Assembly (NCBI RefSeq): GCF_023898865.1
Contig: NZ_JAGSOV010000024.1
Span: 1 to 64,000 of the forward strand
Source: Pseudonocardia humida
GTDB taxonomy: Bacteria; Actinomycetota; Actinomycetes; Mycobacteriales; Pseudonocardiaceae
Direction of reading: 5' to 3'
Length of the DNA stretch: 64,000 nt
Below are positions 1-64,000 of the stretch, piece after piece. A program made the position numbers and the translations under genes. The notes beneath the pieces were generated by a model. It saw only the letters and a list, made by a program, of their open reading frames with translations. It did not search any database and had not been told where the DNA came from. The stretch's first letter is position 1. Each line of letters begins with the position of its first letter.

Positions 1-1
1 G

Positions 2-334
2 CTGCGCGCCCGCCGGCCGGGCGAGAAGCTCTACCTGGTCTGCGACAACTTCTCCCCGCACCACCACGCCAAGGTCAAGACCTGGTGCGCAGACAACACC
101 GTCGAGTTGGTGTTCCTGCCGACCTACGGGTCCTGGCTGAACTGGATCGAGAGCGAGTTCGCCGCGCTGCGCTACTTCGCCCTCAACGGCACCGATCACC
201 GCAGCCACGCCGAGCAGAACGCGGCGATCGCCGGCTACGTCCGCTGGCACAACATCCACGCCGAGCCCAAGGTCAACTTCGCGGTCGGGTCACCGATCCG
301 GACCTGGACCCATTACCCGGCCAAGGCTGCGTGA
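2..334 (+). CDS. IS630-family transposase, C-terminal part (gene starts before the window)
   Basis: This is the last 110 residues of a DDE transposase; the reading frame is already open at the window edge. The second catalytic aspartate lies in VCDNFSPHH and the third acidic residue in SWLNWIESEF, the arrangement of the IS630/Tc1-mariner catalytic core. The frame ends at a normal TGA, and the family usually ends shortly after this point, so the C-terminus looks complete. Whether the missing N-terminus is intact cannot be judged. It starts a run of IS-derived and decayed sequence that continues to about 7.7 kb. Confidence 0.85.
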   Translation: MRARRPGEKLYLVCDNFSPHHHAKVKTWCADNTVELVFLPTYGSWLNWIESEFAALRYFALNGTDHRSHAEQNAAIAGYVRWHNIHAEPKVNFAVGSPIRTWTHYPAKAA

Positions 335-356
335 CGGGCCACTAGGGTCAGGTCGC

Positions 357-1046
357 GTGGGGCTGATCTTCAACGATGTCGCCGGCGAACTCCCGCTCGT
401 GCAGCGGGTGTGGTCGGCGACCTGTGACGCCACGATCGGTTTCAGCTCGGCGGTCAAGGCCTCGTCCATGATCTGTTTCGCGCGAAGCGGTGGCGGCGTG
501 ACGGTGCACGTCAAAGGACCGGAGACGGCGGGCACCCTGATGACGTGCCCCGATGGCTGGGAGTTCTTCGGGGTGGAGTTGCGGCTCGGTGCGTATCTGC
601 CGCTGTTTTCGCCCTCCAGCCTGACCGATTTCAAGGATGCGTTGTTGCCGACCCTGGCGGGTGACCGGATCCTCTTGGACAACCGAGTTTGGGAGATGCC
701 GACGGCGCAGAACGTCGACGTCTTCGTCGATCGACTGGTGCGCGCCGGATTGTTGGTCTTCGACCCGCTGGTCGACGATATCCGGCACGGCGAACGCCCA
801 CGCGACATGTCGGAACGGATCGCGCAGCTCCGGTTCCGCCGGGCGGTTGGGATCTCGCATCGCAAGGTCGTCAGCATCGAGCAGGCTCGGCACGCCGCCC
901 AGCTCCTCGCCGCGGGGAGATCGATCGCCCATGTGGTCGCTGCCTGCGGCTACTACGACCAGGCGCAGCTCGGGCGGGCGATGCGGGCGGCGACCGCTCA
1001 CACTCCGGGCGAGTTGCGGGACGGCGTCGAGTTCCTGGCGTTGTGA
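357..1046 (+). CDS. AraC-family transcriptional regulator
   Basis: This 229-residue protein starts at GTG. The C-terminal 60 residues (about 165-225) form an AraC-type helix-turn-helix: SIEQARHAAQLLAAGRSI is the first helix pair, and VAACGYYDQAQLGRAMR fits the second. The N-terminal 150 residues look like the short sensor domain (DUF6597-like) found in AraC proteins that sit next to small reductases. The gene lies 57 bp upstream of the reductase-like gene at 1104 on the same strand and probably controls it. A truncated second copy of its first 86 codons lies inverted at 7061-7318, so this gene pair has been duplicated locally. The inducer is unknown. Confidence 0.8.
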   Translation: MGLIFNDVAGELPLVQRVWSATCDATIGFSSAVKASSMICFARSGGGVTVHVKGPETAGTLMTCPDGWEFFGVELRLGAYLPLFSPSSLTDFKDALLPTLAGDRILLDNRVWEMPTAQNVDVFVDRLVRAGLLVFDPLVDDIRHGERPRDMSERIAQLRFRRAVGISHRKVVSIEQARHAAQLLAAGRSIAHVVAACGYYDQAQLGRAMRAATAHTPGELRDGVEFLAL

Positions 1047-1103
1047 CGCGGGGTTCGGTTCGATACAAGACGGACCGAACGGCGCGATGATTAACTCCCC
1101 GGC

Positions 1104-1646
1104 GTGCGAAAACTGATCGAATACAACCACCTCTCGATCGACGGGATGATGTCCGGCGACGCCTGGTGGGCCGGCCAGAGCAAGATCGTTCCCAACGACA
1201 ATCACTTCGCCTATCAACTCCAGCTGCTGTCCTCGGCCGTCGGCCTCGTGCTCGGCCGGGCGACGTACGAAGGTTTCTCCCAGACCTGGCCGACGATGAC
1301 CGGCGACGTCGCGGACAAGATCAACGCGCTGCCCAAGTACGTCGCCTCGAGCACGTTGACCGACACCACATGGAACGCCGAGGTGCTGAGCGGCGACGCG
1401 GTCGAGGCTGTCGCCCGGCTCAAGCGGGACGGCGACGGCACCTTGATCAAGTACGGCAACGGCCTGTTCAGTCGGGCCCTGGTCGAGGCGAGGCTGCTCG
1501 ACGAGCTGCATCTGAGCGTCTCCCCCTTCGTCGCCGGATCGGGTGAGTCACTGCTGTCCGGCCTGGGCCCGACCGCCCTGGAACTGATGAACGTGACCGA
1601 TCTCGGCAACGGCACGGTGGTGCTGGCCTATCGGCCCGCCCGCTAG
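1104..1646 (+). CDS. Dihydrofolate reductase family protein (RibD C-terminal type)
   Basis: This is a 180-residue, single-domain, probably cytoplasmic NADPH-dependent reductase of the RibD_C/DHFR fold. Visible marks are an N-terminal strand leading into LSIDGMMSGD (residues 10-19), the cofactor-loop segment VLGRATYEGF (about 48-57), a central KYGNGLFSRALVEARLLDEL segment and the C-terminal SPFVAGSGESLLSGL region. Members of this group are usually called DHFR family proteins, but true folate reduction is rarely shown. The start is GTG at 1104; no strong ribosome binding site is visible. It follows the AraC gene and probably shares its transcript. The family is clear and the substrate is unknown. 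Confidence 0.8.
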   Translation: MRKLIEYNHLSIDGMMSGDAWWAGQSKIVPNDNHFAYQLQLLSSAVGLVLGRATYEGFSQTWPTMTGDVADKINALPKYVASSTLTDTTWNAEVLSGDAVEAVARLKRDGDGTLIKYGNGLFSRALVEARLLDELHLSVSPFVAGSGESLLSGLGPTALELMNVTDLGNGTVVLAYRPAR

Positions 1647-1669
1647 TCAGGGCGGCATTAGGTGAGTCC

Positions 1670-2461
1670 ATGATCATGGCGAAAGGAATCGACTTGTCCC
1701 ACGGCACGTACGCCTCCGTGAACGGCATCGACCTCTATTACGAGGTCCTCGGCGCCGACCAGCCCGGTCCGCCGTTGATCATGCTGCACGGCGGCGCGTA
1801 CACGTTCCATCTCAGCTACGACCCGCTGCTGCCGACGCTGACCGCCGAGCGCACGGTGATCGGCGTCGAGTTGCAGGGCCACGGCCACACGGCCGACAGC
1901 GACCGTCCGTTCTCGATCCGACAGTGCGCCGAGGACGTGATCGCGCTGCTCGATCAGCTCGGCATCGAGCAGGCCGATTTCATGGGCTACAGCCTGGGCG
2001 GGCTGGTCGCGACCGACCTTGCCGTGCTGGCGCCGGAGCGCGTCGGCCGGCTCGTGCTGGCCGCCTCCCATTTCGGGCCGACCCGGTCGAAGGGCTACTA
2101 CCCCGAGATCACCGCGCTGGAGCTGCATTCGCCTCGGATGCCGACGGAGCAGGAGTCCGCGGCCATGATCAAGGCCTACACCGACGTGGCGCCGGACCCC
2201 GACGCGTTCTTCCCGTTCGTGTCGAAGATCCAGCCGGCGGTGCACGACTTCGGGGGTTGGACCGATGATCAACTAGCACGGCTGATCATGCCGGTCCTGA
2301 TCATCATCGGCGACACCGACTTCGTCCGGCTCGAGCACGCCGTCGAGATGAAGCAGCAGCTGCCGAACGCGCAGCTGGCCATCCTGCCGGACACCAAGCA
2401 CCTGCAGGTCATCCGGCCGGGCCTGGTGTTGCCGATGCTGGAGTCCTTCCTGAACCAGTGA
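1670..2461 (+). CDS. Alpha/beta hydrolase
   Basis: A complete 263-residue alpha/beta hydrolase. The HGG oxyanion segment is at residues 40-42, the nucleophile elbow GYSLGG places the catalytic serine at 108, the acid is probably the aspartate in IIGDTDF (about 213-219), and the histidine lies in LPDTKHLQV near 240. There is no signal peptide, so it should be cytoplasmic. An AGGTGAG ribosome binding site precedes ATG 1670; a second in-frame ATG at 1676 is equally possible. It follows the DHFR-like gene by 23 bp and may be the third gene of the AraC-led unit. The substrate cannot be told from sequence. Confidence 0.85.
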   Translation: MIMAKGIDLSHGTYASVNGIDLYYEVLGADQPGPPLIMLHGGAYTFHLSYDPLLPTLTAERTVIGVELQGHGHTADSDRPFSIRQCAEDVIALLDQLGIEQADFMGYSLGGLVATDLAVLAPERVGRLVLAASHFGPTRSKGYYPEITALELHSPRMPTEQESAAMIKAYTDVAPDPDAFFPFVSKIQPAVHDFGGWTDDQLARLIMPVLIIIGDTDFVRLEHAVEMKQQLPNAQLAILPDTKHLQVIRPGLVLPMLESFLNQ

Positions 2462-2617
2462 TCAGGCCGGGACCTATCACTCACCTTCCGGCGGCGGGTG
2501 CTCAGATGCATTCCGCATGGGCGAGCCCGCGGCCGTCCAGACGGGCCGCCGAGGCGGCCTGGGCGGCGCCGGCGATCGGCTGCTCGCACCGGCAGCACGT
2601 CGCGCCGCAGGCCCCAC

Positions 2618-2900
2618 ATGAATGTTGCGGAGCTGATCGCACTGCTCAACACCTCTCCCGCCGACGCACCGGTCGGCGTGATGACGTGGGGCCGTCAGGT
2701 ATGGTCATCGACGTCGAGACCGGGCCGGTACGGACCATCGAGTCGACGATCGCCGACGACGGAACGACCGAGATGGTGTAGGTCACCGGTGTCGGTGGCA
2801 GCGGTCGCCGCGCCGTCGCTGATCACGTGGGCCTGCCCCTGTGGGGAGCTGATCACCCTCGATCACCGTGCGGCACCGGCCCGCACTCCGATTGAGATCG
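2618..2900 (+). pseudogene. Decayed small gene resembling DUF6225
   Basis: From the ATG at 2618 the frame reads MNVAELIALLNTSPADAPVG, which resembles the start of DUF6225-type actinobacterial proteins (helix, then a short acidic loop and a V-V strand). The expected continuation, SGMVIDVETGPVRTI, is found in another frame from about 2700, so one indel has occurred near 2690. That second frame then meets a stop at 2779. I read it as a broken gene. The family name is from memory and weak; the two-frame continuity is seen directly. Confidence 0.4.
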
Positions 2901-3034
2901 GTAGCTGACCGAAGGAGGATGCAAGAACGGAGTCGAGGGCCGCGGCTGAACCGATGCGAGCTGTCGACAGCACGCGGCGAGGAGTTCGAGCGGGAATTCC
3001 GGAACTCGCAGGCTTGTCAATATCGGAGGAATAC

Positions 3035-3418
3035 ATGCTCGGTGATCACCCCATGGACGTGCTGCTCTTGGCAACCGACCTGCAGGCATCTCGGGACTTC
3101 TACCTGCACAAAGTCGGCCTCGAGATTGTGCAGGAGAAGGAGGGTGCCGTGTGGTTCAGGTGTGGCGGCGGTAGCCGCCTCGCTGTCGGCCAGAGCACGA
3201 TTGGTACCGCCGATGAGCAGGACCAGGCCACGTGGCGGGTTGATGACGTGGCCGCGGAGGTCGCGGAGTTGCGTGCCCGCGGGGTCGAAATCCTGGACGT
3301 TGACCTGCCGGAGATGGGAATCAAGACGATAAACGGAATCGCGGATGTCGGGCACGCGTATGCGGCATGGTTCGTCGATCCGGGCAAGAACTCGCTTTCG
3401 ATCCTTCAGTTCAAGTAG
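3035..3418 (+). CDS. VOC-family (glyoxalase/bleomycin-resistance fold) protein
   Basis: A 127-residue single VOC module. The N-terminal strand-helix unit MDVLLLATDLQASRDFYLHK is the usual beta-alpha opening (residues 6-25), followed by the VGLEIV strand. The second half carries VDDVAAEVAELRARGVEI and ends with the typical FVDPGKNSLSILQ strand. I chose ATG 3035 because GGAGGA lies five bases before it; the frame is open further upstream but without family similarity. VOC proteins may be metal-dependent lyases, isomerases, dioxygenases or drug-binding proteins; the paired metal ligands are not obvious here, so no reaction is proposed. Confidence 0.8.
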   Translation: MLGDHPMDVLLLATDLQASRDFYLHKVGLEIVQEKEGAVWFRCGGGSRLAVGQSTIGTADEQDQATWRVDDVAAEVAELRARGVEILDVDLPEMGIKTINGIADVGHAYAAWFVDPGKNSLSILQFK

Positions 3419-3439
3419 CTCGGAGTCCGATAGCCCTGA

Positions 3440-3833
3440 TCGCTCCACGCGGGCGAGTGTCCCATCCGGTGCAACGAACTCGCGAAAACACTCGCCGCCG
3501 AAATCGTTGCCGATCCATACACCACCGGCGCCCTGTTCAGGTCGCTCGATGAGGACACCTTAAACCAGCTCTACCGCTGGATCGCGAACGTGTTCCCTCC
3601 CGAGTCCCCCACGTATCAGGCGGGTGTCTCTTTCGTGACACCCGAACTCAGGGCTGCAGACCTCTGCCGGCACACGATCAGTGCGCTAGCCCGCCACGGC
3701 ACGCCGAAATCGGTCCACCACCTCCGGAAGCTCGTCGACGACTTCCCCGACCGACTTGACCTACACTCCGCCCTCCTCGAGGCCCGGCGCTCCGCACAAG
3801 CCGACGCCGTCACCCATCCCACCCCTGAGCAAG
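3440..3833 (+). pseudogene. C-terminal remnant of a NACHT/HEAT-like large protein
   Basis: An open frame without a start codon reads from 3440 through LFRSLDEDTLNQLYRWIANV and RHGTPKSVHHLRKLVDDF to a charged helix ending in ARRSAQADAV. Helical segments like these, with LYxWIAxxFPPE and TPxxVxxLRKLxxxFP, are familiar from the C-terminal tails of large actinobacterial NACHT or AAA proteins with HEAT-like repeats. The rest of the gene is absent; stops lie just upstream at 3431 and 3437. The remnant stops exactly at 3834, where an IS end begins, so the insertion probably truncated its tail. Assignment to NACHT is from memory of similar tails. Confidence 0.45.
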
Positions 3834-3851
3834 TGAGCCTTTGCCAACCTG
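3834..3851 (+). repeat. Left 18-bp inverted repeat of IS5-type ends
   Basis: The 18 bases TGAGCCTTTGCCAACCTG are the exact reverse complement of 5634-5651, which follows the IS5-family transposase remnant. This marks a transposon left end 1.8 kb away from the right end, with a methyltransferase gene between. The 50 bases that follow resemble a second, mutated left end at about 4718-4770. I see no obvious target-site duplication outside the repeats. Confidence 0.8.
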
Positions 3852-4005
3852 GTGAGGGGGCTGGCCAGCGGTTGTGCGGCGTGGCGTGCGGCCCGGGAGT
3901 GGATGTGCCAGCGCTGCGGCCGTCGTGGACAGCTTGGTGGGGGCGGTGGTAAAGGTGGTGCCCACCGTCCTGGGCGGACGGATCGATCGCGTCGCCTTCG
4001 CGGTT

Positions 4006-4022
4006 GGAGTGTCCGACACTCC
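4006..4022. promoter_or_regulatory. 17-bp palindrome upstream of the methyltransferase gene
   Basis: GGAGTGTC-C-GACACTCC is a perfect palindrome (8-bp arms, one central base). It ends 31 bases before the GTG start at 4054, where an operator or a regulator-controlled promoter would lie. No regulator gene is adjacent, so the binding protein is unknown. Confidence 0.4.
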
Positions 4023-4053
4023 TACGTCCGACCTGTTCCCTAGAGTCCGGCGG

Positions 4054-4719
4054 GTGAGTGAGAACGAAGCGTTGGATCGGACCCGCCGAGACTACGACGA
4101 GGTCGCCGAGTTGTACGACGACATGGTGCGACAGGGCGACCAAGTCATCGATGCGCTGTCAGCAGGGATGATCAACGCTTTCGCCGACCTCGTCCGCGCC
4201 GGTGGGTCGGTGGGTGCTGTGGTCGATGCGGGTTGCGGTCCCGGACAGTGGACCGATCACCTGGATCGAGCCGGTATCCGGGCTTACGGGATCGATCTGT
4301 CACCGGCCATGGTCGCGATCGCCCGCCGGTATCGTCCCGACCTGCGCTACGAGGTCGGTTCTATGCTCCATCTCGACGCAGGGGACGAGTCGATCGCGGG
4401 CATCCTGGCGCACTTCTCGTTGATCCACACGCCGCCGGACCTGCTTCCGCGCGTCCTGACCGAGTTCGCCCGAGTGGTAGAGCCGGGCGGACCCCTGCTG
4501 ATCGGTGTGCAGATCACCGACACCGCAGACGCCAACGGTTGGGTCCCGTACGACCACAGAGCCTCACCGGCGTATCTGTGGACCCTCGACGCGCTCGCCG
4601 ACCGACTGCGCGAGCACGACTTCGCCGAGCTCGGACGCCTGCGAATCGTTGCTCCGGCGCCAGGCAAGCCCCCCGCCGGATACCTGCTGGCGCGCCATGA
4701 CGCCAGAAGTAACGAATGA
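4054..4719 (+). CDS. Class I SAM-dependent methyltransferase, between two IS left ends
   Basis: A 221-residue class I methyltransferase. Motif I is VVDAGCGPGQWTDHL, followed by the acidic ribose ligand in YGIDLSPAMV, then LHLDAGDESIAGILAHFSLI (motif IV region) and the VVEPGGPLLIG strand-turn. The frame is open upstream, but similarity starts at GTG 4054, so I place the start there. The gene sits between a perfect IS left inverted repeat (3834-3851) and a second, degenerate left end that begins at its own stop codon (4717). It may therefore be a passenger gene or a gene trapped between two insertions. Small-molecule methylation is likely; the substrate is unknown. Confidence 0.8.
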   Translation: MSENEALDRTRRDYDEVAELYDDMVRQGDQVIDALSAGMINAFADLVRAGGSVGAVVDAGCGPGQWTDHLDRAGIRAYGIDLSPAMVAIARRYRPDLRYEVGSMLHLDAGDESIAGILAHFSLIHTPPDLLPRVLTEFARVVEPGGPLLIGVQITDTADANGWVPYDHRASPAYLWTLDALADRLREHDFAELGRLRIVAPAPGKPPAGYLLARHDARSNE

Positions 4720-4836
4720 ATTTTGCCGACCTGGGCGGGCAGTCAGCGGTGTGCAGCGTGGCGTGACCTCGAATGGGTGAATCTCCTGGTAGACGGGCGA
4801 TTGCCTAGATCAACACGTCCCACCAGGAGCTTCAAC

Positions 4837-5632
4837 GTGCTGTCCTACCCGTCCGGGATGACCGTGTCCAGCCGCGCCCTCGGCGTGCTCTCCGATGCGC
4901 TGCGAGCGCAGCGCAACCAGCGCCGAACCCGGTGGCGGAAGCTCTCGCCCGGCCGGCAGGCGCTGCTCGTGGTCGCGCACCTGCGTAAGGGCGAGACCTA
5001 CGCCGACCTGGCCTGCGGCTTCCGCATCGGGACCTCGACGGTGTACCGGTACATCCGTGAGGCGCTCGAACTGCTCGCCGCGATGGCTCCCACCCTGGCC
5101 CAGGCGATCGAGGTCGCCCGCCGCAAGGCGTTCGTGATCCTCGACGGCACCCGCTGCGCATCGACCGGGTAGGCATGACATCGGGCTATGACCGGGCCTT
5201 CTACTCCGGCAAGCACAAGGCCCACGGGCTGAACGTGCAGGTCGTCGCCGACCCGATCGGCCGGCTGGTGTGGATCTCGCCGCCGCTGCCCGCGCGAGAC
5301 ATGACATGGGCGCTGCCCGTGAGCACGGGATCATCGACGCGCTGGCCACCCACGAGATCCCCGCGGCGGCCGACACCGCCTATCAGGGCGCCGGGCCGAC
5401 GGTCGCGGTTCCGCAGCGGCGCCGTCGGAAGGATCTGGGCACCGGCCGCTACCGGCGCCTGTCCCGGAACCAGAAGGACGTCAACACCGCCCACGCCCGC
5501 CGCCGTGGACCCGGCGAGCGGGCCAACGCCGAGCTGAAGAACTGGCGGGTCCTGCGGAAGATCCGCTCCAGCCCGAACACCGCCCACCGGCTCATCGCCG
5601 CAGTTCAGACCCTCATGATCGCCAGCGCATGA
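4837..5632 (+). pseudogene. IS5-family transposase, two frameshifts
   Basis: The first segment (GTG 4837 to about 5150) has the helix-turn-helix part typical of this IS5 subgroup: SPGRQALLVVAHLRKGETY, then FRIGTSTVYRYIREALELL. A single missing base near 5151 (ACCCGCTGCGC where ACCCTGCTGCGC is expected) breaks the frame. It continues in another frame as the catalytic domain (YDRAFYSGKHKAHGLNVQV) and shifts again near 5295 to a third frame with GIIDALATHEIP, AADTAYQGAG and ERANAELKNWRVLRKI, ending TLMIASA. Read across the shifts it is full length, so the damage is recent or is sequencing error. Confidence 0.8.
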
Positions 5633-5633
5633 T

Positions 5634-5651
5634 CAGGTTGGCAAAGGCTCA
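5634..5651 (-). repeat. Right 18-bp inverted repeat of the IS5-type element
   Basis: CAGGTTGGCAAAGGCTCA is the exact reverse complement of 3834-3851 and lies just after the transposase remnant. It is the right end of the element; the true partner left end is either at 3834 or the degenerate copy at 4718. Confidence 0.8.
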
Positions 5652-5932
5652 GTGCGTGACCTGCTGCGTGACCGTTCCCGACGCCTCGTCCGCAGCGCGG
5701 CACGATCGTCCCGGCCATCGGCTCGACCGCGATCGACGAGCTCAGCGCCCGAACTCCGCATCAGCGCAACCCGGTAAGCCGATGGTCCGCCGGTCCGTGA
5801 CCGGGAGCGCGCAGCCACCGCGTGGACGTGCGGCGTCGGCCGGCGGTCGAATTGATGAGCCTGCCGACCGATGACTTTCGGCAGGCGCGCGGGTCAGCAC
5901 TGTGGAAGCCAGTCCGAGCGAGGGAGCAGCGC

Positions 5933-6727
5933 ATGACCAGCATCCACGAGAACCCGACCCAGCACGAGGCGTCGGCCGCGTCCGCCGTCCCCCCGATCGT
6001 TGACAGGGGGGCCTGGCAGGCCGCCCGCGACGAGCTACTGGTGCGCGAGAAGGCGCACACCCGCGAGGGCGACGCGATCGCCGCGGCCCGCCGTCGGCTC
6101 CCGATGACGGAGGTCGACGCAACCATCACCGTCGTCGGGCCGGACGGGCCGACGACCCTCCTCGACCTGTTCGATGGCCGCGAGGAGCTCGTCGTCTACA
6201 AGCACATGTGGCACCTGGGCGAGCCGTTCGAGAACCAGTGCCCGGGCTGCACCCTGACCTACTTCGCCGTGCAGAACCCGGCCTACCTCCACGCGCGGGG
6301 CGTCTCGTTCGCCGTGTTCGCCAAGGCGCCTTACCCCGACCTCGCGGCGTTCGTCGGCTTCATGGGCTACCCCCACCACTGGTACTCCGTGGCCGACGTC
6401 GAGGACGACATCGTGAGCGGCGACGACTTCGGGACCTGGGTGTGCTTGCTGCGCCGTGGCGACCGGGTGTTCCTCACCAACACCGTCACCGGCAGGGGCT
6501 GCGAGGCGACGATGCCCGCGCTCGCCCTCCTCGACATGACCGCCCGCGGTCGCATGGAAGCCTGGCAGGACTACCCCGATGGCTGGCCCGAAGGCAAGAA
6601 CCCAGGCTGGTTCTGGCGCAGCCACGAGGACGGCATCGGGAACAACTGGACCGGCGGGCGGCCCACCGTTCAGTGGACCCGTCCCGGCGTCGGAGTGGTG
6701 ACGTCCGAGCCCCACCGTCACCACTGA
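5933..6727 (+). CDS. DUF899-family thioredoxin-like protein
   Basis: A 264-residue DUF899 protein, a thioredoxin-fold family of unknown reaction. The hallmark is EELVVYKHMWHLGEPFENQC followed by PGCTLTYFAVQ, with two cysteines four residues apart where peroxiredoxins keep their redox centre. A second marker is the FGTWVCLLRRGDRVFLTN strand region, and the C-terminus has the usual PGWFWRSHEDGIGNNW. I chose ATG 5933 because GAGGGAGCAG precedes it; the frame is open further upstream without family similarity. It probably acts in the cytoplasm in thiol or peroxide chemistry, but this is inferred from fold only. It stands alone between decayed sequences. Confidence 0.8.
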   Translation: MTSIHENPTQHEASAASAVPPIVDRGAWQAARDELLVREKAHTREGDAIAAARRRLPMTEVDATITVVGPDGPTTLLDLFDGREELVVYKHMWHLGEPFENQCPGCTLTYFAVQNPAYLHARGVSFAVFAKAPYPDLAAFVGFMGYPHHWYSVADVEDDIVSGDDFGTWVCLLRRGDRVFLTNTVTGRGCEATMPALALLDMTARGRMEAWQDYPDGWPEGKNPGWFWRSHEDGIGNNWTGGRPTVQWTRPGVGVVTSEPHRHH

Positions 6728-6748
6728 CGCCACCGGGACAGCACGACA

Positions 6749-6800
6749 TCGAGAGTCGATCTTCGGCACCACGGCCGCCTCCGTCGACGGCTTCATCGGC
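6749..6800 (+). pseudogene. Fragment of a DHFR-like N-terminus
   Basis: A short stretch in one frame reads IFGTTAASVDGFIGCG, which matches the usual first strand and loop of RibD_C/DHFR-like proteins. It has no credible continuation. It differs from the intact reductase at 1104, so it is a second type of remnant and not part of the local duplication. Confidence 0.35.
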
Positions 6801-6985
6801 TGCGGCAGGGACCGGTCGCGGCTCCGCTCGTCGTCGTCGGCGTCGCCCCGTCGTGGCCGGTGCGTGTGGGCCCTGGGCTCTGGGTGCGAGTCTGAGTGCG
6901 AACTTGTGCTCGTCGGGCGCGAATTGCGCGACGCTTGCGAGCACCAGAGCGGCGAGAGCGCAGGTACTAGCTGTGAGCGACATCA

Positions 6986-7070
6986 CTCGACCACGTCTCG
7001 GTCGACGGAAGGTTCTCCGGCGACGACTGGTGGGCCGGGCAGTCGAACGTCGCCCCCAGCGGGCGGGAAC
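6986..7070 (+). pseudogene. Fragment of a duplicated DHFR-like gene
   Basis: From 6989 the frame reads DHVSVDGRFSGDDWWAGQSN. It aligns with HLSIDGMMSGDAWWAGQSK near the start of the intact gene at 1104. It is cut at about 7060-7070, where the inverted AraC fragment begins. The two pieces are the remains of a second AraC/reductase pair whose internal parts have been lost and one side inverted. Confidence 0.6.
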
Positions 7071-7318
7071 AGCGGCAGGTAGGCGCCGGGCCGCAGTTCG
7101 ACGCCGAAGAACTCGCAGCCCTCCGGGCAGGTCAGGGCGGTGCCCGCCGTCTCCGGTCCGCGGACGTGCACCGTCAACCCGTCGTCGCTCCGGGCGAACG
7201 CGATCATGGATGAGGCCTTGGCCGCCGAGGTGAAGCTGGTCGCGGCGTCACAGCTCGCCGACCACACCCGTCGCACCAGCGGGAGTTCGCCGGCGACGGC
7301 GTTGAAGACCAGTCCCAT
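7061..7318 (-). pseudogene. Truncated second copy of the AraC-family regulator
   Basis: The first 86 codons are closely similar to the regulator at 357: MGLVFNAVAGELPLVRRVWS here, MGLIFNDVAGELPLVQRVWS there. The match continues through VKGPETAG/VRGPETAG and GVELRxGAYLPLF, then stops. The DNA-binding half is absent, so this is not a working regulator. It starts at ATG 7318 and runs into the DHFR-like fragment on the other strand. Confidence 0.75.
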
Positions 7319-7743
7319 CGGGCCGCGATCCTAGACCTCATCGCGGCCCGGCCCTGGTCTCCGCGGCTTCGGTCGCCATGCCGACTCCTCTCGCCGGGTC
7401 GGCGGCCACCGTGAATCAACCTGTCGGCCGATACGGGGGCGGAGCATCCGGCGATGTGGCCGAGGCCGCCCGACCCGGACCCGGCGACCATCACCGCTGT
7501 GAACGGGATGATCGGTGGAAGCGGCATGATGCTCCGAGCGCCGAGGTCTTCCGGTTGAGCGAAAGGTTGGCGACGGTGAAGGCCGCCGACCTGAGTTCCA
7601 CCCGGTACGGCGAGCTGAACGTCTTCGACGCCGATCGATGGCGGAGGCCACATCGCCGCGTTCACCTGCCGCCCAGCTCGACGACGCCGCGTACGCCAAC
7701 CGCACCCGCCATCAGCAACTGGCCGGCCGGGCCACTCTCGACG
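7319..7743. other. Decayed or non-coding stretch
   Basis: I find no gene with family resemblance here. A 40-codon open frame at 7638-7760 (LDDAAYANRTRHQQLAGRA) is the only candidate; it overlaps the end of the convergent hydrolase and is probably a remnant. The stretch closes the rearranged zone that began at the window start. Confidence 0.5.
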
Positions 7744-8544
7744 TCACGGACGTTCGCTGAGGAACTCCACCACCGCGTCCACGAACTCCGCGGGCCGCTC
7801 GACGTTCGTCAGGTGCATCACGGGCATCTCGGTGTACCGCGCGCCGGGGATGATCGCGGCGAGCTCCTGGCCGTGGCCCGCGGAGGTGACGGTGTCGTGC
7901 TCGCCCGCGATGACCAGCGTCGGGCTGCGGATGAGCGTGGCCGTGCGCCGCAGGTCGTAGTCGCGCACCGCGGCCCAGCTGCCGGCCACGCCCTCGCGCC
8001 GGGTGGCGAGCAGCGTGCGGCGGAAGCCCTCGACGACCTCGTCCTGCAGCATCCGGGCCGGGAACCAGTTGTGCAGGAACACCTCCGCAGTGGCGCGCAT
8101 GTCGGGGGCGGCCAGCAGGTCGGCGATCGGTCGGTCCCACTGGTCCGGCGGGCCCAGGTACGCGGCGGTGTTGGCCAGCACGAGGCGGTCGACGCGGTCC
8201 GGCGCGTGGATGCCCAACCACTGCGCGACCATCCCGCCGAGGGACAGGCCCAGCACGTGCACCCGCGGCAGGTCCAGCGCGTCCAGCAGCTCCACGACGT
8301 CGCGCCCCAGCCGGTCCAGGGAGTACGGGCCGCTCGGGACGTCGGAGGTGCCGTGGCCGCGCGCGTCGTAGCGCAGCAGCCGGAAGTGGTCGGAGAGCGC
8401 CGGCACCTGGCCGTCCCACATGTGCAGGTCGGTGCCGATGGAGTTCGCCAGCACCAGCACCGGCCTGTCCGGCTCCCCGTCGAGGCGGTAGCCGATGCGC
8501 ACGCCGTCGCCCGTGGTGATGGCGCTGGGGGTCGTGGTGTCCAT
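7744..8544 (-). CDS. Alpha/beta hydrolase, 3-oxoadipate enol-lactonase-like
   Basis: A 266-residue hydrolase close in layout to PcaD: NSIGTDLHMWDGQVPAL is the characteristic oxyanion and first-helix segment, RYDARGHGTSD the second strand, GLSLGG the nucleophile elbow with Ser101, and VIAGEHDTVT carries the acid. The histidine is probably in MPVMHLTNVERP. PcaD opens 3-oxoadipate enol-lactone in the beta-ketoadipate route, but no other pca gene is present here, so related lactone or ester substrates are possible. It is divergent from a LysR gene 72 bp away that probably controls it. Confidence 0.75.
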   Translation of the reverse strand: MDTTTPSAITTGDGVRIGYRLDGEPDRPVLVLANSIGTDLHMWDGQVPALSDHFRLLRYDARGHGTSDVPSGPYSLDRLGRDVVELLDALDLPRVHVLGLSLGGMVAQWLGIHAPDRVDRLVLANTAAYLGPPDQWDRPIADLLAAPDMRATAEVFLHNWFPARMLQDEVVEGFRRTLLATRREGVAGSWAAVRDYDLRRTATLIRSPTLVIAGEHDTVTSAGHGQELAAIIPGARYTEMPVMHLTNVERPAEFVDAVVEFLSERP

Positions 8545-8563
8545 GTCCCCAGCCTAGGAAGAG

Positions 8564-8573
8564 ATCTGCAGAT
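8564..8573. promoter_or_regulatory. Palindrome in the hydrolase/LysR divergent promoter
   Basis: ATCTGCAGAT is a perfect 10-bp palindrome in the 72-bp gap between the divergent genes, where a LysR regulator would bind to control both itself and the hydrolase. It contains the T-rich/A-rich ends expected of a LysR box, but the longer T-N11-A context is only partly met. Confidence 0.35.
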
Positions 8574-8616
8574 TGCCATGACAAAGAACGGACCGTCTCT
8601 GTAGGCTCCTCCGACA

Positions 8617-9558
8617 ATGTCCGACTTCACGCTCCACGAGTTGCACTGCTTCGACGCGGTCGTGGGCGAGGGCGGCTTCCAGGCCGCCGCCGAGCGGCTG
8701 CACCGGTCGCATCCCTCGGTCTTCGCGGCGGTGGCCAAGCTGGAGCGTCAACTCGGGCTGAGCCTGCTGGACCGCTCGGGCTACCGGGTGCGGCCCACCG
8801 AGGCGGGGCTGGCCTTCCACCGGAAGGTGCGCTTCCTGCTGCACGAGGCCGAGGACCTCCGGACCTACGCCACCCAGCTGGCGATGGGGGAGGAGGCCGA
8901 GCTGCGCGTGGTGCTCGGCGACCTCTGCCCGTTGCCCCCGGTGCTGGAGCTGCTGAGCCGCTTCTTCGCGCACCGCCCGCAGACGCGGCTGCACCTGCAG
9001 TTCGAGACCGTGACGGGCCCCTGGGAGCGACTGCTGGAGGACCGGGCCGACCTCATCGTGCACCGGGTCCCCACGAGCGACGTCCGGATGGAGTGGATCG
9101 GGCTCGGCCGCGTCGCGCTGGTCCCGGTCGTGGCGCCCGGCTTCCTGCCCTTCCCCCCGACGGCGGACATCACGCCGCAGCGGATGCAGACCCTCACCCA
9201 GTGCGTGGTCCGCGACTCGGCGCGGCACCCGTCCGAGCCGGGCCACTTCCTGGTCGAGGGCGCTCCCCGGTGCTCCGTGCCGGACCACCTCATGAAGAAG
9301 GAGCTGATCCTGCACGGCATGGCGTGGGGGCACCTGCCCCGGTTCCTGGTCGAGGCCGAGTTGCGCGACGGTCGACTGCTGTCCATCGCCGGGCGGCACT
9401 TCCCCGGCGTGGTCGAGGAGCTCTCGGCGGCCCGCCGGCGCGACCGGCCGCACGGGCCGGTCGCCGACCAGCTGTGGGAGTTCCTGGCCGAGCAGGCACC
9501 GGTGCTGCGGCCGGCGTTGGGCCGGGTTCCCCGGGCGAGGCGGGCGTCGCCGTGCTGA
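8617..9558 (+). CDS. LysR-family transcriptional regulator
   Basis: A 313-residue LTTR. The winged helix-turn-helix covers residues 1-62: ELHCFDAVVGEGGFQAAAER, then SHPSVFAAVAKLERQLG, with LLDRSGYRVRPTEAG as wing. The remainder is the two-lobed effector-binding domain starting near ELRVVLGDLCPLPPVLELL. The start is ATG 8617. It is divergent from the enol-lactonase-like gene and so probably its regulator. The effector domain resembles those of LTTRs next to single hydrolase or dehydrogenase genes, but no ligand can be named. Confidence 0.85.
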   Translation: MSDFTLHELHCFDAVVGEGGFQAAAERLHRSHPSVFAAVAKLERQLGLSLLDRSGYRVRPTEAGLAFHRKVRFLLHEAEDLRTYATQLAMGEEAELRVVLGDLCPLPPVLELLSRFFAHRPQTRLHLQFETVTGPWERLLEDRADLIVHRVPTSDVRMEWIGLGRVALVPVVAPGFLPFPPTADITPQRMQTLTQCVVRDSARHPSEPGHFLVEGAPRCSVPDHLMKKELILHGMAWGHLPRFLVEAELRDGRLLSIAGRHFPGVVEELSAARRRDRPHGPVADQLWEFLAEQAPVLRPALGRVPRARRASPC

Positions 9559-9573
9559 GCGGGATCCACGGGC

Positions 9574-10146
9574 TCAGCCGCGGATCGCCTCGACTGTGCT
9601 GAGCACCGCGAGGACCACCAGGATCGCGGCCACCACGCGGGTCATCCAGCGCTGCGACACCACCCGCCGCAGCCGGTTGCCGGCGAACACGGCGAGCGCG
9701 GACACGGCCCACAGCGCGAGGAGGGCGCCGACCCCGACGGCGAGCGGGTCGGTGTAGCGCGCGGTGAGTGTGGCCACGATGATCTGCGTCGGGTCGCCCA
9801 GCTCGGACAGCAGGGTGGTGCCGAAGCACAGGGCCACCACGCGCCACGGCGTCGTCGGCGTCGCCTCGGGGATGCCGTCATCGTCGTCGTCCCCGCGCAG
9901 CAGCAGGACCGCGCTGACGAGGAAGATCACGGCGAGCGCGGCCGCGAGCGGCCGCTCGGGCAGCAGGCCGACGAGGCTCCCGGCCACGACCGCGACCACC
10001 ACCTGCACGAGGAAGGCCGCGGCCACGCCCAGCAGGACCAGCCGCGCCGGGAACCGGCTCGCGAGGATGAGCGTCACCAGGCCACTGGTGTCGGCCAGTT
10101 CGGCGAGGGCGACGATGCCGAAGGTGACGGCGATGACGACGACCAC
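9574..10146 (-). CDS. TMEM165/GDT1 (UPF0016) family cation transporter, motif-degenerate
   Basis: A 190-residue membrane protein with six predicted helices in two repeats of three. GDT1 proteins move Mn2+ or Ca2+ and carry E-x-G-D-(K/R)-(T/S) in each half. Here the two motifs are ELADTS (residues 16-21) and ELGDPT (115-120): the acidic residues stay but the basic residue is lost in both, and the first glycine is Ala. A DDDDD stretch lies in the loop at 86-90. The start is GTG. It is the last gene of the PQQ operon, 21 bp after the cation exchanger, which suggests a role in supplying or balancing the metal needed by the PQQ enzyme. Confidence 0.7.
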   Translation of the reverse strand: MVVVIAVTFGIVALAELADTSGLVTLILASRFPARLVLLGVAAAFLVQVVVAVVAGSLVGLLPERPLAAALAVIFLVSAVLLLRGDDDDDGIPEATPTTPWRVVALCFGTTLLSELGDPTQIIVATLTARYTDPLAVGVGALLALWAVSALAVFAGNRLRRVVSQRWMTRVVAAILVVLAVLSTVEAIRG

Positions 10147-10167
10147 GGAACGGCGCTCCCGTCCCGG

Positions 10168-11304
10168 CTAGTCGTCGTCGGGTGCGCCTGGGACCGCCGG
10201 CGCCTCGATGCCCGGCCGCTGCTCGTCCTGCTCGGCGCCCGGTGCGTCGTCGACCGGGACGAGCCCGAACACCGAGAAGCTGACGACCCAGTAGGCGACG
10301 TACCCCGCCAGCAGCACCACCCCGTGCCAACGCCGCAGGTGGCCGGTGAACAGCGCGTACGCGGCGAACCCGTTGATCACGACGAGGGCAGGCAGGTGCC
10401 AGCTGAAGATCTCCGGTGTGATCAGGAGCGCGCCGCCGACCAGCGCGATGATGCCGACCTTCGCGGTCACCGAGAACACGACGCTGCCGATGATGTTGCC
10501 GACGCCGATCGCCGGCGCCCCCCGCCGGGACGGCCGCACGGTGAGGAAGATGTCCTCCAGGGAGAGCACCACCGTCGCGATCGTCGCCCCGAAGACCGTG
10601 CCGCTGATCGCGAAGTCCTCGAGGATGCCCTCGGTGCCCTCCGACATGGCCCAGGCGCCGACGACGAGCCCGACCAGCGCGAGGAGCGCCAGCAGGAGCA
10701 GCACTCCTCCGGGCCGGTCGTTCGCCTTCGCCCGGCCCAGCTCGCCGGTCTCGTACAGGCCGGCGCCGCCGTCGCCACCGGCTCCGCGACCACCCCCGGC
10801 GGCGGCACCGACGAGTTCGGGGCTGTCCACCGCCTCGAGCACTTCGGCGCTGCGGAAGGTGGGCACCGCCCGCCGCTTCTCGCGGTAGGCGATGTAGGCG
10901 ATGAAGAGCACGAACAGCCCGATGAGCACGATCCCGGAGACGACGCCCAGCCCGCCCTGCAGCGCGGGCACGATCAGCACCAGGGGGGCGACCGCGAACA
11001 GCGCGATGTAGTCCTTGGGGATCTCCACCCGGCTGGGTGCGAGGAGCGCGGCGAGCGCCAGGACCAGGCCGGACAGCGAGATGACGGTCCCGAAGATCAC
11101 CCCGAGCGCGACGTCTTCGAGGCCCTCCAGGTTGAGCACCACGCCGAAGGCGAGGTCGTCGAACTCGATGCCGGTGAACAGGATGGCGAGCAGGAACAGC
11201 GAGACCGCCAGGCCGCGCGCCGCGCCCACCAGGTAGGTGATCAGCTTCTCGGCGCTGTAGACCAGCAGCGCCGTGCCGAGGGCGAAGATGATGATGGAAG
11301 ACAT
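10168..11304 (-). CDS. CaCA-superfamily sodium/calcium exchanger-like transporter
   Basis: A 378-residue protein with about ten hydrophobic helices in two inverted halves joined by a Gly-rich cytoplasmic loop (about 160-200). The alpha repeats that hold the ion normally contain GTSxPE. Here repeat 1 has FTGIEFDDLAFGV (E47, D49, D50) and repeat 2 has ATVVLSLEDIFLTV followed by GVGNIIGSVVF. The fold is kept while the binding centre has a different acidic pattern. An RBS GGGGGAG precedes ATG 11304. It sits 31 bp after pqqE in the same operon, so it probably handles Ca2+ or a lanthanide for the PQQ dehydrogenase. That link is inference. Confidence 0.75.
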   Translation of the reverse strand: MSSIIIFALGTALLVYSAEKLITYLVGAARGLAVSLFLLAILFTGIEFDDLAFGVVLNLEGLEDVALGVIFGTVISLSGLVLALAALLAPSRVEIPKDYIALFAVAPLVLIVPALQGGLGVVSGIVLIGLFVLFIAYIAYREKRRAVPTFRSAEVLEAVDSPELVGAAAGGGRGAGGDGGAGLYETGELGRAKANDRPGGVLLLLALLALVGLVVGAWAMSEGTEGILEDFAISGTVFGATIATVVLSLEDIFLTVRPSRRGAPAIGVGNIIGSVVFSVTAKVGIIALVGGALLITPEIFSWHLPALVVINGFAAYALFTGHLRRWHGVVLLAGYVAYWVVSFSVFGLVPVDDAPGAEQDEQRPGIEAPAVPGAPDDD

Positions 11305-11335
11305 CCGGTTGCTCCCCCTTGAGCGGAACGGGCAG

Positions 11336-12433
11336 TCAGTCGCCGAGCGCCCGGACCCGGTGCGGGCGCGGGACCAGCCGGGGGTCCTCGTCCCGCGACT
11401 GCGCGTTGGCCGCCTCGACCGCCCGCGCCACCAGGTCGTGGTCGGGCGAGAGGTGGCAGACCGGGTCGGTGCGGGCGGCGTCGCCGGTGAGCTGGAACGC
11501 CTGGCAGCGGCACCCGCCGAAGTCCAGCTCCCGGCGGTCGCAGCTGCGGCAGGGATCGGGCATCCAGTCCGTCCCGCGGAACGCGGTCATCACCGGGGCG
11601 CCGGTCCAGATCCGCTCCAGCGGTTCCTCGCGGACGCTGGCCCGGGGCAGCGGCAGCGACTGGGCGGCAGGGCAGGGCAGCACGTCGCCGTTCGGCGTGA
11701 CGGTCAGCTGCCGGGCCGCCCAGCCGCCCATGCAGGGCTTCGGGTAGCGGCTGTAGTAGTCGGGGATGACGTAGATGACGTCCATCCGGTCCCGCAGCCG
11801 CTCGCGGGCGGCCCGCACGACGACCTCGGCCGCCTCGAGCTGGGCCCGGCTCGGCAGCAGTGCGTCGCGGTTGCGCCAGGCCCAGCCGTAGTACTGGGTG
11901 TTGGCCAGCTCCACCCGGTCGGCGCCGACGTCCTCGGCCAGCGCGAGCACGTCGGCGACGCGGTCGATGTTCTGGCGGTGCAGCACCACGTTCACGGTGA
12001 GCGGCCAGCCCAGCTCCCGGACCACGCCCATCGCCTCGATCTTGCGCCGGAACGATCGCGTCCCGGCGATCCGGTCGGACACCGCGGGCTCGTCGGCCTG
12101 GATGCTGACCTGCACGTGGTCCAGGCCGGCGGCGCGCAGCTCCTCGGCCCGCTCGCGCGAGAGCCCGAGGGCGCTGGTCACGAGGTTGGTGTAGAGGCCG
12201 AGGTCGTGGGCGGCCGCCACGATCTCCACGAGGTCGCGGCGCAGCAGCGGTTCCCCGCCGGACAGGTGGCACTGCAGGACCCCGAGGTCGCGGGCCTCGG
12301 CCAGCACCCGCCGCCACTCGTGGGTGGCCAGCTCGTCGGAGTAGTCGGCCATGTTCAGCGGGTTCGAGCAGTACGCGCAGGCCAGCGGGCAGCGGTAGGT
12401 GAGCTCGGCGAGCAGCCCGAAGGGGCTATCCAT
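11336..12433 (-). CDS. pqqE: PqqE, radical-SAM PqqA peptide cyclase
   Basis: PqqE joins the Glu and Tyr side chains of PqqA by a carbon-carbon bond, the first committed step to PQQ. The 365-residue protein opens with the radical-SAM cluster motif CPLACAYC (residues 15-22), then SGGEPLLRRDL for SAM binding. The C-terminal SPASM part has CPAAQS, CRSC and FGGCRCQAF cysteine groups for the auxiliary clusters. ATG 12433 overlaps the pqqD stop by 8 bp, so translation is coupled. PqqE works with PqqD as peptide chaperone. Length and motifs fit the family well. Confidence 0.95.
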   Translation of the reverse strand: MDSPFGLLAELTYRCPLACAYCSNPLNMADYSDELATHEWRRVLAEARDLGVLQCHLSGGEPLLRRDLVEIVAAAHDLGLYTNLVTSALGLSRERAEELRAAGLDHVQVSIQADEPAVSDRIAGTRSFRRKIEAMGVVRELGWPLTVNVVLHRQNIDRVADVLALAEDVGADRVELANTQYYGWAWRNRDALLPSRAQLEAAEVVVRAARERLRDRMDVIYVIPDYYSRYPKPCMGGWAARQLTVTPNGDVLPCPAAQSLPLPRASVREEPLERIWTGAPVMTAFRGTDWMPDPCRSCDRRELDFGGCRCQAFQLTGDAARTDPVCHLSPDHDLVARAVEAANAQSRDEDPRLVPRPHRVRALGD

Positions 12434-12740
12434 CGGCGGGCACGAGCTCGACGCAGCGCCGGGCCGCGAGCCGGGTCAGGAACCGCCGGACCTCGTCGTC
12501 GGGGACGACCTGGTACCGCGCGCCCAGCTCGTCCACGATCTCGGCGACGGTGCGCCGCCCGTCGCACAGCCCGAGGATGTCCGCACCGCTGCCGTGCAGG
12601 ACCACCACCGTCTCGGGGTGCAGCAGGACGTGCCGCTGCCGGGTCGGGTCGAAGGCGAGCCGGACGTGGCGGGCCAGCCGCGGCCGGTCCGAGCCGGTCA
12701 CCGCGGGGGGCCGGGTCGGGGCCGGGTCCACGGCGGTCAC
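12426..12740 (-). CDS. pqqD: PqqD, PqqA peptide chaperone
   Basis: A 104-residue PqqD, a small winged-helix protein that binds PqqA and presents it to PqqE. Visible family features are the strand [20 protein letters not shown] (about 48-67), then [19 protein letters not shown], and the C-terminal [13 protein letters not shown] helix. The start is GTG 12740, which overlaps the pqqC stop as GTGA; the end overlaps pqqE by 8 bp. A roughly 20-residue Pro/Thr-rich head precedes the domain, longer than in many relatives. Confidence 0.92.
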
Positions 12741-13447
12741 CGCGGGTAGGCCTGGTCGATGGCGTCCATCATGCTCCACAGGACGTCGCACTTGAACGAC
12801 AGCGCGTCGACGGCGCGGGCCTGGGACTCGGCGGTCAGGCAGTGTTCGGTGACGACCTCCAGGGCGTGCTCGCAGTCGCGGGGCGCCTGCTCCAGGCGGG
12901 CGCGGAAGTAGGCGAGTCCCTCGGGGTCGATCCACGGGTACCACCGCTCGAACGCGGCCAGCCGCTCGGCCATCAGGTCGGGGGCGAACAGCTCGGTGAG
13001 CGAGGACGCCACGGCCTCCACCCACGGGCGGGTCCGGGTGAAGGTGACGTAGGCGTCGACCGCGAACCGCACCCCCGGGACCAGGTGCCGGTGGTCCCGG
13101 ACCTCCTCGCGGCTCAGCCCGGCGGCCTCGCCGAGGCGCAGCCACGCCTCGATGCCGCCTTCGCCGGGGGCGGTGCCGTCGTGGTCGGTGATCCGGCGGA
13201 TCCAGCGCCTGCGGACCTCGTGGTCGGGGCAGTTGGACAGGATCGCCGCGTCCTTGCGGGGGATGTTCTCCTGGTAGTAGAAGCGGTTGGCCACCCAGCC
13301 CCGCAGCTGCTCGCGGCTGAGCCGGCCGGCGTTCATCCGGACGTGGAACGGGTGCTGGTCGTGGTAGCGCCGCGAGTGCGCCCGCAGCGTCTCGACGAAG
13401 CCGTCGTCGCTCCTCGTCGTTCCGGTCGTCCCGGCTGTCGTCGTCAC
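12737..13447 (-). CDS. pqqC: PqqC, pyrroloquinoline-quinone synthase
   Basis: PqqC is the cofactor-free oxidase that closes the ring and removes eight electrons in the last PQQ step. The 236-residue protein shows [17 protein letters not shown] (active-site His/Arg region), [27 protein letters not shown] and [10 protein letters not shown], all well-known PqqC segments. The GTG start at 13447 overlaps the pqqB TGA (GTGA), so translation is coupled. A short Thr/Gly-rich head ([14 protein letters not shown]) precedes the domain. Confidence 0.95.
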
Positions 13448-14340
13448 GGGCCCTGCACCTCGATCTCGAGGCCGTCCATGGCCACCTCCATGCCGCTGTC
13501 CCGCAGGATCCGCCGCTCGGGCGAGTCCGCCAGCAGGATCGGGTTGGTGTTGTTCATGTGTACGAAGATCGTTCGCTTGACGCCGAGCGAGGGGAGCTGG
13601 GCCAGGCTGCCGTCCGGGCCGTCGATGGGCAGGTGGCCCATCTCCCGCGACGTCTTGGCGGCCAGGCCGAGCCGGACCAGCTCGTCGTCGCGCCAGCAGG
13701 TCCCGTCGATCAGCAGGCAGTCGCAGCCGGAGATCTCGGCGCGCAGCGCGGGGGTCAGGGCCTGCACCCCCGGCAGGTACACCAGCGTGCCGCCGCTGCG
13801 CTCGTCGGTCAGCCGGTAGCCCACGACGCGGCCGTGGTCCACCCCGGGGCCGAACCGGGTCCGCTTGGTGGTGGGCACGTCGAACGCCCGGCAGGACAGT
13901 CCGTCGGCCAGGGCCAGGTCGGTGCCGGGGACCACGGCCCGCCACTCGACGGGGCAGTAGCGCTCCAGCGTGCTCAGCACCCCCGAGCCGTCGCAGAGCG
14001 TCTTGTGCACCGACGGCGTGGCGTAGAGCCGCAGGGCGCGGGCCTCGCGCAGCAGCAGCAGGCCCAGCGTGTGGTCCAGCTCGGCGTCGGTGAGCAGCAC
14101 CGCCTCCACCGGTGTCGTCCGGCCGTCGTGCGGGTGCAGGTCGGGGGAGGCCTCGATCTGGGTGCGGACGTCGGGCGAGGCGTTGATCATGAACCAGCGC
14201 CGCCGGCCGGCGCTGACCGCGACCGACGACTGGGTGCGCGCGGGGGCCGCCCCGGAACGGACCGCGGCGCACACCGGGCAGCCGCAGTTCCACTGCGGGG
14301 AGCCACCTCCCGCGGCCGAGCCCAGCACCCGCAGCCACAT
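13444..14340 (-). CDS. pqqB: PqqB, metallo-beta-lactamase-fold PQQ biosynthesis protein
   Basis: A 298-residue PqqB, thought to hydroxylate the cross-linked Glu-Tyr intermediate. It begins [19 protein letters not shown] with the family CxCxxC zinc site (NCGCPVC), then [13 protein letters not shown], the metal-site segment [40 protein letters not shown] and [17 protein letters not shown] ribosome binding site precedes ATG 14340. It is separated from pqqA by 140 bp containing a strong hairpin and a run of 15 G. It overlaps pqqC at its end. Confidence 0.95.
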
Positions 14341-14379
14341 CCAACCACTCCGTTCGTCGACGACGGGGAGAACCGGGGA

Positions 14380-14394
14380 GGGGGGGGGGGGGGG
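14380..14394. repeat. Run of 15 G in the pqqA-pqqB leader
   Basis: A G15 homopolymer lies about 40 bases before the pqqB start, within GC-only sequence. Such a tract could slip and vary expression, could form a G-quadruplex-like DNA or RNA structure, or could be a base-calling artefact. Confidence 0.7.
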
Positions 14395-14442
14395 CGGGGC
14401 CCCCGCGGCCCCGCCCGGGAAAGAACCGGGGGCAGACCGGGT

Positions 14443-14471
14443 GAGGGCGCCGGACCAGGTCCGGCGCCCTC
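14443..14471 (-). terminator. Strong hairpin between pqqA and pqqB
   Basis: GAGGGCGCCGGACC, one base, then its exact reverse complement make a 14-bp inverted repeat beginning ten bases after the pqqA stop. No T-run follows, so I read it as an attenuator or processing/stability element and not a classical terminator. A hairpin after pqqA is a known way to make far more PqqA peptide than PqqB-E enzymes. Confidence 0.65.
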
Positions 14472-14480
14472 CCGTCGGAG

Positions 14481-14576
14481 CTAGTCGTCCATCTGGGCGA
14501 CGTACATGGTCACCTCGGGCGCGACTCCGATCTCGTCGAACTCGGGCGTCTCCCACACTTCGAGCGAAGACTCCAT
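14481..14576 (-). CDS. pqqA: PqqA, PQQ precursor peptide
   Basis: This 31-residue peptide begins [18 protein letters not shown] and contains the obligatory Glu-x-x-x-Tyr pair in [13 protein letters not shown]; those two side chains become PQQ. The W-x-x-P and E-I-G-V segments are also family marks. A GAGGAGG ribosome binding site lies before ATG 14576. It follows the dehydrogenase gene by 32 bp and is followed by a strong hairpin. The gene is too short for most gene callers. Confidence 0.95.
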
Positions 14577-14608
14577 GAATCCACCTCCTCTCTTCTCGGC
14601 CGGGATCC

Positions 14609-16306
14609 TCACGATTCCGGCAGGGCGAAGACGATCAGCGCGCTGCCGTGGCCCGCCCCGAGCATCCCGGGCAGGAACCCCTCGGCCCACCCGCCCCACC
14701 CGACCGGCACGGCGATGTACTGCCTGCCGTCGACCATGTAGGTCGAAGGGCTGCTGTGGTGGCCGCTGCCGCACTGGAACTGCCACAGCAGCTCCCCGGT
14801 GCGGGCGTCGAGGGCGTTGAACTCGCCCGACGGTTCCCCGGCGAAGACCAGGTCACCGCCCGTGGCCAGCACCGAGGCGCACATCGGCAGCTCGTTGCGC
14901 CAGCGCCACTTCTCCTCGCCGTCGGCGTCGAACGCGCTGATGGACCCGGTCATGTCCTCGATGTCCACCTGGACGCCCGCGCCCCAGTACGGGATGGACT
15001 CCTTGAACTCCCGGCGCCGCCGCGTGGCCGTGGCCCCGACGTCCTGGACCGGGACGTAGAAGAGCTCGGTCTTCGGGCTGTAGGCCGCGTGGGTCCACTC
15101 CTTGGCGCCCGCCGGCCCCGGGTAGAAGTGGACCGGCACCCCCTCCTCGTCGGGGTAGACCTTGGCCGTCACCCGGCCGTCCCTGGTGATCGCGCCCCAG
15201 GTGATCCGGTCGACGAAGGGGGTGATGTTGACCAGCTCGCCGTTCGTGCGGTCCAGGACGAAGAAGTAGCCGTTCTTGTCGAAGTGCCCGAGAAGCTTGC
15301 GCCCGTCCTTCTCGAACAGGATGCACTCGGCGATGCTGTCGTAGTCCCACACGTCGTGCGGGGTGCACTGGTAGTGCCAGCGAATCTGACCGGAGTCGAC
15401 GTCGACGGCGATGATGCTGTCGGTGTAGAGGTTGTCGCCCTCGCGCACGCCCCCGTCGAAGTCGGGCGCCGGGTTGCCGGTGCCCACGTAGAGCAGGTTC
15501 GTCTCCGCGTCGAAGGTGCCGGTGAGCCAGCAGTTCGCGCCGCCGCGCGCCCAGGCCTCGCCGTCGGCGGGCCAGGTCTCCGAGCCGGGTTCGCCGGGCT
15601 TCGGGATCGTGTAGCAGCGCCACTGGTGCTCGCCGGACCCGATGTCGAACGCGTCCAGATGGCCGCGCACCCCGAACTCCCCGCCGGAGCTCCCGACGAT
15701 GACCAGGTTCTTGACCACCAGCGGCGCGACCGTGGCGCTCTCCCCGGCCCGCACGTCGCCGTAGGTCTTGTCCCAGACCCGCTTGCCGGTGGTGGCGTCG
15801 AGCGCCAGCACGTGGGCGTTCGCCGTGACGACGAAGACCTTGCCCTGCGCCACCGCGACCCCGCGGTTCACGTTGCCGCAGCACAGCGACACGTCGAAGG
15901 GGACGGCGTGCTTGTACCGCCAGATCTCGGTGCCGTCCTTCGCGTTCAGGGCCCACACCCAGCCGTCCCAGCCGGCCAGGAACATGATCCCGTCGACGAT
16001 GATCGGGGTGGCCTCGAACGAGTAGGTCGACGCGCCGGCGATGATGCCGCTGGAGCCGGCCTGGAAGATCCAGGCTGGTCCGATGCGCTTGACGTTCTCG
16101 GTGTTGATCTGGTCGAGCGCGCTGTAGCGCTGTCCGTCGTAGGTGCCGTAGTAGGTGAGCCAGTTCTCCGGCTCCGAGCGGGCGTTGAGGATGCGCTCGT
16201 AGTCGACGCCCTCCACGACCGGCGGCGCGATCTCGTTGCCCGGGAGCTTGCCGCTCAGCTTCGCCTGGTCGACGGCCTCACCGGCATCGACGTACTCAAC
16301 GGTCAT
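14609..16306 (-). CDS. PQQ-dependent alcohol dehydrogenase with lanthanide-type metal ligands
   Basis: A 565-residue eight-bladed propeller quinoprotein of the methanol/ethanol dehydrogenase family. The vicinal disulfide that packs on PQQ is C142-C143 (SLCCGNVNRG). Metal ligands by comparison with XoxF are E210 (GGEFGVRG), N278 (GTGNP), the catalytic base D321 and the extra D323 (VWDYDS); the extra Asp marks lanthanide-dependent enzymes, where Ca2+ enzymes have Ala or Ser. Tryptophan-docking segments such as GWDGWVWALNAKDGTEIW repeat along the chain. There is no signal peptide and only 12 bp to the upstream gene, so export is not evident. A GAGAGGAG site precedes ATG 16306. No cytochrome c partner is encoded nearby. 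The alcohol oxidised is unknown. Confidence 0.9.
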   Translation of the reverse strand: MTVEYVDAGEAVDQAKLSGKLPGNEIAPPVVEGVDYERILNARSEPENWLTYYGTYDGQRYSALDQINTENVKRIGPAWIFQAGSSGIIAGASTYSFEATPIIVDGIMFLAGWDGWVWALNAKDGTEIWRYKHAVPFDVSLCCGNVNRGVAVAQGKVFVVTANAHVLALDATTGKRVWDKTYGDVRAGESATVAPLVVKNLVIVGSSGGEFGVRGHLDAFDIGSGEHQWRCYTIPKPGEPGSETWPADGEAWARGGANCWLTGTFDAETNLLYVGTGNPAPDFDGGVREGDNLYTDSIIAVDVDSGQIRWHYQCTPHDVWDYDSIAECILFEKDGRKLLGHFDKNGYFFVLDRTNGELVNITPFVDRITWGAITRDGRVTAKVYPDEEGVPVHFYPGPAGAKEWTHAAYSPKTELFYVPVQDVGATATRRRREFKESIPYWGAGVQVDIEDMTGSISAFDADGEEKWRWRNELPMCASVLATGGDLVFAGEPSGEFNALDARTGELLWQFQCGSGHHSSPSTYMVDGRQYIAVPVGWGGWAEGFLPGMLGAGHGSALIVFALPES

Positions 16307-16318
16307 CGTCTGCTCCTC

Positions 16319-16780
16319 TCACGGCCGCGGCTGGTCGGGACGGTCGAGGCGGGCCTCCGGCGGGACGTCGCCCAGCACGACGATGGCCCCGGTCAGCCCC
16401 CGGCCCTCGTCGTTGCCGGTGGGCGAGCTGAACCAGTAGTAGCCCGGACCGTCGAGGTTGAGGGTCGCCCTGCCGCGCGAGTGGTTCACCAGCCAGATGA
16501 ACTTCCGGTCGCCGTTGCTCGGCAGCAGCGCGCAGTGCGTGTTCAGGTCGTCGTTGATGATCTCGAGGTCGATGTCACCCCCGTGGGGCATGACCAGGAT
16601 CGACGGATCCCAGGCGATCTCATCGGGCCGGATGCGGATCGTCGCCGACATCCGGCCGTCGGCGCCCTCCGTCGCCTGCCCGATGCTCCCGGTACCCAGA
16701 ACCCGGCCGATCGCCGCTCTGTTCTGCACGTTCAGCCCGAGCTGGCTCAACAGGTCGGATCGTTCCTGCGCCATCGTCAT
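16319..16780 (-). CDS. Cupredoxin-fold PQQ-associated protein (MSMEG_3727-like)
   Basis: A 153-residue protein with a cupredoxin-like C-terminal domain (about 45-137): LVMPHGGDIDLEIINDDLNT, H82-C83, then a closing PGYYWFSSPTG and LTGAIVVLG. A true type-1 copper site needs a C-H-M set in that last loop; here the positions are Ser/Pro/Leu, so copper binding is doubtful. It resembles the mycobacterial MSMEG_3727 family (named from memory) that travels with PQQ dehydrogenases. I chose ATG 16780 because GAGGAGG lies eight bases before it; GTG 16789 and ATG 16774 are alternatives. It is the first gene of the PQQ operon. Role unknown, perhaps an assembly or electron-transfer partner. Confidence 0.7.
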   Translation of the reverse strand: MTMAQERSDLLSQLGLNVQNRAAIGRVLGTGSIGQATEGADGRMSATIRIRPDEIAWDPSILVMPHGGDIDLEIINDDLNTHCALLPSNGDRKFIWLVNHSRGRATLNLDGPGYYWFSSPTGNDEGRGLTGAIVVLGDVPPEARLDRPDQPRP

Positions 16781-17020
16781 CGGCTCCACCTCCTCATTGA
16801 GAAAACGCCTACGTCAACGTGCGTCGATCGTCATCGCGGTGGTGGCGCCGATTAATCAGGAAAACCGATCCGCCACAGCGCGGCAGGCAGTGCCGGACAT
16901 CGGGGCGTCATTCGTACCGCCCGATTCCGGTTGCTAGATTGATATTCGGTCACCCTACGCCGGATGAATCACACCGACAAGGGTGATCGCCAATTCGGCC
17001 CGGCCCGCACCGTTCACCGG
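16781..17020 (-). promoter_or_regulatory. Leader and probable promoter region of the PQQ operon
   Basis: The 240 bp between the katG stop and the first PQQ-operon gene hold no gene. The GC content drops here (stretches such as GATTAATCAGGAAAACCGATC and GCTAGATTGATATTCGG), as expected for a promoter. I cannot fix -35 and -10 boxes with confidence. Confidence 0.5.
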
Positions 17021-19303
17021 TCACGAGCTACCGTTCGCACCCGGTACGCGACCGCTGCGGGCGCGGGGGAGGTCGTAGCGGTCGAGGTTCATGACCTTGT
17101 CCCAGGCGGCCACGAAGTCGTGCACGAACTCGCCCCCCGCGTCGTCGCTCGCGTAGACCTCGGCCACGGCCCGCAGCTCGGAGTTCGAGCCGAAGACGAG
17201 GTCGACGCGGCTGCCGGTCCACCGCAGCTCGCCGGTGGCGCGGTCGCGGCCCTCGAACGTCGCCGCGTCCTTCGACGTCGCCGTCCAGGTGGTGCCGGTG
17301 TCGAGCAGGTTGACGAAGAAGTCGGTGGTCAGCCGGCCGGGCGTCGAGGTGAACACGCCCACCGGGGACCGCCCGGAGTTCGCACCCAGCACGCGCAGGC
17401 CACCCACCAGTACCGTCATCTCGGGCACGGTCAGGGTCAGCAGGTCGGCCCGGTCGACCAGCAGGTGCTCCGCGGGCCGGCGGTGGCCCTTCGCGAGGTG
17501 GTTGCGGAACCCGTCGGCGACCGGCTCCAGCGCGGCGAAGAACTCCGCGTCGGTCTGCTCCGGCGAGGCGTCGGTGCGCCCCGGGGCGAACGGGACCCGG
17601 ACGTCGTGGCCCGCCTCCGCCGCCGCCCGCTCCACCGCGGCGCACCCGCCGAGCACGATCAGGTCGGCCAACGAGATCCTCTTGTCCCCGGTCTGCTCGT
17701 CGGCGAACGCCCGCTGGATCCCCTCGAGCGTCTCCAGCACCCGGGCCAGCGTGTCCGGGTCGTTGACCGTCCAGCCGCGCTGCGGCTCCAGGCGGATGCG
17801 CGCCCCGTTCGCGCCGCCGCGCTTGTCGCTGTCGCGGAACGTCGAGGCCGACGCCCACGCGGTGGAGACGAGCTGCGCGGTCGTCAGCCCGGAGTCGAGG
17901 ACCCGGCCCTTCAGCGCGGCGATGTCGGTGTCGTCGACCAGCTCGTGGTCGACGGCGGGGACCCGGTCCTGCCAGAGCAGCTCCTCCCGCGGGACCAGCG
18001 GGCCGAGGTAGCGCTGGATCGGCCCCATGTCCAGGTGCGTCAGCTTGAACCAGACCCGGGCGAAGGCGTCGGCCAGCTCCTCGGGGTGCTCCAGGAAGCG
18101 CCGCGAGATCGGCTCGTAGCCGGGGTCGAACCGGAGCGCGAGGTCCGTCGTCAGGATCGTCGGGGCGTGGGTCCTTCCCGGGTCGTGGGCGTCCGGCACG
18201 GTGCCGGCACCGGCGCCGTCGCGCGGGATCCACTGCCACAGACCGGCCGGGCTCAGCTCCAGGTCCCACTCGAAGCCGAACAGGTTCTCCAGGAAGCTGT
18301 TGTCCCACCTCGTCGGGGTGGGCGTCCACGTCCCCTCCAGCCCGCTGGTGACGGTGTCGGCGCCCATGCCGGTGCCGTAGCTGCTCCGCCACCCCAGGCC
18401 CTGCTCCTCCAGGGGGGCGGCCTCCGGTTCGGGGCCGAGGTGGCGGTCCGGGTCGGCCGCGCCGTGGGTCTTGCCGAACGTGTGCCCGCCGGTGATCAGG
18501 GCGACGGTCTCCTCGTCGTCCATCCCCATGCGCCGGAACGTCTGGCGGATGTCCCTGGCCGAGGTGAGCGGGTCCGGCACGGTGTTCGGGCCCTCCGGGT
18601 TGACGTAGATGAGGCCCATCTGGTCGGCGGCCAGCGGGCCCTGCAGCTCCCGGACACCGCCGTGGCGCTCGTCGCCGAGCCAGGCGCGTTCGGGGCCCCA
18701 GTAGAGGTCGTCGGGCTCCCAGACGTCGGCCCGGCCGCCGGCGAAGCCGAACGTCGAGAAGCCCATCGACTCCAGGGCGCGGTTGCCCGCGAAGACCATC
18801 AGGTCGGCCCACGAGACCCGCCGGCCGTACCTCTTCTTGACCGGCCAGAGCAGCCGGCGCGCCTTGTCGAGGTTGCGGTTGTCGGGCCAGCTGTTCAGCG
18901 GGGCGAAGCGTTGCATGCCGGCGGCCGGGCCGCCCCGGCCGTCGGCCACGCGGTAGGTCCCGGCGCAGTGCCACACCATCCGGACCACGAGCGGCCCGTA
19001 ATGGCCGAAGTCGGCGGGCCACCAGTCCTGCGAGGTCGTCAGCACCTCGTCGACGTCGCGGGCCAGTGCGTCGAGGTCGAGCGTGGCGAACGCCGCGGCG
19101 TAGTCGAAGTCGGCGCCCAGCGGGTCGGCCGCGGCGGGGTTGCGGCGCAGGACGTCCAGGTCGAGCTGGTCGGGCCACCAGTCGCGGTTGCCGGTGCCGT
19201 CCCTGGGCGGCCGGGTGCGGCGCACGGGCGAGGCGGGCAGGCCGAGGCCGCCCGCGCTCTGGTCGTCCATCCCGCCGACGACGGCGTCCGTGCTGTCAGA
19301 CAC
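17021..19303 (-). CDS. katG: Catalase-peroxidase KatG
   Basis: A 760-residue bifunctional haem catalase-peroxidase. Distal residues are R108, W111 and H112 ([13 protein letters not shown]), the proximal haem ligand is H273 ([13 protein letters not shown]), and the Trp-Tyr-Met adduct needed for catalase activity is W111-Y232-M258 ([11 protein letters not shown] and [12 protein letters not shown]). Both the catalytic N-terminal half and the haem-less C-terminal half are present. GTG 19303 has GGAGGG upstream. The distal motif has Val and Cys (MVWHCAG) where MAWHSAG is common. It starts 16 bp after the GAF/LytTR regulator stop, so the two are co-transcribed; hydrogen peroxide from alcohol oxidation is a plausible reason for its place here. 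Confidence 0.95.
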
Positions 19304-19319
19304 GCGAACCCTCCAGAAC

Positions 19320-20717
19320 TCAGATGCCCAGCGCGCGGCGCACCGCGGGCGCGTTCCGCCGGGAGACCGGCACCACCTCTTCCGCCCGGTCGTCCATGAC
19401 CAGGGACAGCTCCCCCTTGGCCCCGCGCTCGACCTCGCGGATGCGGCCGAGGTTGACCACGTACCGCCGGTGCACCCGCAGGAAGCCGGCGTCGGCCAGC
19501 TCACCGTCGAGCTTGTCCAGGCTCGGCGAGGCCGCCCGCAGCCGCCCCTCGTCGGTGGACAGCCACACGTCGTTGCCCTCCGACTCGGCGAAGGACACCT
19601 CCGGCAGCTGCAGCAGCACCATGCGGTTGTCGCGCACGGCGACCAGCCGACGCGGCTTCACCCCGGTGCTCGCCGGTTGCTCCGCGTGGGGCACCTGGGC
19701 CCCGTCGGACGCGCTGAACCAGATCAGGTTGCCGATCAGGTGCCCGGACGAGAACACCGGCCGGATGCTGATCGAGGTCGGCTCGTCGGCGAGGTGGGTG
19801 AAGATCTGCGTCGAGCCGACCCAGTCCGGGTTGCGGGCCGCCTGGCTGCTGGCGTACCGGGCGGCGGCGATCAGCTCCGGCAGCCCCGGGTTCCACCGCA
19901 GCGTGGGGTCGACCGCGGGGGTGGAGGCGGGCACGCCCAGCAGCACGCTCGCCGTGTCGTCGGCGATCACCACCTTGCCCGCGGTGTCGACCGCGGCCAG
20001 CGCCGCGCCCGAGTGCACCCTGGCCTGGGTGAACGACGCGACCAGTTCGGCGCCGCTGTCACGGGCGCGCCTGGTCAGCAGGCACTGGGTCTTGGTGACC
20101 GCGTTCGCCAGCCAGCTCACCGCCGGGCCGGGGAGCTGGCTGCGCCAGCAGGAGATGTTCAGGACCGCGATCGGCTCCCTGGTCACCACGTCGCGCACCG
20201 CGATGCCCGCGCAGACCCAGCTGTGGAACGCCTGGCACCAGTGCTCGGCGCCCCTGATCAGCACCGGGCCGTGCGCCTCCAGCGCGGTGCCCATGCCGTT
20301 CGTGCCCGCCGCGCTCTCCGACCAGCAGAACCAGGGCGCCAGGTTGGCGTCGGAGGCCCTGGCGAGCGTGGCCGGGTCGCCCCACTCGCCCAGGATCCGG
20401 CCGGTGGCGTCGGTGACCGTGACGACGCCGTTGAGGTGGCCCACCTCGTGCGCCACCGAGGCGGCGCAGAAGCCCAGCTCGGTGAACACGACGTCGTGCT
20501 CGGGCGTGCGGTCGACCTCCGCGACGGCGATCGGCGCCTCGGTGAGGAGCGGGTCGACCCGGTAGCGCTCCCGGCAGCGGTGCCAGGAGATCGCCACCAC
20601 CGGCCGGACCCCCGGGACCTCGTCCTCGCCCCGCACGAAGCGCTCCCACGCCGTGAGCACGGTGCCCTTGCCCCGTCCGTGGCCCGCCATCGGTTCGAGC
20701 CGATCTACATCGGTCAT
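19320..20717 (-). CDS. GAF-sensor regulator with LytTR DNA-binding domain
   Basis: A 465-residue regulator. The N-terminal part resembles AcoR-type sensors: [16 protein letters not shown] near residues 42-57, then a GAF-like domain with [20 protein letters not shown] (about 126-145). A PAS-like middle follows ([20 protein letters not shown]). The last 105 residues are a LytTR domain ([31 protein letters not shown]). No phospho-acceptor receiver is present, so it should sense a small molecule directly. AcoR-like sensors often control alcohol or acetoin use, which fits the PQQ operon downstream; katG is in its transcript. ATG 20717 is the likeliest start. Confidence 0.75.
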
Positions 20718-21387
20718 GGTGGAGACCGCCTTTGGTCGATCCCGAACGCCCCCGCGGGCCTGCGCCGGTCCGCTCCGGTCACCGATCATCACGACCGGGC
20801 GGCGGACCGGCACCGGGCCGCGCGTCTTCCTGCTTCACTGTTCTGGGCTGCGTCGCATACCGGCACCACCCACCCTAGGAACCTCCATCGGGCCCTGTCA
20901 CGCCCTCGGTGGATCCGAAACCCGGCCGGGCACCCGGAGAAGATCGGAAACAGGGTCCGCGCCTGCGCTATTCGATCTCCCCGGCGTTCCGCCGGTCGGG
21001 GGAGCGCCGGCTCTCCGGCTGATCTTCGGCCGAGCCCGTCGCTGCTGGGGCGATGCGCGGAATTGATCGACGTGTTTCGCGGCGCTTTGATCTTCTCGGC
21101 GAGAAAATGCTGGGAGAACTCCGCGTCGTGGCGAGAACGGCGGGATCGACGCCGATGTCGACTTCGGTTGCCCCGCGGATCAGCGGGGGTCTTTCGGGTC
21201 GATGCGCAAAGGCGATCATGTCGGCGCCGTCACGGGTCTCAGCCCGACCGAACCGCGTGATCATCGTACGAAAACGAGCCGCGTACTGCGCCTGACCGTC
21301 GGGTCGGGTGGCACGTGGGGGACGGTGCCCAGCCCAGGAGGGCGGCGAGGCCTGCGAGCAGCCCGAAGGCCCGGTCAGCGGCTGCCG
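20718..21387. other. Gene-free stretch between regulator and sugar kinase
   Basis: I see no credible gene in 670 bp. Coding bias is lost and GC falls locally (around 21045-21290). It must contain the promoter of the regulator-katG unit, and the end of the kinase transcript. No hairpin with a T-run is evident. Confidence 0.5.
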
Positions 21388-22890
21388 TCAGCCCGTGCCG
21401 GGTCCGGTGATCACGGCCCGGTAGAGCCGGTCGTACGCCTCGGCGCGGTCGCGGTAGTGCTCGCGGTGCTCGGGCACCGGGTGCAGCGTGGGCCCGGTGG
21501 GCACCGGCTCCCGCGCGGTGTCCGGCGCGAGCACCTCCAGCGCGTGCAGGGCGGTGCCGTGCAGGGTGGCCCGCTTCATGGTCACCGGTTCCACCGGCGT
21601 GCCCAGCGCGTCGGCCAGCACCTGCAGCCAGCTCGGCAGGTCCTGGGTCACCCGGCCGCTGGCCAGGATGCGCTGCGGGTCGGCGGAGGTGGTTCGCAGC
21701 TGGTCGGCGATCCGCTCGTAGGACAGGGCGACGCCCTCCATCGCCCCGCGGAACAGCTGCCCGCCGGTGGTGGCCCCGGAGACCCCGCTGATCACGGCGC
21801 GCGCGTCGGCGGCCCAGCCGGTGGAGCGCTCGCCGGACAGGTACGGCAGGACCAGCGGTGTCGTGGGGTCGGGGGCGGCGGCCATCAGGTCGGCCGGGTC
21901 GGTGTCGCCCAGCTGCACGGTGTCGTGCAGCCAGCTCAGGACCCGCCCGACGTCGTTGAGCGCCCCGCCGAGCAGGGAGCGGCCGGCGTCGACCCGGTAG
22001 CACCACAGCCCCGGCGGGATCCGCTCCGGGATGTCCCGCACGAGCACGCGGATCGCGCCGCTGGTGGCCGCGGCCACCGCGGCCGTCGTCGGGTCGGCCG
22101 CGCCGGTGCCCAGGTTGCTGGCGAAGCCGTCGGAGATGGGCGCGAACCAGCGGGCGCCGTCGAGGGCGGGCCAGCGCTTCGCCACCTCCGGATCGACGTC
22201 GGTGAGCGGGTCGCCCGGGTCGCGCACCTGCGACAACCGGTCGGGCTCGACCCCGGCCGCGGCCAGCATCTCCGGGTCCCACCGGCCGGTGTGGCGGTCG
22301 AGCATGCCCGTCCAGGCGGCGGTGGCCGTGCCGGCGGCCGTGGTCCCGAGCAGTCGCAGGTAGGCGTACTCGCCCAGCGACATCCAGCGCCGCGCGGCGG
22401 CGAACCGGTCGGGGTCGGTCTCGCGCAGCCAGCGCAGCCGCGCGGGCAGGTAGCTGCTGTGCAGCCGGACCCCCGTGCGCTGGCGCACCTGCTCCTCGTC
22501 GTGCTCCCGGCGCAGCGCCCGGACCTGGGCGCCGCACCGCGAGTCGGCGTAGGTGTAGCAGGGGGTGACCGCTCGGTCGTCGGCGTCCACGCCCACCAGC
22601 GACGACGCGAACGTGTCCAGCGCGACGCCGCCGATGCGGCCCTCCGGCGCGGCCGCGGCCAGCTCGGTGATGATCTCCGCCAGCTCGTCGACCACCTGGT
22701 CCGGGTCGATCTCGCTGGCGCCGTCCGCGCCGGTGCGGAACTCGTGCGCGACCTTGGACCGGTCGCCCCCCACCGGCCGCCCGGCGGCGTCGTAGACGTC
22801 GCCGCGGCTCGCGGTCGAGCCCACGTCCATGGCCAGCACGAACGGGTCCAGCGCGTCGTCCAGCCCGACGCGACCACCGCTTCCGGCCAT
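21388..22890 (-). CDS. FGGY-family carbohydrate kinase
   Basis: A 500-residue sugar kinase of the FGGY/ASKHA fold. The phosphate-1 loop is LAMDVGSTASRGDVYDAAG (about 19-37), followed by the substrate-side DTFASSLVGVD and the C-terminal lobe with AATSGAIRV, LPYLSGERSTGW and MEGVALSYERI (FGGY signature region), then ILASGRVTQDLP. Family members act on gluconate, xylulose, ribulose or glycerol; the pattern is nearest to gluconokinase-type members by my reading, but this is uncertain. It stands alone; a GGAG site precedes ATG 22890. It is divergent from the Hsp70-like gene with 201 bp between. Confidence 0.8.
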   Translation of the reverse strand: MAGSGGRVGLDDALDPFVLAMDVGSTASRGDVYDAAGRPVGGDRSKVAHEFRTGADGASEIDPDQVVDELAEIITELAAAAPEGRIGGVALDTFASSLVGVDADDRAVTPCYTYADSRCGAQVRALRREHDEEQVRQRTGVRLHSSYLPARLRWLRETDPDRFAAARRWMSLGEYAYLRLLGTTAAGTATAAWTGMLDRHTGRWDPEMLAAAGVEPDRLSQVRDPGDPLTDVDPEVAKRWPALDGARWFAPISDGFASNLGTGAADPTTAAVAAATSGAIRVLVRDIPERIPPGLWCYRVDAGRSLLGGALNDVGRVLSWLHDTVQLGDTDPADLMAAAPDPTTPLVLPYLSGERSTGWAADARAVISGVSGATTGGQLFRGAMEGVALSYERIADQLRTTSADPQRILASGRVTQDLPSWLQVLADALGTPVEPVTMKRATLHGTALHALEVLAPDTAREPVPTGPTLHPVPEHREHYRDRAEAYDRLYRAVITGPGTG

Positions 22891-23091
22891 CAGCTCCGCT
22901 CCCGCGAGGTCGACGTCGTGTGGGTCGGGAACGCTACCGCAGCGGCCTCGCGGCCGCCGGGTCGTGGGCGCACCCGCCGAGGATCATCACTGCACGGAGT
23001 CGGCGTAACACCTGGCGTGGTCACGCCGAACGACCGACAGTGCGGCGCCTCGGTTCGAGCCGTTGACACCATCGGCCCCGGGAGGACGACT

Positions 23092-25538
23092 GTGGGTTAC
23101 CGGCTCGGCGTGGACCTCGGGATGACCTACACGGCCGCCGCCGTCGAGGTCGACGGCCGCGCCGAGGTGCTCGGGCTGGGCATCCGGGCGATGCAGGTGC
23201 CGTCGGTGGTGTTCGTCCGCGAGGACGGCGGGGTCGTCGTCGGGGAGGCGGCCGAGCAGCTGGGCGCCACCGACCCGGCCCGCGTGGTGCGGGAGTTCAA
23301 GCGCCGGATCGGCGACCCGGTGCCGATCCTGGTGGGCGGCTCCCCGTTCTCGGCGCAGGCGCTGACCGCGCGGCTGCTGCGACGGGTGGTCGACGTCGCC
23401 ACCGAGCGCCGGGGCGGCCCGCCCGAGCGCGTCACCGTGACCCACCCGGCCAACTGGGGGCCGTTCAAGCGCGACCTGCTCGGCCAGGCGGTCGAGCTGG
23501 CCGGTCTGCGCGGCGTGCCCACGAGCACGTGCACCGAGCCCGAGGCCGCGGCGATCGCCTACGCCTCGCGCGCCCGGGTGGCGCTCGGCGAGCGGGTGGC
23601 GGTGTACGACCTGGGCGGCGGCACGTTCGACGCCGCGGTGCTGGTGCGGGGCGAGACCGGCTTCCGGCTGGCCGGGCCGCCCGAGGGCGTGGAGCACCTG
23701 GGCGGCGTCGACTTCGACGAGGCCGTCTTCCGGCACGTGCTCGCCGCGGCGGGCGCCGACGCCGACCTCGACGACTCCGACCCGGCGGTGCTGGCCGCGC
23801 TGACCCGGCTGCGGCGCGACTGCGTCGAGGCCAAGGAGGTGCTGTCGTCCCACGTCGACACGGCGGTGCGGGTGGCGCTGCCGGGGATCGACCGCTCGGT
23901 GCGGCTGACCCGCGGCGAGCTGGACGACATGCTCCGCCCCGCCGTGGACGAGACGGTGGCGGCGATGCACCGGGCCCTGGAGTCCGCGGGCACCGCGCCC
24001 GAGGGCCTGTCCGCGATCGTCATGGTGGGCGGCTCGTCGCGGATCCCGCTGGTGAGCCAGGTCGTGTCCACGGCGTTCCGCAGGCCGCTGGCCATGGACA
24101 ACCACCCCAAGCACGACGTCGCGCTGGGCGCCGCGTTGCACGGCGCGCCCGTCCGCCGGGCCGCGGCCCCCGTCCCGGACGCCTCCGCGGTCACCGCCGC
24201 GGTGGCGGTGGACCCGACCACCGTCGTGCGACGCGCGGCCGCGGGCCCGCCCGCGCCCGCCCCGCACCAGCCGCACCGCCCGGACCGGCCGCACGTGCGG
24301 CCGGCCGCCCCCCCCGGACCCCCCCCGCGGCGCCGGGCGCCGCCGCGGGCCCGCCCGCGCCCGCCCCGCACCAGCCGCACCGCCCGGACCGGCCGCACGT
24401 GCGGCCGGCCGCCGACCCGGGAACGCCCCCGCGGCGCCGGACGCCGCTGCTGGTCGCCTCCCTCCTGGTCGCCGTGGCGATGGCCTCGGCGATCGCGGTG
24501 ATCGCGGACCCGCCGTGGGCGGAGGTCGTGCACCGGGAGCCGGCCGGCTCGGCGGGCGCGTTCCCCCCGTTCGTCCCGTCGAACGGCGACTCCGAGGTGG
24601 TGCCGGCGCCCGTCGTGACGAACCTCGCCGCCGTCACCGGCGACACCCCCGGGCTGTACGGCGGCACCCGGACCAACGCCTGCGACGCGCAGGCGATCCG
24701 GACCCACCTCGAGGCCGACCCGGCGAAGGCGGGCGCGTGGGCGAGCGCGCTGGGCCTGGCCCCCGCCGCGATCGGCCCGCTGCTGGCGTCGCTCACGCCG
24801 GTGACGCTGCGCACCGACACCGCCGTGACCAACCACGGCTTCGAGGACGGGCGCCCGACGCCGTTCCAGTCGGTGCTCCAGGCGGGCACGGCCGTCCTGG
24901 TCGACCCGCTCGGCCTGCCCCGCGTGCGCTGCTACTGCGGCAACCCGCTCGCCGAGCCCGACCGGCGGTCCGCCGTGCGCTACACCGACCCGGCGTGGAA
25001 CGGCTTCGCCGAGGACGCGGTCACCGTCATCACCCGGGCCCCGGCGCAGGTCCGCGACTTCGTCGTCGTCGCGCCGGGCACGAACGAGGTCGTGACCCGG
25101 CCGCGGGGGACCAGCGGCGAGCAGGACCGCCCGGCCGACCCGGGCCTGGCGGCGAAGGTGGGGGAGTCGATCGCGACCGACTCCGGCGCCGGAGGGGCGG
25201 CGCCCGGCGCCGTCGCCGACCCGGCGGTGCCGGCCGCCCCGGACCCGAACACCGTGGACGCCGCGGACCCCGCGATCCCGCCGACCGTGACCACGGAGCC
25301 CGCCGTACCGGGACCGAGCGCGGAGCCGGACGTCGTCATCGCCACCGACCCCGGCGTCACCACGGCGACCGACGGCGCGCCGCCCGGTGCCGTGGACGAG
25401 CCGGTCGCCGACCCGGACCCGGGCGCCCGGTCCCAGGTCGAGCCGGACCCGCCCACCGCCGTCGAACCCGATCCGGTCACCACCGACCCGGACGCCGCCA
25501 CCGACACCGGCGAGGCCGTGGTGCAGGTCGACGGCTGA
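23092..25538 (+). CDS. Hsp70-like ATPase fused to a membrane-anchored outer domain, interrupted by a frameshift
   Basis: From GTG 23092 (RBS GGGAGGA) the first 360 codons encode an Hsp70-type nucleotide-binding domain: LGVDLGMTYTAAAVEVDG, YDLGGGTFDAAV and VMVGGSSRIPLV, with no substrate-binding domain. A Pro/His/Arg-rich linker follows that contains a 35-codon direct repeat (24241 and 24345). The repeat offset is 104 bp, one short of 105, so this frame ends at 24501 in a nonsense tail while the true continuation lies in the next frame: TPLLVASLLVAVAMASAIAV (membrane helix), then a 300-residue outer domain with VLVDPLGLPRVRCYCGNPL (DUF6777-like) and an acidic Pro/Thr/Asp tail ending at 25538. 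It reads as one protein of about 815 residues with one lost base near 24343. Confidence 0.75.
24241..24448 (+). repeat. Tandem 35-codon repeat in the Hsp70-fusion linker
   Basis: A 69-bp block encoding AAGPPAPAPHQPHRPDRPHV and the next residues occurs identically at 24241 and 24345, followed each time by a similar 35-base C-rich end. The copies are 104 bp apart, which shifts the frame; 105 bp would keep it. Confidence 0.85.
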
Positions 25539-25556
25539 CCGGCGCCGGCTCGGGCG

Positions 25557-26366
25557 CTACCGCTTGCGGCCGATCCCGCCCACCTCGGCGACGTCGAGCT
25601 TGCGGCCGAAGACCGTCTCCGCCGGGCGCCACTGCGTGATGTCCACGACGCCGGGCTCCAGCACCTCCAGGCCCTCGTAGAAGCCGGCGATCTGCTCGTA
25701 GCTGCGCGCGTTGTAGGGGACGCCGCCGCTGTCGGCGTACTGCTCGACCGCCGCCAGGTACTCCTCGCTGCTGTCGGTGCCGTCGCTCTCGACCAGGAAG
25801 CTGCCCGACGGGAGGCGGGCGAGCAGGCGGGACAGGATGGAGCGGGCCTCGTCGTAGTCCTGGACGTGGCCGAGCACGCCGATGAGCAGCAGCGCGATGG
25901 GCCGGTCGAAGTCGAGGGTCTTGGCCGCCTCGTCCAGCACCTTGTCGGGGTCGTGCAGGTCGGCGTCGATGTAGTTGGTGACGCCCTCGGGGGAGCTGGT
26001 CAGCAGGGCGCGGGCGTGGGCCAGCACGAGCGGGTCGTTGTCGACGTAGACGATCTTCGACTCGGGGGCGGCGGCCTGCGCGACCTCGTGGGTGTTGTTG
26101 GCCGTCGGCAGGCCGGTGCCGATGTCGAGGAACTGCCGCACGCCCTCCTCCAGGGCCAGGTGGCGCACGGCGCGGTAGAGGAACTGCCGGCAGGCGCGGG
26201 CCTTGTCGCGCTGCTCGGGGTAGACGGCGAGGAACTCGTCGCCCGCGTCGCGGTCGGCCTGGAAGTTGTCCTTCCCGCCGAGCCAGTAGTTCCAGATGCG
26301 GGCCGAGTGCGGGACCCTGACGTCGATGTCGCGCAGCGCCTGGCCGCCGTTGCTTCCCTGTGCCAT
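25557..26366 (-). CDS. DUF574 SAM-dependent methyltransferase
   Basis: A 269-residue actinobacterial S-adenosyl methyltransferase of the DUF574 family. It has the family opening PHSARIWNYWLGGKDNFQAD (about 20-39), motif I QFLDIGTGLPTANNTHEVAQ, the acidic ligand in IVYVDNDPLVLAHARALL, and DITQWRP near the end. I chose ATG 26366 because AGGTGGG precedes it; the open frame continues upstream without similarity. These proteins are abundant in Streptomyces and relatives, usually with no known substrate. It is convergent with the Hsp70-fusion gene (18 bp apart) and divergent from the permease. Confidence 0.85.
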   Translation of the reverse strand: MAQGSNGGQALRDIDVRVPHSARIWNYWLGGKDNFQADRDAGDEFLAVYPEQRDKARACRQFLYRAVRHLALEEGVRQFLDIGTGLPTANNTHEVAQAAAPESKIVYVDNDPLVLAHARALLTSSPEGVTNYIDADLHDPDKVLDEAAKTLDFDRPIALLLIGVLGHVQDYDEARSILSRLLARLPSGSFLVESDGTDSSEEYLAAVEQYADSGGVPYNARSYEQIAGFYEGLEVLEPGVVDITQWRPAETVFGRKLDVAEVGGIGRKR

Positions 26367-26627
26367 CGGTGGTCCCACCTGTCGTGCCGAACGCTGTCGT
26401 CCGCACCTTAGTACGACCTCGGGCCGGAGGTCCGGCGCTGATCGAACCGTCACCGGTCACGGGGTGCAGTCGACGGCTCGCCGAACGCGCGCGACACGCC
26501 GCTGCGGTCCCGGGGGCACGGCGCTCACCGACCGGGTGGCGCCCGATAGGGTGCCGCCTGCGCTGCGTACCGTGAGGATCACGCAACCCGATCCCGACCA
26601 CGCCACCAGAATGCCCGGAGGACCGTC

Positions 26628-28085
26628 ATGGGTGCTGAACCGAAGGCCCCACCGCTGGAGGACCGCACCGACGCCAGTGCTCGCGGCGGCATAGAGCGCC
26701 ACGGCGTCGACCGCATCCCCGACGCGGAGCGCACGTCCACCCCCGGCATCTTCGCGATGATCTTCGTGGGCTCCTCGGTGGGGCTGGGTGCGGTGGCGTT
26801 CGGCTGGATCGGGATGGGCTTCGGGCTCGGGGTGTGGGACACCATCGCGGCCATCGCCGTGGGAACCCTGGTCGGGCAGGTCCTGCTGGTGCCCCTGATC
26901 CTGCTGGGCTCGCGCACCGCCACCAACGACGCCACCGCGTCCGGGGCCACCTTCGGCGTCCGCGGCCGGTTGATCGGCAGCACGATCGGCCTGCTGAGCT
27001 GCCTGTTCTCGGTCGCGCTCACGACGTGGACGAGCGGCTCGGCCGGGGTCGCGGTGGCCGGTCGGCTGCTCGGCACGCCGGACACCGCGGCCACCCAGGC
27101 GGTGGGCTACGCGGTGGTCCTGGCGGTGTCGGCGGCCATCGCGATCTGGGGCTTCCGCTGGCTGGTGCGCGCCAACGTCGTCCTGGTGACACTCGGCGGG
27201 CTGTTGCTGCTGCTGATGCTGGTCGCCTTCGGCGGCGCCATCGACTGGGGCTACGCCGGCGGCGAGCCCGTGCTCGGGTCGTACTGGCCGACGTGGTTCC
27301 TGGTCGCCACCACCATCGGGGTGTCCGGCGCGCTCGTGGTCTGCACGATCGTCGGCGACTGGACCCGCTACATCCGCTCCGACCGGCACTCGACCAGTTC
27401 GCTGGCCTGGATCGGCTCGATCGGCGTGTTCATCGGCTTCGTGGTCCCCGCCGCGATCGGCGCGCTGGTGTCGACCTCCTCGCCCGGCTTCGCCGACCCG
27501 GCGGTCCCCTTCGCCGCCACGCTGGCGAACGAGGCGCCGTCCTGGTACGCCGTGCTGCTGCTGCCGCTGGGCGTGCTCGGCGGTGTCGGCCTGGTCGCCT
27601 CCTCGCTCTACAGCGCGGGCCTCGACCTCGACGCGCTGGTCGTGCGGCTGAGCCGGCTGCAGGCCACCGCGGTCATCGCGGTCGTCGCGGTCGTGCTGAT
27701 CTACCTGGCGGTCGCCTCGCCGAACATCATCGAGGTCGCCTCCGCGGCGCTGCTGGTGATGGCCGAGTTCGCGGCGCCGTGGGCGGTCGTCGTCGGGATC
27801 AACTTCCTGCGCACCGGCGGTCACTACGACCCCGACGACCTGCAGGTGTTCAACCGCCGCGAGACCGGCGGGCGCTACTGGTTCAGCGGCGGCTGGAACT
27901 GGGCGGCCACCCTGGCCTGGGCGGTCGGCTCGGTCGCCGGCCTGCTGACGATCCAGACGCTGTCGTTCACCGGCCCGCTCTCGGACATCGCCGGCGGCGT
28001 GGACATCAGCCTGCTGCTCGGCGCCGTCGTCGCGGCCGCCATCTACCTGCCGTTCTCGGGCAACCGGGAGATCGCACGGGCCTGA
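26628..28085 (+). CDS. NCS1-family purine/cytosine permease
   Basis: A 485-residue membrane protein with about twelve helices, of the nucleobase:cation symporter-1 family. Visible markers are the N-terminal RIPDAERTSTPGIFAMIF, TATNDATASGATFGVRG in the second/third helix region, FLVATTIGVSGALVVCTIVG with the cytoplasmic DWTRYIRSDRHSTSS, and the C-terminal YDPDDLQVFNRRETGGRYW. GGAGGACC precedes ATG 26628. Typical substrates are cytosine, purines, allantoin or hydantoins; no catabolic gene lies next to it, so the substrate stays open. Confidence 0.85.
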   Translation: MGAEPKAPPLEDRTDASARGGIERHGVDRIPDAERTSTPGIFAMIFVGSSVGLGAVAFGWIGMGFGLGVWDTIAAIAVGTLVGQVLLVPLILLGSRTATNDATASGATFGVRGRLIGSTIGLLSCLFSVALTTWTSGSAGVAVAGRLLGTPDTAATQAVGYAVVLAVSAAIAIWGFRWLVRANVVLVTLGGLLLLLMLVAFGGAIDWGYAGGEPVLGSYWPTWFLVATTIGVSGALVVCTIVGDWTRYIRSDRHSTSSLAWIGSIGVFIGFVVPAAIGALVSTSSPGFADPAVPFAATLANEAPSWYAVLLLPLGVLGGVGLVASSLYSAGLDLDALVVRLSRLQATAVIAVVAVVLIYLAVASPNIIEVASAALLVMAEFAAPWAVVVGINFLRTGGHYDPDDLQVFNRRETGGRYWFSGGWNWAATLAWAVGSVAGLLTIQTLSFTGPLSDIAGGVDISLLLGAVVAAAIYLPFSGNREIARA

Positions 28086-28182
28086 CCGGCCGCGCCGAGC
28101 GGGCATGACCCCGGAGGTCATCGACGGCATGACCCGGTCGCGGGACGGTGAGCGCACCGAACCGCGAGCGGAGGAGCCTGCG

Positions 28183-28980
28183 ATGCCCTACTTCGACACC
28201 CCCGACGGCAACCGGCAGTTCTTCAAGGACCTCGGCGAGGGGCCGCCGGTCGTGCTGGTGCACGCCTGGTCGCTCAGCTCGGCGATGTGGGAGTACCAGC
28301 TGCCGGTGCTGCTCGGGGCGGGATACCGCTGCATCGCCATGGACCGGCGCGGCCACGGCCGCTCCGACCAGCCGGCCACCGGCTACGACCTGGACACCCT
28401 GGCCGACGACCTGGCCGCGCTGATCGACCGGCTGGACCTGCACGACGTCCGGCTGGTGGCGCACAGCATGGGCACCTGCGAGATCACCCGCTACCTGGCC
28501 CGCCACGGCTGCGGGCGCGTCTCCCGGGCGGTCTACCTGGGCGCCATGACCCCGTACCTGAACGGGGCGGTGGGGCCGCAGCCCGTCGAGGCGACCCTCG
28601 CGGCGCTGCACGCCGACCGGCCCGGGTGGTTCCGCGACGCCGCCCCCGCCTACTTCGCCGCGCCCGCGTCCGGGGTCTCGCATGCGCTCGTCGACGACGG
28701 CGTCACCACCATCCTGGCCACGCCGCTGGAGGTCCAGACGGCCTGCCTGCGGGCCACGTTCGGCACCGACCTGACCACCGACCTGGCCGCCGTCGAGGTG
28801 CCGGCGCTGGTCGTGCACGGCGACGCCGACGCGTCCGCGCCCATCGACCTGACCGGGCGCCCGACGGCCGAGCTGCTGCCCGACGCCCGGTTCGAGCTCT
28901 ACCCGGGCGCGCCGCACGGGCTCTACGTGACCGAGCGCGAGCGGCTCGCGCGCGACCTGCTCGGCTTCCTTGGCGGCTGA
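28183..28980 (+). CDS. Alpha/beta hydrolase (peroxidase-like esterase type)
   Basis: A 265-residue hydrolase: VVLVHAWSLSSAMWEYQLPV gives the oxyanion region, MDRRGHGRSD the second strand, AHSMGT the nucleophile elbow with Ser95, VVHGDADASAPI the acid and YPGAPHGLYVTE the histidine. The pattern resembles cofactor-free haloperoxidase/arylesterase relatives. GAGGAG precedes ATG 28183, so I reject the in-frame starts upstream at 28105. It follows the permease by 97 bp on the same strand and ends 7 bp from the convergent rph gene. Confidence 0.85.
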   Translation: MPYFDTPDGNRQFFKDLGEGPPVVLVHAWSLSSAMWEYQLPVLLGAGYRCIAMDRRGHGRSDQPATGYDLDTLADDLAALIDRLDLHDVRLVAHSMGTCEITRYLARHGCGRVSRAVYLGAMTPYLNGAVGPQPVEATLAALHADRPGWFRDAAPAYFAAPASGVSHALVDDGVTTILATPLEVQTACLRATFGTDLTTDLAAVEVPALVVHGDADASAPIDLTGRPTAELLPDARFELYPGAPHGLYVTERERLARDLLGFLGG

Positions 28981-28987
28981 GCCCGGT

Positions 28988-31576
28988 TCAGCCGAGGCGG
29001 ACGAGCCCCGCGGCGCCGTCGACGGTGATCCGCTGGCCGGTGCGGATGGCGGCGGTGGCGTCGGGGACCCCGACGACCGCCGGGATGCCGTACTCGCGGG
29101 CCACGACCGCGCCGTGCGAGTTCGACCCGCCCATCTCCATGACCAGCCCGCCAGCGGTGAGGAACAGCGGGGTCCAGCCGGGGTCGGTGGAGGGCGCGAC
29201 CAGGATCTCGCCGGGTTCGAGGTGGGTGTCGGCGGGGTCGAGCACGACGCGGGCGGGGCCGGTGACCTCGCCCGCCGAGGCCGCGGTGCCGACCAGCGCG
29301 CCCTCGACGGCGGTCGGGGTGAGCAGCGCCTCGGGCTCGGTGCCGTCGGAGAGCAGGATGCGCGGGACGTGCCGGCGGCGCAGCTCCCGGTCGTACTCGG
29401 CGCGGCGCTCCGCGACGACCGACCGGTGGTCGGCGCCGTCGACGGCGCCGCGGACCTCGGCGAGGTCGAGGAACCAGACGTCGTCGGCGGCGTCCAGCAG
29501 GCCCCGCCCGGCCAGCTCGTCGCCGACCGCACCCAGTTCGACGCGGGCGGCGGCGAGGAGGCGGACCAGGTAGTCCTTGTGCGTCTCGCGCAGCCCGGCG
29601 AGCTCGCGCATCCGCCGCAGCGCCCAGCCGACCAGCCGGGCCCGCACCGGCGAGCGGCGCCGCACGCGGGCGACGACGTCGTCGAGCGTGGCCAGGGCGG
29701 CCGCCGTGCCGCGGGCGAACACCGCATCCGGCGCGGCGGCGGGGTCCTGCAGGCGCAGGTAGTTGGCCAGCACCCCGAGCACGTACGCCGGGTCGTCGCG
29801 CCAGCGCGGCATGCCCGCGTCGATCTCGGCGACGGCGCGGTGGCCGTGCTCGCGCAGGAAGCCGTCGAGCTCGCGGCGCAGCACGGGGGGCAGCGGGCCG
29901 GTGCCGGCGCTCAACCGGGCCGCTGACGCCTCGTCGGCGCGCAGCCGCTCGGCGATCCGCCACAGCTCGAGGTCCATCTCGGTGGTCACGTTGTGCGGCA
30001 GGGAGCGCAGCAGCTCGTGGGTGGTGTGGGCGTCGATGTCGGGGCCGGCCAGGCGCCGGGCCGCGCCGAGCATCACGAACCCGGCCCCGGCCGCGGGCAC
30101 CACCGACGGCAGCACGGGGAAGACCCGGCGCAGCAGCTCGAGCGCCCGCTCGTGGCGGGCGGCGGCAGTGTCGGCCGCGGGCAGGCCGTCGGTCAGCCGG
30201 GCGCCGATCCGGTCGATGCGCCGCCGCGCGGCCGCCGGGCTCACCAGGGCCCGCGCGATCTGCACCGGCACGGCGAACCGCACCAGCGCCCGGGCCACCC
30301 GGCGGGCGAACGGCAGCGGCGAGCGCGAGCCCGCCGCGTACTCCGGGCGTTCCAGCAGCGCGCGCACCACGACCGCCGACCGGGCCTCCATCACGCCGAG
30401 GACCAGCGGGAGCAGCCGCCTGCCGACCGGGTTGCGCAGGGCGGCGGTCATGTCGACGAAGACGCGGCCGCCGGCCACGGTCATCGCCACCGGGCCGGTG
30501 GGCTCCTCGGCGGGGAAGCCGAAGGCGAGGCGCGAGCCGACCGCCCCGATGACGCGGAACGCGGAGATCCCCAGCGGCGTGATCGGCCGGGTCAGGCCCT
30601 GGGCCAGGCTGAGGTTGAGGTAGGCCCGCAGGCCGGGGCCGGTCGGCGGGGGGACCGGGTGCAGCGTGGTGATGGGGCGCGACTGGGTCAGCCAGGCGCG
30701 GCCCCCGCCGTCGTAGGCCCACTCGATGTCCTGCGGGGACCCGTAGTAGGCCTCCACGCGCCGCCCGAGGGCGACCAGCTCGCGAACCTGCGCGTCGGTG
30801 AGGGTGCGCTCGTGCGCTGCGCCCGCCCGCTCGACGCGCTCGGTGCCGCCGCCGGGCAGCGCCCGGATCTCGACGGCCTTGTCGCCGGGTCGGTAGTCGA
30901 CCGCGGCGGTGTCGGCGGGGCCGTCGACGACGACGTGGTCGGGGTTGACCGCCCCGGAGACGACCGCCTCGCCCAGCCCCGGGCTCGCGTCCAGGACGGT
31001 CCGCGTGCGCCCGCCGCTGACGGGGTCGGCGGTGAACAGCACGCCGGCGCTGCGCGCGTCGACCATCCGCTGCACGACCACGGCCAGCGCGACCGTGCGC
31101 TGGTCGATGCCCGCGGTGTCGCGGTAGGCCACGGCGCGGTCGGTCCACAGCGAGGCCCAGCAGCGGCGCACGGCGTCGAGCACCGCGCCGGTGCCCACGA
31201 CGTTGAGGTAGGTGTCCTGCTGACCGGCGAAGCTGGCCGTGGGCAGGTCCTCCGCGGTGGCCGAGGAGCGCACCGCGACCGGGACGTCGTCGCCCAGCCC
31301 CGCGTAGGCCGCGCTGACGGCCTCGGCGACGGCCGGTGGCACCGGTGCCCGCAGCAGGGCGTCCCGGGCGTGCCGGGCGAGCTCGGCGTCGCGCTCGCGG
31401 GCGACCACCGCGTCGAGGCCCGCGGCGCACGCGGCCTCCCGGTAGGCGTCGGTGACGACGCAGAAGCCGGTCGGCACGGCGAATCCGGCGGACAACAGCT
31501 CGGCGAGGTTGGCCGCCTTGCCGCCCACGAGCTCCGGGCTGCGGGCGGCGGGGCTGTCGAGACCGACGACTGTCAT
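28988..31576 (-). CDS. rph: Rifampin phosphotransferase / PEP synthase-like dikinase
   Basis: An 862-residue three-domain dikinase. Residues 1-315 are the ATP-grasp part (ELVGGKAANLAELLSAGFAV, AVRSSATAEDLPTASFAGQQ, DIEWAYDG). Residues about 330-750 are the antibiotic-binding domain with a buried Met/aromatic helical bundle. The swivelling phosphohistidine domain at 770-862 contains GGSNSHGAVVAREYGIPAV with His821, matching the catalytic His825 of known Rph. Rph uses ATP to phosphorylate rifampin and makes cells resistant. No rifamycin-associated element is visible upstream. A different PEP synthase-like role cannot be excluded, but the length and middle domain favour Rph. Confidence 0.8.
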   Translation of the reverse strand: MTVVGLDSPAARSPELVGGKAANLAELLSAGFAVPTGFCVVTDAYREAACAAGLDAVVARERDAELARHARDALLRAPVPPAVAEAVSAAYAGLGDDVPVAVRSSATAEDLPTASFAGQQDTYLNVVGTGAVLDAVRRCWASLWTDRAVAYRDTAGIDQRTVALAVVVQRMVDARSAGVLFTADPVSGGRTRTVLDASPGLGEAVVSGAVNPDHVVVDGPADTAAVDYRPGDKAVEIRALPGGGTERVERAGAAHERTLTDAQVRELVALGRRVEAYYGSPQDIEWAYDGGGRAWLTQSRPITTLHPVPPPTGPGLRAYLNLSLAQGLTRPITPLGISAFRVIGAVGSRLAFGFPAEEPTGPVAMTVAGGRVFVDMTAALRNPVGRRLLPLVLGVMEARSAVVVRALLERPEYAAGSRSPLPFARRVARALVRFAVPVQIARALVSPAAARRRIDRIGARLTDGLPAADTAAARHERALELLRRVFPVLPSVVPAAGAGFVMLGAARRLAGPDIDAHTTHELLRSLPHNVTTEMDLELWRIAERLRADEASAARLSAGTGPLPPVLRRELDGFLREHGHRAVAEIDAGMPRWRDDPAYVLGVLANYLRLQDPAAAPDAVFARGTAAALATLDDVVARVRRRSPVRARLVGWALRRMRELAGLRETHKDYLVRLLAAARVELGAVGDELAGRGLLDAADDVWFLDLAEVRGAVDGADHRSVVAERRAEYDRELRRRHVPRILLSDGTEPEALLTPTAVEGALVGTAASAGEVTGPARVVLDPADTHLEPGEILVAPSTDPGWTPLFLTAGGLVMEMGGSNSHGAVVAREYGIPAVVGVPDATAAIRTGQRITVDGAAGLVRLG

Positions 31577-32831
31577 GCCGGTGAGCTTAACTCAACGCGC
31601 GATGAAATACGAGGTGAACACCGGACGTCGCCGCGTCGCCTGCCACGCGGCGATCGATGCGCATGCGGGTGGCGTCCCGACGATCACCACCGTTGCCGGG
31701 CAGCCGTCCGAGTGAACAACGGGCACGACGTGGCCACGGAGAGTGCTGTTACGGGGAGTGAGGGAACGGCGGGTCGACGATCATGCCGATGCCCGGCCGA
31801 TGATCGGGACGACCATTGCCGGCAGCTCCCGGGTGGCTCTCGGAGGGGGCGTCGGAGTAGGGCGAGCGGGGCGACGGGGTGGGCAGTCGTACCAATGGCG
31901 GCGTCCGCCCGCCCGCCGCCTTATGGATCATCGAATCGGCCGGGGATCCGCACCGGCGTACGCCCGAACGCAAGCGGGCGCTGAACTGGCGGGAATTCGC
32001 CAGGGCCGGGGCTCGCGTCGCGGGCGAATGATGGAGCGACGTCGACGGTGTGCCGATTCCGGCGGGCGGCTGCGGCGCCGAGGTGCGTCGCGCCCGTGGC
32101 GGGATCGGGGGAACCGGCCGAACCGCCCGCCCGGTCGGTGCTCCGGAGCCGGGACGAGGAAGCTCGCCCGGATCGTCACGTTTCGTCCGGTCGGCCGGGG
32201 TGATCCAGGCATAAGTCCAGGTCAGGTACCTGTCGAAGCGGACCCGACCGGGCTCGGGCCGGTCGGGCCCGGGTCGACGGCGACGGCGGTGGGGCCGCGG
32301 CCCGACGGACGGGCGGTGGGTGGGCGGAGCTGAGATCCACATCGGACCCCGCGGTGCGGATCCGCGCGGCGGGCAATGTGGATGGACATCGATTCCCGGT
32401 GCGCCGGGGAGTGAACGGATGTGTCGAACGACTTCCGTTCTTATGGCGATCTTGTTACGGCTCCGCGGTGGCTTTGCTTGAGGGTCCGTGCGGCAAGCGG
32501 TCGACGAGTGGCGACCGGCGTGGCGCATTAAGTGCACCGGATCGGTCACTACGCCACACAGAGTAACGAGCCGAGTGGAGAGAGTAGTCGCCGTCACGCT
32601 GTCAACGGCGTGCGCTGCGGGAATGCGACAACCGCTCCGGATGCGCGGTCCGCTCGGCCCTCGATGCCGACACATCGGCGCTCGGTGGCCTCGATCGGGT
32701 GGCAGGTGTGAGGCACATCGCTACTTTGAGTTGAGTGTTGCGCTAGTGTTCCCCGATCAATCGGCCGGCCGGATGACCCCGTCATGGACGTCCGAACTCG
32801 GCCCTGAGTACCCGAACGGATCGCCCCCTCG
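31577..32831. other. Gene-free stretch of 1.25 kb
   Basis: No frame here has family resemblance or the codon bias of its neighbours; the long open frames on both strands are Arg/Pro/Gly-rich by composition. GC falls in patches (31590-31760, 32400-32600, 32700-32760). It lies between the divergent rph and TPR genes, so it must hold both promoters. It could be a degraded gene, a regulatory RNA locus or an old insertion. Confidence 0.5.
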
Positions 32832-33551
32832 ATGCAGCCCACGAGCTCCGGTCAGCTCGACCCCGCCGAGAACGACACCTGGAACAGGGTGCCGTCCCCT
32901 CGCCGCGGCCCCGACGCGACCGGTGCGGAACCGGGCGGCAACGAGCCGGCCGCCGACGGTGGAGGGTGGGTGCGTCGCTTGCACGTCGAGGAGTCCGCGG
33001 CCCGGAACGACGAGGGCGCCGCGCTGTTCGCGGCCGGGCGGTACCGGGAGGCGGTGCCGCAGTTCGAGCAGGCGCTCGCCGGCTGTCGCGCCGTGCTCGG
33101 CCCCGAGCACGCCGCGACGCTGATCGTCGCCGGCAACCTGGGCGTCGCGCAGGTCGCGGCGGGGCAGCGCAGGCGCGGCCTGAAGCAGGTCGTCGACAAC
33201 CTGGCCGACCGGGTGCGCGTCCTGGGCGACGACCACCCCGACACCATGACCGCGCGCGACGCGCTCGCGGCGGTGCACCGCACCCAGGGCAACGCCGACG
33301 ACGCCGTCGCGATGTCCGGCAAGGTCGCGCTGCAGCGGGCCCGCCGGCTCGGCCCCACCCACCCCGACACGCTCACCTCGCGGATGGGGCTGGCGCTGGC
33401 CCACGCGGCTGCGGGCGACGTCTCCTCGGCGCACCGGCTGCTCGTCGCCGCCCTGACCGACGCCGAGGAGACCTACGGGGCCCGGCACACCTACACGGCC
33501 ATGCTCCTGGAGTGCGGTCACGCCTGGGGACTCATCGGAACCAGCGCCTGA
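32832..33551 (+). CDS. Tetratricopeptide-repeat protein (kinesin-light-chain type)
   Basis: A 239-residue protein. After a 50-residue disordered head, residues 55-235 hold about four TPR units of 42 residues: GAALFAAGRYREAVPQFEQA, then VLGPEHAATLIVAGNLGVAQ, VLGDDHPDTMTARDALAAVH and LGPTHPDTLTSRMGLALAHA. The LGxxHPxTLxxR phrase is typical of KLC-type TPRs. These act as protein-binding scaffolds, often attached to NB-ARC proteins; here the repeats stand alone. No partner gene is evident. ATG 32832 is the only good start. Confidence 0.85.
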   Translation: MQPTSSGQLDPAENDTWNRVPSPRRGPDATGAEPGGNEPAADGGGWVRRLHVEESAARNDEGAALFAAGRYREAVPQFEQALAGCRAVLGPEHAATLIVAGNLGVAQVAAGQRRRGLKQVVDNLADRVRVLGDDHPDTMTARDALAAVHRTQGNADDAVAMSGKVALQRARRLGPTHPDTLTSRMGLALAHAAAGDVSSAHRLLVAALTDAEETYGARHTYTAMLLECGHAWGLIGTSA

Positions 33552-33706
33552 TGGCCCGGCTCCGCGTCCTCCCCCCGCCGCCCGTCGCCCACCGGTCCCC
33601 GGTCCGCGACGGGGTCTCCACCCGCCCTCCGACGGGAGTGCGTGGAACTCGACCTGCGCCGGCCTTCACCCACGGGGCCGGCGCATGAACAGATCGAGGT
33701 GATCCG

Positions 33707-35533
33707 ATGTCGGCTCCCTACGACAGTCGTGCCGGCGGCCAGCCGTCGGACGACCGCGGTGGGTACCCGCCCACTCCGCCGTCCGGCGGCTACGCGGCCC
33801 CCGACCGCTACGGCCGATCCGGCGGGTACTCGGACGCGCCGGTCGGGTACGCCGACGGCCCCGCCGGTCACCAGGGCGGTTACCAAGGCAGCTACCAGGG
33901 CGGGTTCCAGGGCGGCCAGCAGGGCTACCCGGGCCCGCCCGCGCAGCAGGGCGGCCTCGGCGCCGACTTCGGCGGCTTCGGCCGCCCCGAGGCACCGGCC
34001 CAACCCGCGGGCGGGGCGTACAGCGACGAGGCGCTGCTGAACCGGCTGGGTTACGCCCAGGTGCTGTACCGGGAGATGGGCGGGTTCAGCAACTTCGCCA
34101 TCTCCTTCACCATCATCTCGATCCTGGCCGGCTGCCTGACCTCGTACTACATCGCGTTCAACAACGGCGGCCCGGTCGCGGTGACCTGGGGCTGGCTGCT
34201 GGTCGGCGCGTTCTCCGTGCTGATCGCGATGGCGATGGGCGAGATCGCCTCGGCGATGCCCACCGCGGGAGCGCTGTACTTCTGGGCGTCCAAGCTGGGC
34301 GGCCCGGCCTGGGGCTGGTTCACCGGCTGGTTCAACCTGGTCGGGCAGATCGCGGTGACCGCGGCCATCGACTACGGCGCGGCGATCTTCACCACCGCGC
34401 TGCTGAACCTGTGGTTCCCGGGCCTCGGCACGGAGACCTTGACGATCTTCATCGTCTACACCGCCATCATCGCCCTGCACCTGGGTCTGAACCTGCTGAG
34501 CGTGGGCGTGCTCGCCCGGCTGACCGCGGTCTCGGCCTGGTGGCACATGGTGGGCGTGGGGCTGATCGTGGTGGTGCTGGCCGTGGTGCCGCGCCACCAG
34601 TCGGCGGCCTTCGTCTTCACCGAGACGATCAACAACTCCGGGTTCTCCGACACCGCCTTCTGGTTCGTGTTCGGCATCGGCCTGCTGATGGCCCAGTACA
34701 CCATCACCGGATACGACGCGTCGGCGCACATGAGCGAGGAGACCCGGCAGGCCTCCCGGGCGGCGGCCTGGGGCATGGTCATGGCGGTCGTCGTCTCGGT
34801 CGTCTTCGGGTTCGTCCTGCTGGTCGCGGTGACCTTCGCGATCCCGGACGTACAGGGCACGCTCGACGCCGGCGCCGACGCCGTGGTCTACATCTGGACC
34901 GAGGCCCTGGGCGAGGGCTGGGCGGAGTTCATGCTGATCATCGCCGTGGTCGCGCAGCTGTTCTGCGGGACGGCGTCGGTCACCTCGGCCTCGCGGATGA
35001 TGTTCGCGTTCTCCCGCGACGGCGCGGTGCCCGGCCACCGGCTCTGGCGGCAGGTGGCGCGCAACCGAGCCCCGGTCAACGCGGTGATCGCGATCTGCGT
35101 GCTGGCCTGGGCGCTGATGATCCCCACCCTGGTCAACGGCGCGGTCGGCTACCTGGTCGGCACCTCGATCGCGGTGATCGGGCTGAACATCGCGTTCGCG
35201 ATGCCGATCATCCTGCGGATCAAGGCGGGCGACCGGTTCGAGCGCGGCGCGTGGAGCCTGGGCAACCACTACAAGTGGATCTCGCCGATCGCGGTGGGCT
35301 GGATCGCGCTGGTCTGCGTGCTGTTCCTGCTGCCGGTCTCGCCCAACGGCATCCCGGGCGCGGAGGAGTTCGACTGGGAGGTCGTCAACTACGCGCCGCT
35401 GACGGTGTTCGGGGCGTTCGTGCTGTTCGGGGGCTGGTACGTGCTCTCGGCCAAGCGCTGGTTCAAGGGCCCGGTCCGGGAGGCCACGAGCGAGCAGGGC
35501 CTGGCCGCGATCGAGGCGCAGCTGCGCGCGTAG
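33707..35533 (+). CDS. APC-family amino acid permease with a Gly/Tyr/Gln-rich N-terminal tail
   Basis: Residues 110-600 form a twelve-helix APC amino acid/amine permease: LLNRLGYAQVLYREMGGFSN, then MGEIASAMPTAGALYFWASK, FGIGLLMAQYTITGYDASAH with SEETRQASR, and FSRDGAVPGHRLWRQV. This matches GABA/choline-type APC members. Residues 1-105 are unusual: a low-complexity cytoplasmic head with repeated GGY/YQG units such as GGYQGSYQGGFQGGQQGY, almost no hydrophobic residues besides Tyr and Phe. It is 608 residues against about 500 for the family. The gene stands alone, 155 bp after the TPR gene, and ends before a strong hairpin. Confidence 0.85.
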   Translation: MSAPYDSRAGGQPSDDRGGYPPTPPSGGYAAPDRYGRSGGYSDAPVGYADGPAGHQGGYQGSYQGGFQGGQQGYPGPPAQQGGLGADFGGFGRPEAPAQPAGGAYSDEALLNRLGYAQVLYREMGGFSNFAISFTIISILAGCLTSYYIAFNNGGPVAVTWGWLLVGAFSVLIAMAMGEIASAMPTAGALYFWASKLGGPAWGWFTGWFNLVGQIAVTAAIDYGAAIFTTALLNLWFPGLGTETLTIFIVYTAIIALHLGLNLLSVGVLARLTAVSAWWHMVGVGLIVVVLAVVPRHQSAAFVFTETINNSGFSDTAFWFVFGIGLLMAQYTITGYDASAHMSEETRQASRAAAWGMVMAVVVSVVFGFVLLVAVTFAIPDVQGTLDAGADAVVYIWTEALGEGWAEFMLIIAVVAQLFCGTASVTSASRMMFAFSRDGAVPGHRLWRQVARNRAPVNAVIAICVLAWALMIPTLVNGAVGYLVGTSIAVIGLNIAFAMPIILRIKAGDRFERGAWSLGNHYKWISPIAVGWIALVCVLFLLPVSPNGIPGAEEFDWEVVNYAPLTVFGAFVLFGGWYVLSAKRWFKGPVREATSEQGLAAIEAQLRA

Positions 35534-35542
35534 CCCCCGCGA

Positions 35543-35582
35543 CCGCGGTCGGGATGGTGCCGCCGCACCGTCCCGGCCGCGG
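35543..35582 (+). terminator. Hairpin after the permease gene
   Basis: CCGCGGTCGGGATGGTGC and GCACCGTCCCGGCCGCGG pair over 18 positions (two U-G pairs) with a 4-base loop, ten bases after the permease stop. No T-run follows, as is common in very GC-rich actinobacteria. Confidence 0.6.
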
Positions 35583-35607
35583 TTCCCCCGCCCGGTAGCG
35601 TCGGGGC

Positions 35608-35805
35608 ATGGCCACCGAGACCACGCCGTGGCAGCGGCGCCCTGGCTTCCTGCGGGTGCTCGCCGTCCTGTGCGCGCTCGCCGCTGTGGGGACGCTGGTC
35701 GTCGCCCTGCTCACCCGGGAGTGGTGGAACCTGGTGTTCACGGCGGGGTTCGCCTACGTCGCGGTGACGAGCCTGCGGGAGGCGGGCCGCAAGGACCCGG
35801 CCTGA
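35608..35805 (+). CDS. Small two-helix membrane protein
   Basis: A 65-residue protein with two hydrophobic segments, VLAVLCALAAVGTLVVALL (residues 15-33) and WWNLVFTAGFAYVAVTSL (39-56), and a charged short tail. Length, codon bias and a clean ATG support a real gene. I do not recognise a family. It lies convergent to the GntR gene. Confidence 0.6.
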   Translation: MATETTPWQRRPGFLRVLAVLCALAAVGTLVVALLTREWWNLVFTAGFAYVAVTSLREAGRKDPA

Positions 35806-35829
35806 CGGCGCTACCGCGACGGGCGGTCG

Positions 35830-36534
35830 TCAGCCGGTGGCCTCGTCGCTGACCGGGGCCTCGGTCCGGTCGAGCAGCGCCCAGGCGACGGCCGCCGCCG
35901 CCTCGGCCTCCCCTGCGGCGATCAGCACCGCGAGCTGGCGGTGCGCGGTGATGTCGACCAGCTCGTCGACCCGGCCCTGCACCGGCTGGTCGCGCGGCGC
36001 CAGCCGGCCGGAGATCAGCGAGTTGTAGGCCAGCTGGTAGGCGATGTTCTGGGTCGCGACCATCACCGCGCGCCAGAACACCAGGTTGCGCCGGTCGAGC
36101 TCGACCAGGTCGGGGCCCGCGCCCGCGAGGTCGTCGGCGGCCGCGGTGATCGCCGCGACATCGTGCGGGGTGGCCCGCTGGGCGCAGCGCCGGGCGGCGT
36201 CGGACCCGATGGCCTGGCGGGCCTCGATGATGTCGCGCTCCAGGTGGCCCACCGCGCCGACCTCGGCCAGGTCGAGCAGGACGCCGAGGTCGCCCTCCGT
36301 GCGCCAGTCGCGCACGGTCGTCGAGGCGCCCTGCTGCACCCGGATCAGGCTGGAGTGCTCCAGGCGGGACAGCGCCTCCCGGACGACGGGGCGGCTCACC
36401 CCGAACCGCTCCACGAGCGTGCGCTCGGAGGGCATCCGGGAGCCGGGCGGGAGATCGCCCTCGAGGATGGCCGCGCGCAGCTGCTGGAAGACCGCCTCCA
36501 CCAGGCCGGCGCGGTGCACGCGGTCGAGGGTCAC
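35830..36534 (-). CDS. GntR-family regulator, FadR subgroup
   Basis: A 234-residue regulator. The winged helix at 10-75 reads LVEAVFQQLRAAILEGDLPP, SRMPSERTLVERFGVSRPVV, REALSRLEHSSLI. The rest is an all-helical FCD/VanR effector domain (LERDIIEARQAIGSDAARR), which usually binds a small acid through a metal. The open frame extends to 36621, but that would place the visible operator (36554-36585) within the gene, so I prefer the GTG at 36534. It probably represses itself; no target gene other than itself is apparent, and the neighbouring TetR gene on the same strand is upstream. Confidence 0.8.
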   Translation of the reverse strand: MTLDRVHRAGLVEAVFQQLRAAILEGDLPPGSRMPSERTLVERFGVSRPVVREALSRLEHSSLIRVQQGASTTVRDWRTEGDLGVLLDLAEVGAVGHLERDIIEARQAIGSDAARRCAQRATPHDVAAITAAADDLAGAGPDLVELDRRNLVFWRAVMVATQNIAYQLAYNSLISGRLAPRDQPVQGRVDELVDITAHRQLAVLIAAGEAEAAAAVAWALLDRTEAPVSDEATG

Positions 36535-36553
36535 GGGGGCACCGTGGCAGAGC

Positions 36554-36585
36554 CGGACCAACTGGTCAATTGGTCCGACCAGTTG
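36554..36585. promoter_or_regulatory. Interleaved palindromes, probable GntR operator
   Basis: CAACTGGTC and GACCAGTTG (36559-36567 and 36577-36585) form one inverted repeat, and CGGACCA and TGGTCCG (36554-36560 and 36571-36577) form a second that overlaps it. The core TGGTCCGACCA fits the T-x-G-T-xxx-A-C-x-A pattern of FadR-type sites. It lies 20-51 bases before the GTG start of the GntR gene. Confidence 0.65.
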
Positions 36586-36638
36586 AGCCGCGTTCTGGCC
36601 GATCGCGACACGACTTCGCAACCAGTTGCCGAGAAACG

Positions 36639-37241
36639 TCAGTGATGGCGGTCTGGACGCCCGTCGGCGAGTGCGCTGTCGAACAGGTCGGCGACCTGGT
36701 CGAGCGCGTCCACCACCGGCCCTCCGTCCTGCTCGACGCGGGCGCGCACGAGCGCGCCTTCCAACGCCGACAGCGCCAGGCCCGCGAGCCGCTCGGCCCG
36801 TCCGGGTGGCACGCCGCCGGCGACGAGCCCGTCCCGCAGGATGCGCGACCAGGCGGCGAACGCGGCTCGGCCGACCTCGGTCACGCCCGCCTCCTGGGGA
36901 GCGAGCTCCAGCAGGACGGTGGTGATCGGTGAGCCGTCGCGGAACCGCGAGTCCTCCAGCCAGCCCACCACCATCCGCGCGTAGCGGCGCAGGACGTCGG
37001 CGGGCGAGGCTTCGGTCTGCGCGAGCTCGGTGAGCGTCGCGGTGACCCGCTGCCCGGCGTACTCGACGACCTCGACCCCGATCTGCACCTTGCCCTGGGG
37101 GAAGTAGTGGTAGAGCGAACCGCGGGGGGCCCGGCTGGCGGCCAGGATCTCGTTCAGGCCGGTGGCGCCGTAGCCCTGGCGCCGGAACAGCTGGGCGGCC
37201 GCCCGGACGAGCGCTGCGCGGTGGCGCGGCGGGGTGGGCAT
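36639..37241 (-). CDS. TetR-family transcriptional regulator
   Basis: A 200-residue TetR/AcrR repressor. The DNA-binding domain is at residues 7-53: ALVRAAAQLFRRQGYGATGL, NEILAASRAPRGSLYHYFP. The C-terminal ligand domain resembles the LmrA/YxaF group (FRDGSPITTVLLELA, then AAFAAWSRILRDGL). It is divergent from the thioesterase gene with 53 bp between, and a perfect operator covers the thioesterase start, so it should repress that gene and perhaps itself. The ligand is unknown; an acyl-CoA or aromatic compound would fit the target. Confidence 0.85.
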   Translation of the reverse strand: MPTPPRHRAALVRAAAQLFRRQGYGATGLNEILAASRAPRGSLYHYFPQGKVQIGVEVVEYAGQRVTATLTELAQTEASPADVLRRYARMVVGWLEDSRFRDGSPITTVLLELAPQEAGVTEVGRAAFAAWSRILRDGLVAGGVPPGRAERLAGLALSALEGALVRARVEQDGGPVVDALDQVADLFDSALADGRPDRHH

Positions 37242-37279
37242 GGGCGGACCTCCGGGGATGGGCTCCGGAGCCTATTCTA

Positions 37280-37295
37280 TGTAGACTGGTCTACA
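37280..37295. promoter_or_regulatory. TetR operator over the thioesterase start
   Basis: TGTAGAC-TG-GTCTACA is a perfect palindrome with 7-bp arms. It is close to the TAGACxxxTCTA sites of LmrA/YxaF-type repressors. It ends on the first base of the thioesterase ATG; a TATTCT -10-like box begins at 37274, so binding would block the promoter. Confidence 0.75.
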
Positions 37296-37705
37296 TGAAC
37301 GACGCCGTCCTCGACCACCTGCGAGAGCTCAACGCCACCGCGGCGTTCAACCGGTGGGCCGGGTTCGAGGTCGTCGCGGCGCGGCCGGGCGAGGTCTCGC
37401 TGCGGCTGCCGTGGCGCGCCGACCTGGGGCAGTACGCCGGCACCCTGCACGCCGGCCTGATGTCCGCGCTGGTCGACACGGCCTGCGGCTACGCGGCGCA
37501 CACCGCCGTCGGGAAGCGGGTCGTGGCCTCGCACTGCGCGGTCGACTACGTGGCCCCGGGCGCCGGGCCGGCGTTCGTCGCCGCGGCCCGCGTCGTGAAA
37601 GCCGGCCGCCGGCAGATCTTCACCCGGGCCGAGGTGCACGGCGAGCGCGACGGCGGGCAGGTGCTCATCGCCACCGGCGGCACCATCCTCATCCCGCTGG
37701 ACTGA
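37295..37705 (+). CDS. PaaI-family hotdog thioesterase
   Basis: A 136-residue single hotdog domain. The GTLHAGLMSALVDTACGYAA segment carries the HAG loop and central helix with the acidic catalytic residue typical of PaaI-type acyl-CoA thioesterases; VASHCAVDYVAPG and VLIATGGTILIPL are the later strands. It should release free acid from an aryl- or acyl-CoA in the cytoplasm. ATG 37295 lies only about 15 bases after a -10-like TATTCT and has no ribosome binding site, so the message may be leaderless. The TetR operator ends at this codon. Confidence 0.85.
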   Translation: MNDAVLDHLRELNATAAFNRWAGFEVVAARPGEVSLRLPWRADLGQYAGTLHAGLMSALVDTACGYAAHTAVGKRVVASHCAVDYVAPGAGPAFVAAARVVKAGRRQIFTRAEVHGERDGGQVLIATGGTILIPLD

Positions 37706-37735
37706 GGCCCCGGCCGCGCGAACGCGGCCGGGGCC
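37706..37735. terminator. Bidirectional terminator hairpin
   Basis: GGCCCCGGCCGCG and its exact complement pair over 13 bp around a CGAA tetraloop. It lies directly after the thioesterase stop and before the end of the convergent gene at 37751, so it can serve both. Confidence 0.75.
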
Positions 37736-37750
37736 CGGGACAGCGGTGGA

Positions 37751-38260
37751 TCAGGAGCGGGGCTTGCCGGAGGGCGGCAGCGTGCCGTGCATCGCGGCCT
37801 CGGTCCGCTCGGCGACGGCGGGGTCGGTGACCTTGACCGAGCGGGCGTCGGTGGCCGGGTCGCCGCTGGTCTCGGCGACGACCACACCGGGCTCGGCGGT
37901 GGTCGGGGCGTCGATGCCGCCGGGGCGGCGGCGCGGGCGGACGAACAGGAAGAGCCGCCGACGCCCGCGGGCGCCCCCCTCGGTCGCGATCCGGCCGGTG
38001 TCCCCGGTGGTGGACGTGCCGCCGCCGGTCGCGCTGGCGCTGTCCGACGAGCCGGAGTCGGCGGAGCGGCCCAGCCGCTGCCTGGCCGTCTGCGCCGCCT
38101 GCCCGGCGACGGCCTTGCCCTTCTCGGCCAGCCGGGCGGCCTCCGGGCGGGCGGCCAGCTGCCGGGCCTGCTCCGGCAGCTTCCGCGCCTGCTCCCTACC
38201 GGCCGGATGGCCCAACACGTATCCGATGCCGAGCGCGATCGCGTGGCTGGCGAGTCCCAT
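37751..38260 (-). CDS. Hypothetical protein with YtxH-like N-terminus
   Basis: A 169-residue protein. Residues 1-20 (MGLASHAIALGIGYVLGHPA) form a Gly-rich membrane helix followed by GREQARKLPEQARQLAARPE, the pattern of YtxH-like membrane-anchored helices that have GxxxGxxxGRE. An Ala/Gln/Arg helix continues to about 62, then a Ser/Thr/Gly linker, an RGRRRLFLFVRPRRRPGG basic patch, and an acidic-polar tail. No enzymatic motif is visible. It is next to the PRC-barrel/DUF2382 gene on the same strand, and both look like general stress-response proteins. Role unknown. Confidence 0.6.
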   Translation of the reverse strand: MGLASHAIALGIGYVLGHPAGREQARKLPEQARQLAARPEAARLAEKGKAVAGQAAQTARQRLGRSADSGSSDSASATGGGTSTTGDTGRIATEGGARGRRRLFLFVRPRRRPGGIDAPTTAEPGVVVAETSGDPATDARSVKVTDPAVAERTEAAMHGTLPPSGKPRS

Positions 38261-38296
38261 CAGAATTCTCCTTCTCGAGTCCGTTCCCGGTATTCA

Positions 38297-38344
38297 CGGA
38301 CGAGCCGGGCCGGGCGTTCCTGCATGCCCTGCCCGGCTCGTCCG
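38297..38344 (-). terminator. 14-bp inverted repeat with 20-base loop
   Basis: CGGACGAGCCGGGC and GCCCGGCTCGTCCG are exact complements in the gap between the stop of the PRC-barrel gene and the start of the next gene on the minus strand. It may terminate the former or lie in the leader of the latter. No T-run follows. Confidence 0.5.
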
Positions 38345-38410
38345 GTGGCTTCTCGGAATGGGGTTTACCGGCTCACGTGATCGGCAAACCGAATTCCTCG
38401 AGATCCTTGG

Positions 38411-39295
38411 TCAGCGACGGCGGGAGCGGGCGTCGTCGTCGACCTCGATCTCCTCGCGGCGCACCTCGTCACCCACGGTCTCGGTCTCGCGGACCGTCTC
38501 GGTGCCCAGTCGCACCCGCTCGACCGGCACGGCCTCCTTGTCGACCACGGGGCGCTCCTCGCGGAGGGTGACCTCGTGCTCCTCCTCGGAGATCGCCGGG
38601 CCGTCGACGGCGTCACCGCGGTTGGCGTCGGTGATCGGCTCGCGCTCGACGCGGACCTCCTCGCGCGACACCGGCACCTGGACCTGCTGGTGCTCGGTCA
38701 CGACGTGCTTGCGCAGCCGGGCCCGGCCCGCCTCGCGGGTCTCGGTGCCGACGTTGAGCCGCTCCTCGGAGCGGGTCATGGCGTCGTCGGTGTTGGGGCC
38801 GCTGGTGTCGTGGCCGCGACCCTCGAGGCCGCGGTCGGTGGCGCTCCGGTCCTGGTAGTCGCTCCGCTCGGTGTCCCGCAGCTCGTGGCGCCCACCCGCG
38901 GTACCGGTGGTGCCGGCGGCGCTGTAGTCCGCGCCGGAGGTGGTGCGGTCCGTGCCGGAGGTGCCGTACTCGCCGCCGGAGGCGTAGTCCAGGCCGTAGT
39001 GGCGGTAGAGCCGCTCCTCCTCCTCGACCGACAGGTGGCCCTCGGCGTCGACGTTCGGGGCGTCCTTGACCGTGGCCTTGTCGTAGCGCACCACCACGTC
39101 GTCACCGCGGCTCTCGGCGCCGGCCAGCGGGACGAAGCTCTCGTTGAGCCCGAACAGACCGGTGTTGACGGTGATCCACTTGGGCTGGTCGGTCTGGTCG
39201 TCGAAGTAGACGTGCCCGACCTTGCCGATCTTGTCGCCGTCGCTGTCGTAGGCGGTGGCCCCCACCAGGCTGCGGATCTGGTCCTGCGTGAACAT
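38411..39295 (-). CDS. PRC-barrel and DUF2382 domain protein
   Basis: A 294-residue two-domain protein. Residues 1-80 are a PRC-barrel: IRSLVGATAYDSDGDKIGKV, VYFDDQTDQPKWITVNTG. A Gly/Ser/Thr/Asp linker (about 110-170) leads to a DUF2382 domain at 175-285: MTRSEERLNVGTETREAGRA, LRKHVVTEHQQVQVPVSREE, ETETVGDEVRREEIEV. DUF2382 proteins (YsnF-like) are induced by osmotic or general stress; the molecular role is unknown. I chose ATG 39295 because the PRC domain begins there; the frame is open upstream without similarity. Confidence 0.85.
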   Translation of the reverse strand: MFTQDQIRSLVGATAYDSDGDKIGKVGHVYFDDQTDQPKWITVNTGLFGLNESFVPLAGAESRGDDVVVRYDKATVKDAPNVDAEGHLSVEEEERLYRHYGLDYASGGEYGTSGTDRTTSGADYSAAGTTGTAGGRHELRDTERSDYQDRSATDRGLEGRGHDTSGPNTDDAMTRSEERLNVGTETREAGRARLRKHVVTEHQQVQVPVSREEVRVEREPITDANRGDAVDGPAISEEEHEVTLREERPVVDKEAVPVERVRLGTETVRETETVGDEVRREEIEVDDDARSRRR

Positions 39296-39468
39296 CGAGA
39301 ATCCCACGTCCTTCCCAAGTGCGTTTGTGGCGGTCGTCAGTCGATTCCCGGGCAGTTCTTCCGCCGCTGCTGCTGCTGACCCGGACGTTCGTAGGGATAC
39401 CCTCGTCCGGTCCACCCACTCATATCGAATGCAGAATCTTCATCGATCACGGGTTACGCCGAACGGGG

Positions 39469-40554
39469 TCAGGGTCGACTGCGCTCCGTCACCGGGCCGT
39501 GCCGGACGAGGGAGGCCAGCTCCCGGTGGACCGAGCGCCTGCGCAACGGCGGGCTCGGGGCCCAGGCGGCCTCGGCCATCCCGGCGAGCACCTCGGCCAG
39601 CGCCGTGCGGGAGTCGATCGCGGGGTCCCAGCCCAGCTCCCGGCGGGCCCGGCCGGTGTCCAGCAGCGGCACGGCGAACGCCAGGTCGATCCAGCCCGGG
39701 GCGAGCGGCTGCAGGTGCGTCCGCCAGCCCAGCGCCGTGGCCGCGCGCAGCACCCCCCGCGGCACGTGCACGGCGGGGGCGCCGAGCACGTCGGCGATCA
39801 GGTCGCGGGTGACCGGCGGGTCGGCGGCGAGGTTGAACGCCCCGGTGGCCCGCCGTTCGAGCACCCGCACGATCGCGTCGGCGACGTCGGAGGCGTGCAC
39901 CAGGGGGATGGACAGCCCCCGGTCCAGCGGCAGCAGCGGGACGTACCCCAGCAGCGCGGCCGGCAGGTACGCGGGCAGCCCGTAGCGCAGCAGGGCGCTC
40001 GCCGCTCGTCGCTGCACGATGAGCCCCGGGCGCAGCCGGGCCACGGCGACGCCGTCGGGGTGGGACCGCTCGTGGTCGTCGAGCAGGCGTTCGGCGGCGA
40101 CCTTCTCGGTGCTGTAGGCCAGGGAGTCGATGCCGTCGGTGGGCCAGGCCTCGGTGACGCGGGTGGCGTCCGGGCCCGGGTCGTCCGGCCCGGGGGAGTA
40201 CGCCCCGGCCGAGGACATGTGCACCAGGTGCGGCACGCCCTCGGCCTCGGCGGCGTTCAGCACGGCGCGGGTGCCCTCGACGCCGGTCCGGTCGAGGTAG
40301 TCGGTGTCGTGCGAGGGCTGGAACCCCCAGGCGAGGTGCACGACGGCGTCGGCGCCGCGCAGCACGGGCCGCAGCGCGAGGGAGGCGTCGGGCCCGGCCA
40401 GGTCCAGCGCGACCCACGACGCCACGTCGTAGGGCGCAGCAGGCGCGGGCGGTCGCCGGCACACCCCGACCACCTCGTGGTCGTCCCCGTCGGCCAGCCG
40501 GTCGAGCAGGGCGGTGCCCACGTTCCCGCTCGCCCCGGTGATCACTATCCGCAT
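39469..40554 (-). CDS. NAD(P)-dependent epimerase/dehydratase
   Basis: A 361-residue extended short-chain dehydrogenase. The nucleotide loop is VITGASGNVG (residues 4-13), the catalytic triad has Ser in HMSSAGAYSPG and Tyr/Lys in YSTEK. Residues VVHLAWGFQPSHDTDYLDRT and RPGLIVQRRA are typical of the NAD-dependent epimerase group that modifies nucleotide sugars or related compounds. No sugar gene surrounds it, so the substrate is open. The C-terminus after 310 is Arg/Pro-rich. ATG 40554 has no strong ribosome binding site. Confidence 0.85.
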   Translation of the reverse strand: MRIVITGASGNVGTALLDRLADGDDHEVVGVCRRPPAPAAPYDVASWVALDLAGPDASLALRPVLRGADAVVHLAWGFQPSHDTDYLDRTGVEGTRAVLNAAEAEGVPHLVHMSSAGAYSPGPDDPGPDATRVTEAWPTDGIDSLAYSTEKVAAERLLDDHERSHPDGVAVARLRPGLIVQRRAASALLRYGLPAYLPAALLGYVPLLPLDRGLSIPLVHASDVADAIVRVLERRATGAFNLAADPPVTRDLIADVLGAPAVHVPRGVLRAATALGWRTHLQPLAPGWIDLAFAVPLLDTGRARRELGWDPAIDSRTALAEVLAGMAEAAWAPSPPLRRRSVHRELASLVRHGPVTERSRP

Positions 40555-40739
40555 GCGGTTCCCGCTCCCCGGTACCTCGCTGGTGCCGCCGTCGGACGTG
40601 CCCGGGGAGGTACGGGGTCAAACAAACCCACCCCGAGGGGTCGTCTACTACTCCACAGGATCGATGACGCTGCGCTGTTGCGGTCTGCCCGGCGGGAAAC
40701 GGTGGGGACGACGTCACCATCCGAAGGAGAACCACCACG

Positions 40740-40908
40740 ATGAGCAGTCCGAACTCCGCACCGGCCGGATCCACCCGGGTGACCGAGCGACCCCCCGCCC
40801 GACTTCGCCGAGCGGATGGGGGTGGACGCCGCCGAGGGCGCCGACCAGCTCGTCCGGGAGGCGGCCCACGTCGAGGTCGCCAAGGCCGACCTGCGCGTGC
40901 AGGGCTGA
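40740..40908 (+). pseudogene. Small hypothetical protein with one extra base in a C run
   Basis: ATG 40740 (GAAGGAG upstream) begins MSSPNSAPAGSTRVTERPP. The downstream coding sense, PDFAERMGVDAAEGADQLVR and EAAHVEVAKADLRVQG followed by TGA 40906, lies in the next frame. Removing one C from the C6 run at 40791-40796 would join them into a 55-residue acidic helical protein. Either the gene is broken or the run is miscalled. Family not recognised. Confidence 0.5.
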
Positions 40909-40914
40909 CCCCTC

Positions 40915-40979
40915 CCGTCGAGAACGAAGTTGTCGTCGATTGGACCGGTCCAAAATCACGGCAGCTTCGTTCTCGACGG
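40915..40979. repeat. 15-bp inverted repeat enclosing a 12-bp palindrome
   Basis: CCGTCGAGAACGAAG (40915-40929) is exactly complementary to CTTCGTTCTCGACGG (40965-40979). The 35-base spacer contains the perfect palindrome TGGACCGGTCCA (40941-40952). It lies between the ends of two convergent genes, so it could be a bidirectional terminator, though the nested palindrome also suits a protein-binding site or a small mobile-element remnant. Confidence 0.7.
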
Positions 40980-40994
40980 CTGTGGCAGTGCGTG

Positions 40995-42038
40995 TCAGCC
41001 GATGGGCGGAAGGGGCTCGCGCAACGACGTGGCCCGAGCCCCCCAGGCCCCGAGCAGCCTGCGCTCGAGCCGCTCGGCCAGGAACGAGCTCGCCCGCACC
41101 CCGAACACCACGTCGGCGGCCAGCTCCGGCTCGGCGGCCAGCAGCGGGCGGATCACCCCGCGGCGCACCAGCTGCTCGTGCACCGCGTCGGCCTCGACGT
41201 GCTCGGCGTAGAACTCGGCCACCTCCGGGCCGAGGCCCATCCGCGCGATCGCCCGCACGAGCCGGTCGGACCCGGGCGACGAGGTCAGCTCGACGGCCGC
41301 GAACTGCCCGACCAGCGCGCCCCGCAGCGCCCGGTGCAACCCGAACATCGACATCAGGGTGACCTCGGCGAGGGTCTCGGCGGGGGCCAGGTCCAGGTAG
41401 GCGCCGTAGCCGTCGTCGAGGCCCGCGGCGCGCATCATCGCGGCGAACAGCCGCGCGTGCACCCGCTCCGGGTCGCCGGAGCCGTACTCGTCGTGCTCCA
41501 CGGTGACCAGTGCGGCCTTCGCCGCCCCGTGCAGCCGGGGGATCACCCACGCCTGCGGGTCGGCCTCCTTGAGGTGGTACATCGACCGGTGCGCCAGGTA
41601 CTCCCGGAACTGCCACGGCTCACCGTCGCGCAGCAGGTGGTGGGAGACCCCGGTGCCGTCGGCGTCGGTCGGCTCGGTGAGCAGCCCGGCCATCTCGGCG
41701 TCGACGTCGGCGGGCCCGCGCACGTCGTCGACCGGGGCGTCCTCCCGCAGCCGGGCCAGGAACGCGCGCTCCAGGTCGCGGCGCACCGTCAGCAGCTCGG
41801 GGTCCCACTCGCGCTCCGGGTCGACGCCCGCGAAGCCGCGGTAGTGCAGCTCGTAGAGGCAGTAGAGGGTCAGCTGCGCGTCCTCGCCGTAGACGTCGTC
41901 GGGGACCGCGTCGAGCGCGCCGCCGGGTCGCCCGCCGGTGCGCAGCGCGTCCAGCACCGCGGCGGAGAGCGGCCCGCGGGGCGCGGGCAGGGCGGGCTCG
42001 GTGGTGGACGGGGCGGGGGCCTGCCGGGTCAGGGTCAT
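40995..42038 (-). CDS. Iron-containing redox enzyme family protein
   Basis: A 347-residue all-helical protein of the haem-oxygenase-like diiron superfamily. Candidate iron ligands are in ALVTVEHDEYGSGDPERVHA (Glu/His/Asp) and YAEHVEADAVHEQLV (Glu-His-xx-Ala-Asp-xx-His), both on long helices, plus Glu/His near LYCLYELHYRGF. Members of this family act on amino-acid or fatty-acid substrates using O2. ATG 42038 overlaps the CDGSH gene stop (ATGA), so the two are translationally coupled, and the CDGSH protein may deliver electrons or iron. The exact reaction is unknown. Confidence 0.75.
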   Translation of the reverse strand: MTLTRQAPAPSTTEPALPAPRGPLSAAVLDALRTGGRPGGALDAVPDDVYGEDAQLTLYCLYELHYRGFAGVDPEREWDPELLTVRRDLERAFLARLREDAPVDDVRGPADVDAEMAGLLTEPTDADGTGVSHHLLRDGEPWQFREYLAHRSMYHLKEADPQAWVIPRLHGAAKAALVTVEHDEYGSGDPERVHARLFAAMMRAAGLDDGYGAYLDLAPAETLAEVTLMSMFGLHRALRGALVGQFAAVELTSSPGSDRLVRAIARMGLGPEVAEFYAEHVEADAVHEQLVRRGVIRPLLAAEPELAADVVFGVRASSFLAERLERRLLGAWGARATSLREPLPPIG

Positions 42039-42247
42039 CGTGACCCACCACCCCGGTGGGCGCGCCGCTCCCGGTCGCGGTGGCTGGTGTCGCAGAACGG
42101 GAAGCGGCGGCTGCGCCGGCAAGTGCACAGCGCGGTGACCGACCGCTCCGACCGCACGACCTCGCCGTCCGGGCCGGTGACGTCGACCGGGCCGTTGACC
42201 AGCACCGGGCCCTCCCCGGTGATCTCCACCCGGTTGCGCCCGCTCAC
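42035..42247 (-). CDS. CDGSH-type iron-sulfur protein
   Basis: A 70-residue protein with the signature CTCRRSRRFPFCDTSH: three Cys and one His bind a [2Fe-2S] cluster, with Thr in place of the usual Gly. The preceding part is a small beta structure (VLVNGPVDVTGPDGEVV). Such proteins carry redox-active, transferable clusters. GTG 42247 overlaps the upstream methyltransferase stop (GTGA), and the stop overlaps the redox-enzyme ATG; all three genes are thus coupled. Confidence 0.88.
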   Translation of the reverse strand: MSGRNRVEITGEGPVLVNGPVDVTGPDGEVVRSERSVTALCTCRRSRRFPFCDTSHRDRERRAHRGGGSR

Positions 42248-42903
42248 CGCTGCGCCCCCGGCATCCGGCCCTCGATGACGACGATCTCCTCGACGTGCTG
42301 GCCGGGCACGATCATGCCCTGGGCCTCCAGCAGCGCCGCCCTCGCCCGCATGACCGGCCCGAACGGGATCGCCGCGCGGGCCACCACCTCGCCGGTCAGC
42401 CCGGCCGCGGCCATCGCGTCCAGGGTGGCGTCCTCCCCGCACACCTCGGACTGCACGACGAGCGCCCGCCCGTCCGCCGTCAGCACGTCGGGCAGCCCGG
42501 AGGTCAGGCGGTCGAGCAGCAGCCGGCCGTCGCGGCCGCCGTCCCAGCAGCGGGCGATGCCGTAGCGGGCGGGTGCCTCGCGCTCGGCGGGCACGTAGGG
42601 CGGGTTCGCGACGACGACCTCGAAGCGCCGTCCGCGGACCGGCTCGAACAGGTCGCCGCGGCGCACCCGGACCGAGGCCCGGTGCAACCGGGCGTTGAGC
42701 CAGGTCGCGGCGGCCGAGCGGCGGGACAGGTCGACGGCGGTGACCGACGCGGCCCCGGCCCCGGCGGCGGCCCCGGCCCCCGCGCCCGGGCCGGGGGCGA
42801 CGGCGCGCACGGGGGGGGGCCGCACCCCCGCCCGGAGCACGTCGACGAGCAGAGCGGTGTCGCGGTCTGCCCGGTAGACGCCGGGCGGGCGAAGAAGAAG
42901 CAC
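42244..42903 (-). CDS. HemK/PrmC-like class I methyltransferase with degenerate motif I
   Basis: A 219-residue methyltransferase with VVVANPPYVP (the NPPY active site used to methylate a glutamine or adenine amide/amino group), VTAVDLSRRSAAATWLNARL (acidic ligand strand) and the N-terminal RPPGVYRADRDTALLVDVL phrase of HemK2-like proteins. Motif I, normally D/E-x-G-x-G-x-G, is here AVAPGPGAGAGAAAGAG: the acidic residue is absent and the stretch is coded by repetitive GC, with a G9 run at 42811-42819 just before it. Either the site is altered or the sequence is wrong. It is first in a coupled three-gene unit. Confidence 0.7.
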   Translation of the reverse strand: MLLLRPPGVYRADRDTALLVDVLRAGVRPPPVRAVAPGPGAGAGAAAGAGAASVTAVDLSRRSAAATWLNARLHRASVRVRRGDLFEPVRGRRFEVVVANPPYVPAEREAPARYGIARCWDGGRDGRLLLDRLTSGLPDVLTADGRALVVQSEVCGEDATLDAMAAAGLTGEVVARAAIPFGPVMRARAALLEAQGMIVPGQHVEEIVVIEGRMPGAQR

Positions 42904-42970
42904 GAGGATCAGTGCCCGGCCCGGGCACGATCAAACTGCATCCTCGCCCGCTGGGCGGGTACCCGCCCGG

Positions 42971-43972
42971 ATGGTGCGACCCGAGGATGCCGCCCGAACC
43001 GTACGTGTCGTCCCGGTCGACACCGGCGACGCCTTCTGGGACGACGGCACCGCCCTGCGCGCCGCGCTGGCCGAACCGGTGCCCCGCATCCCGCCCGTCT
43101 TCGGCTACGACGAGCGCGGGTCGCAGCTGTTCGAGGCCATCACCGAGCTGCCGACCTACTACCTGACCCGCGTGGAGTGGGACCTGCTGCGCCGGCACGC
43201 CGACGACATCGCCGCCCGCCTCGACACGGACATGCTCGCCGAGATGGGCAGCGGCAGCGCCAAGAAGACCGCCGTGCTGCTCGGTGCCGCCGCGCGCCAC
43301 CGACCGCTGACCTACCTGCCGATCGACGTCAGCCGCGAGATGCTGGAGGCGAGCGGGCGCGCGCTCGTCGAGCAGGTGCCGGGCCTGGACGTCGTCGGGC
43401 TGTGGGGCCGCTACGAGCAGGGGCTCGCGCACCTGCGCTCCGCCGACCGCGACGGCCGGCTGGTGGTGGCGTTCCTGGGCAGCAACATGGGCAACGCCAC
43501 CGACGCCGAGCGCGCCGACCTGCTGGCCGACATCGCCGCCACCCTGCGCCCCGGCGACGGGTTCCTGTTCTCGGTCGACCTGCTCAAGCCCGCGGACGTG
43601 CTCGAGACCGCCTACAACGACCCGCCCGGCCACGACGCCTTCGCCGGGTTCCGACTCAACCACCTGACCCACCTCAACCGCCGCTTCGGCGCCGACTTCG
43701 ACGTCGACCGGTTCCGGCCCCTGGCCCGCTTCGACCCGGGCACCGGCATGGTCGAGGGCCACCTCCACGTCCTGCGCGAGCAGCGGGTCCGGCTGCCCGG
43801 CCTGGACCTCGAGCTGGACCTCGCCCGCGGCGGCTCGATCAACGTCGGGTTCTCGGCCAAGTTCGACCGCGACCGGCTCGCGGCCGAGATCGCCGCGCTC
43901 GGCATGGACGTCGAGCACGAGTGGATCGACCAGCGGTGGCGGTACGCCATCGCGCTCGCCCGCCGCCGGTGA
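42971..43972 (+). CDS. egtD: L-histidine N-alpha-methyltransferase-like protein (EgtD family)
   Basis: A 333-residue DUF2260/EgtD protein. Conserved segments are FGYDERGSQLFEAITELPTY (residues 45-64), EMGSGSAKKTAVLL (motif I), LPIDVSREMLEASG, VAFLGSNMGNATDAERADLL and FLFSVDLLKPADVLETAYND. EgtD trimethylates histidine to hercynine for ergothioneine. The C-terminal EGHLHVLREQ and GGSINVGFSAKFD parts fit. No egtA, egtB or egtC lies next to it, so it could make hercynine alone, work with distant genes, or methylate something related. It is divergent from the HemK-like gene. Confidence 0.85.
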   Translation: MVRPEDAARTVRVVPVDTGDAFWDDGTALRAALAEPVPRIPPVFGYDERGSQLFEAITELPTYYLTRVEWDLLRRHADDIAARLDTDMLAEMGSGSAKKTAVLLGAAARHRPLTYLPIDVSREMLEASGRALVEQVPGLDVVGLWGRYEQGLAHLRSADRDGRLVVAFLGSNMGNATDAERADLLADIAATLRPGDGFLFSVDLLKPADVLETAYNDPPGHDAFAGFRLNHLTHLNRRFGADFDVDRFRPLARFDPGTGMVEGHLHVLREQRVRLPGLDLELDLARGGSINVGFSAKFDRDRLAAEIAALGMDVEHEWIDQRWRYAIALARRR

Positions 43973-44057
43973 CCCCCGAGGGATCGATGCGATCCGCTGC
44001 ATCCGGCACACAAGGCGTCGCCGTGGGCCGGTAGCGTGCCCGGAACGGGCCGCCGCG

Positions 44058-45332
44058 GTGGCGGACGGCGAGGAGGGCGGACGGGTGCGGCACCTCGTTC
44101 CCGGCGCGGCCGCGCGTGCCGCCCGGGAGTCGGCCCCCGAGCCCCCCGTGCTGACCGCGGCCGACCCGGCCTCCTTCGGCTGGACCGTCGTGCACCGGCG
44201 GCTGCCGCGAGCCGCCGAGCAGGCCCGCAACGCCAACCCGTACCTGCCCGAGCAGACCGGAGCGCTCGACCGGCTCGTCGCCGAGCTGTCCGGCGCCGTC
44301 GGCCCCCTCACCGACGACGGCCCGGACACCGCCACCTGGCGCGAGTGGGGCAAGGGCCACGTCGGGAAGGCCTGGGACGAGGTGCCGCTGCTGTGGGCGG
44401 AGACCTTCTTCCACCGCAGGCTGCTCGCCGCGGTCGACTTCTTCGTGCCCGGACCGTGGCACTGGCTCGACCCCTTCGCCCACCTGAAGACGGCCCAACT
44501 GGTCGACCCGCTGCTGCAGGCCGAGCTCGCCGAGCTGGACTGGGTCACCGACGTCGATCCCGACCGCCGCGCACGGGCGCTGCTGATGGCCGCCGTCCGG
44601 GGGGCCCGCGCCGACCTCGGCGTGGCGGCGCACTCGGCCCGGTTCGGGCCCGACGGAGCCGCCGACGAGCCCGACCCGACCCTCGTCGTCGACGACAGCG
44701 CGGCGCTGTGGGAGCTGCTGGCGGCTGGGCCGGCCGTGGTGTGCCTGGTGGTCGACAACGCCGGGCGCGAGCTGCTGGCCGATCTCCTGCTGGTCGACGA
44801 GCTGCTGGAGTCCGGGCGGGCCGGGGAGGTGCTGCTGCACGTGCGGCCCGTGCCGTTCCACGTGGTCGACGCGACCGCGTCCGACGTGGCGGCGGCGCTG
44901 CGCAGGCTCGGCGACGCGGGCGGCTACGCCGCGACCGCGGCCCGCCGGCTGCGGGAGGCCTTCCGCGGCGGGCGCATCCGGCTGCGCACCAGCTGGTTCC
45001 ACGTCGGCCCGCTCGGCTTCGACGCCATGGCGGGCGAGCTGGCCGCCGACGTCTCCGGGGCCGGCCTGACGATCCTCAAGGGCGACCTCAACTACCGGCG
45101 GCTGGTCGGCGACCGGGCCTGGCCGCCCGGCACCGGGCTCGCCCACGCCACCGCCCACCTGCCCGGCCCGGTCGTCGCGCTGCGCACCCTGGAGTCGGAG
45201 GTCGTGGTCGGCGTGCCGGAGGCCAGGACGGCCGAGCTCGACCGCCGCGCGCCGGACTGGCGGATCGCCGGCACGCACGCGCTCGTACAGCTCGTGCCCG
45301 GGCGCGCCGCGTCGGCTGGTCCGGCCGGGTGA
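44058..45332 (+). CDS. DUF89/ARMT1-like damage-control phosphatase
   Basis: A 424-residue protein of the ARMT1/DUF89 family. The metal- and phosphate-binding segments are VVDNAGRELLADLLL (Asp-Asn pair) and LTILKGDLNYRRLVGD (Lys-Gly-Asp-x-N); the RNANPYLPEQ and WGKGHVGKAWDEVPLLWAE helices are also typical. Relatives remove phosphate from harmful sugar phosphates in the cytoplasm. The start is GTG 44058; 85 bp separate it from egtD on the same strand, so the two could share a transcript. Confidence 0.82.
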   Translation: MADGEEGGRVRHLVPGAAARAARESAPEPPVLTAADPASFGWTVVHRRLPRAAEQARNANPYLPEQTGALDRLVAELSGAVGPLTDDGPDTATWREWGKGHVGKAWDEVPLLWAETFFHRRLLAAVDFFVPGPWHWLDPFAHLKTAQLVDPLLQAELAELDWVTDVDPDRRARALLMAAVRGARADLGVAAHSARFGPDGAADEPDPTLVVDDSAALWELLAAGPAVVCLVVDNAGRELLADLLLVDELLESGRAGEVLLHVRPVPFHVVDATASDVAAALRRLGDAGGYAATAARRLREAFRGGRIRLRTSWFHVGPLGFDAMAGELAADVSGAGLTILKGDLNYRRLVGDRAWPPGTGLAHATAHLPGPVVALRTLESEVVVGVPEARTAELDRRAPDWRIAGTHALVQLVPGRAASAGPAG

Positions 45333-45362
45333 AAGCGTCCCGCGACCGTGAGTGAGGGAGCC

Positions 45363-45481
45363 GTGAGCAGCTCGGACACGCCCAGCAGGGCGACCCTGCC
45401 GACTGCCGCGCTGGTCGTCGGCTGGCTGGCCGGGCCGCCCTGATCGCGACGACGGCCGTGCGCCGAGCCCGGGCCTGACTC
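45363..45481 (+). pseudogene. Small single-helix protein with a missing base
   Basis: GTG 45363 (GAGGGAG upstream) begins VSSSDTPSRATLPTAALVVG and then WLAGPP-stop. Adding one G at about 45437 would continue it as AALIATTAVRRARA, ending at TGA 45479: a 39-residue protein with one membrane helix and a basic tail. It may be a real small membrane protein with a sequencing error, or a recent pseudogene. Confidence 0.35.
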
Positions 45482-45581
45482 CCTCGAACGGGGCGCTCGC
45501 CGGGTCCACGTGCCCGGGGCCGCGAATCGCGGCCGCCGCCCGGCCGTACGAACCGGCGAACCGCTGGTGCCCGGTGGCAGG

Positions 45582-46382
45582 GTGACCGGTGTGCAGCCGC
45601 TCACCGGACGTCCCGACGAGCCGGTCGCCGTACCGGCGGTCGTCGCCGCGATGGCGCGGGGTCGGGCGCCCGAGGTGGTGTGGGTCAACGAGCTGGGCGG
45701 CACGACGTTCCGGATCGGTCCGCACTACGTGAAGTGGTCGCCCGCCGGTGCCGGCCTCCCGCCGCTGGCCGGCGAGGTGGCCCGGCTGAGCTGGGCCGCC
45801 CCGTTCACGCCGGTGCCCGAGGTCGTCGAGCACGGCCGCGACGCCGCCGGCGAGTGGATGGTCACCGCCGCGCTGCCGGGCGGCAACGCGGTCGAGCCGC
45901 GCTGGAAGGCCGACCCGCGCACCGCGGTCACCGCACTCGGACGCGGGCTGCGCGCCCTGCACGACGCCCTGCCGGTGGACCGGTGCCCGTTCACCTGGTC
46001 GGCGGCGGACCGGGTCGCGTCGGCGCACCGCAGGTCCGCGGAGCTGGACCCGGCCCGGTGGCACGCGAGCCATCGGGACATCGACGTGGCCGCGGCGCTC
46101 GCCGCCGTGGCCGAACCACCCCCGGTCGACCGCGCCGTCGTCTGCCACGGCGACGCCTGCGCGCCCAACACCCTGCTGACCGACGACGGCGCCTGGAGCG
46201 GCCACGTCGACCTCGGCGCCCTCGGCGTCGCCGACCGCTGGGCCGACCTCGCGGTGGCCACCTGGAGCACGCAGTGGAACTACGGCGACGGGTGGGAGCG
46301 CACCCTGCTCGACGCGTACGGCGTCGAGCCCGACCCCCGGCGCACGGCGTACTACCGGCTGCTGTGGGACCTCGGGCCCTGA
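45582..46382 (+). CDS. APH-family aminoglycoside phosphotransferase-like kinase
   Basis: A 266-residue small-molecule kinase. The catalytic loop is AVVCHGDACAPNTLL (His-Gly-Asp-x4-Asn) and the magnesium site WSGHVDLGALGVADRWADLA (Asp-x-Gly, second Asp after it). The N-lobe has the FRIGPHYVKW lysine strand. Length and motifs are like APH(3')-type enzymes, which phosphorylate aminoglycoside antibiotics, but many chromosomal relatives act on other alcohols. The start is GTG 45582; GTG 45591 is an alternative. Confidence 0.8.
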   Translation: MTGVQPLTGRPDEPVAVPAVVAAMARGRAPEVVWVNELGGTTFRIGPHYVKWSPAGAGLPPLAGEVARLSWAAPFTPVPEVVEHGRDAAGEWMVTAALPGGNAVEPRWKADPRTAVTALGRGLRALHDALPVDRCPFTWSAADRVASAHRRSAELDPARWHASHRDIDVAAALAAVAEPPPVDRAVVCHGDACAPNTLLTDDGAWSGHVDLGALGVADRWADLAVATWSTQWNYGDGWERTLLDAYGVEPDPRRTAYYRLLWDLGP

Positions 46383-46464
46383 CCGCCGTGCCCGGCGCCA
46401 CACCCGTCGGCCCGGACCGGCGCCGTCGGGTCGGGTAGAACTGCGGTGCACCGAGGAGACCGCC

Positions 46465-47358
46465 ATGACCCCACCCCCGAGCCCGTCGGCCCCGCCGGCC
46501 GCGGCGACCGACGCCCCGCGCTGGTTCCGCACCGCGCTCGCCGTCGCGCCGCGGCACCTCGACACCACCGTCGAGGGCTGTCGCGTGCACCTGCGCTGCT
46601 GGGGATCCGCGGAGCTGCCGGGGCTGGTGCTGGTGCACGGCGGCGCCGCGCACTCGGGCTGGTGGGACCACATCGCCCCGTTCTTCGCCGAGACCCACCG
46701 GGTCGTCGCGCTCGACCTGAGCGGGCACGGCGACAGCGGCCGGCGCCCCGACTACGACATGCGGATCTGGGCCGACGAGGTGCTGGCCGCCGCCGCGGCC
46801 GGGGGCATCACCGGGGCGCCGCTCGTCGTCGGGCACAGCATGGGTGGCTGGGTCGCGGCCCAGGTCGGGGTGGAGCACGGCGACCGGGTCGACGGCATCG
46901 CCATCATCGACTCCCCGCTGAACGACCAGCCCCCGGAGGAGGACGGCCTGCGCAGGCGCCGCAGGCAGACCCGGGTCTACCCGTCCCGGGAGGAGATGGT
47001 CGAGCGGTTCCGTACGATGCCCGAGCAGGACGTGCTGCTGCCCTACGTGCGCCGCCACATCGCCGAGCAGTCCGTTCAGACCGCCGACGGCGGCTGGACC
47101 TGGAAGTTCGACCCGACGATGTTCGGCAGGCGCCGGCTGCTGCGCGAGATGCTGCCCCAGCTGCGCTGCCGGGCCGCGTTCATCCGGACCGAGTTCGGTC
47201 TGGTGCCGCCGTCGATGGCCGCCGAGATCGACGCCCTGCTCGGGCACCGGGTGCCGATCGTCGAGCTCCCCGACGCGGGCCACCACCCGATGCTCGACCA
47301 GCCGCTCCCGCTGGTCACCGCACTGCGGATGCTGCTGATGCAGTGGGCCCGCCCCTGA
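46465..47358 (+). CDS. Alpha/beta hydrolase
   Basis: A 297-residue hydrolase: LVLVHGGAAHSGWWDHIAPF oxyanion region, DLSGHGDSG, the elbow GHSMGGW with Ser125, FIRTEFGLVPPSM in the acid region and DAGHHPMLDQP with the catalytic histidine. The 20-residue Pro/Ala head is not a signal peptide. GAGGAG precedes ATG 46465. It follows the APH-like gene by 82 bp on the same strand. Substrate unknown. Confidence 0.85.
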   Translation: MTPPPSPSAPPAAATDAPRWFRTALAVAPRHLDTTVEGCRVHLRCWGSAELPGLVLVHGGAAHSGWWDHIAPFFAETHRVVALDLSGHGDSGRRPDYDMRIWADEVLAAAAAGGITGAPLVVGHSMGGWVAAQVGVEHGDRVDGIAIIDSPLNDQPPEEDGLRRRRRQTRVYPSREEMVERFRTMPEQDVLLPYVRRHIAEQSVQTADGGWTWKFDPTMFGRRRLLREMLPQLRCRAAFIRTEFGLVPPSMAAEIDALLGHRVPIVELPDAGHHPMLDQPLPLVTALRMLLMQWARP

Positions 47359-47387
47359 GGCGTGGCAGCCGCACCGGCGCTCGGGCG

Positions 47388-47522
47388 CTAGTCCAGCCGC
47401 TCCTCGTCGTTGTGCCACCCGGCACCGGAACGGATCTCACCGCGCCGCCGCGACTCCACGCCGACCAGGACGGCGAGCACGACCAGCAGGACGAGTCCGA
47501 CGATCACGACCGCGATGAGCAT
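47388..47522 (-). CDS. Small single-pass membrane protein
   Basis: A 44-residue protein: one hydrophobic helix LIAVVIVGLVLLVVLAVLVG (residues 2-21) followed by a charged tail ESRRRGEIRSGAGWHNDEER. The strict order of helix and amphipathic tail, and the start just downstream of the next gene on the same strand (14 bp), support a real gene. Family not recognised. Confidence 0.5.
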   Translation of the reverse strand: MLIAVVIVGLVLLVVLAVLVGVESRRRGEIRSGAGWHNDEERLD

Positions 47523-47535
47523 GGCGCCGCTCGAT

Positions 47536-48039
47536 TCAGGTGTTGTGGCCGGATGGGCCGGGAGGTCCCTGGGTGCCGCCGCGCGTCGCACGCCGGCGCC
47601 CGCTCGTGCCGGCCACCCAGGTCAGCACCAGCCCGACGACCCCGACGATGATCAGCACCACGAACAGGACGTACTGCCAGGGTTGGTCGCCCAGGAAGTT
47701 CGGCATGACGCCGATGCCGACCGACGCCAGCGTCAGCGTGATCGCCGCCCAGAGCGACGAGCGGGAACCGGGCTCCTCCGCCGCGGGCGGCTCGGCCCGC
47801 AGGCGGTCCTCGAACGCGGCCACCGCCGCTGACACGTCGGCTGAGGTCAGCTCGGGCGTGCGGCCGCTGTCGAGGACGGGTGCCGCCCGCCGGCCGAGCT
47901 CGCCGGCCAGTTCGCGGTCGTAGCGGGCGAGCGCGTTCTGCCACTCCTGACGACCGCCGTCGGTCAGGTACCGCAGGACCGGGTGCGGCTCCTCGGCGGC
48001 CGGACCACGGTTCGCGCCGCGGGCAGGGCTGTTCGGCAT
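47536..48039 (-). CDS. Hypothetical protein with two C-terminal membrane helices
   Basis: A 167-residue protein. Residues 25-90 are a charged helical part (LRYLTDGGRQEWQNALARYD, TSADVSAAVAAFEDRL); residues 100-150 hold two helices, LWAAITLTLASVGIGV and WQYVLFVVLIIVGVVGLVLT, and the tail is Arg/Gly-rich. The layout, a soluble helical domain in front of a helical hairpin, recalls small actinobacterial membrane adaptors, but I cannot name a family. ATG 48039 is favoured (GGGAAGAATG context). It forms a unit with the 44-residue protein. Confidence 0.55.
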   Translation of the reverse strand: MPNSPARGANRGPAAEEPHPVLRYLTDGGRQEWQNALARYDRELAGELGRRAAPVLDSGRTPELTSADVSAAVAAFEDRLRAEPPAAEEPGSRSSLWAAITLTLASVGIGVMPNFLGDQPWQYVLFVVLIIVGVVGLVLTWVAGTSGRRRATRGGTQGPPGPSGHNT

Positions 48040-48325
48040 TCTTCCCACTCCTCGGCTGGTTCCGGGCCTTCCGCGAAGCAACCCAGCGGCCCGGGAACTG
48101 CCAGGTGGAGGCCGGTCACATGGGTGTTCATCCTGTCGAGTAGCTTGGTGCACGCCACCACGACGCACCCAGCGCCGTGGCGGTACGCTGGGTGTCGAGT
48201 CACTTGATGGCGGCATGCTGGCAGCATAGTGCTATGTTGCAACTTGTGCCAAGCGTCACGCTGAGCGCTGGTTGACGGGTAACGATCCGGTCGCTGCGGA
48301 ACGACATGCAGCAGCCGACTGGCAG

Positions 48326-48360
48326 GATCACCGACCACCTCGACGAGGCGGTCGGTGATC
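48326..48360. promoter_or_regulatory. Strong hairpin in the leader of the XRE gene
   Basis: GATCACCGACC and GGTCGGTGATC pair over 11 bp, and CCTC/GAGG inside add four more pairs around a GAC loop. It lies 52 bases before the TTG start at 48413 and could be an attenuator, a terminator for upstream transcription or an operator for the XRE protein itself. Confidence 0.55.
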
Positions 48361-48412
48361 TCCCCATGGGGTGGCCGGGCTGCGGCCCGGTCACGAGGAG
48401 AACGGAACGGAA

Positions 48413-49273
48413 TTGGAAGACCCCGCGGCAATGCGACGCAGGCTCAGAGTCGAGCTGAAGCGCCTTCGGACGGCCGCTGGCAAGACCCAGCGCGACGTCG
48501 CCCAGGCGTTGTACTGGTCGCCGTCCAAGGTGATCCGGATCGAGAGCGGTCAGGTCGGCATCACGGTCACCGACCTGAGGGCCCTCGCCGCGCTGTACGG
48601 GTTGGCCGACGAGGAGCAACTCGCGGCGCTCACCGAGATGGCGCAGGGCTCGAAGCGCCAGCCGTTCGCCGAGTTCCGCGACGTCCTGTCTCCCGACACG
48701 ATCAAGTACTACGGCTACGAGGCGTCCGCATCCCTCATCCGGCAGGTCGAGCCGCTCCTGGTCCCGGGTCTGCTGCAGACCGAGGAGTACACCCGGGCGA
48801 TTCTGCAGTCCTCCAGCAAGATCAGCTCCGAGGAGATCGACCGGATCGTCGAGAGCAGGCGCAACCGCCAGGAGCTGCTCGAGCGCGAGACTCGGCCGGA
48901 GGTATTCGTCCTGCTCGGCGAAGCCGTCTTCCGGCAGGCGGTCGGCGGCGTCGAGGTGATGCGCAGCCAGTTGGAGCACCTGCTCGCGCTCAACGACAAC
49001 GGCGTCGCGTCCATCAGGGTCCTGCCCTTCGAGCTGAATGCGCACGACGGTATGCGTGGTCCGTACGTGCACATGGAGTTCCCCGATGTCGCGGACCCGG
49101 ACGTGGTCTTCCTCGAACACTCGCGAGGCACCTCGTCGTTCAGCGACGACCTCGCGCTGACGGCCGACTACCAGGAGAAGTTCTTCGCCCTCGAGGACAT
49201 CGCGGCACCCGCCAAGGCGTTCCGCACGTATTTCGACCGTGCGATCGACAGCTTCTCGGGAGGTTCCACCTGA
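48413..49273 (+). CDS. XRE-family regulator with DUF5753 (Scr1-type)
   Basis: A 286-residue protein. The Cro/C1 helix-turn-helix is at about 12-65: ELKRLRTAAGKTQRDVAQAL, YWSPSKVIRIESGQVGITV. The remainder is the DUF5753 ligand-like domain: GYEASASLIRQVEPLLVPGL, LQTEEYTRAIL, RRNRQELLERETRPEVFVLL. These regulators pair with a DUF397 gene, as here at 49520, and some act in development or antibiotic control (WhiJ-like). I chose TTG 48413 since GAGGAG lies 12 bases upstream; ATG 48431 and GTG 48371 are alternatives. Confidence 0.85.
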   Translation: MEDPAAMRRRLRVELKRLRTAAGKTQRDVAQALYWSPSKVIRIESGQVGITVTDLRALAALYGLADEEQLAALTEMAQGSKRQPFAEFRDVLSPDTIKYYGYEASASLIRQVEPLLVPGLLQTEEYTRAILQSSSKISSEEIDRIVESRRNRQELLERETRPEVFVLLGEAVFRQAVGGVEVMRSQLEHLLALNDNGVASIRVLPFELNAHDGMRGPYVHMEFPDVADPDVVFLEHSRGTSSFSDDLALTADYQEKFFALEDIAAPAKAFRTYFDRAIDSFSGGST

Positions 49274-49519
49274 CGTCCTAGCCGACAAGAGCAGTCACTA
49301 CCGTGCCGCACCCACCGTGTCAAGGGTGCGGGTGACGAGCCTCCGGACAGCGCACATCTCGATGCTCTGAACCGGGGTCCTCGGTTGCGAAGCCCCCGCT
49401 CAGCGGTGGCATTGCCCTGTGCGGGTGCATACGCTCGCCTGGGAGTGCGGGGGTCGGGAGCCGTGTGGTCACTGCACATGTGCCGCGGGCACGGCTCCTG
49501 CTGACTGGGAGGGCTGTCG

Positions 49520-49732
49520 GTGGGCGGTGAGGGGTCTGGCTGGCGAAAGAGCTCGTACAGCGACACGGATAACTGCGTGGAAGTCAAGCTGTTGCTGGGT
49601 CACGCATTGGTGCGTGATTCCAAGAATCGGCGCGCAGTCGTCCTCGATTTCAGTGTCCCCGAATGGCGGGCGTTTCTCGACGGTGTGCGGTCGGGCGAGT
49701 TCGATCCGGTCCACCACGACCCGCGGCGGTGA
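49520..49732 (+). CDS. DUF397 small partner protein
   Basis: A 70-residue DUF397 protein: GWRKSSYSDTDNCVEVKLLL, then VRDSKNRRAVVLDFSVPEWR and FLDGVRSGEF are the complete family pattern. It follows the XRE/DUF5753 gene by 246 bp. In related pairs the small protein acts with the regulator, sometimes like a toxin-antitoxin or signalling partner. The start is GTG 49520. Confidence 0.9.
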   Translation: MGGEGSGWRKSSYSDTDNCVEVKLLLGHALVRDSKNRRAVVLDFSVPEWRAFLDGVRSGEFDPVHHDPRR

Positions 49733-49740
49733 GCCGCCGC

Positions 49741-49833
49741 GGGGGGGGGGGGGGCCGCCCCCGTGCGGGGGGGGGGGCCCCCCCCCCCCCCCCCCGCGGG
49801 GGGGGGCGCGCGGGGGGGGGGGGGGCCCCCCCC
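49741..49833. repeat. Extreme G/C homopolymer tract
   Basis: Within 93 bases there are runs of 14 G, 11 G, 18 C, 9 G, 14 G and 8 C, broken only by a few bases. It lies between the convergent stops of the DUF397 gene and zwf. The G and C runs could fold on each other as a terminator, but tracts like this are also typical of failed base calling. Confidence 0.85.
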
Positions 49834-49856
49834 GCCACCGTGCCTGGTCGGTGCCC

Positions 49857-51374
49857 CTACCGCTTCTCCCGCCACGACCGCTCGAACGGCAGCCGCCAGG
49901 CGTGCGGGACGATCAGCTGGTGGATGGCGTTCGGGCCCCAGCTGCCCGGCGGGTACGACTTGACCGGCGGCGGGTTCTGCAGCAGCGGCTCTGAGCGCTC
50001 CCACAGGCTCTCGATGCCGTCGGCGGTGGTGAACAGCGTGTGGTCGCCGCGCATGGCGTCGAGCATCAGCCGCTCGTAGGCCTCCAGGACGTCGCCGGCG
50101 CGGTCGGTCTCCTGGGTGGAGAACTGCATGCTCAGCTTGTCCAGCTTCATGCCCGGCCCGGGTCGCTTGCCGTAGTAGGACAGCGAGATCCGAGACTCGT
50201 CGGCCAGGTCGAACGTCAGGTGGTCGGGGCCGGCCTGGCCCACGCCGGAGTCCGCCGGGAACATCGACCGCGGGGCCTCCTTGAACGCGATCGAGATGAT
50301 CCGCTGGCCCTCCGCGAGGCGCTTGCCGGTGCGCAGGTAGAACGGCACGCCCGCCCAGCGCCAGTTGTCCAGGAAGGCGCGCAGCGCGATGAAGGTCTCG
50401 GTGTCCGAGTCGCGGGCCACGCCCTCCAGTTCGCGGTAGCCGCCGAACTGCCCGCGCACCACGTCGGTGGGCATGATCGGCAGCAGCGACCGGAAGACCT
50501 TGTTCTTCTCCTCGCTGATCGCCCGCGGTTCCAGCGCCGTCGGCGGCTCCATCGCCACGAACGCCATGATCTGGAACAGGTGGGTGACGACCATGTCCTT
50601 GTAGGCGCCGGTGGCCTCGTAGAAGTCGGCGCGCCGGTCGAGGCCGAGGGTCTCGGGGACGTCGATCTGGATGTGGTCGATGAAGTTGCGGTTCCAGATC
50701 GGCTCGAACAGCCCGTTGGCGAAGCGCAGCGCCAGTACGTTGAGCGCGGCCTCCTTGCCCAGGAAGTGGTCGATCCGGAAGATCTGGCTCTCGTCGAAGG
50801 TGAGGTGCACGAACCGGTTGAGGGCGACCGCGCTCTCCAGGTCGGTGCCGAACGGCTTCTCCATCACCACCCGCGCGCGGTCGACCAGCTTGGCGTCGTG
50901 CAGCAGGGTGATGACCTCGCGGGCGGCCTTGGGCGGGATGCTGAGGTAGTGCAGCCGGTGCACCTCCTGGCCGTCGCCCAACTCGCGCTCGGCCTCGGCC
51001 ACGGCCCCGGCCAGCGTCTCCGACCCGGACTTGCTGCAGCAGTAGCGCAGGTTCGCGGCGAACGCGTTCCACTGCTCGTCGGTCAGCCGGTGCTTGCCGA
51101 ACTCGGTGATCGCGCTGCGGGCGAACTGCCGGAACTCGTCGTCGGACATCTCCTCGAGCGACGAGCCCACCACCCGGATGTTGGGGGTGAGGGCCGAGGT
51201 CGCCAGGTGCGCGAGCCCCGGCAGCAGCTTGCGCCGCGCCAGATCGCCGGTAGCTCCGAACAGGACGATGACGTGCGGCGGAAGGCTCTCCGGCAGGCGT
51301 CCGTACGGCCGTGAGCCAGGGGCCGGGTAGGCGATGGTCTGCGGCGGGTAGTTGAGCACGCTGAATGGTTGCAC
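49857..51374 (-). CDS. zwf: Glucose-6-phosphate 1-dehydrogenase
   Basis: A 505-residue Zwf, the NADP+-linked first enzyme of the oxidative pentose phosphate pathway. The nucleotide loop is [17 protein letters not shown] (about 37-53) and the active-site segment is [20 protein letters not shown] with the catalytic His-Asp region. MEKPFGTDL and YLRTGKRL are also family marks. GTG 51374 has GGGAGG upstream. The N-terminal 30 residues ([20 protein letters not shown]) are a tail not seen in enterobacterial Zwf. The usual actinobacterial partners tal, tkt and opcA are not adjacent, so this is a separate or second copy. Confidence 0.95.
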
Positions 51375-51430
51375 TACCGGGCCTCCCGCGCACCGCTTCG
51401 TCGATCTCCGATGGAGGCTCTTCCCACGTG

Positions 51431-51706
51431 CTACCGCTGGTGCGACGGAGCGTGCCGGGTCGGGACGACGTGCTGGAGGTGCTCGCGGGTCCACTCCCGA
51501 CGGCAGCGGAGCGCGCCGGCGTCGTCGGGCTGCTGCGCCCGCCCCCGCCACCCGCACCGGCAGGCCGGCAGCAAGGCCGTGAACGTGCCGGGGGCGCAGC
51601 GGGTGACGTCGGTCCAGGCGTCGGAGAGGGCGCCGTCGCGGTACCGGCCGACGACGAAGCCGGCGTGGTTCCCGATGCCCTCGTCGGAGCCGCCGATGAA
51701 CAGCAT
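51431..51706 (-). CDS. Hypothetical protein with CxCGWRG motif
   Basis: A 91-residue protein: [20 protein letters not shown], a [20 protein letters not shown] strand part, then CRCGWRG and a Cys/Arg-rich tail. Similar small proteins with this CxCGWRG phrase occur in actinobacteria, with no known role (from memory). The cysteines could bind a metal. It is 56 bp upstream of zwf on the same strand and may be co-transcribed. Confidence 0.6.
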
Positions 51707-51769
51707 CCGGGCAGTGTGCAGCCGGGCGGTGACCGCCGGTAGCGCCGATCGTCGCATTCGGTGCGGTGG

Positions 51770-52717
51770 TTACAGGCTCACCGTGGTGCCGCGGCCGGTG
51801 GCCCGGGCGCGGTCCAGCACGAGCCGGGCCGCGGCGGCGTCCTCGACGGCGTGCCCGGTGGACTTGTAGACGGTGATCTCCTCGTCGGAGGTCCGTCCGC
51901 GCGCCGTCCCGGCCAGCACCTCGCCGATCTCGGTGACCGCCGCCGGGTCGAGGCCCTGCAGCTCGTGCGCGCCCGCGGGCGACGGGTTGGTCGCGGCACC
52001 GCGCCACTCGACGAACACCCGCCGGTCGGCGAGCAGGTCGGGGGGCAGCTCCGGGCCGAAGCTGCCGCCCACCGACCCGACGTGCGCGCCCGGGCTCAGC
52101 CAGGACGTCCGCAGCACGGGCTCGCGGGCGTCGGTGCAGCAGCAGACGACGTCGGCGCCGCGCACGGCCTCCTCGAACGAGCCGACCGCCCGCGCCCTCG
52201 GGTGCTGTGCGGCGAGGGCGGACGCGTGCGCGGCGGTGCGCGAGGCGATGCGGATCTCGGCGAAGTCGCGGATGCGGTCGAAGGCGTCCAGGTGCGAGCC
52301 GCCCTGCACGCCGGCGCCGAGGATCGCCAGCACCCCGGCGTCGGGGCGGGCCAGCGCGTCGGCGGCGACGGCGGCCGCGGCGCCGGTGCGCGCGGTGGTG
52401 ATGCGCGTGCCGTCCATGAGGGCCAGCGGCGTGCCGGTGGCGTCGTCGAACACGGCGATCAGCGCCTGGTGCGAGGGCAGGCCGTGGTCGTGGTTGTCGG
52501 GGAAGACCGACACCAGCTTGACGGTGAGCCCGGCGCCGGGCAGGTGGGCGGGCATCGCGGCGAGCACGCCGGCCCCGGCGAAGGCGCCGGTGCGCGGCGG
52601 TGCGCTCGTCCCGCCCGCGCTGAACCGCCGGAACGCCTCGGCGAGCGCGGGCAGCAGGGCGTCGAGGTCGAGCAGCTCGGCCACGTCGTCGCTGCTCAGG
52701 ACCAGGATCTGGGGCAT
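51770..52717 (-). CDS. Ornithine cyclodeaminase / mu-crystallin family protein
   Basis: A 315-residue NAD(P)-binding protein. The N-terminal half has [20 protein letters not shown] (residues 100-119), the family signature, and the Rossmann loop is [17 protein letters not shown] (about 132-148). [14 protein letters not shown] and [10 protein letters not shown] follow, and [20 protein letters not shown] is the closing motif. Members deaminate ornithine to proline, reduce ketimines or make amino-acid building blocks; the true substrate cannot be chosen. It starts 18 bp after the TetR stop on the same strand, so the regulator and enzyme form one unit. Confidence 0.85.
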
Positions 52718-52734
52718 CTCGGGCTCCCGGCGGT

Positions 52735-53367
52735 TCAGGGGGTGGGCAGCGAGGCGGTGAGCACCCGGGCGATCCAGTCGCCGTAGCGGCGCACCGGCCA
52801 GCCGCGCTGGACGACCAGCTGACCGTAGAGGTGCAGCGAGGTCAGCGACCAGATCACGTCGCGGAGCTCGGCGTGGCGGGCCGGACCGTCGGGCAGGTGC
52901 CGGCACACGGCGTCGGCCAGGTGGCCGGCGCCGACCAGGCGCTGGTCGTCGAAGGTGCGCACGATGGCGGCGATCTGCGGGTCGGTGTCGGCGGCGGCGA
53001 AGACCGCGGAGTAGATCGGGTACGCGCGCGGAGCGGCGTCGGCGGCGAACTCGGCGAGCCGGGCCACGACCTCGGCGGCCGAGGGCGCCTCGTACACCCG
53101 GCGCATCTGCGGGCGCTGGGCCAGCGGCACCGGCTCGGCGTCGCCGACCAGCATCGACTCCGCGGCCTCCTTGAGCAGGTTCGCCTTGGAGGTGAACGCG
53201 GCGAACACGGTCGGGGTCGACACCCCGGCGGCCTTGGCGATGCTCGCGATCGACGTGGCGGTGTAGCCGTCGGCGACGAACAGCTCCCGGGCCGTGTCCA
53301 GCACGCGGGCCCGGTTGGCCCGGGCCTGTTCGCGGCGCCCGCTCGCGTCGTAAGCCCTTGACGTCAT
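52735..53367 (-). CDS. TetR-family transcriptional regulator
   Basis: A 210-residue TetR protein with the DNA-binding domain at about 18-64: [46 protein letters not shown]. The C-terminal domain is Ala-rich and helical. It lies upstream of the cyclodeaminase-like gene in one unit and divergent from the hydrolase at 53429; the palindrome between them is the probable operator. The ligand is unknown. Confidence 0.88.
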
Positions 53368-53381
53368 CCACCCAACCTAGC

Positions 53382-53396
53382 CTATATTCAATATAG
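53382..53396. promoter_or_regulatory. AT-rich palindrome, probable TetR operator
   Basis: CTATATT-C-AATATAG is a perfect palindrome with 7-bp arms in the 61-bp divergent gap, 15 bases upstream of the TetR ATG. It is the only AT-rich block in the area and overlaps likely -10 elements for both directions. Confidence 0.7.
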
Positions 53397-53428
53397 TCGC
53401 AGTTAATCGAATGATCCAGGGGGACCCG

Positions 53429-54187
53429 ATGGAGCTGGACCACCGCGTGACCGGGGAGGGTCGTCCGCTGCTGCTCGTGCACGGGGCGGCCGAGGACGTC
53501 GACATGCTGGCCCCGCAGGCCGAGGCGTTCGCCGCCCGCGGCCGCCGGGTGCTCTGGTACAGCCGTCGCGGCACCGGCGCGAGCACCCGCACCGGCTGGC
53601 CCGACGGCGGCGTCGCCGCGCACGTCGACGACGCGGCCGCGCTGCTGCGCGGACTCGGCGCCGCACCGGCGACGGTGCTGGGGTTCAGCTCCGGCGGCGT
53701 GATCGCGCTGGCGCTGGCCGCGCGGCACCCGGACGTCGTGACCGAGGCGATCGCCTGGGAGCCGGCGGCGCTCGGCGTGCTACCGGACGCCGACGCCCTG
53801 CACGCCCAGGTCGTGGCGCCCATCGACGCGCACCTGCAGGCCCACCCCGACGACTGGGCGGGTGCCTACGCGGTGATGCTGGACGTGCTGTCCGAGGGCC
53901 GCGCCGACATGGCGTCCGAGGCGGTGCGCCTGCAGACCGTCAACGCCGAGGCCGCCCTGCGCGACGACGCCCGGATCATCACCCGGCACCGCTTCGCCGC
54001 CGGTGAGCTGCCCGCCGACCGAGTGGTCATCGCCGTCGGCGGGGGCACCAGCCCGCTGCACGCGATGATCGCCGAGCGGCTCGCCGAGCTCGTCGGACGT
54101 GCGCCGCTGGTCGTCGAGGACGCCAAGGACCACGAGGTCTACCTGCAGCAGCCCGACGTCCTCGCCGACGCCCTCGCCCCCCGCTGA
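53429..54187 (+). CDS. Alpha/beta hydrolase
   Basis: A 252-residue hydrolase: RPLLLVHGAAEDVDMLAPQA, SRRGTGASTRTGWPDG, the elbow GFSSGG with Ser87 and EDAKDHEVYLQQPDV with the histidine near the end. The start ATG 53429 is preferred to 53411 because AGGGGG lies before it. It is divergent from the TetR/cyclodeaminase unit and probably regulated by that TetR protein. It ends 5 bp from the convergent peptidase stop. Substrate unknown. Confidence 0.85.
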   Translation: MELDHRVTGEGRPLLLVHGAAEDVDMLAPQAEAFAARGRRVLWYSRRGTGASTRTGWPDGGVAAHVDDAAALLRGLGAAPATVLGFSSGGVIALALAARHPDVVTEAIAWEPAALGVLPDADALHAQVVAPIDAHLQAHPDDWAGAYAVMLDVLSEGRADMASEAVRLQTVNAEAALRDDARIITRHRFAAGELPADRVVIAVGGGTSPLHAMIAERLAELVGRAPLVVEDAKDHEVYLQQPDVLADALAPR

Positions 54188-54192
54188 CCGGA

Positions 54193-55599
54193 TCAGGCGG
54201 GGGTGGGGGCGGCGGGCTTCGCCGGCGTGCGCAGCCAGGCCTGGAAGAGCGCCTCGAGGTCCTGGCCGGAGATCTCCTCGGCGAGCTCACGCAGGTCGTC
54301 GGTGCGCACCGGGGTGAGCTCGTCGCGGTCGGCCCACTGGCGCAGCACCTGCGCGAAGGCGTCGTCGCCGATCGTCACGCGCAGCGCCTGCAGCGCCATC
54401 GCGCCCCGGTTGTAGACGGCGGCGTCGAAGAGGTTCGGCGCGCCCGGGTCGGCAGGCGGCACCGTCCAGAACGGGTCGTCGGCGGGGACGGCGAAGGCCT
54501 CGTCGAACTGCTGCTGCGGCGTCGGGCCGCCGGTGTTCTGCGCCCACAGCCACTCGGCGTAGGTGGCGAAGCCCTCGTTGAGCCAGATGTCCTCCCACAG
54601 CGCCGGGGTCACCTTGTTGCCGAACCACTGGTGGGCCAGCTCGTGGGCCACCGTGCTCTCGGTCGGGACGCCCGAGTAGATGGGGCGGGTCTGGGTCTCC
54701 AGGGCGTACCCGGGCTCCTCGTCGTCGTCGACGATGGCGCCGTAGGAGCCGAAGGGGTACGGGCCGAAGACCGACTCGAAGTACTCGATCATCGCGGGCT
54801 GCGTCGCCAGCACGGCGGCCGCGGCGGCCTGGTCGAGGTCGGCGTCGACGGCGTTGACGATCGGCAGCCCGCCCGGGCCGGTGTCCTCGGTGAGGAGGTA
54901 GTCGCCGGTCGAGGCGGTGGCCAGGTAGCTGGCCTGGGGGTCGTCGGCCTCCCAGGTGTAGGTGGTGCGGCCCTCGGCGGTGGTGGGCTCACCCGGCAGG
55001 CCGTTGGCGATCGCGGCCGTGCCCTCCGGCACGTCGATCTCGAACGAGTAGGTGGCCTTGTCGACGGGGGTGTCGTTGACCGGGAACCAGGTCGATGCGC
55101 CCTCGGGCTCGTTGGCCACGAAGGCGCCGTCGTCGAAGGAGACCCAGCCGTAGAGGGCGCCGGTGGCGTCCTCGGGACGTCCGGTCGTGCCGCCGTAGTC
55201 GACGCCGACGACGAACTCGGCACCGGACTCCAGCGGCTCCGCCGGCGTGACGACCAGCTCGCCCGACCCGTGGGTGTGGGCGGCCGGGGTGCCGTCCACG
55301 GTCACCGAGGTGACCTCGAGGGCGCGCAGGTCGAGGCTGAAGCTGCGCAGGCCGGCCGTGGCCGTGGCGGTGATGTCCGCGTGCGCGGTGAGCGCGCGGG
55401 TCTGCGGCGTGTAGCTCAGGTCGAGGTCGTAGTGCGCGACGTCGTAGCCGCCGTTGCCGGCGGCGGGGAAGTACGGGTCGCCGCCGCCGGTGGAGCCCTC
55501 GACCGGCGGGCCGGCCTGCGCCGCGACCGGGACCGCGCCCGCCGCCAGCACCAGGACCGATGTTCCCAGGAGCGTCGCGATCCGCGCGCGGAGCCTCAT
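54193..55599 (-). CDS. Secreted M1-family zinc metallopeptidase
   Basis: A 468-residue aminopeptidase-N-like enzyme. A signal peptide covers about 1-28 (IATLLGTSVLVLAAGAVPV, cleavage near AQA-G). The zinc site is HELAHQWFGN (H319, E320, H323) with the third ligand E342 in DIWLNEGFATY. The exopeptidase motif G-x-M-E-N is replaced by GYALETQT, with Glu301 kept. The N-terminal 200 residues form the beta-saddle domain. It lacks the long C-terminal helical domain of larger M1 enzymes, a common short actinobacterial form. It probably works outside the cell on short peptides. Confidence 0.9.
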   Translation of the reverse strand: MRLRARIATLLGTSVLVLAAGAVPVAAQAGPPVEGSTGGGDPYFPAAGNGGYDVAHYDLDLSYTPQTRALTAHADITATATAGLRSFSLDLRALEVTSVTVDGTPAAHTHGSGELVVTPAEPLESGAEFVVGVDYGGTTGRPEDATGALYGWVSFDDGAFVANEPEGASTWFPVNDTPVDKATYSFEIDVPEGTAAIANGLPGEPTTAEGRTTYTWEADDPQASYLATASTGDYLLTEDTGPGGLPIVNAVDADLDQAAAAAVLATQPAMIEYFESVFGPYPFGSYGAIVDDDEEPGYALETQTRPIYSGVPTESTVAHELAHQWFGNKVTPALWEDIWLNEGFATYAEWLWAQNTGGPTPQQQFDEAFAVPADDPFWTVPPADPGAPNLFDAAVYNRGAMALQALRVTIGDDAFAQVLRQWADRDELTPVRTDDLRELAEEISGQDLEALFQAWLRTPAKPAAPTPA

Positions 55600-55741
55600 G
55601 CCGGGGGAATCTACGCCCGATCGGGGCGATGGGCGTCGGATCCGGCGTGATCCCGGTTCCGCGCACGGGGCTCGGTGCGGCGCCACGGGCGCGCCGACCG
55701 GACGCGGTGCCTGACGTCCGGTCGGCGCGCCCGGCGAAACC

Positions 55742-56746
55742 TCAGGCGTTGTCGTCGCTGGCGTTGATGTCGCCGTTGACGCCTTCGGGGAAGAACCCGC
55801 CCGAGGTGACGCTCTCGGGGTTGAGGTAGACGATGTTGAGCACCTGGCCGGCGCTGCGGCTGAACGCGATCGCGTTCTCGTCGGTCGGCACGATGTTGGG
55901 CTCGTCCTCGAAGGTGAGGCCCTGGTCGAGGTCGTCCTCGCCGTCGAGGCCGTCGCGGGCGTCGGAGATCTTGTCGGCCAGGTCGACCGCACCGCGCGCC
56001 TGCAGCGTCGCCCGGATGAGCCCGGCGTGGTACGCCTCGACGGCCAGGATCCCGGCCGCGGCCTCCAGGAACGTCTTGTTCTCGATGAGCGGGGCGGCGC
56101 CCTTGTAGGCCGTCACGCCGACGTCCTCGAAAACGAAGGCGGCGAGCAGGAAATTGTCCTCGCTGCCGAATGCGTCGAACTTCTCGTGCTCCTTGATGAG
56201 CCCGGCGGCGATGGCCGCGGCGGTGAACGCCTCGTCCAGGTCGATCGCGGGCCGGGCGACTTTGGCGTCGCCGAGCGCGGTGCGCAGGAAGTCGACGTGC
56301 GCGCGCTCGTCGTCGGCGATCTCGGTGGCGTTCGCCTTGAGCGTCTTGTCGTGGAACATCACCTTGCGGCCGCCGGTCACGCCGCCGACCTTGCCGATGC
56401 CGTCGATCTGGTCGTCCTCCAGGCCCTTGCCGGTGACGGCGCGCAGGTAGAACTCCGCTTCGAGGTACTCCAGGTTGAGCGCGAAGTTGAGCACCGCGGC
56501 GTCGCTGACGGCGGGGTCCTCGGTCACCTCGGAGACCGTGCCGATGGCCGCCGTGCCGCCAGGGCCGGCCCCACACGCGGTCAGGGCGCCGCCGCCGACG
56601 ATGCCTGCGGTGGTCAGGCCGGCCGCGCGCAGGAAGCGCCTGCGGTCGACCGCGTTCTCCGCGCTGCGGTTGATCGCTTCACGCACGAACGCCTTGCTGA
56701 AACCTTCGAACACCGGGACTCGTTTCTTCTCGGGCGCAGCATTCAT
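55742..56746 (-). CDS. Tat-exported ferritin-like (desiccation-related type) protein
   Basis: A 334-residue protein. The twin-arginine signal is [20 protein letters not shown] (about 33-52) followed by ALTACGAG, which may serve as a lipoprotein-type cysteine. The rest is a ferritin-like bundle: [33 protein letters not shown] and [17 protein letters not shown] supply the Glu and Glu-x-x-His groups of a metal pair. The relatives include plant and bacterial desiccation-related proteins and manganese-catalase-like proteins. It should be folded, metallated and then exported. The first 32 residues before the RR are longer than usual. Confidence 0.85.
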
Positions 56747-56835
56747 CTCTCGGCGCCGGTCGAGGGGAGTAGGACGCGTCAACCGGGGATCACGATCAAT
56801 TCCGCCGTCCAGTTCGGACCGACGGGGCGGGACCG

Positions 56836-59800
56836 GTGAATGGTCGATCTCGCGCGGGTAACGGCAGCGCGCCCCCCGGCGGGCTCGGACGGGTGCCTGC
56901 CGCGCCCGGCGTCGTGATCGACACGGCGAGCGGGCCGGGCTGGGCCGGATGGCTGTGGGGACGGACGCACGACTGGCGGTGTGACATCGCGCGGGCGGTC
57001 GGGGACCCTCGTAGCGGGGGGCGCCACCCGTGGCGCCGGGCGGGGGCGGGGATGGCGGCGTGGACGGCGGGGTCGATCGCGGCGGTCGAGGAGTGGCTGC
57101 GATTGCTCCCGGGCTCGGCGCTGCCCGGTCCGTGGACCCGCCGCGGCGAGGCCGCGCCCGCCGCCGAGGACGGCTGGCTGCGACTCGACCTGCGTGATCG
57201 CCCCGACCTCGCCGACCTGCTCGAACCGCCGTTCGTGCTGGCCGGGCGGGAGGGGCCCGAGCAGTCCACGGCCCACCCCGTCGACCGGTTCCACCTGCTC
57301 GACGGCGTGCTCCTGCTGCGCGAGCCCGACGGCGTGCCGCCGGGGTCGCGCTGGCTGTGGAGCCCGAGCGCGACGCCCCGGGCCGCGGTGGAGCGCCTGC
57401 TCGACGGCCTGCGCGAGCTGCGGGACGCGCCACTGGCCGAGGCGCTGGCGGCCGGACGGCTCGACGGCCCGCCCACCTCGCAGGCCGCCGCGCCGCCCGG
57501 GCTGTCGGACGCACAGGTCGAGGCCTACCGGGCCTGTCGCAGCCCGGGGCTGCGGGTGGTCTGGAGCCCGCCGGGCACCGGCCGGACGCGGGTGCTCGCC
57601 CGGGCCGCCGAGGACCTCCTCCGCGCGGGCAAGCGGGTCCTGCTGGTGTCGACGGCCGCGGTCATGGCCGACTCGGTGCTGCTGGAGGTCGTGCGCTCGA
57701 TGCGCCCCGGGCGCGGCCAGGTCGTGCGGGCGGGTGTCCCGGTCCTGCCCGGGCTCGACGACCTGCGCCTCGACGCGCTGGCCGCGCGGGTCTCCGCCGA
57801 CGTCGACGCGCGCCGGGCGCTGATCGCCCGCAGGCTGACCGACCTCGCCGGGACCGACGAGGAGATCGGCGAGCTGGCCGCCCGGCTCGACGGCTACGAC
57901 CCGGAGGGCTACCGGGCCGCCGCGGCCAGGGTCGCCGCCGCCGGCCGCCGCGAGGAGCTGCGGACCCGCTACCAGGACACGTTGCGCGCCGCCGAGCTGG
58001 CCTACGGCCGGGTGGTCGCCGCCCGCCGCGAGCACGACCGGCTCGTGGCGGAGGCGGCCTCCCTCGCCGTGGCCCGCGGGGCCATGGTCCGGCTGCCCGA
58101 GCTGCAGGCCGAGCTGCGCGAGCTCGACGCGCGGGACGAGGCCCTGCGCGCCGACCTGCGCGCGGCCGAGGGGCGCTCGCGCAGGCGCGCGAAGCAGCTC
58201 GGCCAGGAGGTGGAGACGTTCGGGCAGGGCGCCGTGGCCCGCCGCCGCGAGCTGTGGGACGAGATCATCGCCGCCCGCCGGGCGATCGGCTCGACCACGC
58301 CCGCCCGACTGGGCCGCCTCGACGGGGCCATCGCCCGCGCCGAGCGCGCGGCCACGGCGGCGTGGCTGGCGTTCGAGCCCGTCGAGTCCGAGCTGCGCCG
58401 CCTGGAACGGGCGATGGAGCAGGCCAACGAGGTGGGCCGGCCGAGCGCCGCCGACCACGCCCTCGTCGAGCGCATCGAGCGCGAGCGGCTGCCCGCGCTG
58501 CACGAGCGGTGGACGCGCCTGCGCGCCATCCGCGCGCAGAGCGCGGGCGACCGCAGCGCCCACGAGGAGGAGCACCGCAGGCTGGCCGAGCGGTCGGGCA
58601 CGCTGCGCGCCGACGCCGAGGCCGAGATCGTCGGGGCGGCCGGGCTGGTCGCGACCACGCTCGCCCGCTCGCGGAGCGAGCCGGTCGCCGCGGCCGACTT
58701 CGACGTCGTCCTGGTCGACGGGGCGGAGGCGGCGGCGCTGGCCGAGGTGCTGCTCGTGCTCGGCCGGGCGGGGGAGACCGCGGTCCTCGTCGGCGACGTC
58801 CTGCTCCCCGGGCCGGTCCTGCCCGCCGCGGTGGCGACCAGCGAGCACCCGGCGGTGCGCACCTGGGTGCGGGCCGGCTGCTTCGGCCACGCCGGGATCG
58901 GCACCCCGCAGGACGCGCTGGCCCACGACGGGTGCGTGGCGCTGCTGGAGCGGTGGCGCGGCGGCGCCGGGCTGCGCCGGCTGGTCAACGACCTGGGCTA
59001 CCAGGTGCTGCGCGGGCCCGACGCCGAGCAGGACGAGACCGAGGTCGTCGTGGTCGACGTGGCGGCGCTGCCCGACCTGGCCGCCGTCCGGCGTGGACCG
59101 TCGGGCGACCCGTGGTGGATGGCGGGGCTGGTGCTCGCCCCGGCGCTGGCGCGGGGGTCGGAGCCGGTGACGGGCGTGCTGACGACCTCGCGCGCGCAGG
59201 CCGAGCTGACCCTCACCGCGCTGCGCGACCGCGACCCGCTGACCGGCTGCGGCCCGGTGACCGCGTTCCGCGGGCGCGCGCTCGACACCGCCGTGCTCGA
59301 CCAGGTCGACCACGCCCCGGACGCGCGGGCCTTCGCGCTGGGGGTCACCCGGGCCCGCCGCCGGCTCTACGTCCTGGTCGACGGCACGGCGCTGGCCGCG
59401 GCCACCGGCCCGCTCGCGGCGCTGCGCCAGGCCGTCGAGCGCGGCGACGCCCGCACGTGGAGCGCGGCGGCACTGCTCGGCCTGGACGGGCCGGCGCCCT
59501 ACCGCGCCGACCGGGTGCTCGCCGAGGTCGGCGACCCGCTGCGGCGGGCCGCGACCGCGCTCGACGTCTCCGCCGAAGACGACCTGCGCGCCGAGCTGGA
59601 GCGCCGGCTGGGTGCGGCGCGCGACTCGCTGTGGCTGTGGTCGCCGTGGCCCGCCGGGGTGGTCGCACCGCTGGTCGGCGCCGCGGTGGAGCGCGGCGTG
59701 CGGGTCAAGGCGTTCCTGCGCCCCGACGACGACGGCGCCGACGCCCTGCGCGAGAGCGGGGCCACCGTCGTCCGCACCGACCACGGGCCCCGCCGGGTCG

Positions 59801-60048
59801 CGCTCGTCGACCGGCGGACGGTCCTGCTGGGCAGCGCCGTGCTGCCCGACGGCCCGCGCGACCCCCGGGAGGCGCTGCTCGCCGTCGAGGGCCGGGGGCC
59901 GGCCGAGCGGCTGCTCGTCGAGCTGGGGGCCGACGCCACCGCCGACCCGTGCCCCCGCGCCGACCCGGTGGACGTGCGCGGCGGGGACCCGGACGTCGGC
60001 CGCGAGTGCCGGTCCGGCGACGCCGAGGTGGAGCTGGGCGCGGGCTGA
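56836..60048 (+). CDS. Large SF1-helicase-like protein with degenerate ATPase motifs, coiled coil and PLD-like tail
   Basis: A 1070-residue protein. The Walker A place reads WSPPGTGRT (residues 243-251), with Ser and Arg where helicases have Gly and Lys. The Walker B place reads VLVDGAEAA (D628, G629) where VDEA is expected. Between them lies a 300-residue charged coiled coil ([20 protein letters not shown] and similar). Motif VI-like [18 protein letters not shown] is kept. The last 150 residues fold like a phospholipase-D domain, [20 protein letters not shown] and [16 protein letters not shown], but the H-x-K of the HKD site is gone. It looks like a catalytically reduced helicase/PLD scaffold. 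GTG 56836 is the longest start; later starts are possible. It is followed 95 bp later by a TPM/DUF2207 gene. Confidence 0.65.
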
Positions 60049-60143
60049 TCCGCGTTACCCCCACCCGTCCAGCGGGAACACCACCGCGACGGGATCATGA
60101 CGGGGAGCCGCGGCCGCCCGGGGTCGCGGCGCGGAGGGGGGAT

Positions 60144-61727
60144 GTGGACGTGTCGTCCGCCGGATCGACGAGCCGGGCGCACCCGCTCGCGCGGCTGCTG
60201 GTGCTCGCACTGCTGGTCCTGACGAACGTCCTGGTCGGGTCACCGGCCCTGGCCCAGGACGCCGAGTCGTTCGGCGACCTCGACCCGGCGCGCCACGTCT
60301 ACGACACGACCGGCTCCTCGCTCGACGCCGCCCAGCTCGCCGACGTCGAGGAGCGCGTCGCGCGGCTGGGTGCGGCCGGAGCGGACGTCGTCGTGGTGGT
60401 GCGGGCGCTGGACGCCGACTCGGACGACACGTTCGACCAGGTCGAAGCCCTGCACCAGGAGTGGGCGCGGGTCAGCGGGACCGACCGGGACCGGGCCGCG
60501 GCCGTCCTGGTCAACCGCAACCCCGACGACCCGACCGACGCCCGCGCCGGCCTGTTCGTCGGGCGCGCCTTCGCCGAGGGCAACGTGCCCGAGGGGGAGC
60601 AGCGCGACATCGTCGAGGAGGCGCTGATCCCGCCGCTGCGCGACGGCGACGTGCGCGGCGGCCTCGTCGCCGCGCTCGACCGGCTGGAGAGCAGCATCCG
60701 CTCCGGCCCGCCGGTCAGCGCGTTCGACCGGTTCGCCGCGGACGCGGCCCGCAGCTGGCTGCCGTGGACCGCGATCGGCCTGGCCGCGGTGGGCCTCATC
60801 GCCTCGCTGGTCCTGCACCGCGGCCGCTCCCGCACCCACCGCAGCACCCACGAGCCGATCACCGAGCGCCCCGACGACCTGCCGCCCGCCCTGGGCGGGG
60901 CCCTGGTCGCCGGCGGCCCGCCCATGCAGGTCGTGCCGGCCGTCCTGCTCGACCTGGCCGGGCGCGGCGCGGTCACGATCGAGGCCGAGGACGAGGGCAG
61001 CTGGGCGAGCTCGCCCAAGGTGCGGGTGCGGCTGGTCGACCGCGCCGCCGTGCGCGACGACGTCGAGCGGGTGGTGTGGGACCGGCTCGCCGAGAAGGCC
61101 GAGGACGGCGTCGTGCGCAGCAGCCACCTGGCCTCGGTCTCCACGTGGTCGGGCCAGGTGCGCGACGCGGTGCGGGCCCAGATGCGCGAGCGCAAGTGGC
61201 TCGACCCGCGCGCCGCGCTCGCGCGGGGCCTGCTGGCGGTGATCGCCGCCATCTGCCTGGTGACCGGGATCTTCGCCATGCTGCTCGCCGGAGTGGGCAG
61301 CGGGCCGCTGCCGGCCTGGATCGGGGCCGTGGCGCTGCTCGCGGTCGCGGTCACCGCGTTCGTGCTGCTGGTCACCTACCCCGCGCTCACCCCCGCCGGG
61401 CTGGAGGCCGCCGTCCCGTGGACGGCCTACCGCGACGGCCTCAAGGCCGCGGCGAAGGACGAGGACGCCCACCTCGACCTGGACGCCGCCCTCCCCGACG
61501 CGGTGGCGCTGGGCCTGGGCGACGCGCTGGGCGAGCGGTTGAAGAACGCCACCGAGGCGGGGGTGCCGCTGCGGGCGTTCGCCTCCGGCCGGGCCGACGA
61601 CGCCGCCCACCTGGCGGCGTTCCCGTGGTGGGTCGCGTTCAGCAGCAGCACCGCGGGCACCTCCTCGACCGGCACGGTCAGCGGGACCGGCGCGGGTGGT
61701 GGTGGCGGCGCCGCGGGGAGCACGTAG
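60144..61727 (+). CDS. TPM/DUF2207 membrane protein
   Basis: A 527-residue membrane protein. A signal sequence covers about 15-38 (LLVLALLVLTNVLVGSPALA, then QDAES). A TPM-like domain follows (RLGAAGADVVVVVRALDADS, AAAVLVNRNPDDP, RDIVEEALIPPLRDGDVRGG). After the first membrane helix near 208-228 comes the cytoplasmic DUF2207-type domain (VVPAVLLDLAGRGAVTIEAE), then two helices at about 355-415, and a Gly/Ser/Thr tail. GGAGG lies six bases before GTG 60144. These proteins are common in actinobacteria and of unknown role. It is in one direction with the helicase-like gene, a possible operon. Confidence 0.8.
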   Translation: MDVSSAGSTSRAHPLARLLVLALLVLTNVLVGSPALAQDAESFGDLDPARHVYDTTGSSLDAAQLADVEERVARLGAAGADVVVVVRALDADSDDTFDQVEALHQEWARVSGTDRDRAAAVLVNRNPDDPTDARAGLFVGRAFAEGNVPEGEQRDIVEEALIPPLRDGDVRGGLVAALDRLESSIRSGPPVSAFDRFAADAARSWLPWTAIGLAAVGLIASLVLHRGRSRTHRSTHEPITERPDDLPPALGGALVAGGPPMQVVPAVLLDLAGRGAVTIEAEDEGSWASSPKVRVRLVDRAAVRDDVERVVWDRLAEKAEDGVVRSSHLASVSTWSGQVRDAVRAQMRERKWLDPRAALARGLLAVIAAICLVTGIFAMLLAGVGSGPLPAWIGAVALLAVAVTAFVLLVTYPALTPAGLEAAVPWTAYRDGLKAAAKDEDAHLDLDAALPDAVALGLGDALGERLKNATEAGVPLRAFASGRADDAAHLAAFPWWVAFSSSTAGTSSTGTVSGTGAGGGGGAAGST

Positions 61728-61838
61728 GCGAACGTCGCTACGGAGGGTGTTGCACCACATCGTCCGATCGACTCAACCCCGTCCCGACCTCGGGGAACGG
61801 GCCCGATCCTGTCGGTCCCGGCCGCCACGATCGTGGGC

Positions 61839-62300
61839 ATGATCAGAGAAACCGTGCTGGACACCGTGCCCGACACCGACACCCCCGGCGCCCTGCGCCT
61901 GTCCGTCGACGGCGACACCGCCCGCCTGACGTGGTCCACGGCGAACCCGGACGACCCGTCACCGCCGGGCGGAACGACCTTCGACGTCCCCGCCCGGTCC
62001 CTGCTGCTCGCCCTGCGCGCCGCCTGGGACGACCGCCACGCCGGCACCTCCGACCTCGACCCCGCCCCGCCCCGCAAACCCCGCCCGGGCCCGATGAACG
62101 GCCGCGTGCCGTGGACCGCCGAGCTGGACACGACGCTGAAGGACGCCTGGCTGAACTCCGCGGACACCACCCCGGCCTTCGACCTCATCGGCACCATCGC
62201 CAAGGACATGGGCCGCAGCCGCAACAGCATCCGCGCCCGCCTGGCCCGGGTCGGCTGCGACCCGGACGTGCCGGGGCGGGTGCTGCGGGAGGAGGAGTGA
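61839..62300 (+). CDS. Hypothetical protein with SANT/Myb-like C-terminus
   Basis: A 153-residue protein. The N-terminal half is a small beta domain (LRLSVDGDTARLTWSTANPD). The C-terminal 65 residues read RVPWTAELDTTLKDAWLNSA, then FDLIGTIAKDMGRSRNSIRA, RLARVGCDP: a tryptophan-led three-helix unit that ends in a recognition-like helix, as in SANT/Myb or sigma-region-4 folds. It may bind DNA. ATG 61839 is the likeliest start; no ribosome binding site is clear. No partner is apparent. Confidence 0.55.
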   Translation: MIRETVLDTVPDTDTPGALRLSVDGDTARLTWSTANPDDPSPPGGTTFDVPARSLLLALRAAWDDRHAGTSDLDPAPPRKPRPGPMNGRVPWTAELDTTLKDAWLNSADTTPAFDLIGTIAKDMGRSRNSIRARLARVGCDPDVPGRVLREEE

Positions 62301-62305
62301 GTACC

Positions 62306-62552
62306 TCACCGGCGCGTGCCCCTCAGCGCGACGCGCGGGGATGGTGTCGCCCTGGGGCGGCACAGGATGACGTCCTCGTAGCGGGCGGCGAGTGCTTGCC
62401 TCCAGCACCGGCTGCCAACGTGTGCGCACCGGCACGGGTCCGGGGTCATCGGCCTCCAGCAGCCGGCGGATCTTCCGCAGCTCCACGACCAGGTCGTCGC
62501 GCTCCTCGGCGGAGCCCGCGGCGCTGACGATCTGGTCGTGGGCTTCGGTCAT
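62306..62552 (-). pseudogene. Small hypothetical gene with a frameshift
   Basis: ATG 62552 begins MTEAHDQIVSAAGSAEERDD and continues LVVELRKIRRLLEADDPGPV and VRTRWQPVLEA. At about 62395 the coding sense moves to the next frame: ALAARYEDVILCRPRATPSP, RVALRGTRR, TGA at 62306. Read across the shift it is a plausible 80-residue acidic-to-basic protein. The shift may be an error in the sequence. Family not recognised. Confidence 0.4.
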
Positions 62553-62878
62553 GCACGTCTGGACGTCGGTGTCTGCGGGTGAGCGTGCGCGATCGGCGCC
62601 GCTCCGCGGAGTAACTGGTGCGCCCCGGACCGCCGCGAGGCGGCGGGCGCCCGGACCGGTGCCACCCGTTCCTGCGGGACGGGACACCCTCTCTCCGGGA
62701 CGCGCTCCTCGGCCACCAGGTGAGTCCCGGACGGTGGCAACGTGCCACAACGCCTGGTTCAACGGCGTGCCTCTGCTGACGGTCCGTGTCGGTGATCGTG
62801 CCGGACGGCGGTCCAGCCTGTCGGTGCGGCCCGCTACCGTCCCGGACGGCTCCCCGCCCGCTCCTGGAGGTGCTGCGC
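62553..62878. other. Intergenic stretch before the SWIM gene
   Basis: These 326 bp contain no credible gene. It includes the divergent promoters for the small gene at 62306 and the SWIM-domain gene at 62879. I can not place -35/-10 boxes securely. Confidence 0.45.
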
Positions 62879-64000
62879 ATGCGGCTCGTGACCATCGACG
62901 GCGTCGACGCCGACAGCATCGCCGCGCAGGTGCGCGCCCGCACCTTCGCGGCGGGCCTCGTGGCGGCGAAGCTGCGCGGCGTCCTGCACATGGAGTGGGA
63001 CGACGCCGGCGACACGCTCTACGCGGAGGTCCGCGGTCTCGACGGCGAGTGCCACGAGGTCGAGGTCTCGTTCCGCCGCGGAGCCGGCGGGAGGCTGGTC
63101 TTCCTGGGCGGCGAGTGCACGTGCCCGACCGGCATCGACTGCGCGCACGTCGTCGCCGCGGCCGTCACGCTGGCGCAGGCGCCGCGCCGGCCGGCGCAGG
63201 CGGCGAAGCGGGAGGACGCGTGGGTGCGCGAGCTCGACGCCCTGCTCGCGCCGGACGAGCCCGGGTACCGACCGGCGGCGGGCACGGTGCCCGTCGCGAT
63301 CGAGTTGTCGGTGCGGTCTGGTTCCGGCCGCGGCGGCGATCCGGCATCGCTCTCGGCTCGGCTCGTCCGGCCGGGGCGCACGGGGTGGGTGGCCGGCGGG
63401 TTGTCCTGGGGTCGGATCGGGCAGCCGTACCAGGCCGACGAGTACCGCCCCGAGCACGTCCGGCTGCTGAGCGAGCTGTACGCGGTGTACCGCTCGACCG
63501 ACCAGCAGAGCCGCTACTACTACGCCCCCGAGGACCGCAGCATCGACCTCGACCGCTTCGACAGCACGCGGCTGTGGGCGCTGCTGGAGGAGGCCGACGA
63601 GATCGGCCTGCAGATCGTGCACAGCCGCAAGCGGCTCGGCCAGGTCGAGCACCGGCGTCGGGCCGAGCTGCGCCTGGACGTCACGGCCACCGACGACGGC
63701 GGGCTGCAGGTGGCACCCGCCCTGCACCTCGATCCGACCGGCCCCGGCCGGGCGGAAGCGCCGCTGCTGCTCATCGGGGAGTCCGGGCACGGGGTCGTGC
63801 ACACCCCGGTCGGGCCGGACGGTGCGGTCGACCCGACCAGCCGCGGGTTCGGCCTGGCCCGGTTGACGACACCGGCGCCGCCCGGGCTGCGCCGCATGGT
63901 GCTCGACGGACGCAGACTCCCAGTGCCCCACGGGCAGCTCGAGCGCTTCCGCACCGAGTTCTGCCCGCGGCTGAGCCGCCTCGCGCCGATCTGCTCGTCC
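62879..64000 (+). CDS. SWIM zinc-finger protein, N-terminal part (probable SNF2-type helicase), cut by the window end
   Basis: ATG 62879 with CTGGAGG upstream opens a frame that runs in-frame off the window (374 codons). The SWIM zinc finger is CTCPTGIDCAHVVAA at about residues 80-94 (Cys-x-Cys-xn-Cys-x-His). The first 70 residues, SIAAQVRARTFAAGLVAAKL and so on, are the usual N-terminal part of SWIM-SNF2 proteins. Residues 130-374 match the pre-helicase region. In such proteins a DEAD/SNF2 helicase core follows; here it would be outside the window. The helicase part is inference. Confidence 0.75.
   Translation, partial: MRLVTIDGVDADSIAAQVRARTFAAGLVAAKLRGVLHMEWDDAGDTLYAEVRGLDGECHEVEVSFRRGAGGRLVFLGGECTCPTGIDCAHVVAAAVTLAQAPRRPAQAAKREDAWVRELDALLAPDEPGYRPAAGTVPVAIELSVRSGSGRGGDPASLSARLVRPGRTGWVAGGLSWGRIGQPYQADEYRPEHVRLLSELYAVYRSTDQQSRYYYAPEDRSIDLDRFDSTRLWALLEEADEIGLQIVHSRKRLGQVEHRRRAELRLDVTATDDGGLQVAPALHLDPTGPGRAEAPLLLIGESGHGVVHTPVGPDGAVDPTSRGFGLARLTTPAPPGLRRMVLDGRRLPVPHGQLERFRTEFCPRLSRLAPICSS

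Follow-up and report, generated by a model that had tools for sequence, protein, structure and literature searches.

The stretch analysed here, called the window below, comprises 64,000 nt of the soil actinomycete Pseudonocardia humida (NZ_JAGSOV010000024.1), and all coordinates count from its first letter. It carries nine genes, all on the minus strand and running from 16780 to 9574, whose intergenic gaps, in the order from cup to the GDT1 gene, are 12, 32, 140, -4, -4, -8, 31, and 21 bp. These coordinates bear out the first-pass annotation of this DNA, which had described nine genes on one strand with tight gaps and a longer one between pqqA and pqqB. The unit and its neighbors are the following:

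16319..16780, minus strand: cup, a PQQ-associated cupredoxin-like protein of the MSMEG_3727 family, 153 aa (TIGR04339, 287 bits against a cut-off of 75, E 2e-86, and PF23509, over curated cut-offs)
14609..16306, minus strand: PQQ dehydrogenase, 565 aa (TIGR03075, 624 bits against a cut-off of 480)
14481..14576, minus strand: pqqA, a 31-aa PQQ precursor peptide with E-V-T-M-Y (direct sequence reading; tblastn matches in other loci)
14440..14473, minus strand: GC-rich stem-loop after pqqA, a possible attenuator or mRNA stabiliser
13444..14340, minus strand: pqqB (assigned by frame, position, and 45-87% tblastn matches in other pqq loci)
12737..13447, minus strand: pqqC (TIGR02111, 331 bits, over cut-off)
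12426..12740, minus strand: pqqD (TIGR03859, 80 bits, over cut-off)
11336..12433, minus strand: pqqE (TIGR02109, 519 bits, over cut-off)
10168..11304, minus strand: CaCA-fold antiporter with the acidic signature GIEFDD (residues 45-50) and LED (249-251) (PF01699, 90.8 bits against a cut-off of 24.9)
9574..10146, minus strand: GDT1-family transporter, a lineage-specific addition (PF01169, 106 bits against a cut-off of 27)
17021..19504, minus strand: katG catalase-peroxidase, as the listed open reading frame (NF011635, 1215 bits)
19320..20813, minus strand: LytTR-domain transcription regulator (PF04397)

The family match of katG starts at residue 102, so that its true start is probably near 19200. 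The stem-loop is weakly supported (91-nt fold 14490-14400, MFE -55.5 kcal/mol, z -1.73, 9 of 200 shuffles equally good), and scanning the unit for promoters and terminators gave no sigma-70 site and two terminator-like matches, near the shuffled mean.

The dehydrogenase had been credited by the first-pass annotation with the XoxF-type residues E210, N278, D321, and D323. We found this lanthanide ligand set at exactly those numbers, aligned with the corresponding residues of PedH, which tops the PDB matches (6zcv, E 8.7e-110). Among 72 distinct dehydrogenase sequences (79 rows, of which 7 are duplicates), the E, the N, the D, and the extra D are kept in 72, 71, 72, and 72, respectively. When N-termini were inspected, no signal peptide was visible in the dehydrogenase of 33 order loci or in the marker protein (i.e., the cupredoxin-like protein) of 34; in the 79 dehydrogenase rows, the top 12-residue hydropathy within about the first 45 residues was 1.7, a test for which gene starts were estimated, so that the absence of a signal is a matter of inspection and of this hydropathy window. 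Since neither protein has a visible signal peptide, we infer a dehydrogenase of the XoxF/PedH kind that is probably not exported to a periplasm, i.e., a cytoplasmic enzyme. While PedH and XoxF belong to the same TIGR03075 family and share the same four ligands, the window enzyme differs from them by the lack of a visible signal peptide, by its Gram-positive setting with pqq genes of its own, and by its conserved partner gene, which encodes a copper-ligand-poor cupredoxin-like protein. The Mycobacterium smegmatis cassette MSMEG_3721-3727 likewise joins PQQ synthesis genes to a lone PQQ dehydrogenase, and MSMEG_3727 gave the marker family its name; in the accessible portions of the two accounts, neither describes the cassette as lanthanide-type or cytoplasmic or mentions a linked cation antiporter (Haft 2011, PMC3023750; PMC6529628). 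A 2024 study gives the periplasmic place of XoxF as the reason for its absence from the Gram-positive genomes of that study (PMC10875860). Another reports an XoxF5-like fragment from a single actinobacterial isolate, with a citation of metagenome-derived Pseudonocardia genes for PQQ methanol dehydrogenase (PMC5606694).

The AF2 model of cup has a cupredoxin-type fold (best Z 11.7), and a PDB sequence search with the family gave only weak matches to blue-copper proteins and copper oxidases (E 0.055 at best). Type-1 copper cupredoxins bind their metal through two His, a Cys, and a Met. In our alignment of 27 sequences (the window, 23 of 34 order loci, and 3 of 7 from a family outside the order), we found one invariant His (H82); in the C-terminal loop, neither a Cys nor a second His nor a Met is conserved. 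Judged by this alignment, the cupredoxin-like protein does not pass for a type-1 copper protein, most of the copper ligands being absent, and invariant acidic loops (NDD and NDE) stand where most of them would be.

The antiporter is a member of the CaCA superfamily with a modified ion site. Each of its halves scores over the PF01699 cut-off, and it shares with NCX_Mj (5hwx) the two alpha repeats and the fold (Z 28.2, rmsd 3.5, 289 residues), while it lies below the cut-off of the calcium/sodium antiporter family TIGR00367 (80.8 against 179.65 bits). Compared with NCX_Mj, the Pro-Glu pairs of the ion site are replaced by an acidic cluster (EFDD, ED): the TSLPE motifs become GIEFDD and LSLED, with a register in alpha-1 that is uncertain, as alignment and internal-symmetry reading lie one residue apart, and in alpha-2 the N of GSN and D240 become V and S. 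The residues E47, D49, D50, E250, and D251 are present in all 22 order CaCAs and in at least 91 of 92 distinct CaCAs (102 rows). The scan that started from CaCA used the peptide pattern FTG[IV]EFDD and thus favors the acidic motif; this bias does not touch the 22 order loci, which were reached by way of the marker. The CaCA alignment itself holds 21 of the 23 available sequences, the near-copies L060 and L070 being left out. In this genome, the antiporter is the sole PF01699-family protein and therefore could serve general Ca2+ homeostasis.

On plasmids, the CaCA query matched haloarchaeal records only (8 records), and the dehydrogenase query returned 316 records, all but one below 60% identity. 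The exception is a Streptomyces plasmid with 91% dehydrogenase identity and the MntP layout. On these searches, a plasmid-borne origin was rejected.

We surveyed 397 genomes of the host's order, taking the cupredoxin-like protein as marker, and 30 of them were positive. The CaCA subfamily occurs in 24 of these 30 marker genomes and in none of the 367 others (Fisher 3e-33; up to 4 candidates scored per genome). Strong matches to an MntP-like transporter were found in 7 of the 397 genomes, all marker-positive, including all six marker genomes without CaCA, in five of which the gene lies near the locus. Hence, one or the other transporter is present in 30/30 marker genomes and in 0/367 others. 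The replacement shares PF02659 with the MntP manganese efflux pumps (89-94 bits against a cut-off of 24.4 in the three proteins scored, 3/3) but forms a separate high-scoring subfamily, which among the 397 genomes is found only in marker-positive ones; the E-values fall from 4e-59 to 6e-18 between this subfamily and the next matches. Physical linkage is not universal: the MntP-like gene is on a different contig from the marker loci in genomes G346 and G302, and CaCA lies away from the marker in G231, G302, and G318.

On the dehydrogenase tree (46 rows), the transporter type changes at least nine times, six of these changes being forced by well-supported branches, and a single inherited block is thereby rejected. 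Each row of this tree carries the label of its genome rather than of its locus. For L040, L053, L054, and L055, the transporter lies outside the locus but in the same genome; L218, L219, and L220 count as CaCA because their genomes have one outside the locus and the fetched locus shows no MntP; L221 comes from a genome with both types; L064 lacks a dehydrogenase; and L052, L056, L304, and L305 were excluded from the count. When the scan started from CaCA, among the best 80 of 121 relatives, PQQ genes were in the locus in 54 cases, and the other 26 loci belong to 25 genomes, 23 of which have the marker elsewhere; these loci overlap the order genomes, and the two sets are not independent. Arthrobacter cheniae has CaCA with neither the marker nor a TIGR03075 dehydrogenase. 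In the family outside the order, an MntP-like gene directly follows pqqE in 5 of 7 loci. Locus L303 has an MntP match spanning two overlapping frames, L300 combines its MntP-like gene with a remote CaCA-like one (25%), and at marker locus L305, the 4.6 kb read beyond pqqE contain neither transporter. The proposal of the first-pass annotation that cofactor, enzyme, and cation transport are joined in one module is thus supported, with a CaCA link far beyond chance; we looked for the lack of transporter conservation next to pqq genes that it had named as its refutation, and CaCA was not refuted.

The haloarchaea repeat the link between dehydrogenase and transporter. A TIGR03075-type dehydrogenase is found in 21 of 22 haloarchaeal genomes with CaCA and in none of 18 sampled without it (18 of 20 listed negatives, the small G422 and G439 being left out, from a total of 124), although these enzymes score below the TIGR03075 cut-off (0/40 genomes over). 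The two genes lie within 20 kb in 11 genomes, and DYD is present in all 13 haloarchaeal dehydrogenases read; in the main haloarchaeal class (10 dehydrogenases), no signal was seen. One haloarchaeon, G502, has CaCA without the dehydrogenase. An ABC importer with a binding protein is often near the haloarchaeal CaCA genes.

On the other hand, the GDT1 gene is conserved beside the locus in few relatives only, which does not support it as a general component of the module. It is found in none of the 34 other order loci, and among the CaCA-selected loci (best 80 of 121 relatives), it is found in 5/80 at 62-81% identity and in two more at 33-34% only; a search of 35 genomes gave homologues of it in 34, among them all five marker-negative ones. 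The GDT1 motif is E-x-G-D-K-T/S, and the window protein reads ELADTS and ELGDPT instead. As a conserved part, GDT1 was rejected for the module at large. KatG adjoins 18 of the 34 order loci and is perhaps part of a wider module, and 25 of the 34 have a LytTR regulator match inside the stretch that was fetched. The genes hxlA/hxlB, of which none was found in the window, are near 7 of the 34 order loci, and none of these seven has pqqBCDE directly beside the cup-dehydrogenase pair. Among the recurrent neighbor clusters identified in actinobacterial loci, we recognised no metal importer.

CaCA, MntP, and GDT1 proteins are known mainly as efflux antiporters and for Ca2+ or Mn2+, and because of this, export or homeostasis appears at least as likely as metal supply for these transporters. 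We would put at about even the chances that the locus encodes a self-contained, cytoplasmic, lanthanide-type PQQ module for alcohol oxidation with a dedicated metal antiporter, probably acting in efflux rather than supply. A bolder proposal, which we rate somewhat less likely, takes the acid-rich CaCA subfamily and its MntP-like replacement for the first dedicated lanthanide antiporters, in the service of a lanthanide-dependent PQQ enzyme that works in the cytoplasm of Gram-positive bacteria and haloarchaea. Apo-enzyme, PQQ, and the lanthanide ion would meet in the cytoplasm, where the enzyme would oxidise a small alcohol; in some relatives this is probably methanol, whose oxidation would supply the RuMP cycle. 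Peroxide formed from the reduced quinone and oxygen would be removed by KatG. The antiporter would exchange Ln3+ for Na+ or H+, most likely moving the metal out of the cell, and such efflux would keep a metal imported by another route useful and not toxic, while the cupredoxin-like protein may aid cofactor or metal insertion, or electron exit.

Other readings give the antiporter a different ion or a different direction. It could export competing Mn2+ or Ca2+, and no lanthanides, so that the cytoplasmic enzyme gets its own metal; the two families are named for these ions, and the mutual replacement of CaCA and MntP fits a shared divalent substrate. However, CaCA departs strongly from the NCX_Mj type in its ion site, and ordinary CaCA or MntP proteins would suffice for such export, yet special subfamilies are kept; we consider this explanation unlikely, though worth keeping in mind. 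A lanthanide importer, with the antiporter running inward to supply the enzyme's metal, as the first-pass annotation proposed, would agree with the strict co-inheritance with the enzyme, with the failure to recognise another importer among the actinobacterial neighbor clusters, and with the reversibility of exchangers, but it is improbable given that all three transporter families are known mainly as exporters and that haloarchaeal CaCA genes often have an ABC importer nearby.

The family name and fold of CaCA could also speak for a Ca2+ enzyme whose Ca2+ this protein handles. We hold this to be very improbable, the extra aspartate D323 being diagnostic for lanthanide enzymes and kept throughout the distinct sequences, an MntP-like replacement fitting Ca2+ poorly, and cytoplasmic free Ca2+ being very low. 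A little less credit still goes to protein export without a signal, with the antiporter sending metal outside, where the enzyme would be assembled: the characterised XoxF and PedH are periplasmic and the transporters are of export-type families, but the absence of a visible signal extends from the order loci (33 dehydrogenases, 34 marker proteins) to the 10 haloarchaeal dehydrogenases, and KatG and the RuMP enzymes act in the cytoplasm. Finally, a chance neighborhood of unrelated genes, which is how GDT1 behaves outside few relatives and which may still apply to that gene, is next to inconceivable for the module; for CaCA and MntP it is refuted by the 30/30 against 0/367 distribution, by the at least nine exchanges on the tree, and by recurrence in several layouts and two domains of life.

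The lanthanide uptake systems lut and ped likewise tie metal-handling genes to a lanthanide enzyme, but, in the accessible text on them, these are TonB/ABC or ABC systems of Gram-negative bacteria with a periplasmic enzyme, whereas the window has an antiporter of another fold (PMC7391723; PMC6839425). In the open-licence literature, as far as its retrievable text goes, we found no link between lanthanide enzymes and proteins of the CaCA or MntP kind, no cytoplasmic lanthanide enzyme, no lanthanide transport by CaCA, MntP, or GDT1, and nothing on rare-earth uptake or control in cells without an outer membrane. An antiporter found almost only alongside such enzymes points to a hitherto unknown way of handling rare-earth metals. 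If the bolder reading, with dedicated lanthanide antiporters beside a cytoplasmic enzyme, is true, rare-earth enzymology would not be confined to the Gram-negative periplasm. A cytoplasmic enzyme of lanthanide type together with its co-inherited antiporter would open the handling of rare earths inside cells to study in a genetically tractable system, would provide candidate proteins for separating these metals, and would mark rare-earth metabolism in Actinomycetota and haloarchaea.

The window is carried by contig 118 of an 8.3 Mb genome. Sequence reading and family-model matches bear out what the first-pass annotation had described, i.e., the nine genes, their strand and gaps, and the metal ligands of the PQQ dehydrogenase, whose top PDB match is PedH, the lanthanide quinoprotein ethanol dehydrogenase. 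By the unit locus, the closest named relative among the best 80 of 121 CaCA loci is Pseudonocardia lacus (dehydrogenase 94%, CaCA 87%, GDT1 81%). The following features accompany the unit:

17021-19504, minus strand: katG, upstream of the unit and on the same strand (family-model match)
Upstream of the unit, minus strand: LytTR-type regulator (family-model match)
14440-14473, minus strand: GC-rich stem-loop, directly after pqqA
8617-9558, plus strand: LysR-type regulator, convergent to the unit, directly beyond GDT1

A C run sits between the stem-loop and pqqB. The LysR-type regulator has an 88% homologue in one fetched locus (L109); elsewhere only weak matches (26-35%) occur, in few loci.

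As a neutral marker for where the dehydrogenase is encoded, we chose the cupredoxin-like family TIGR04339. Scores above cut-off came from 30 of the order's 397 genomes (that of the window counted, one additional match of 22 bits left out). A CaCA homologue (limit E 1e-20; poorest top match of any positive genome 5e-101) was found in 24 of the 397, all 24 being marker genomes. It lies inside the 9-20 kb fetched stretch at 22 of 34 marker loci besides the window, i.e., on the same strand after pqqE (11), on the opposite strand past pqqE or pqqC (6), or upstream of the cupredoxin-like gene, cup (5). GDT1 is present at none of the 34.

The six CaCA-free marker genomes have an MntP-like gene, first seen adjoining pqqE in two of them and placed at the locus in five by neighbour clustering; in G346, it and the marker locus are on different contigs. 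In a profile search, strong matches to this subfamily (E 4e-59 or better) came from seven order genomes, all marker-positive: these six and G302, where CaCA is also present. Seven ordinary MntP matches (E 6e-18 to 5e-14) came from marker-negative genomes. Since CaCA is found in 24 marker genomes and a strong MntP-like match in the remaining six, one or the other occurs in 30/30 marker genomes versus 0/367 others (Fisher 9e-46, which is not a true probability, the genomes being related). The dehydrogenase tree requires at least nine changes of transporter type, six of them forced by well-supported branches. Outside the order, an MntP-like gene follows pqqE in five of seven loci of one other family (split over two frames in L303, and joined by a distant CaCA-like gene, 25%, in L300); the L304 locus stops inside pqqB, and neither transporter was found in the 4.6 kb read beyond pqqE in L305. 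The MntP layout is also found on a Streptomyces plasmid. We regard the co-inheritance of a CaCA- or MntP-type antiporter with the dehydrogenase as firm, and in our judgement very nearly certain.

The link was also visible from the transporter side. A search with the CaCA alignment across 84,980 species genomes yielded 121 loci, of which the best 80, partly identical to the order loci, are by title actinobacterial (79) or haloarchaeal (one). PQQ genes lie within 54 of these 80; the remaining 26 come from 25 genomes, 23 of which have the marker elsewhere. The two exceptions are Arthrobacter cheniae (L134), which has the CaCA subfamily with neither marker nor TIGR03075 match in the genome, and Haladaptatus, with a distant TIGR03075 match (386 bits, below cut-off) bearing the same ligands. 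In L109 and L179, CaCA and GDT1 occur together in stretches devoid of pqq genes, the pqq unit being elsewhere in the genome (L218, L219); the two may therefore travel as a pair.

In the order of Haladaptatus, CaCA (E 1e-40 or better) occurs in 22 of 146 genomes. A TIGR03075-type dehydrogenase at the same threshold was found in 21 of these 22 versus 0 of 18 sampled negatives (Fisher 1.7e-10), the haloarchaeal matches always being below the curated cut-off, as was that of E. coli, one of 14 controls. Both genes lie inside one 20-kb stretch, positioned to cover both where coordinates permitted, in 11 genomes, two of which (L282, L283) hold only a second CaCA class there. Among 13 haloarchaeal dehydrogenases read, ten have E, N, D, Y and D and no visible signal peptide, and three have D in place of E together with what looks like a fused copper-type cupredoxin domain. 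A Halomarina plasmid carries the dehydrogenase and a CaCA pair, accompanied by an ABC importer and an aldehyde ferredoxin oxidoreductase; in 20 further haloarchaeal loci, the ABC binding protein hSBP2 occurs in 11 and the oxidoreductase in seven. The islands L273-L283, L308 and L309 combine CaCA with an SsuA-like ABC importer, a wHTH and an amphi-Trp protein, often with a dehydrogenase that is PQQ-type by sequence and often with the oxidoreductase.

The AlphaFold2 model of CaCA (mean pLDDT 74.8) superposes on NCX_Mj at Z 28.2 (289 residues). In the NCX alignment, however, LSLED replaces alpha-2 TSLPE, V replaces the N of GSN and S replaces D240. The alpha-1 stretch is TGIEFDD, and its alignment to TSLPE could be off by one residue. 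All 22 order loci keep E47, D49, D50, E250 and D251, and in a partly motif-selected set of 92 distinct actinobacterial sequences each of these residues is found in at least 91. The second haloarchaeal class has an acidic set too, but a different one. We infer that the ion site may have been remodelled to suit a cation of higher charge or one that is bound more tightly. The model of the cupredoxin-like protein (pLDDT 77.5) shows a fold of the cupredoxin type (best Z 11.7), with H82 as sole invariant ligand-like His and an invariant GNDEG in the C-terminal loop where Cys, His and Met would stand (27 sequences).

By eye, no signal peptide or twin-arginine stretch was found in the dehydrogenase N-termini of 33 order loci or the marker-protein N-termini of 34, and hydropathy peaks at 1.7 (12-residue window, about the first 45 residues, 79 dehydrogenase rows). 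KatG, which like the RuMP enzymes is cytoplasmic, adjoins 18 of 34 order loci (all within the series L044-L072) and may remove peroxide formed by the quinoprotein. Its layouts include mntP-katG-cup-dehydrogenase (L062, L065) and katG-CaCA-cup-dehydrogenase (L071). The RuMP genes hxlA or hxlB occur in 7/34 order stretches and in four of the best 80 of 121 CaCA loci. They lie near cup and the dehydrogenase in L053, L056, L058, L060, L062, L065 and L071, some also with tkt, rpe, rpiB, fba, glpX or pfk. This proximity suggests a methanol dehydrogenase in these actinomycete loci, with methanol or formaldehyde as the compound for those copies. Because pqqBCDE is directly beside cup-dehydrogenase in none of the seven (the L065 set is ~9 kb away), and the window plus the 18 kb beyond it showed neither hxlA nor hxlB, methanol would be no more than a lead for the enzyme encoded here. 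A ribonucleotide-reductase-R2-like protein recurs in 18 fetched loci, including L061, L066, L069, L070 and L148 (PF00268 in the latter).

Haft 2011 (PMC3023750) drew attention to the mycobacterial cassette and its lone PQQ dehydrogenase, a 2019 paper (PMC6529628) mentioned this cassette, and Pseudonocardia PQQ methanol dehydrogenase genes are cited in PMC5606694; no description of the antiporter link was found in the portions of the literature searched.

In our judgement, the enzyme is likely to reside in the cytoplasm and is probably lanthanide-dependent; that the antiporter moves the enzyme's own metal is slightly favoured. The three transporter families at the locus (CaCA, MntP, GDT1) are known mainly as exporters. 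Because such families meet here, our first choice for the antiporter is export or homeostatic control of the metal that the enzyme uses, ahead of removal of a competing divalent ion and, last, of uptake. The unit is most likely a cytoplasmic lanthanide/PQQ alcohol-oxidation module to which evolution has tied an antiporter.
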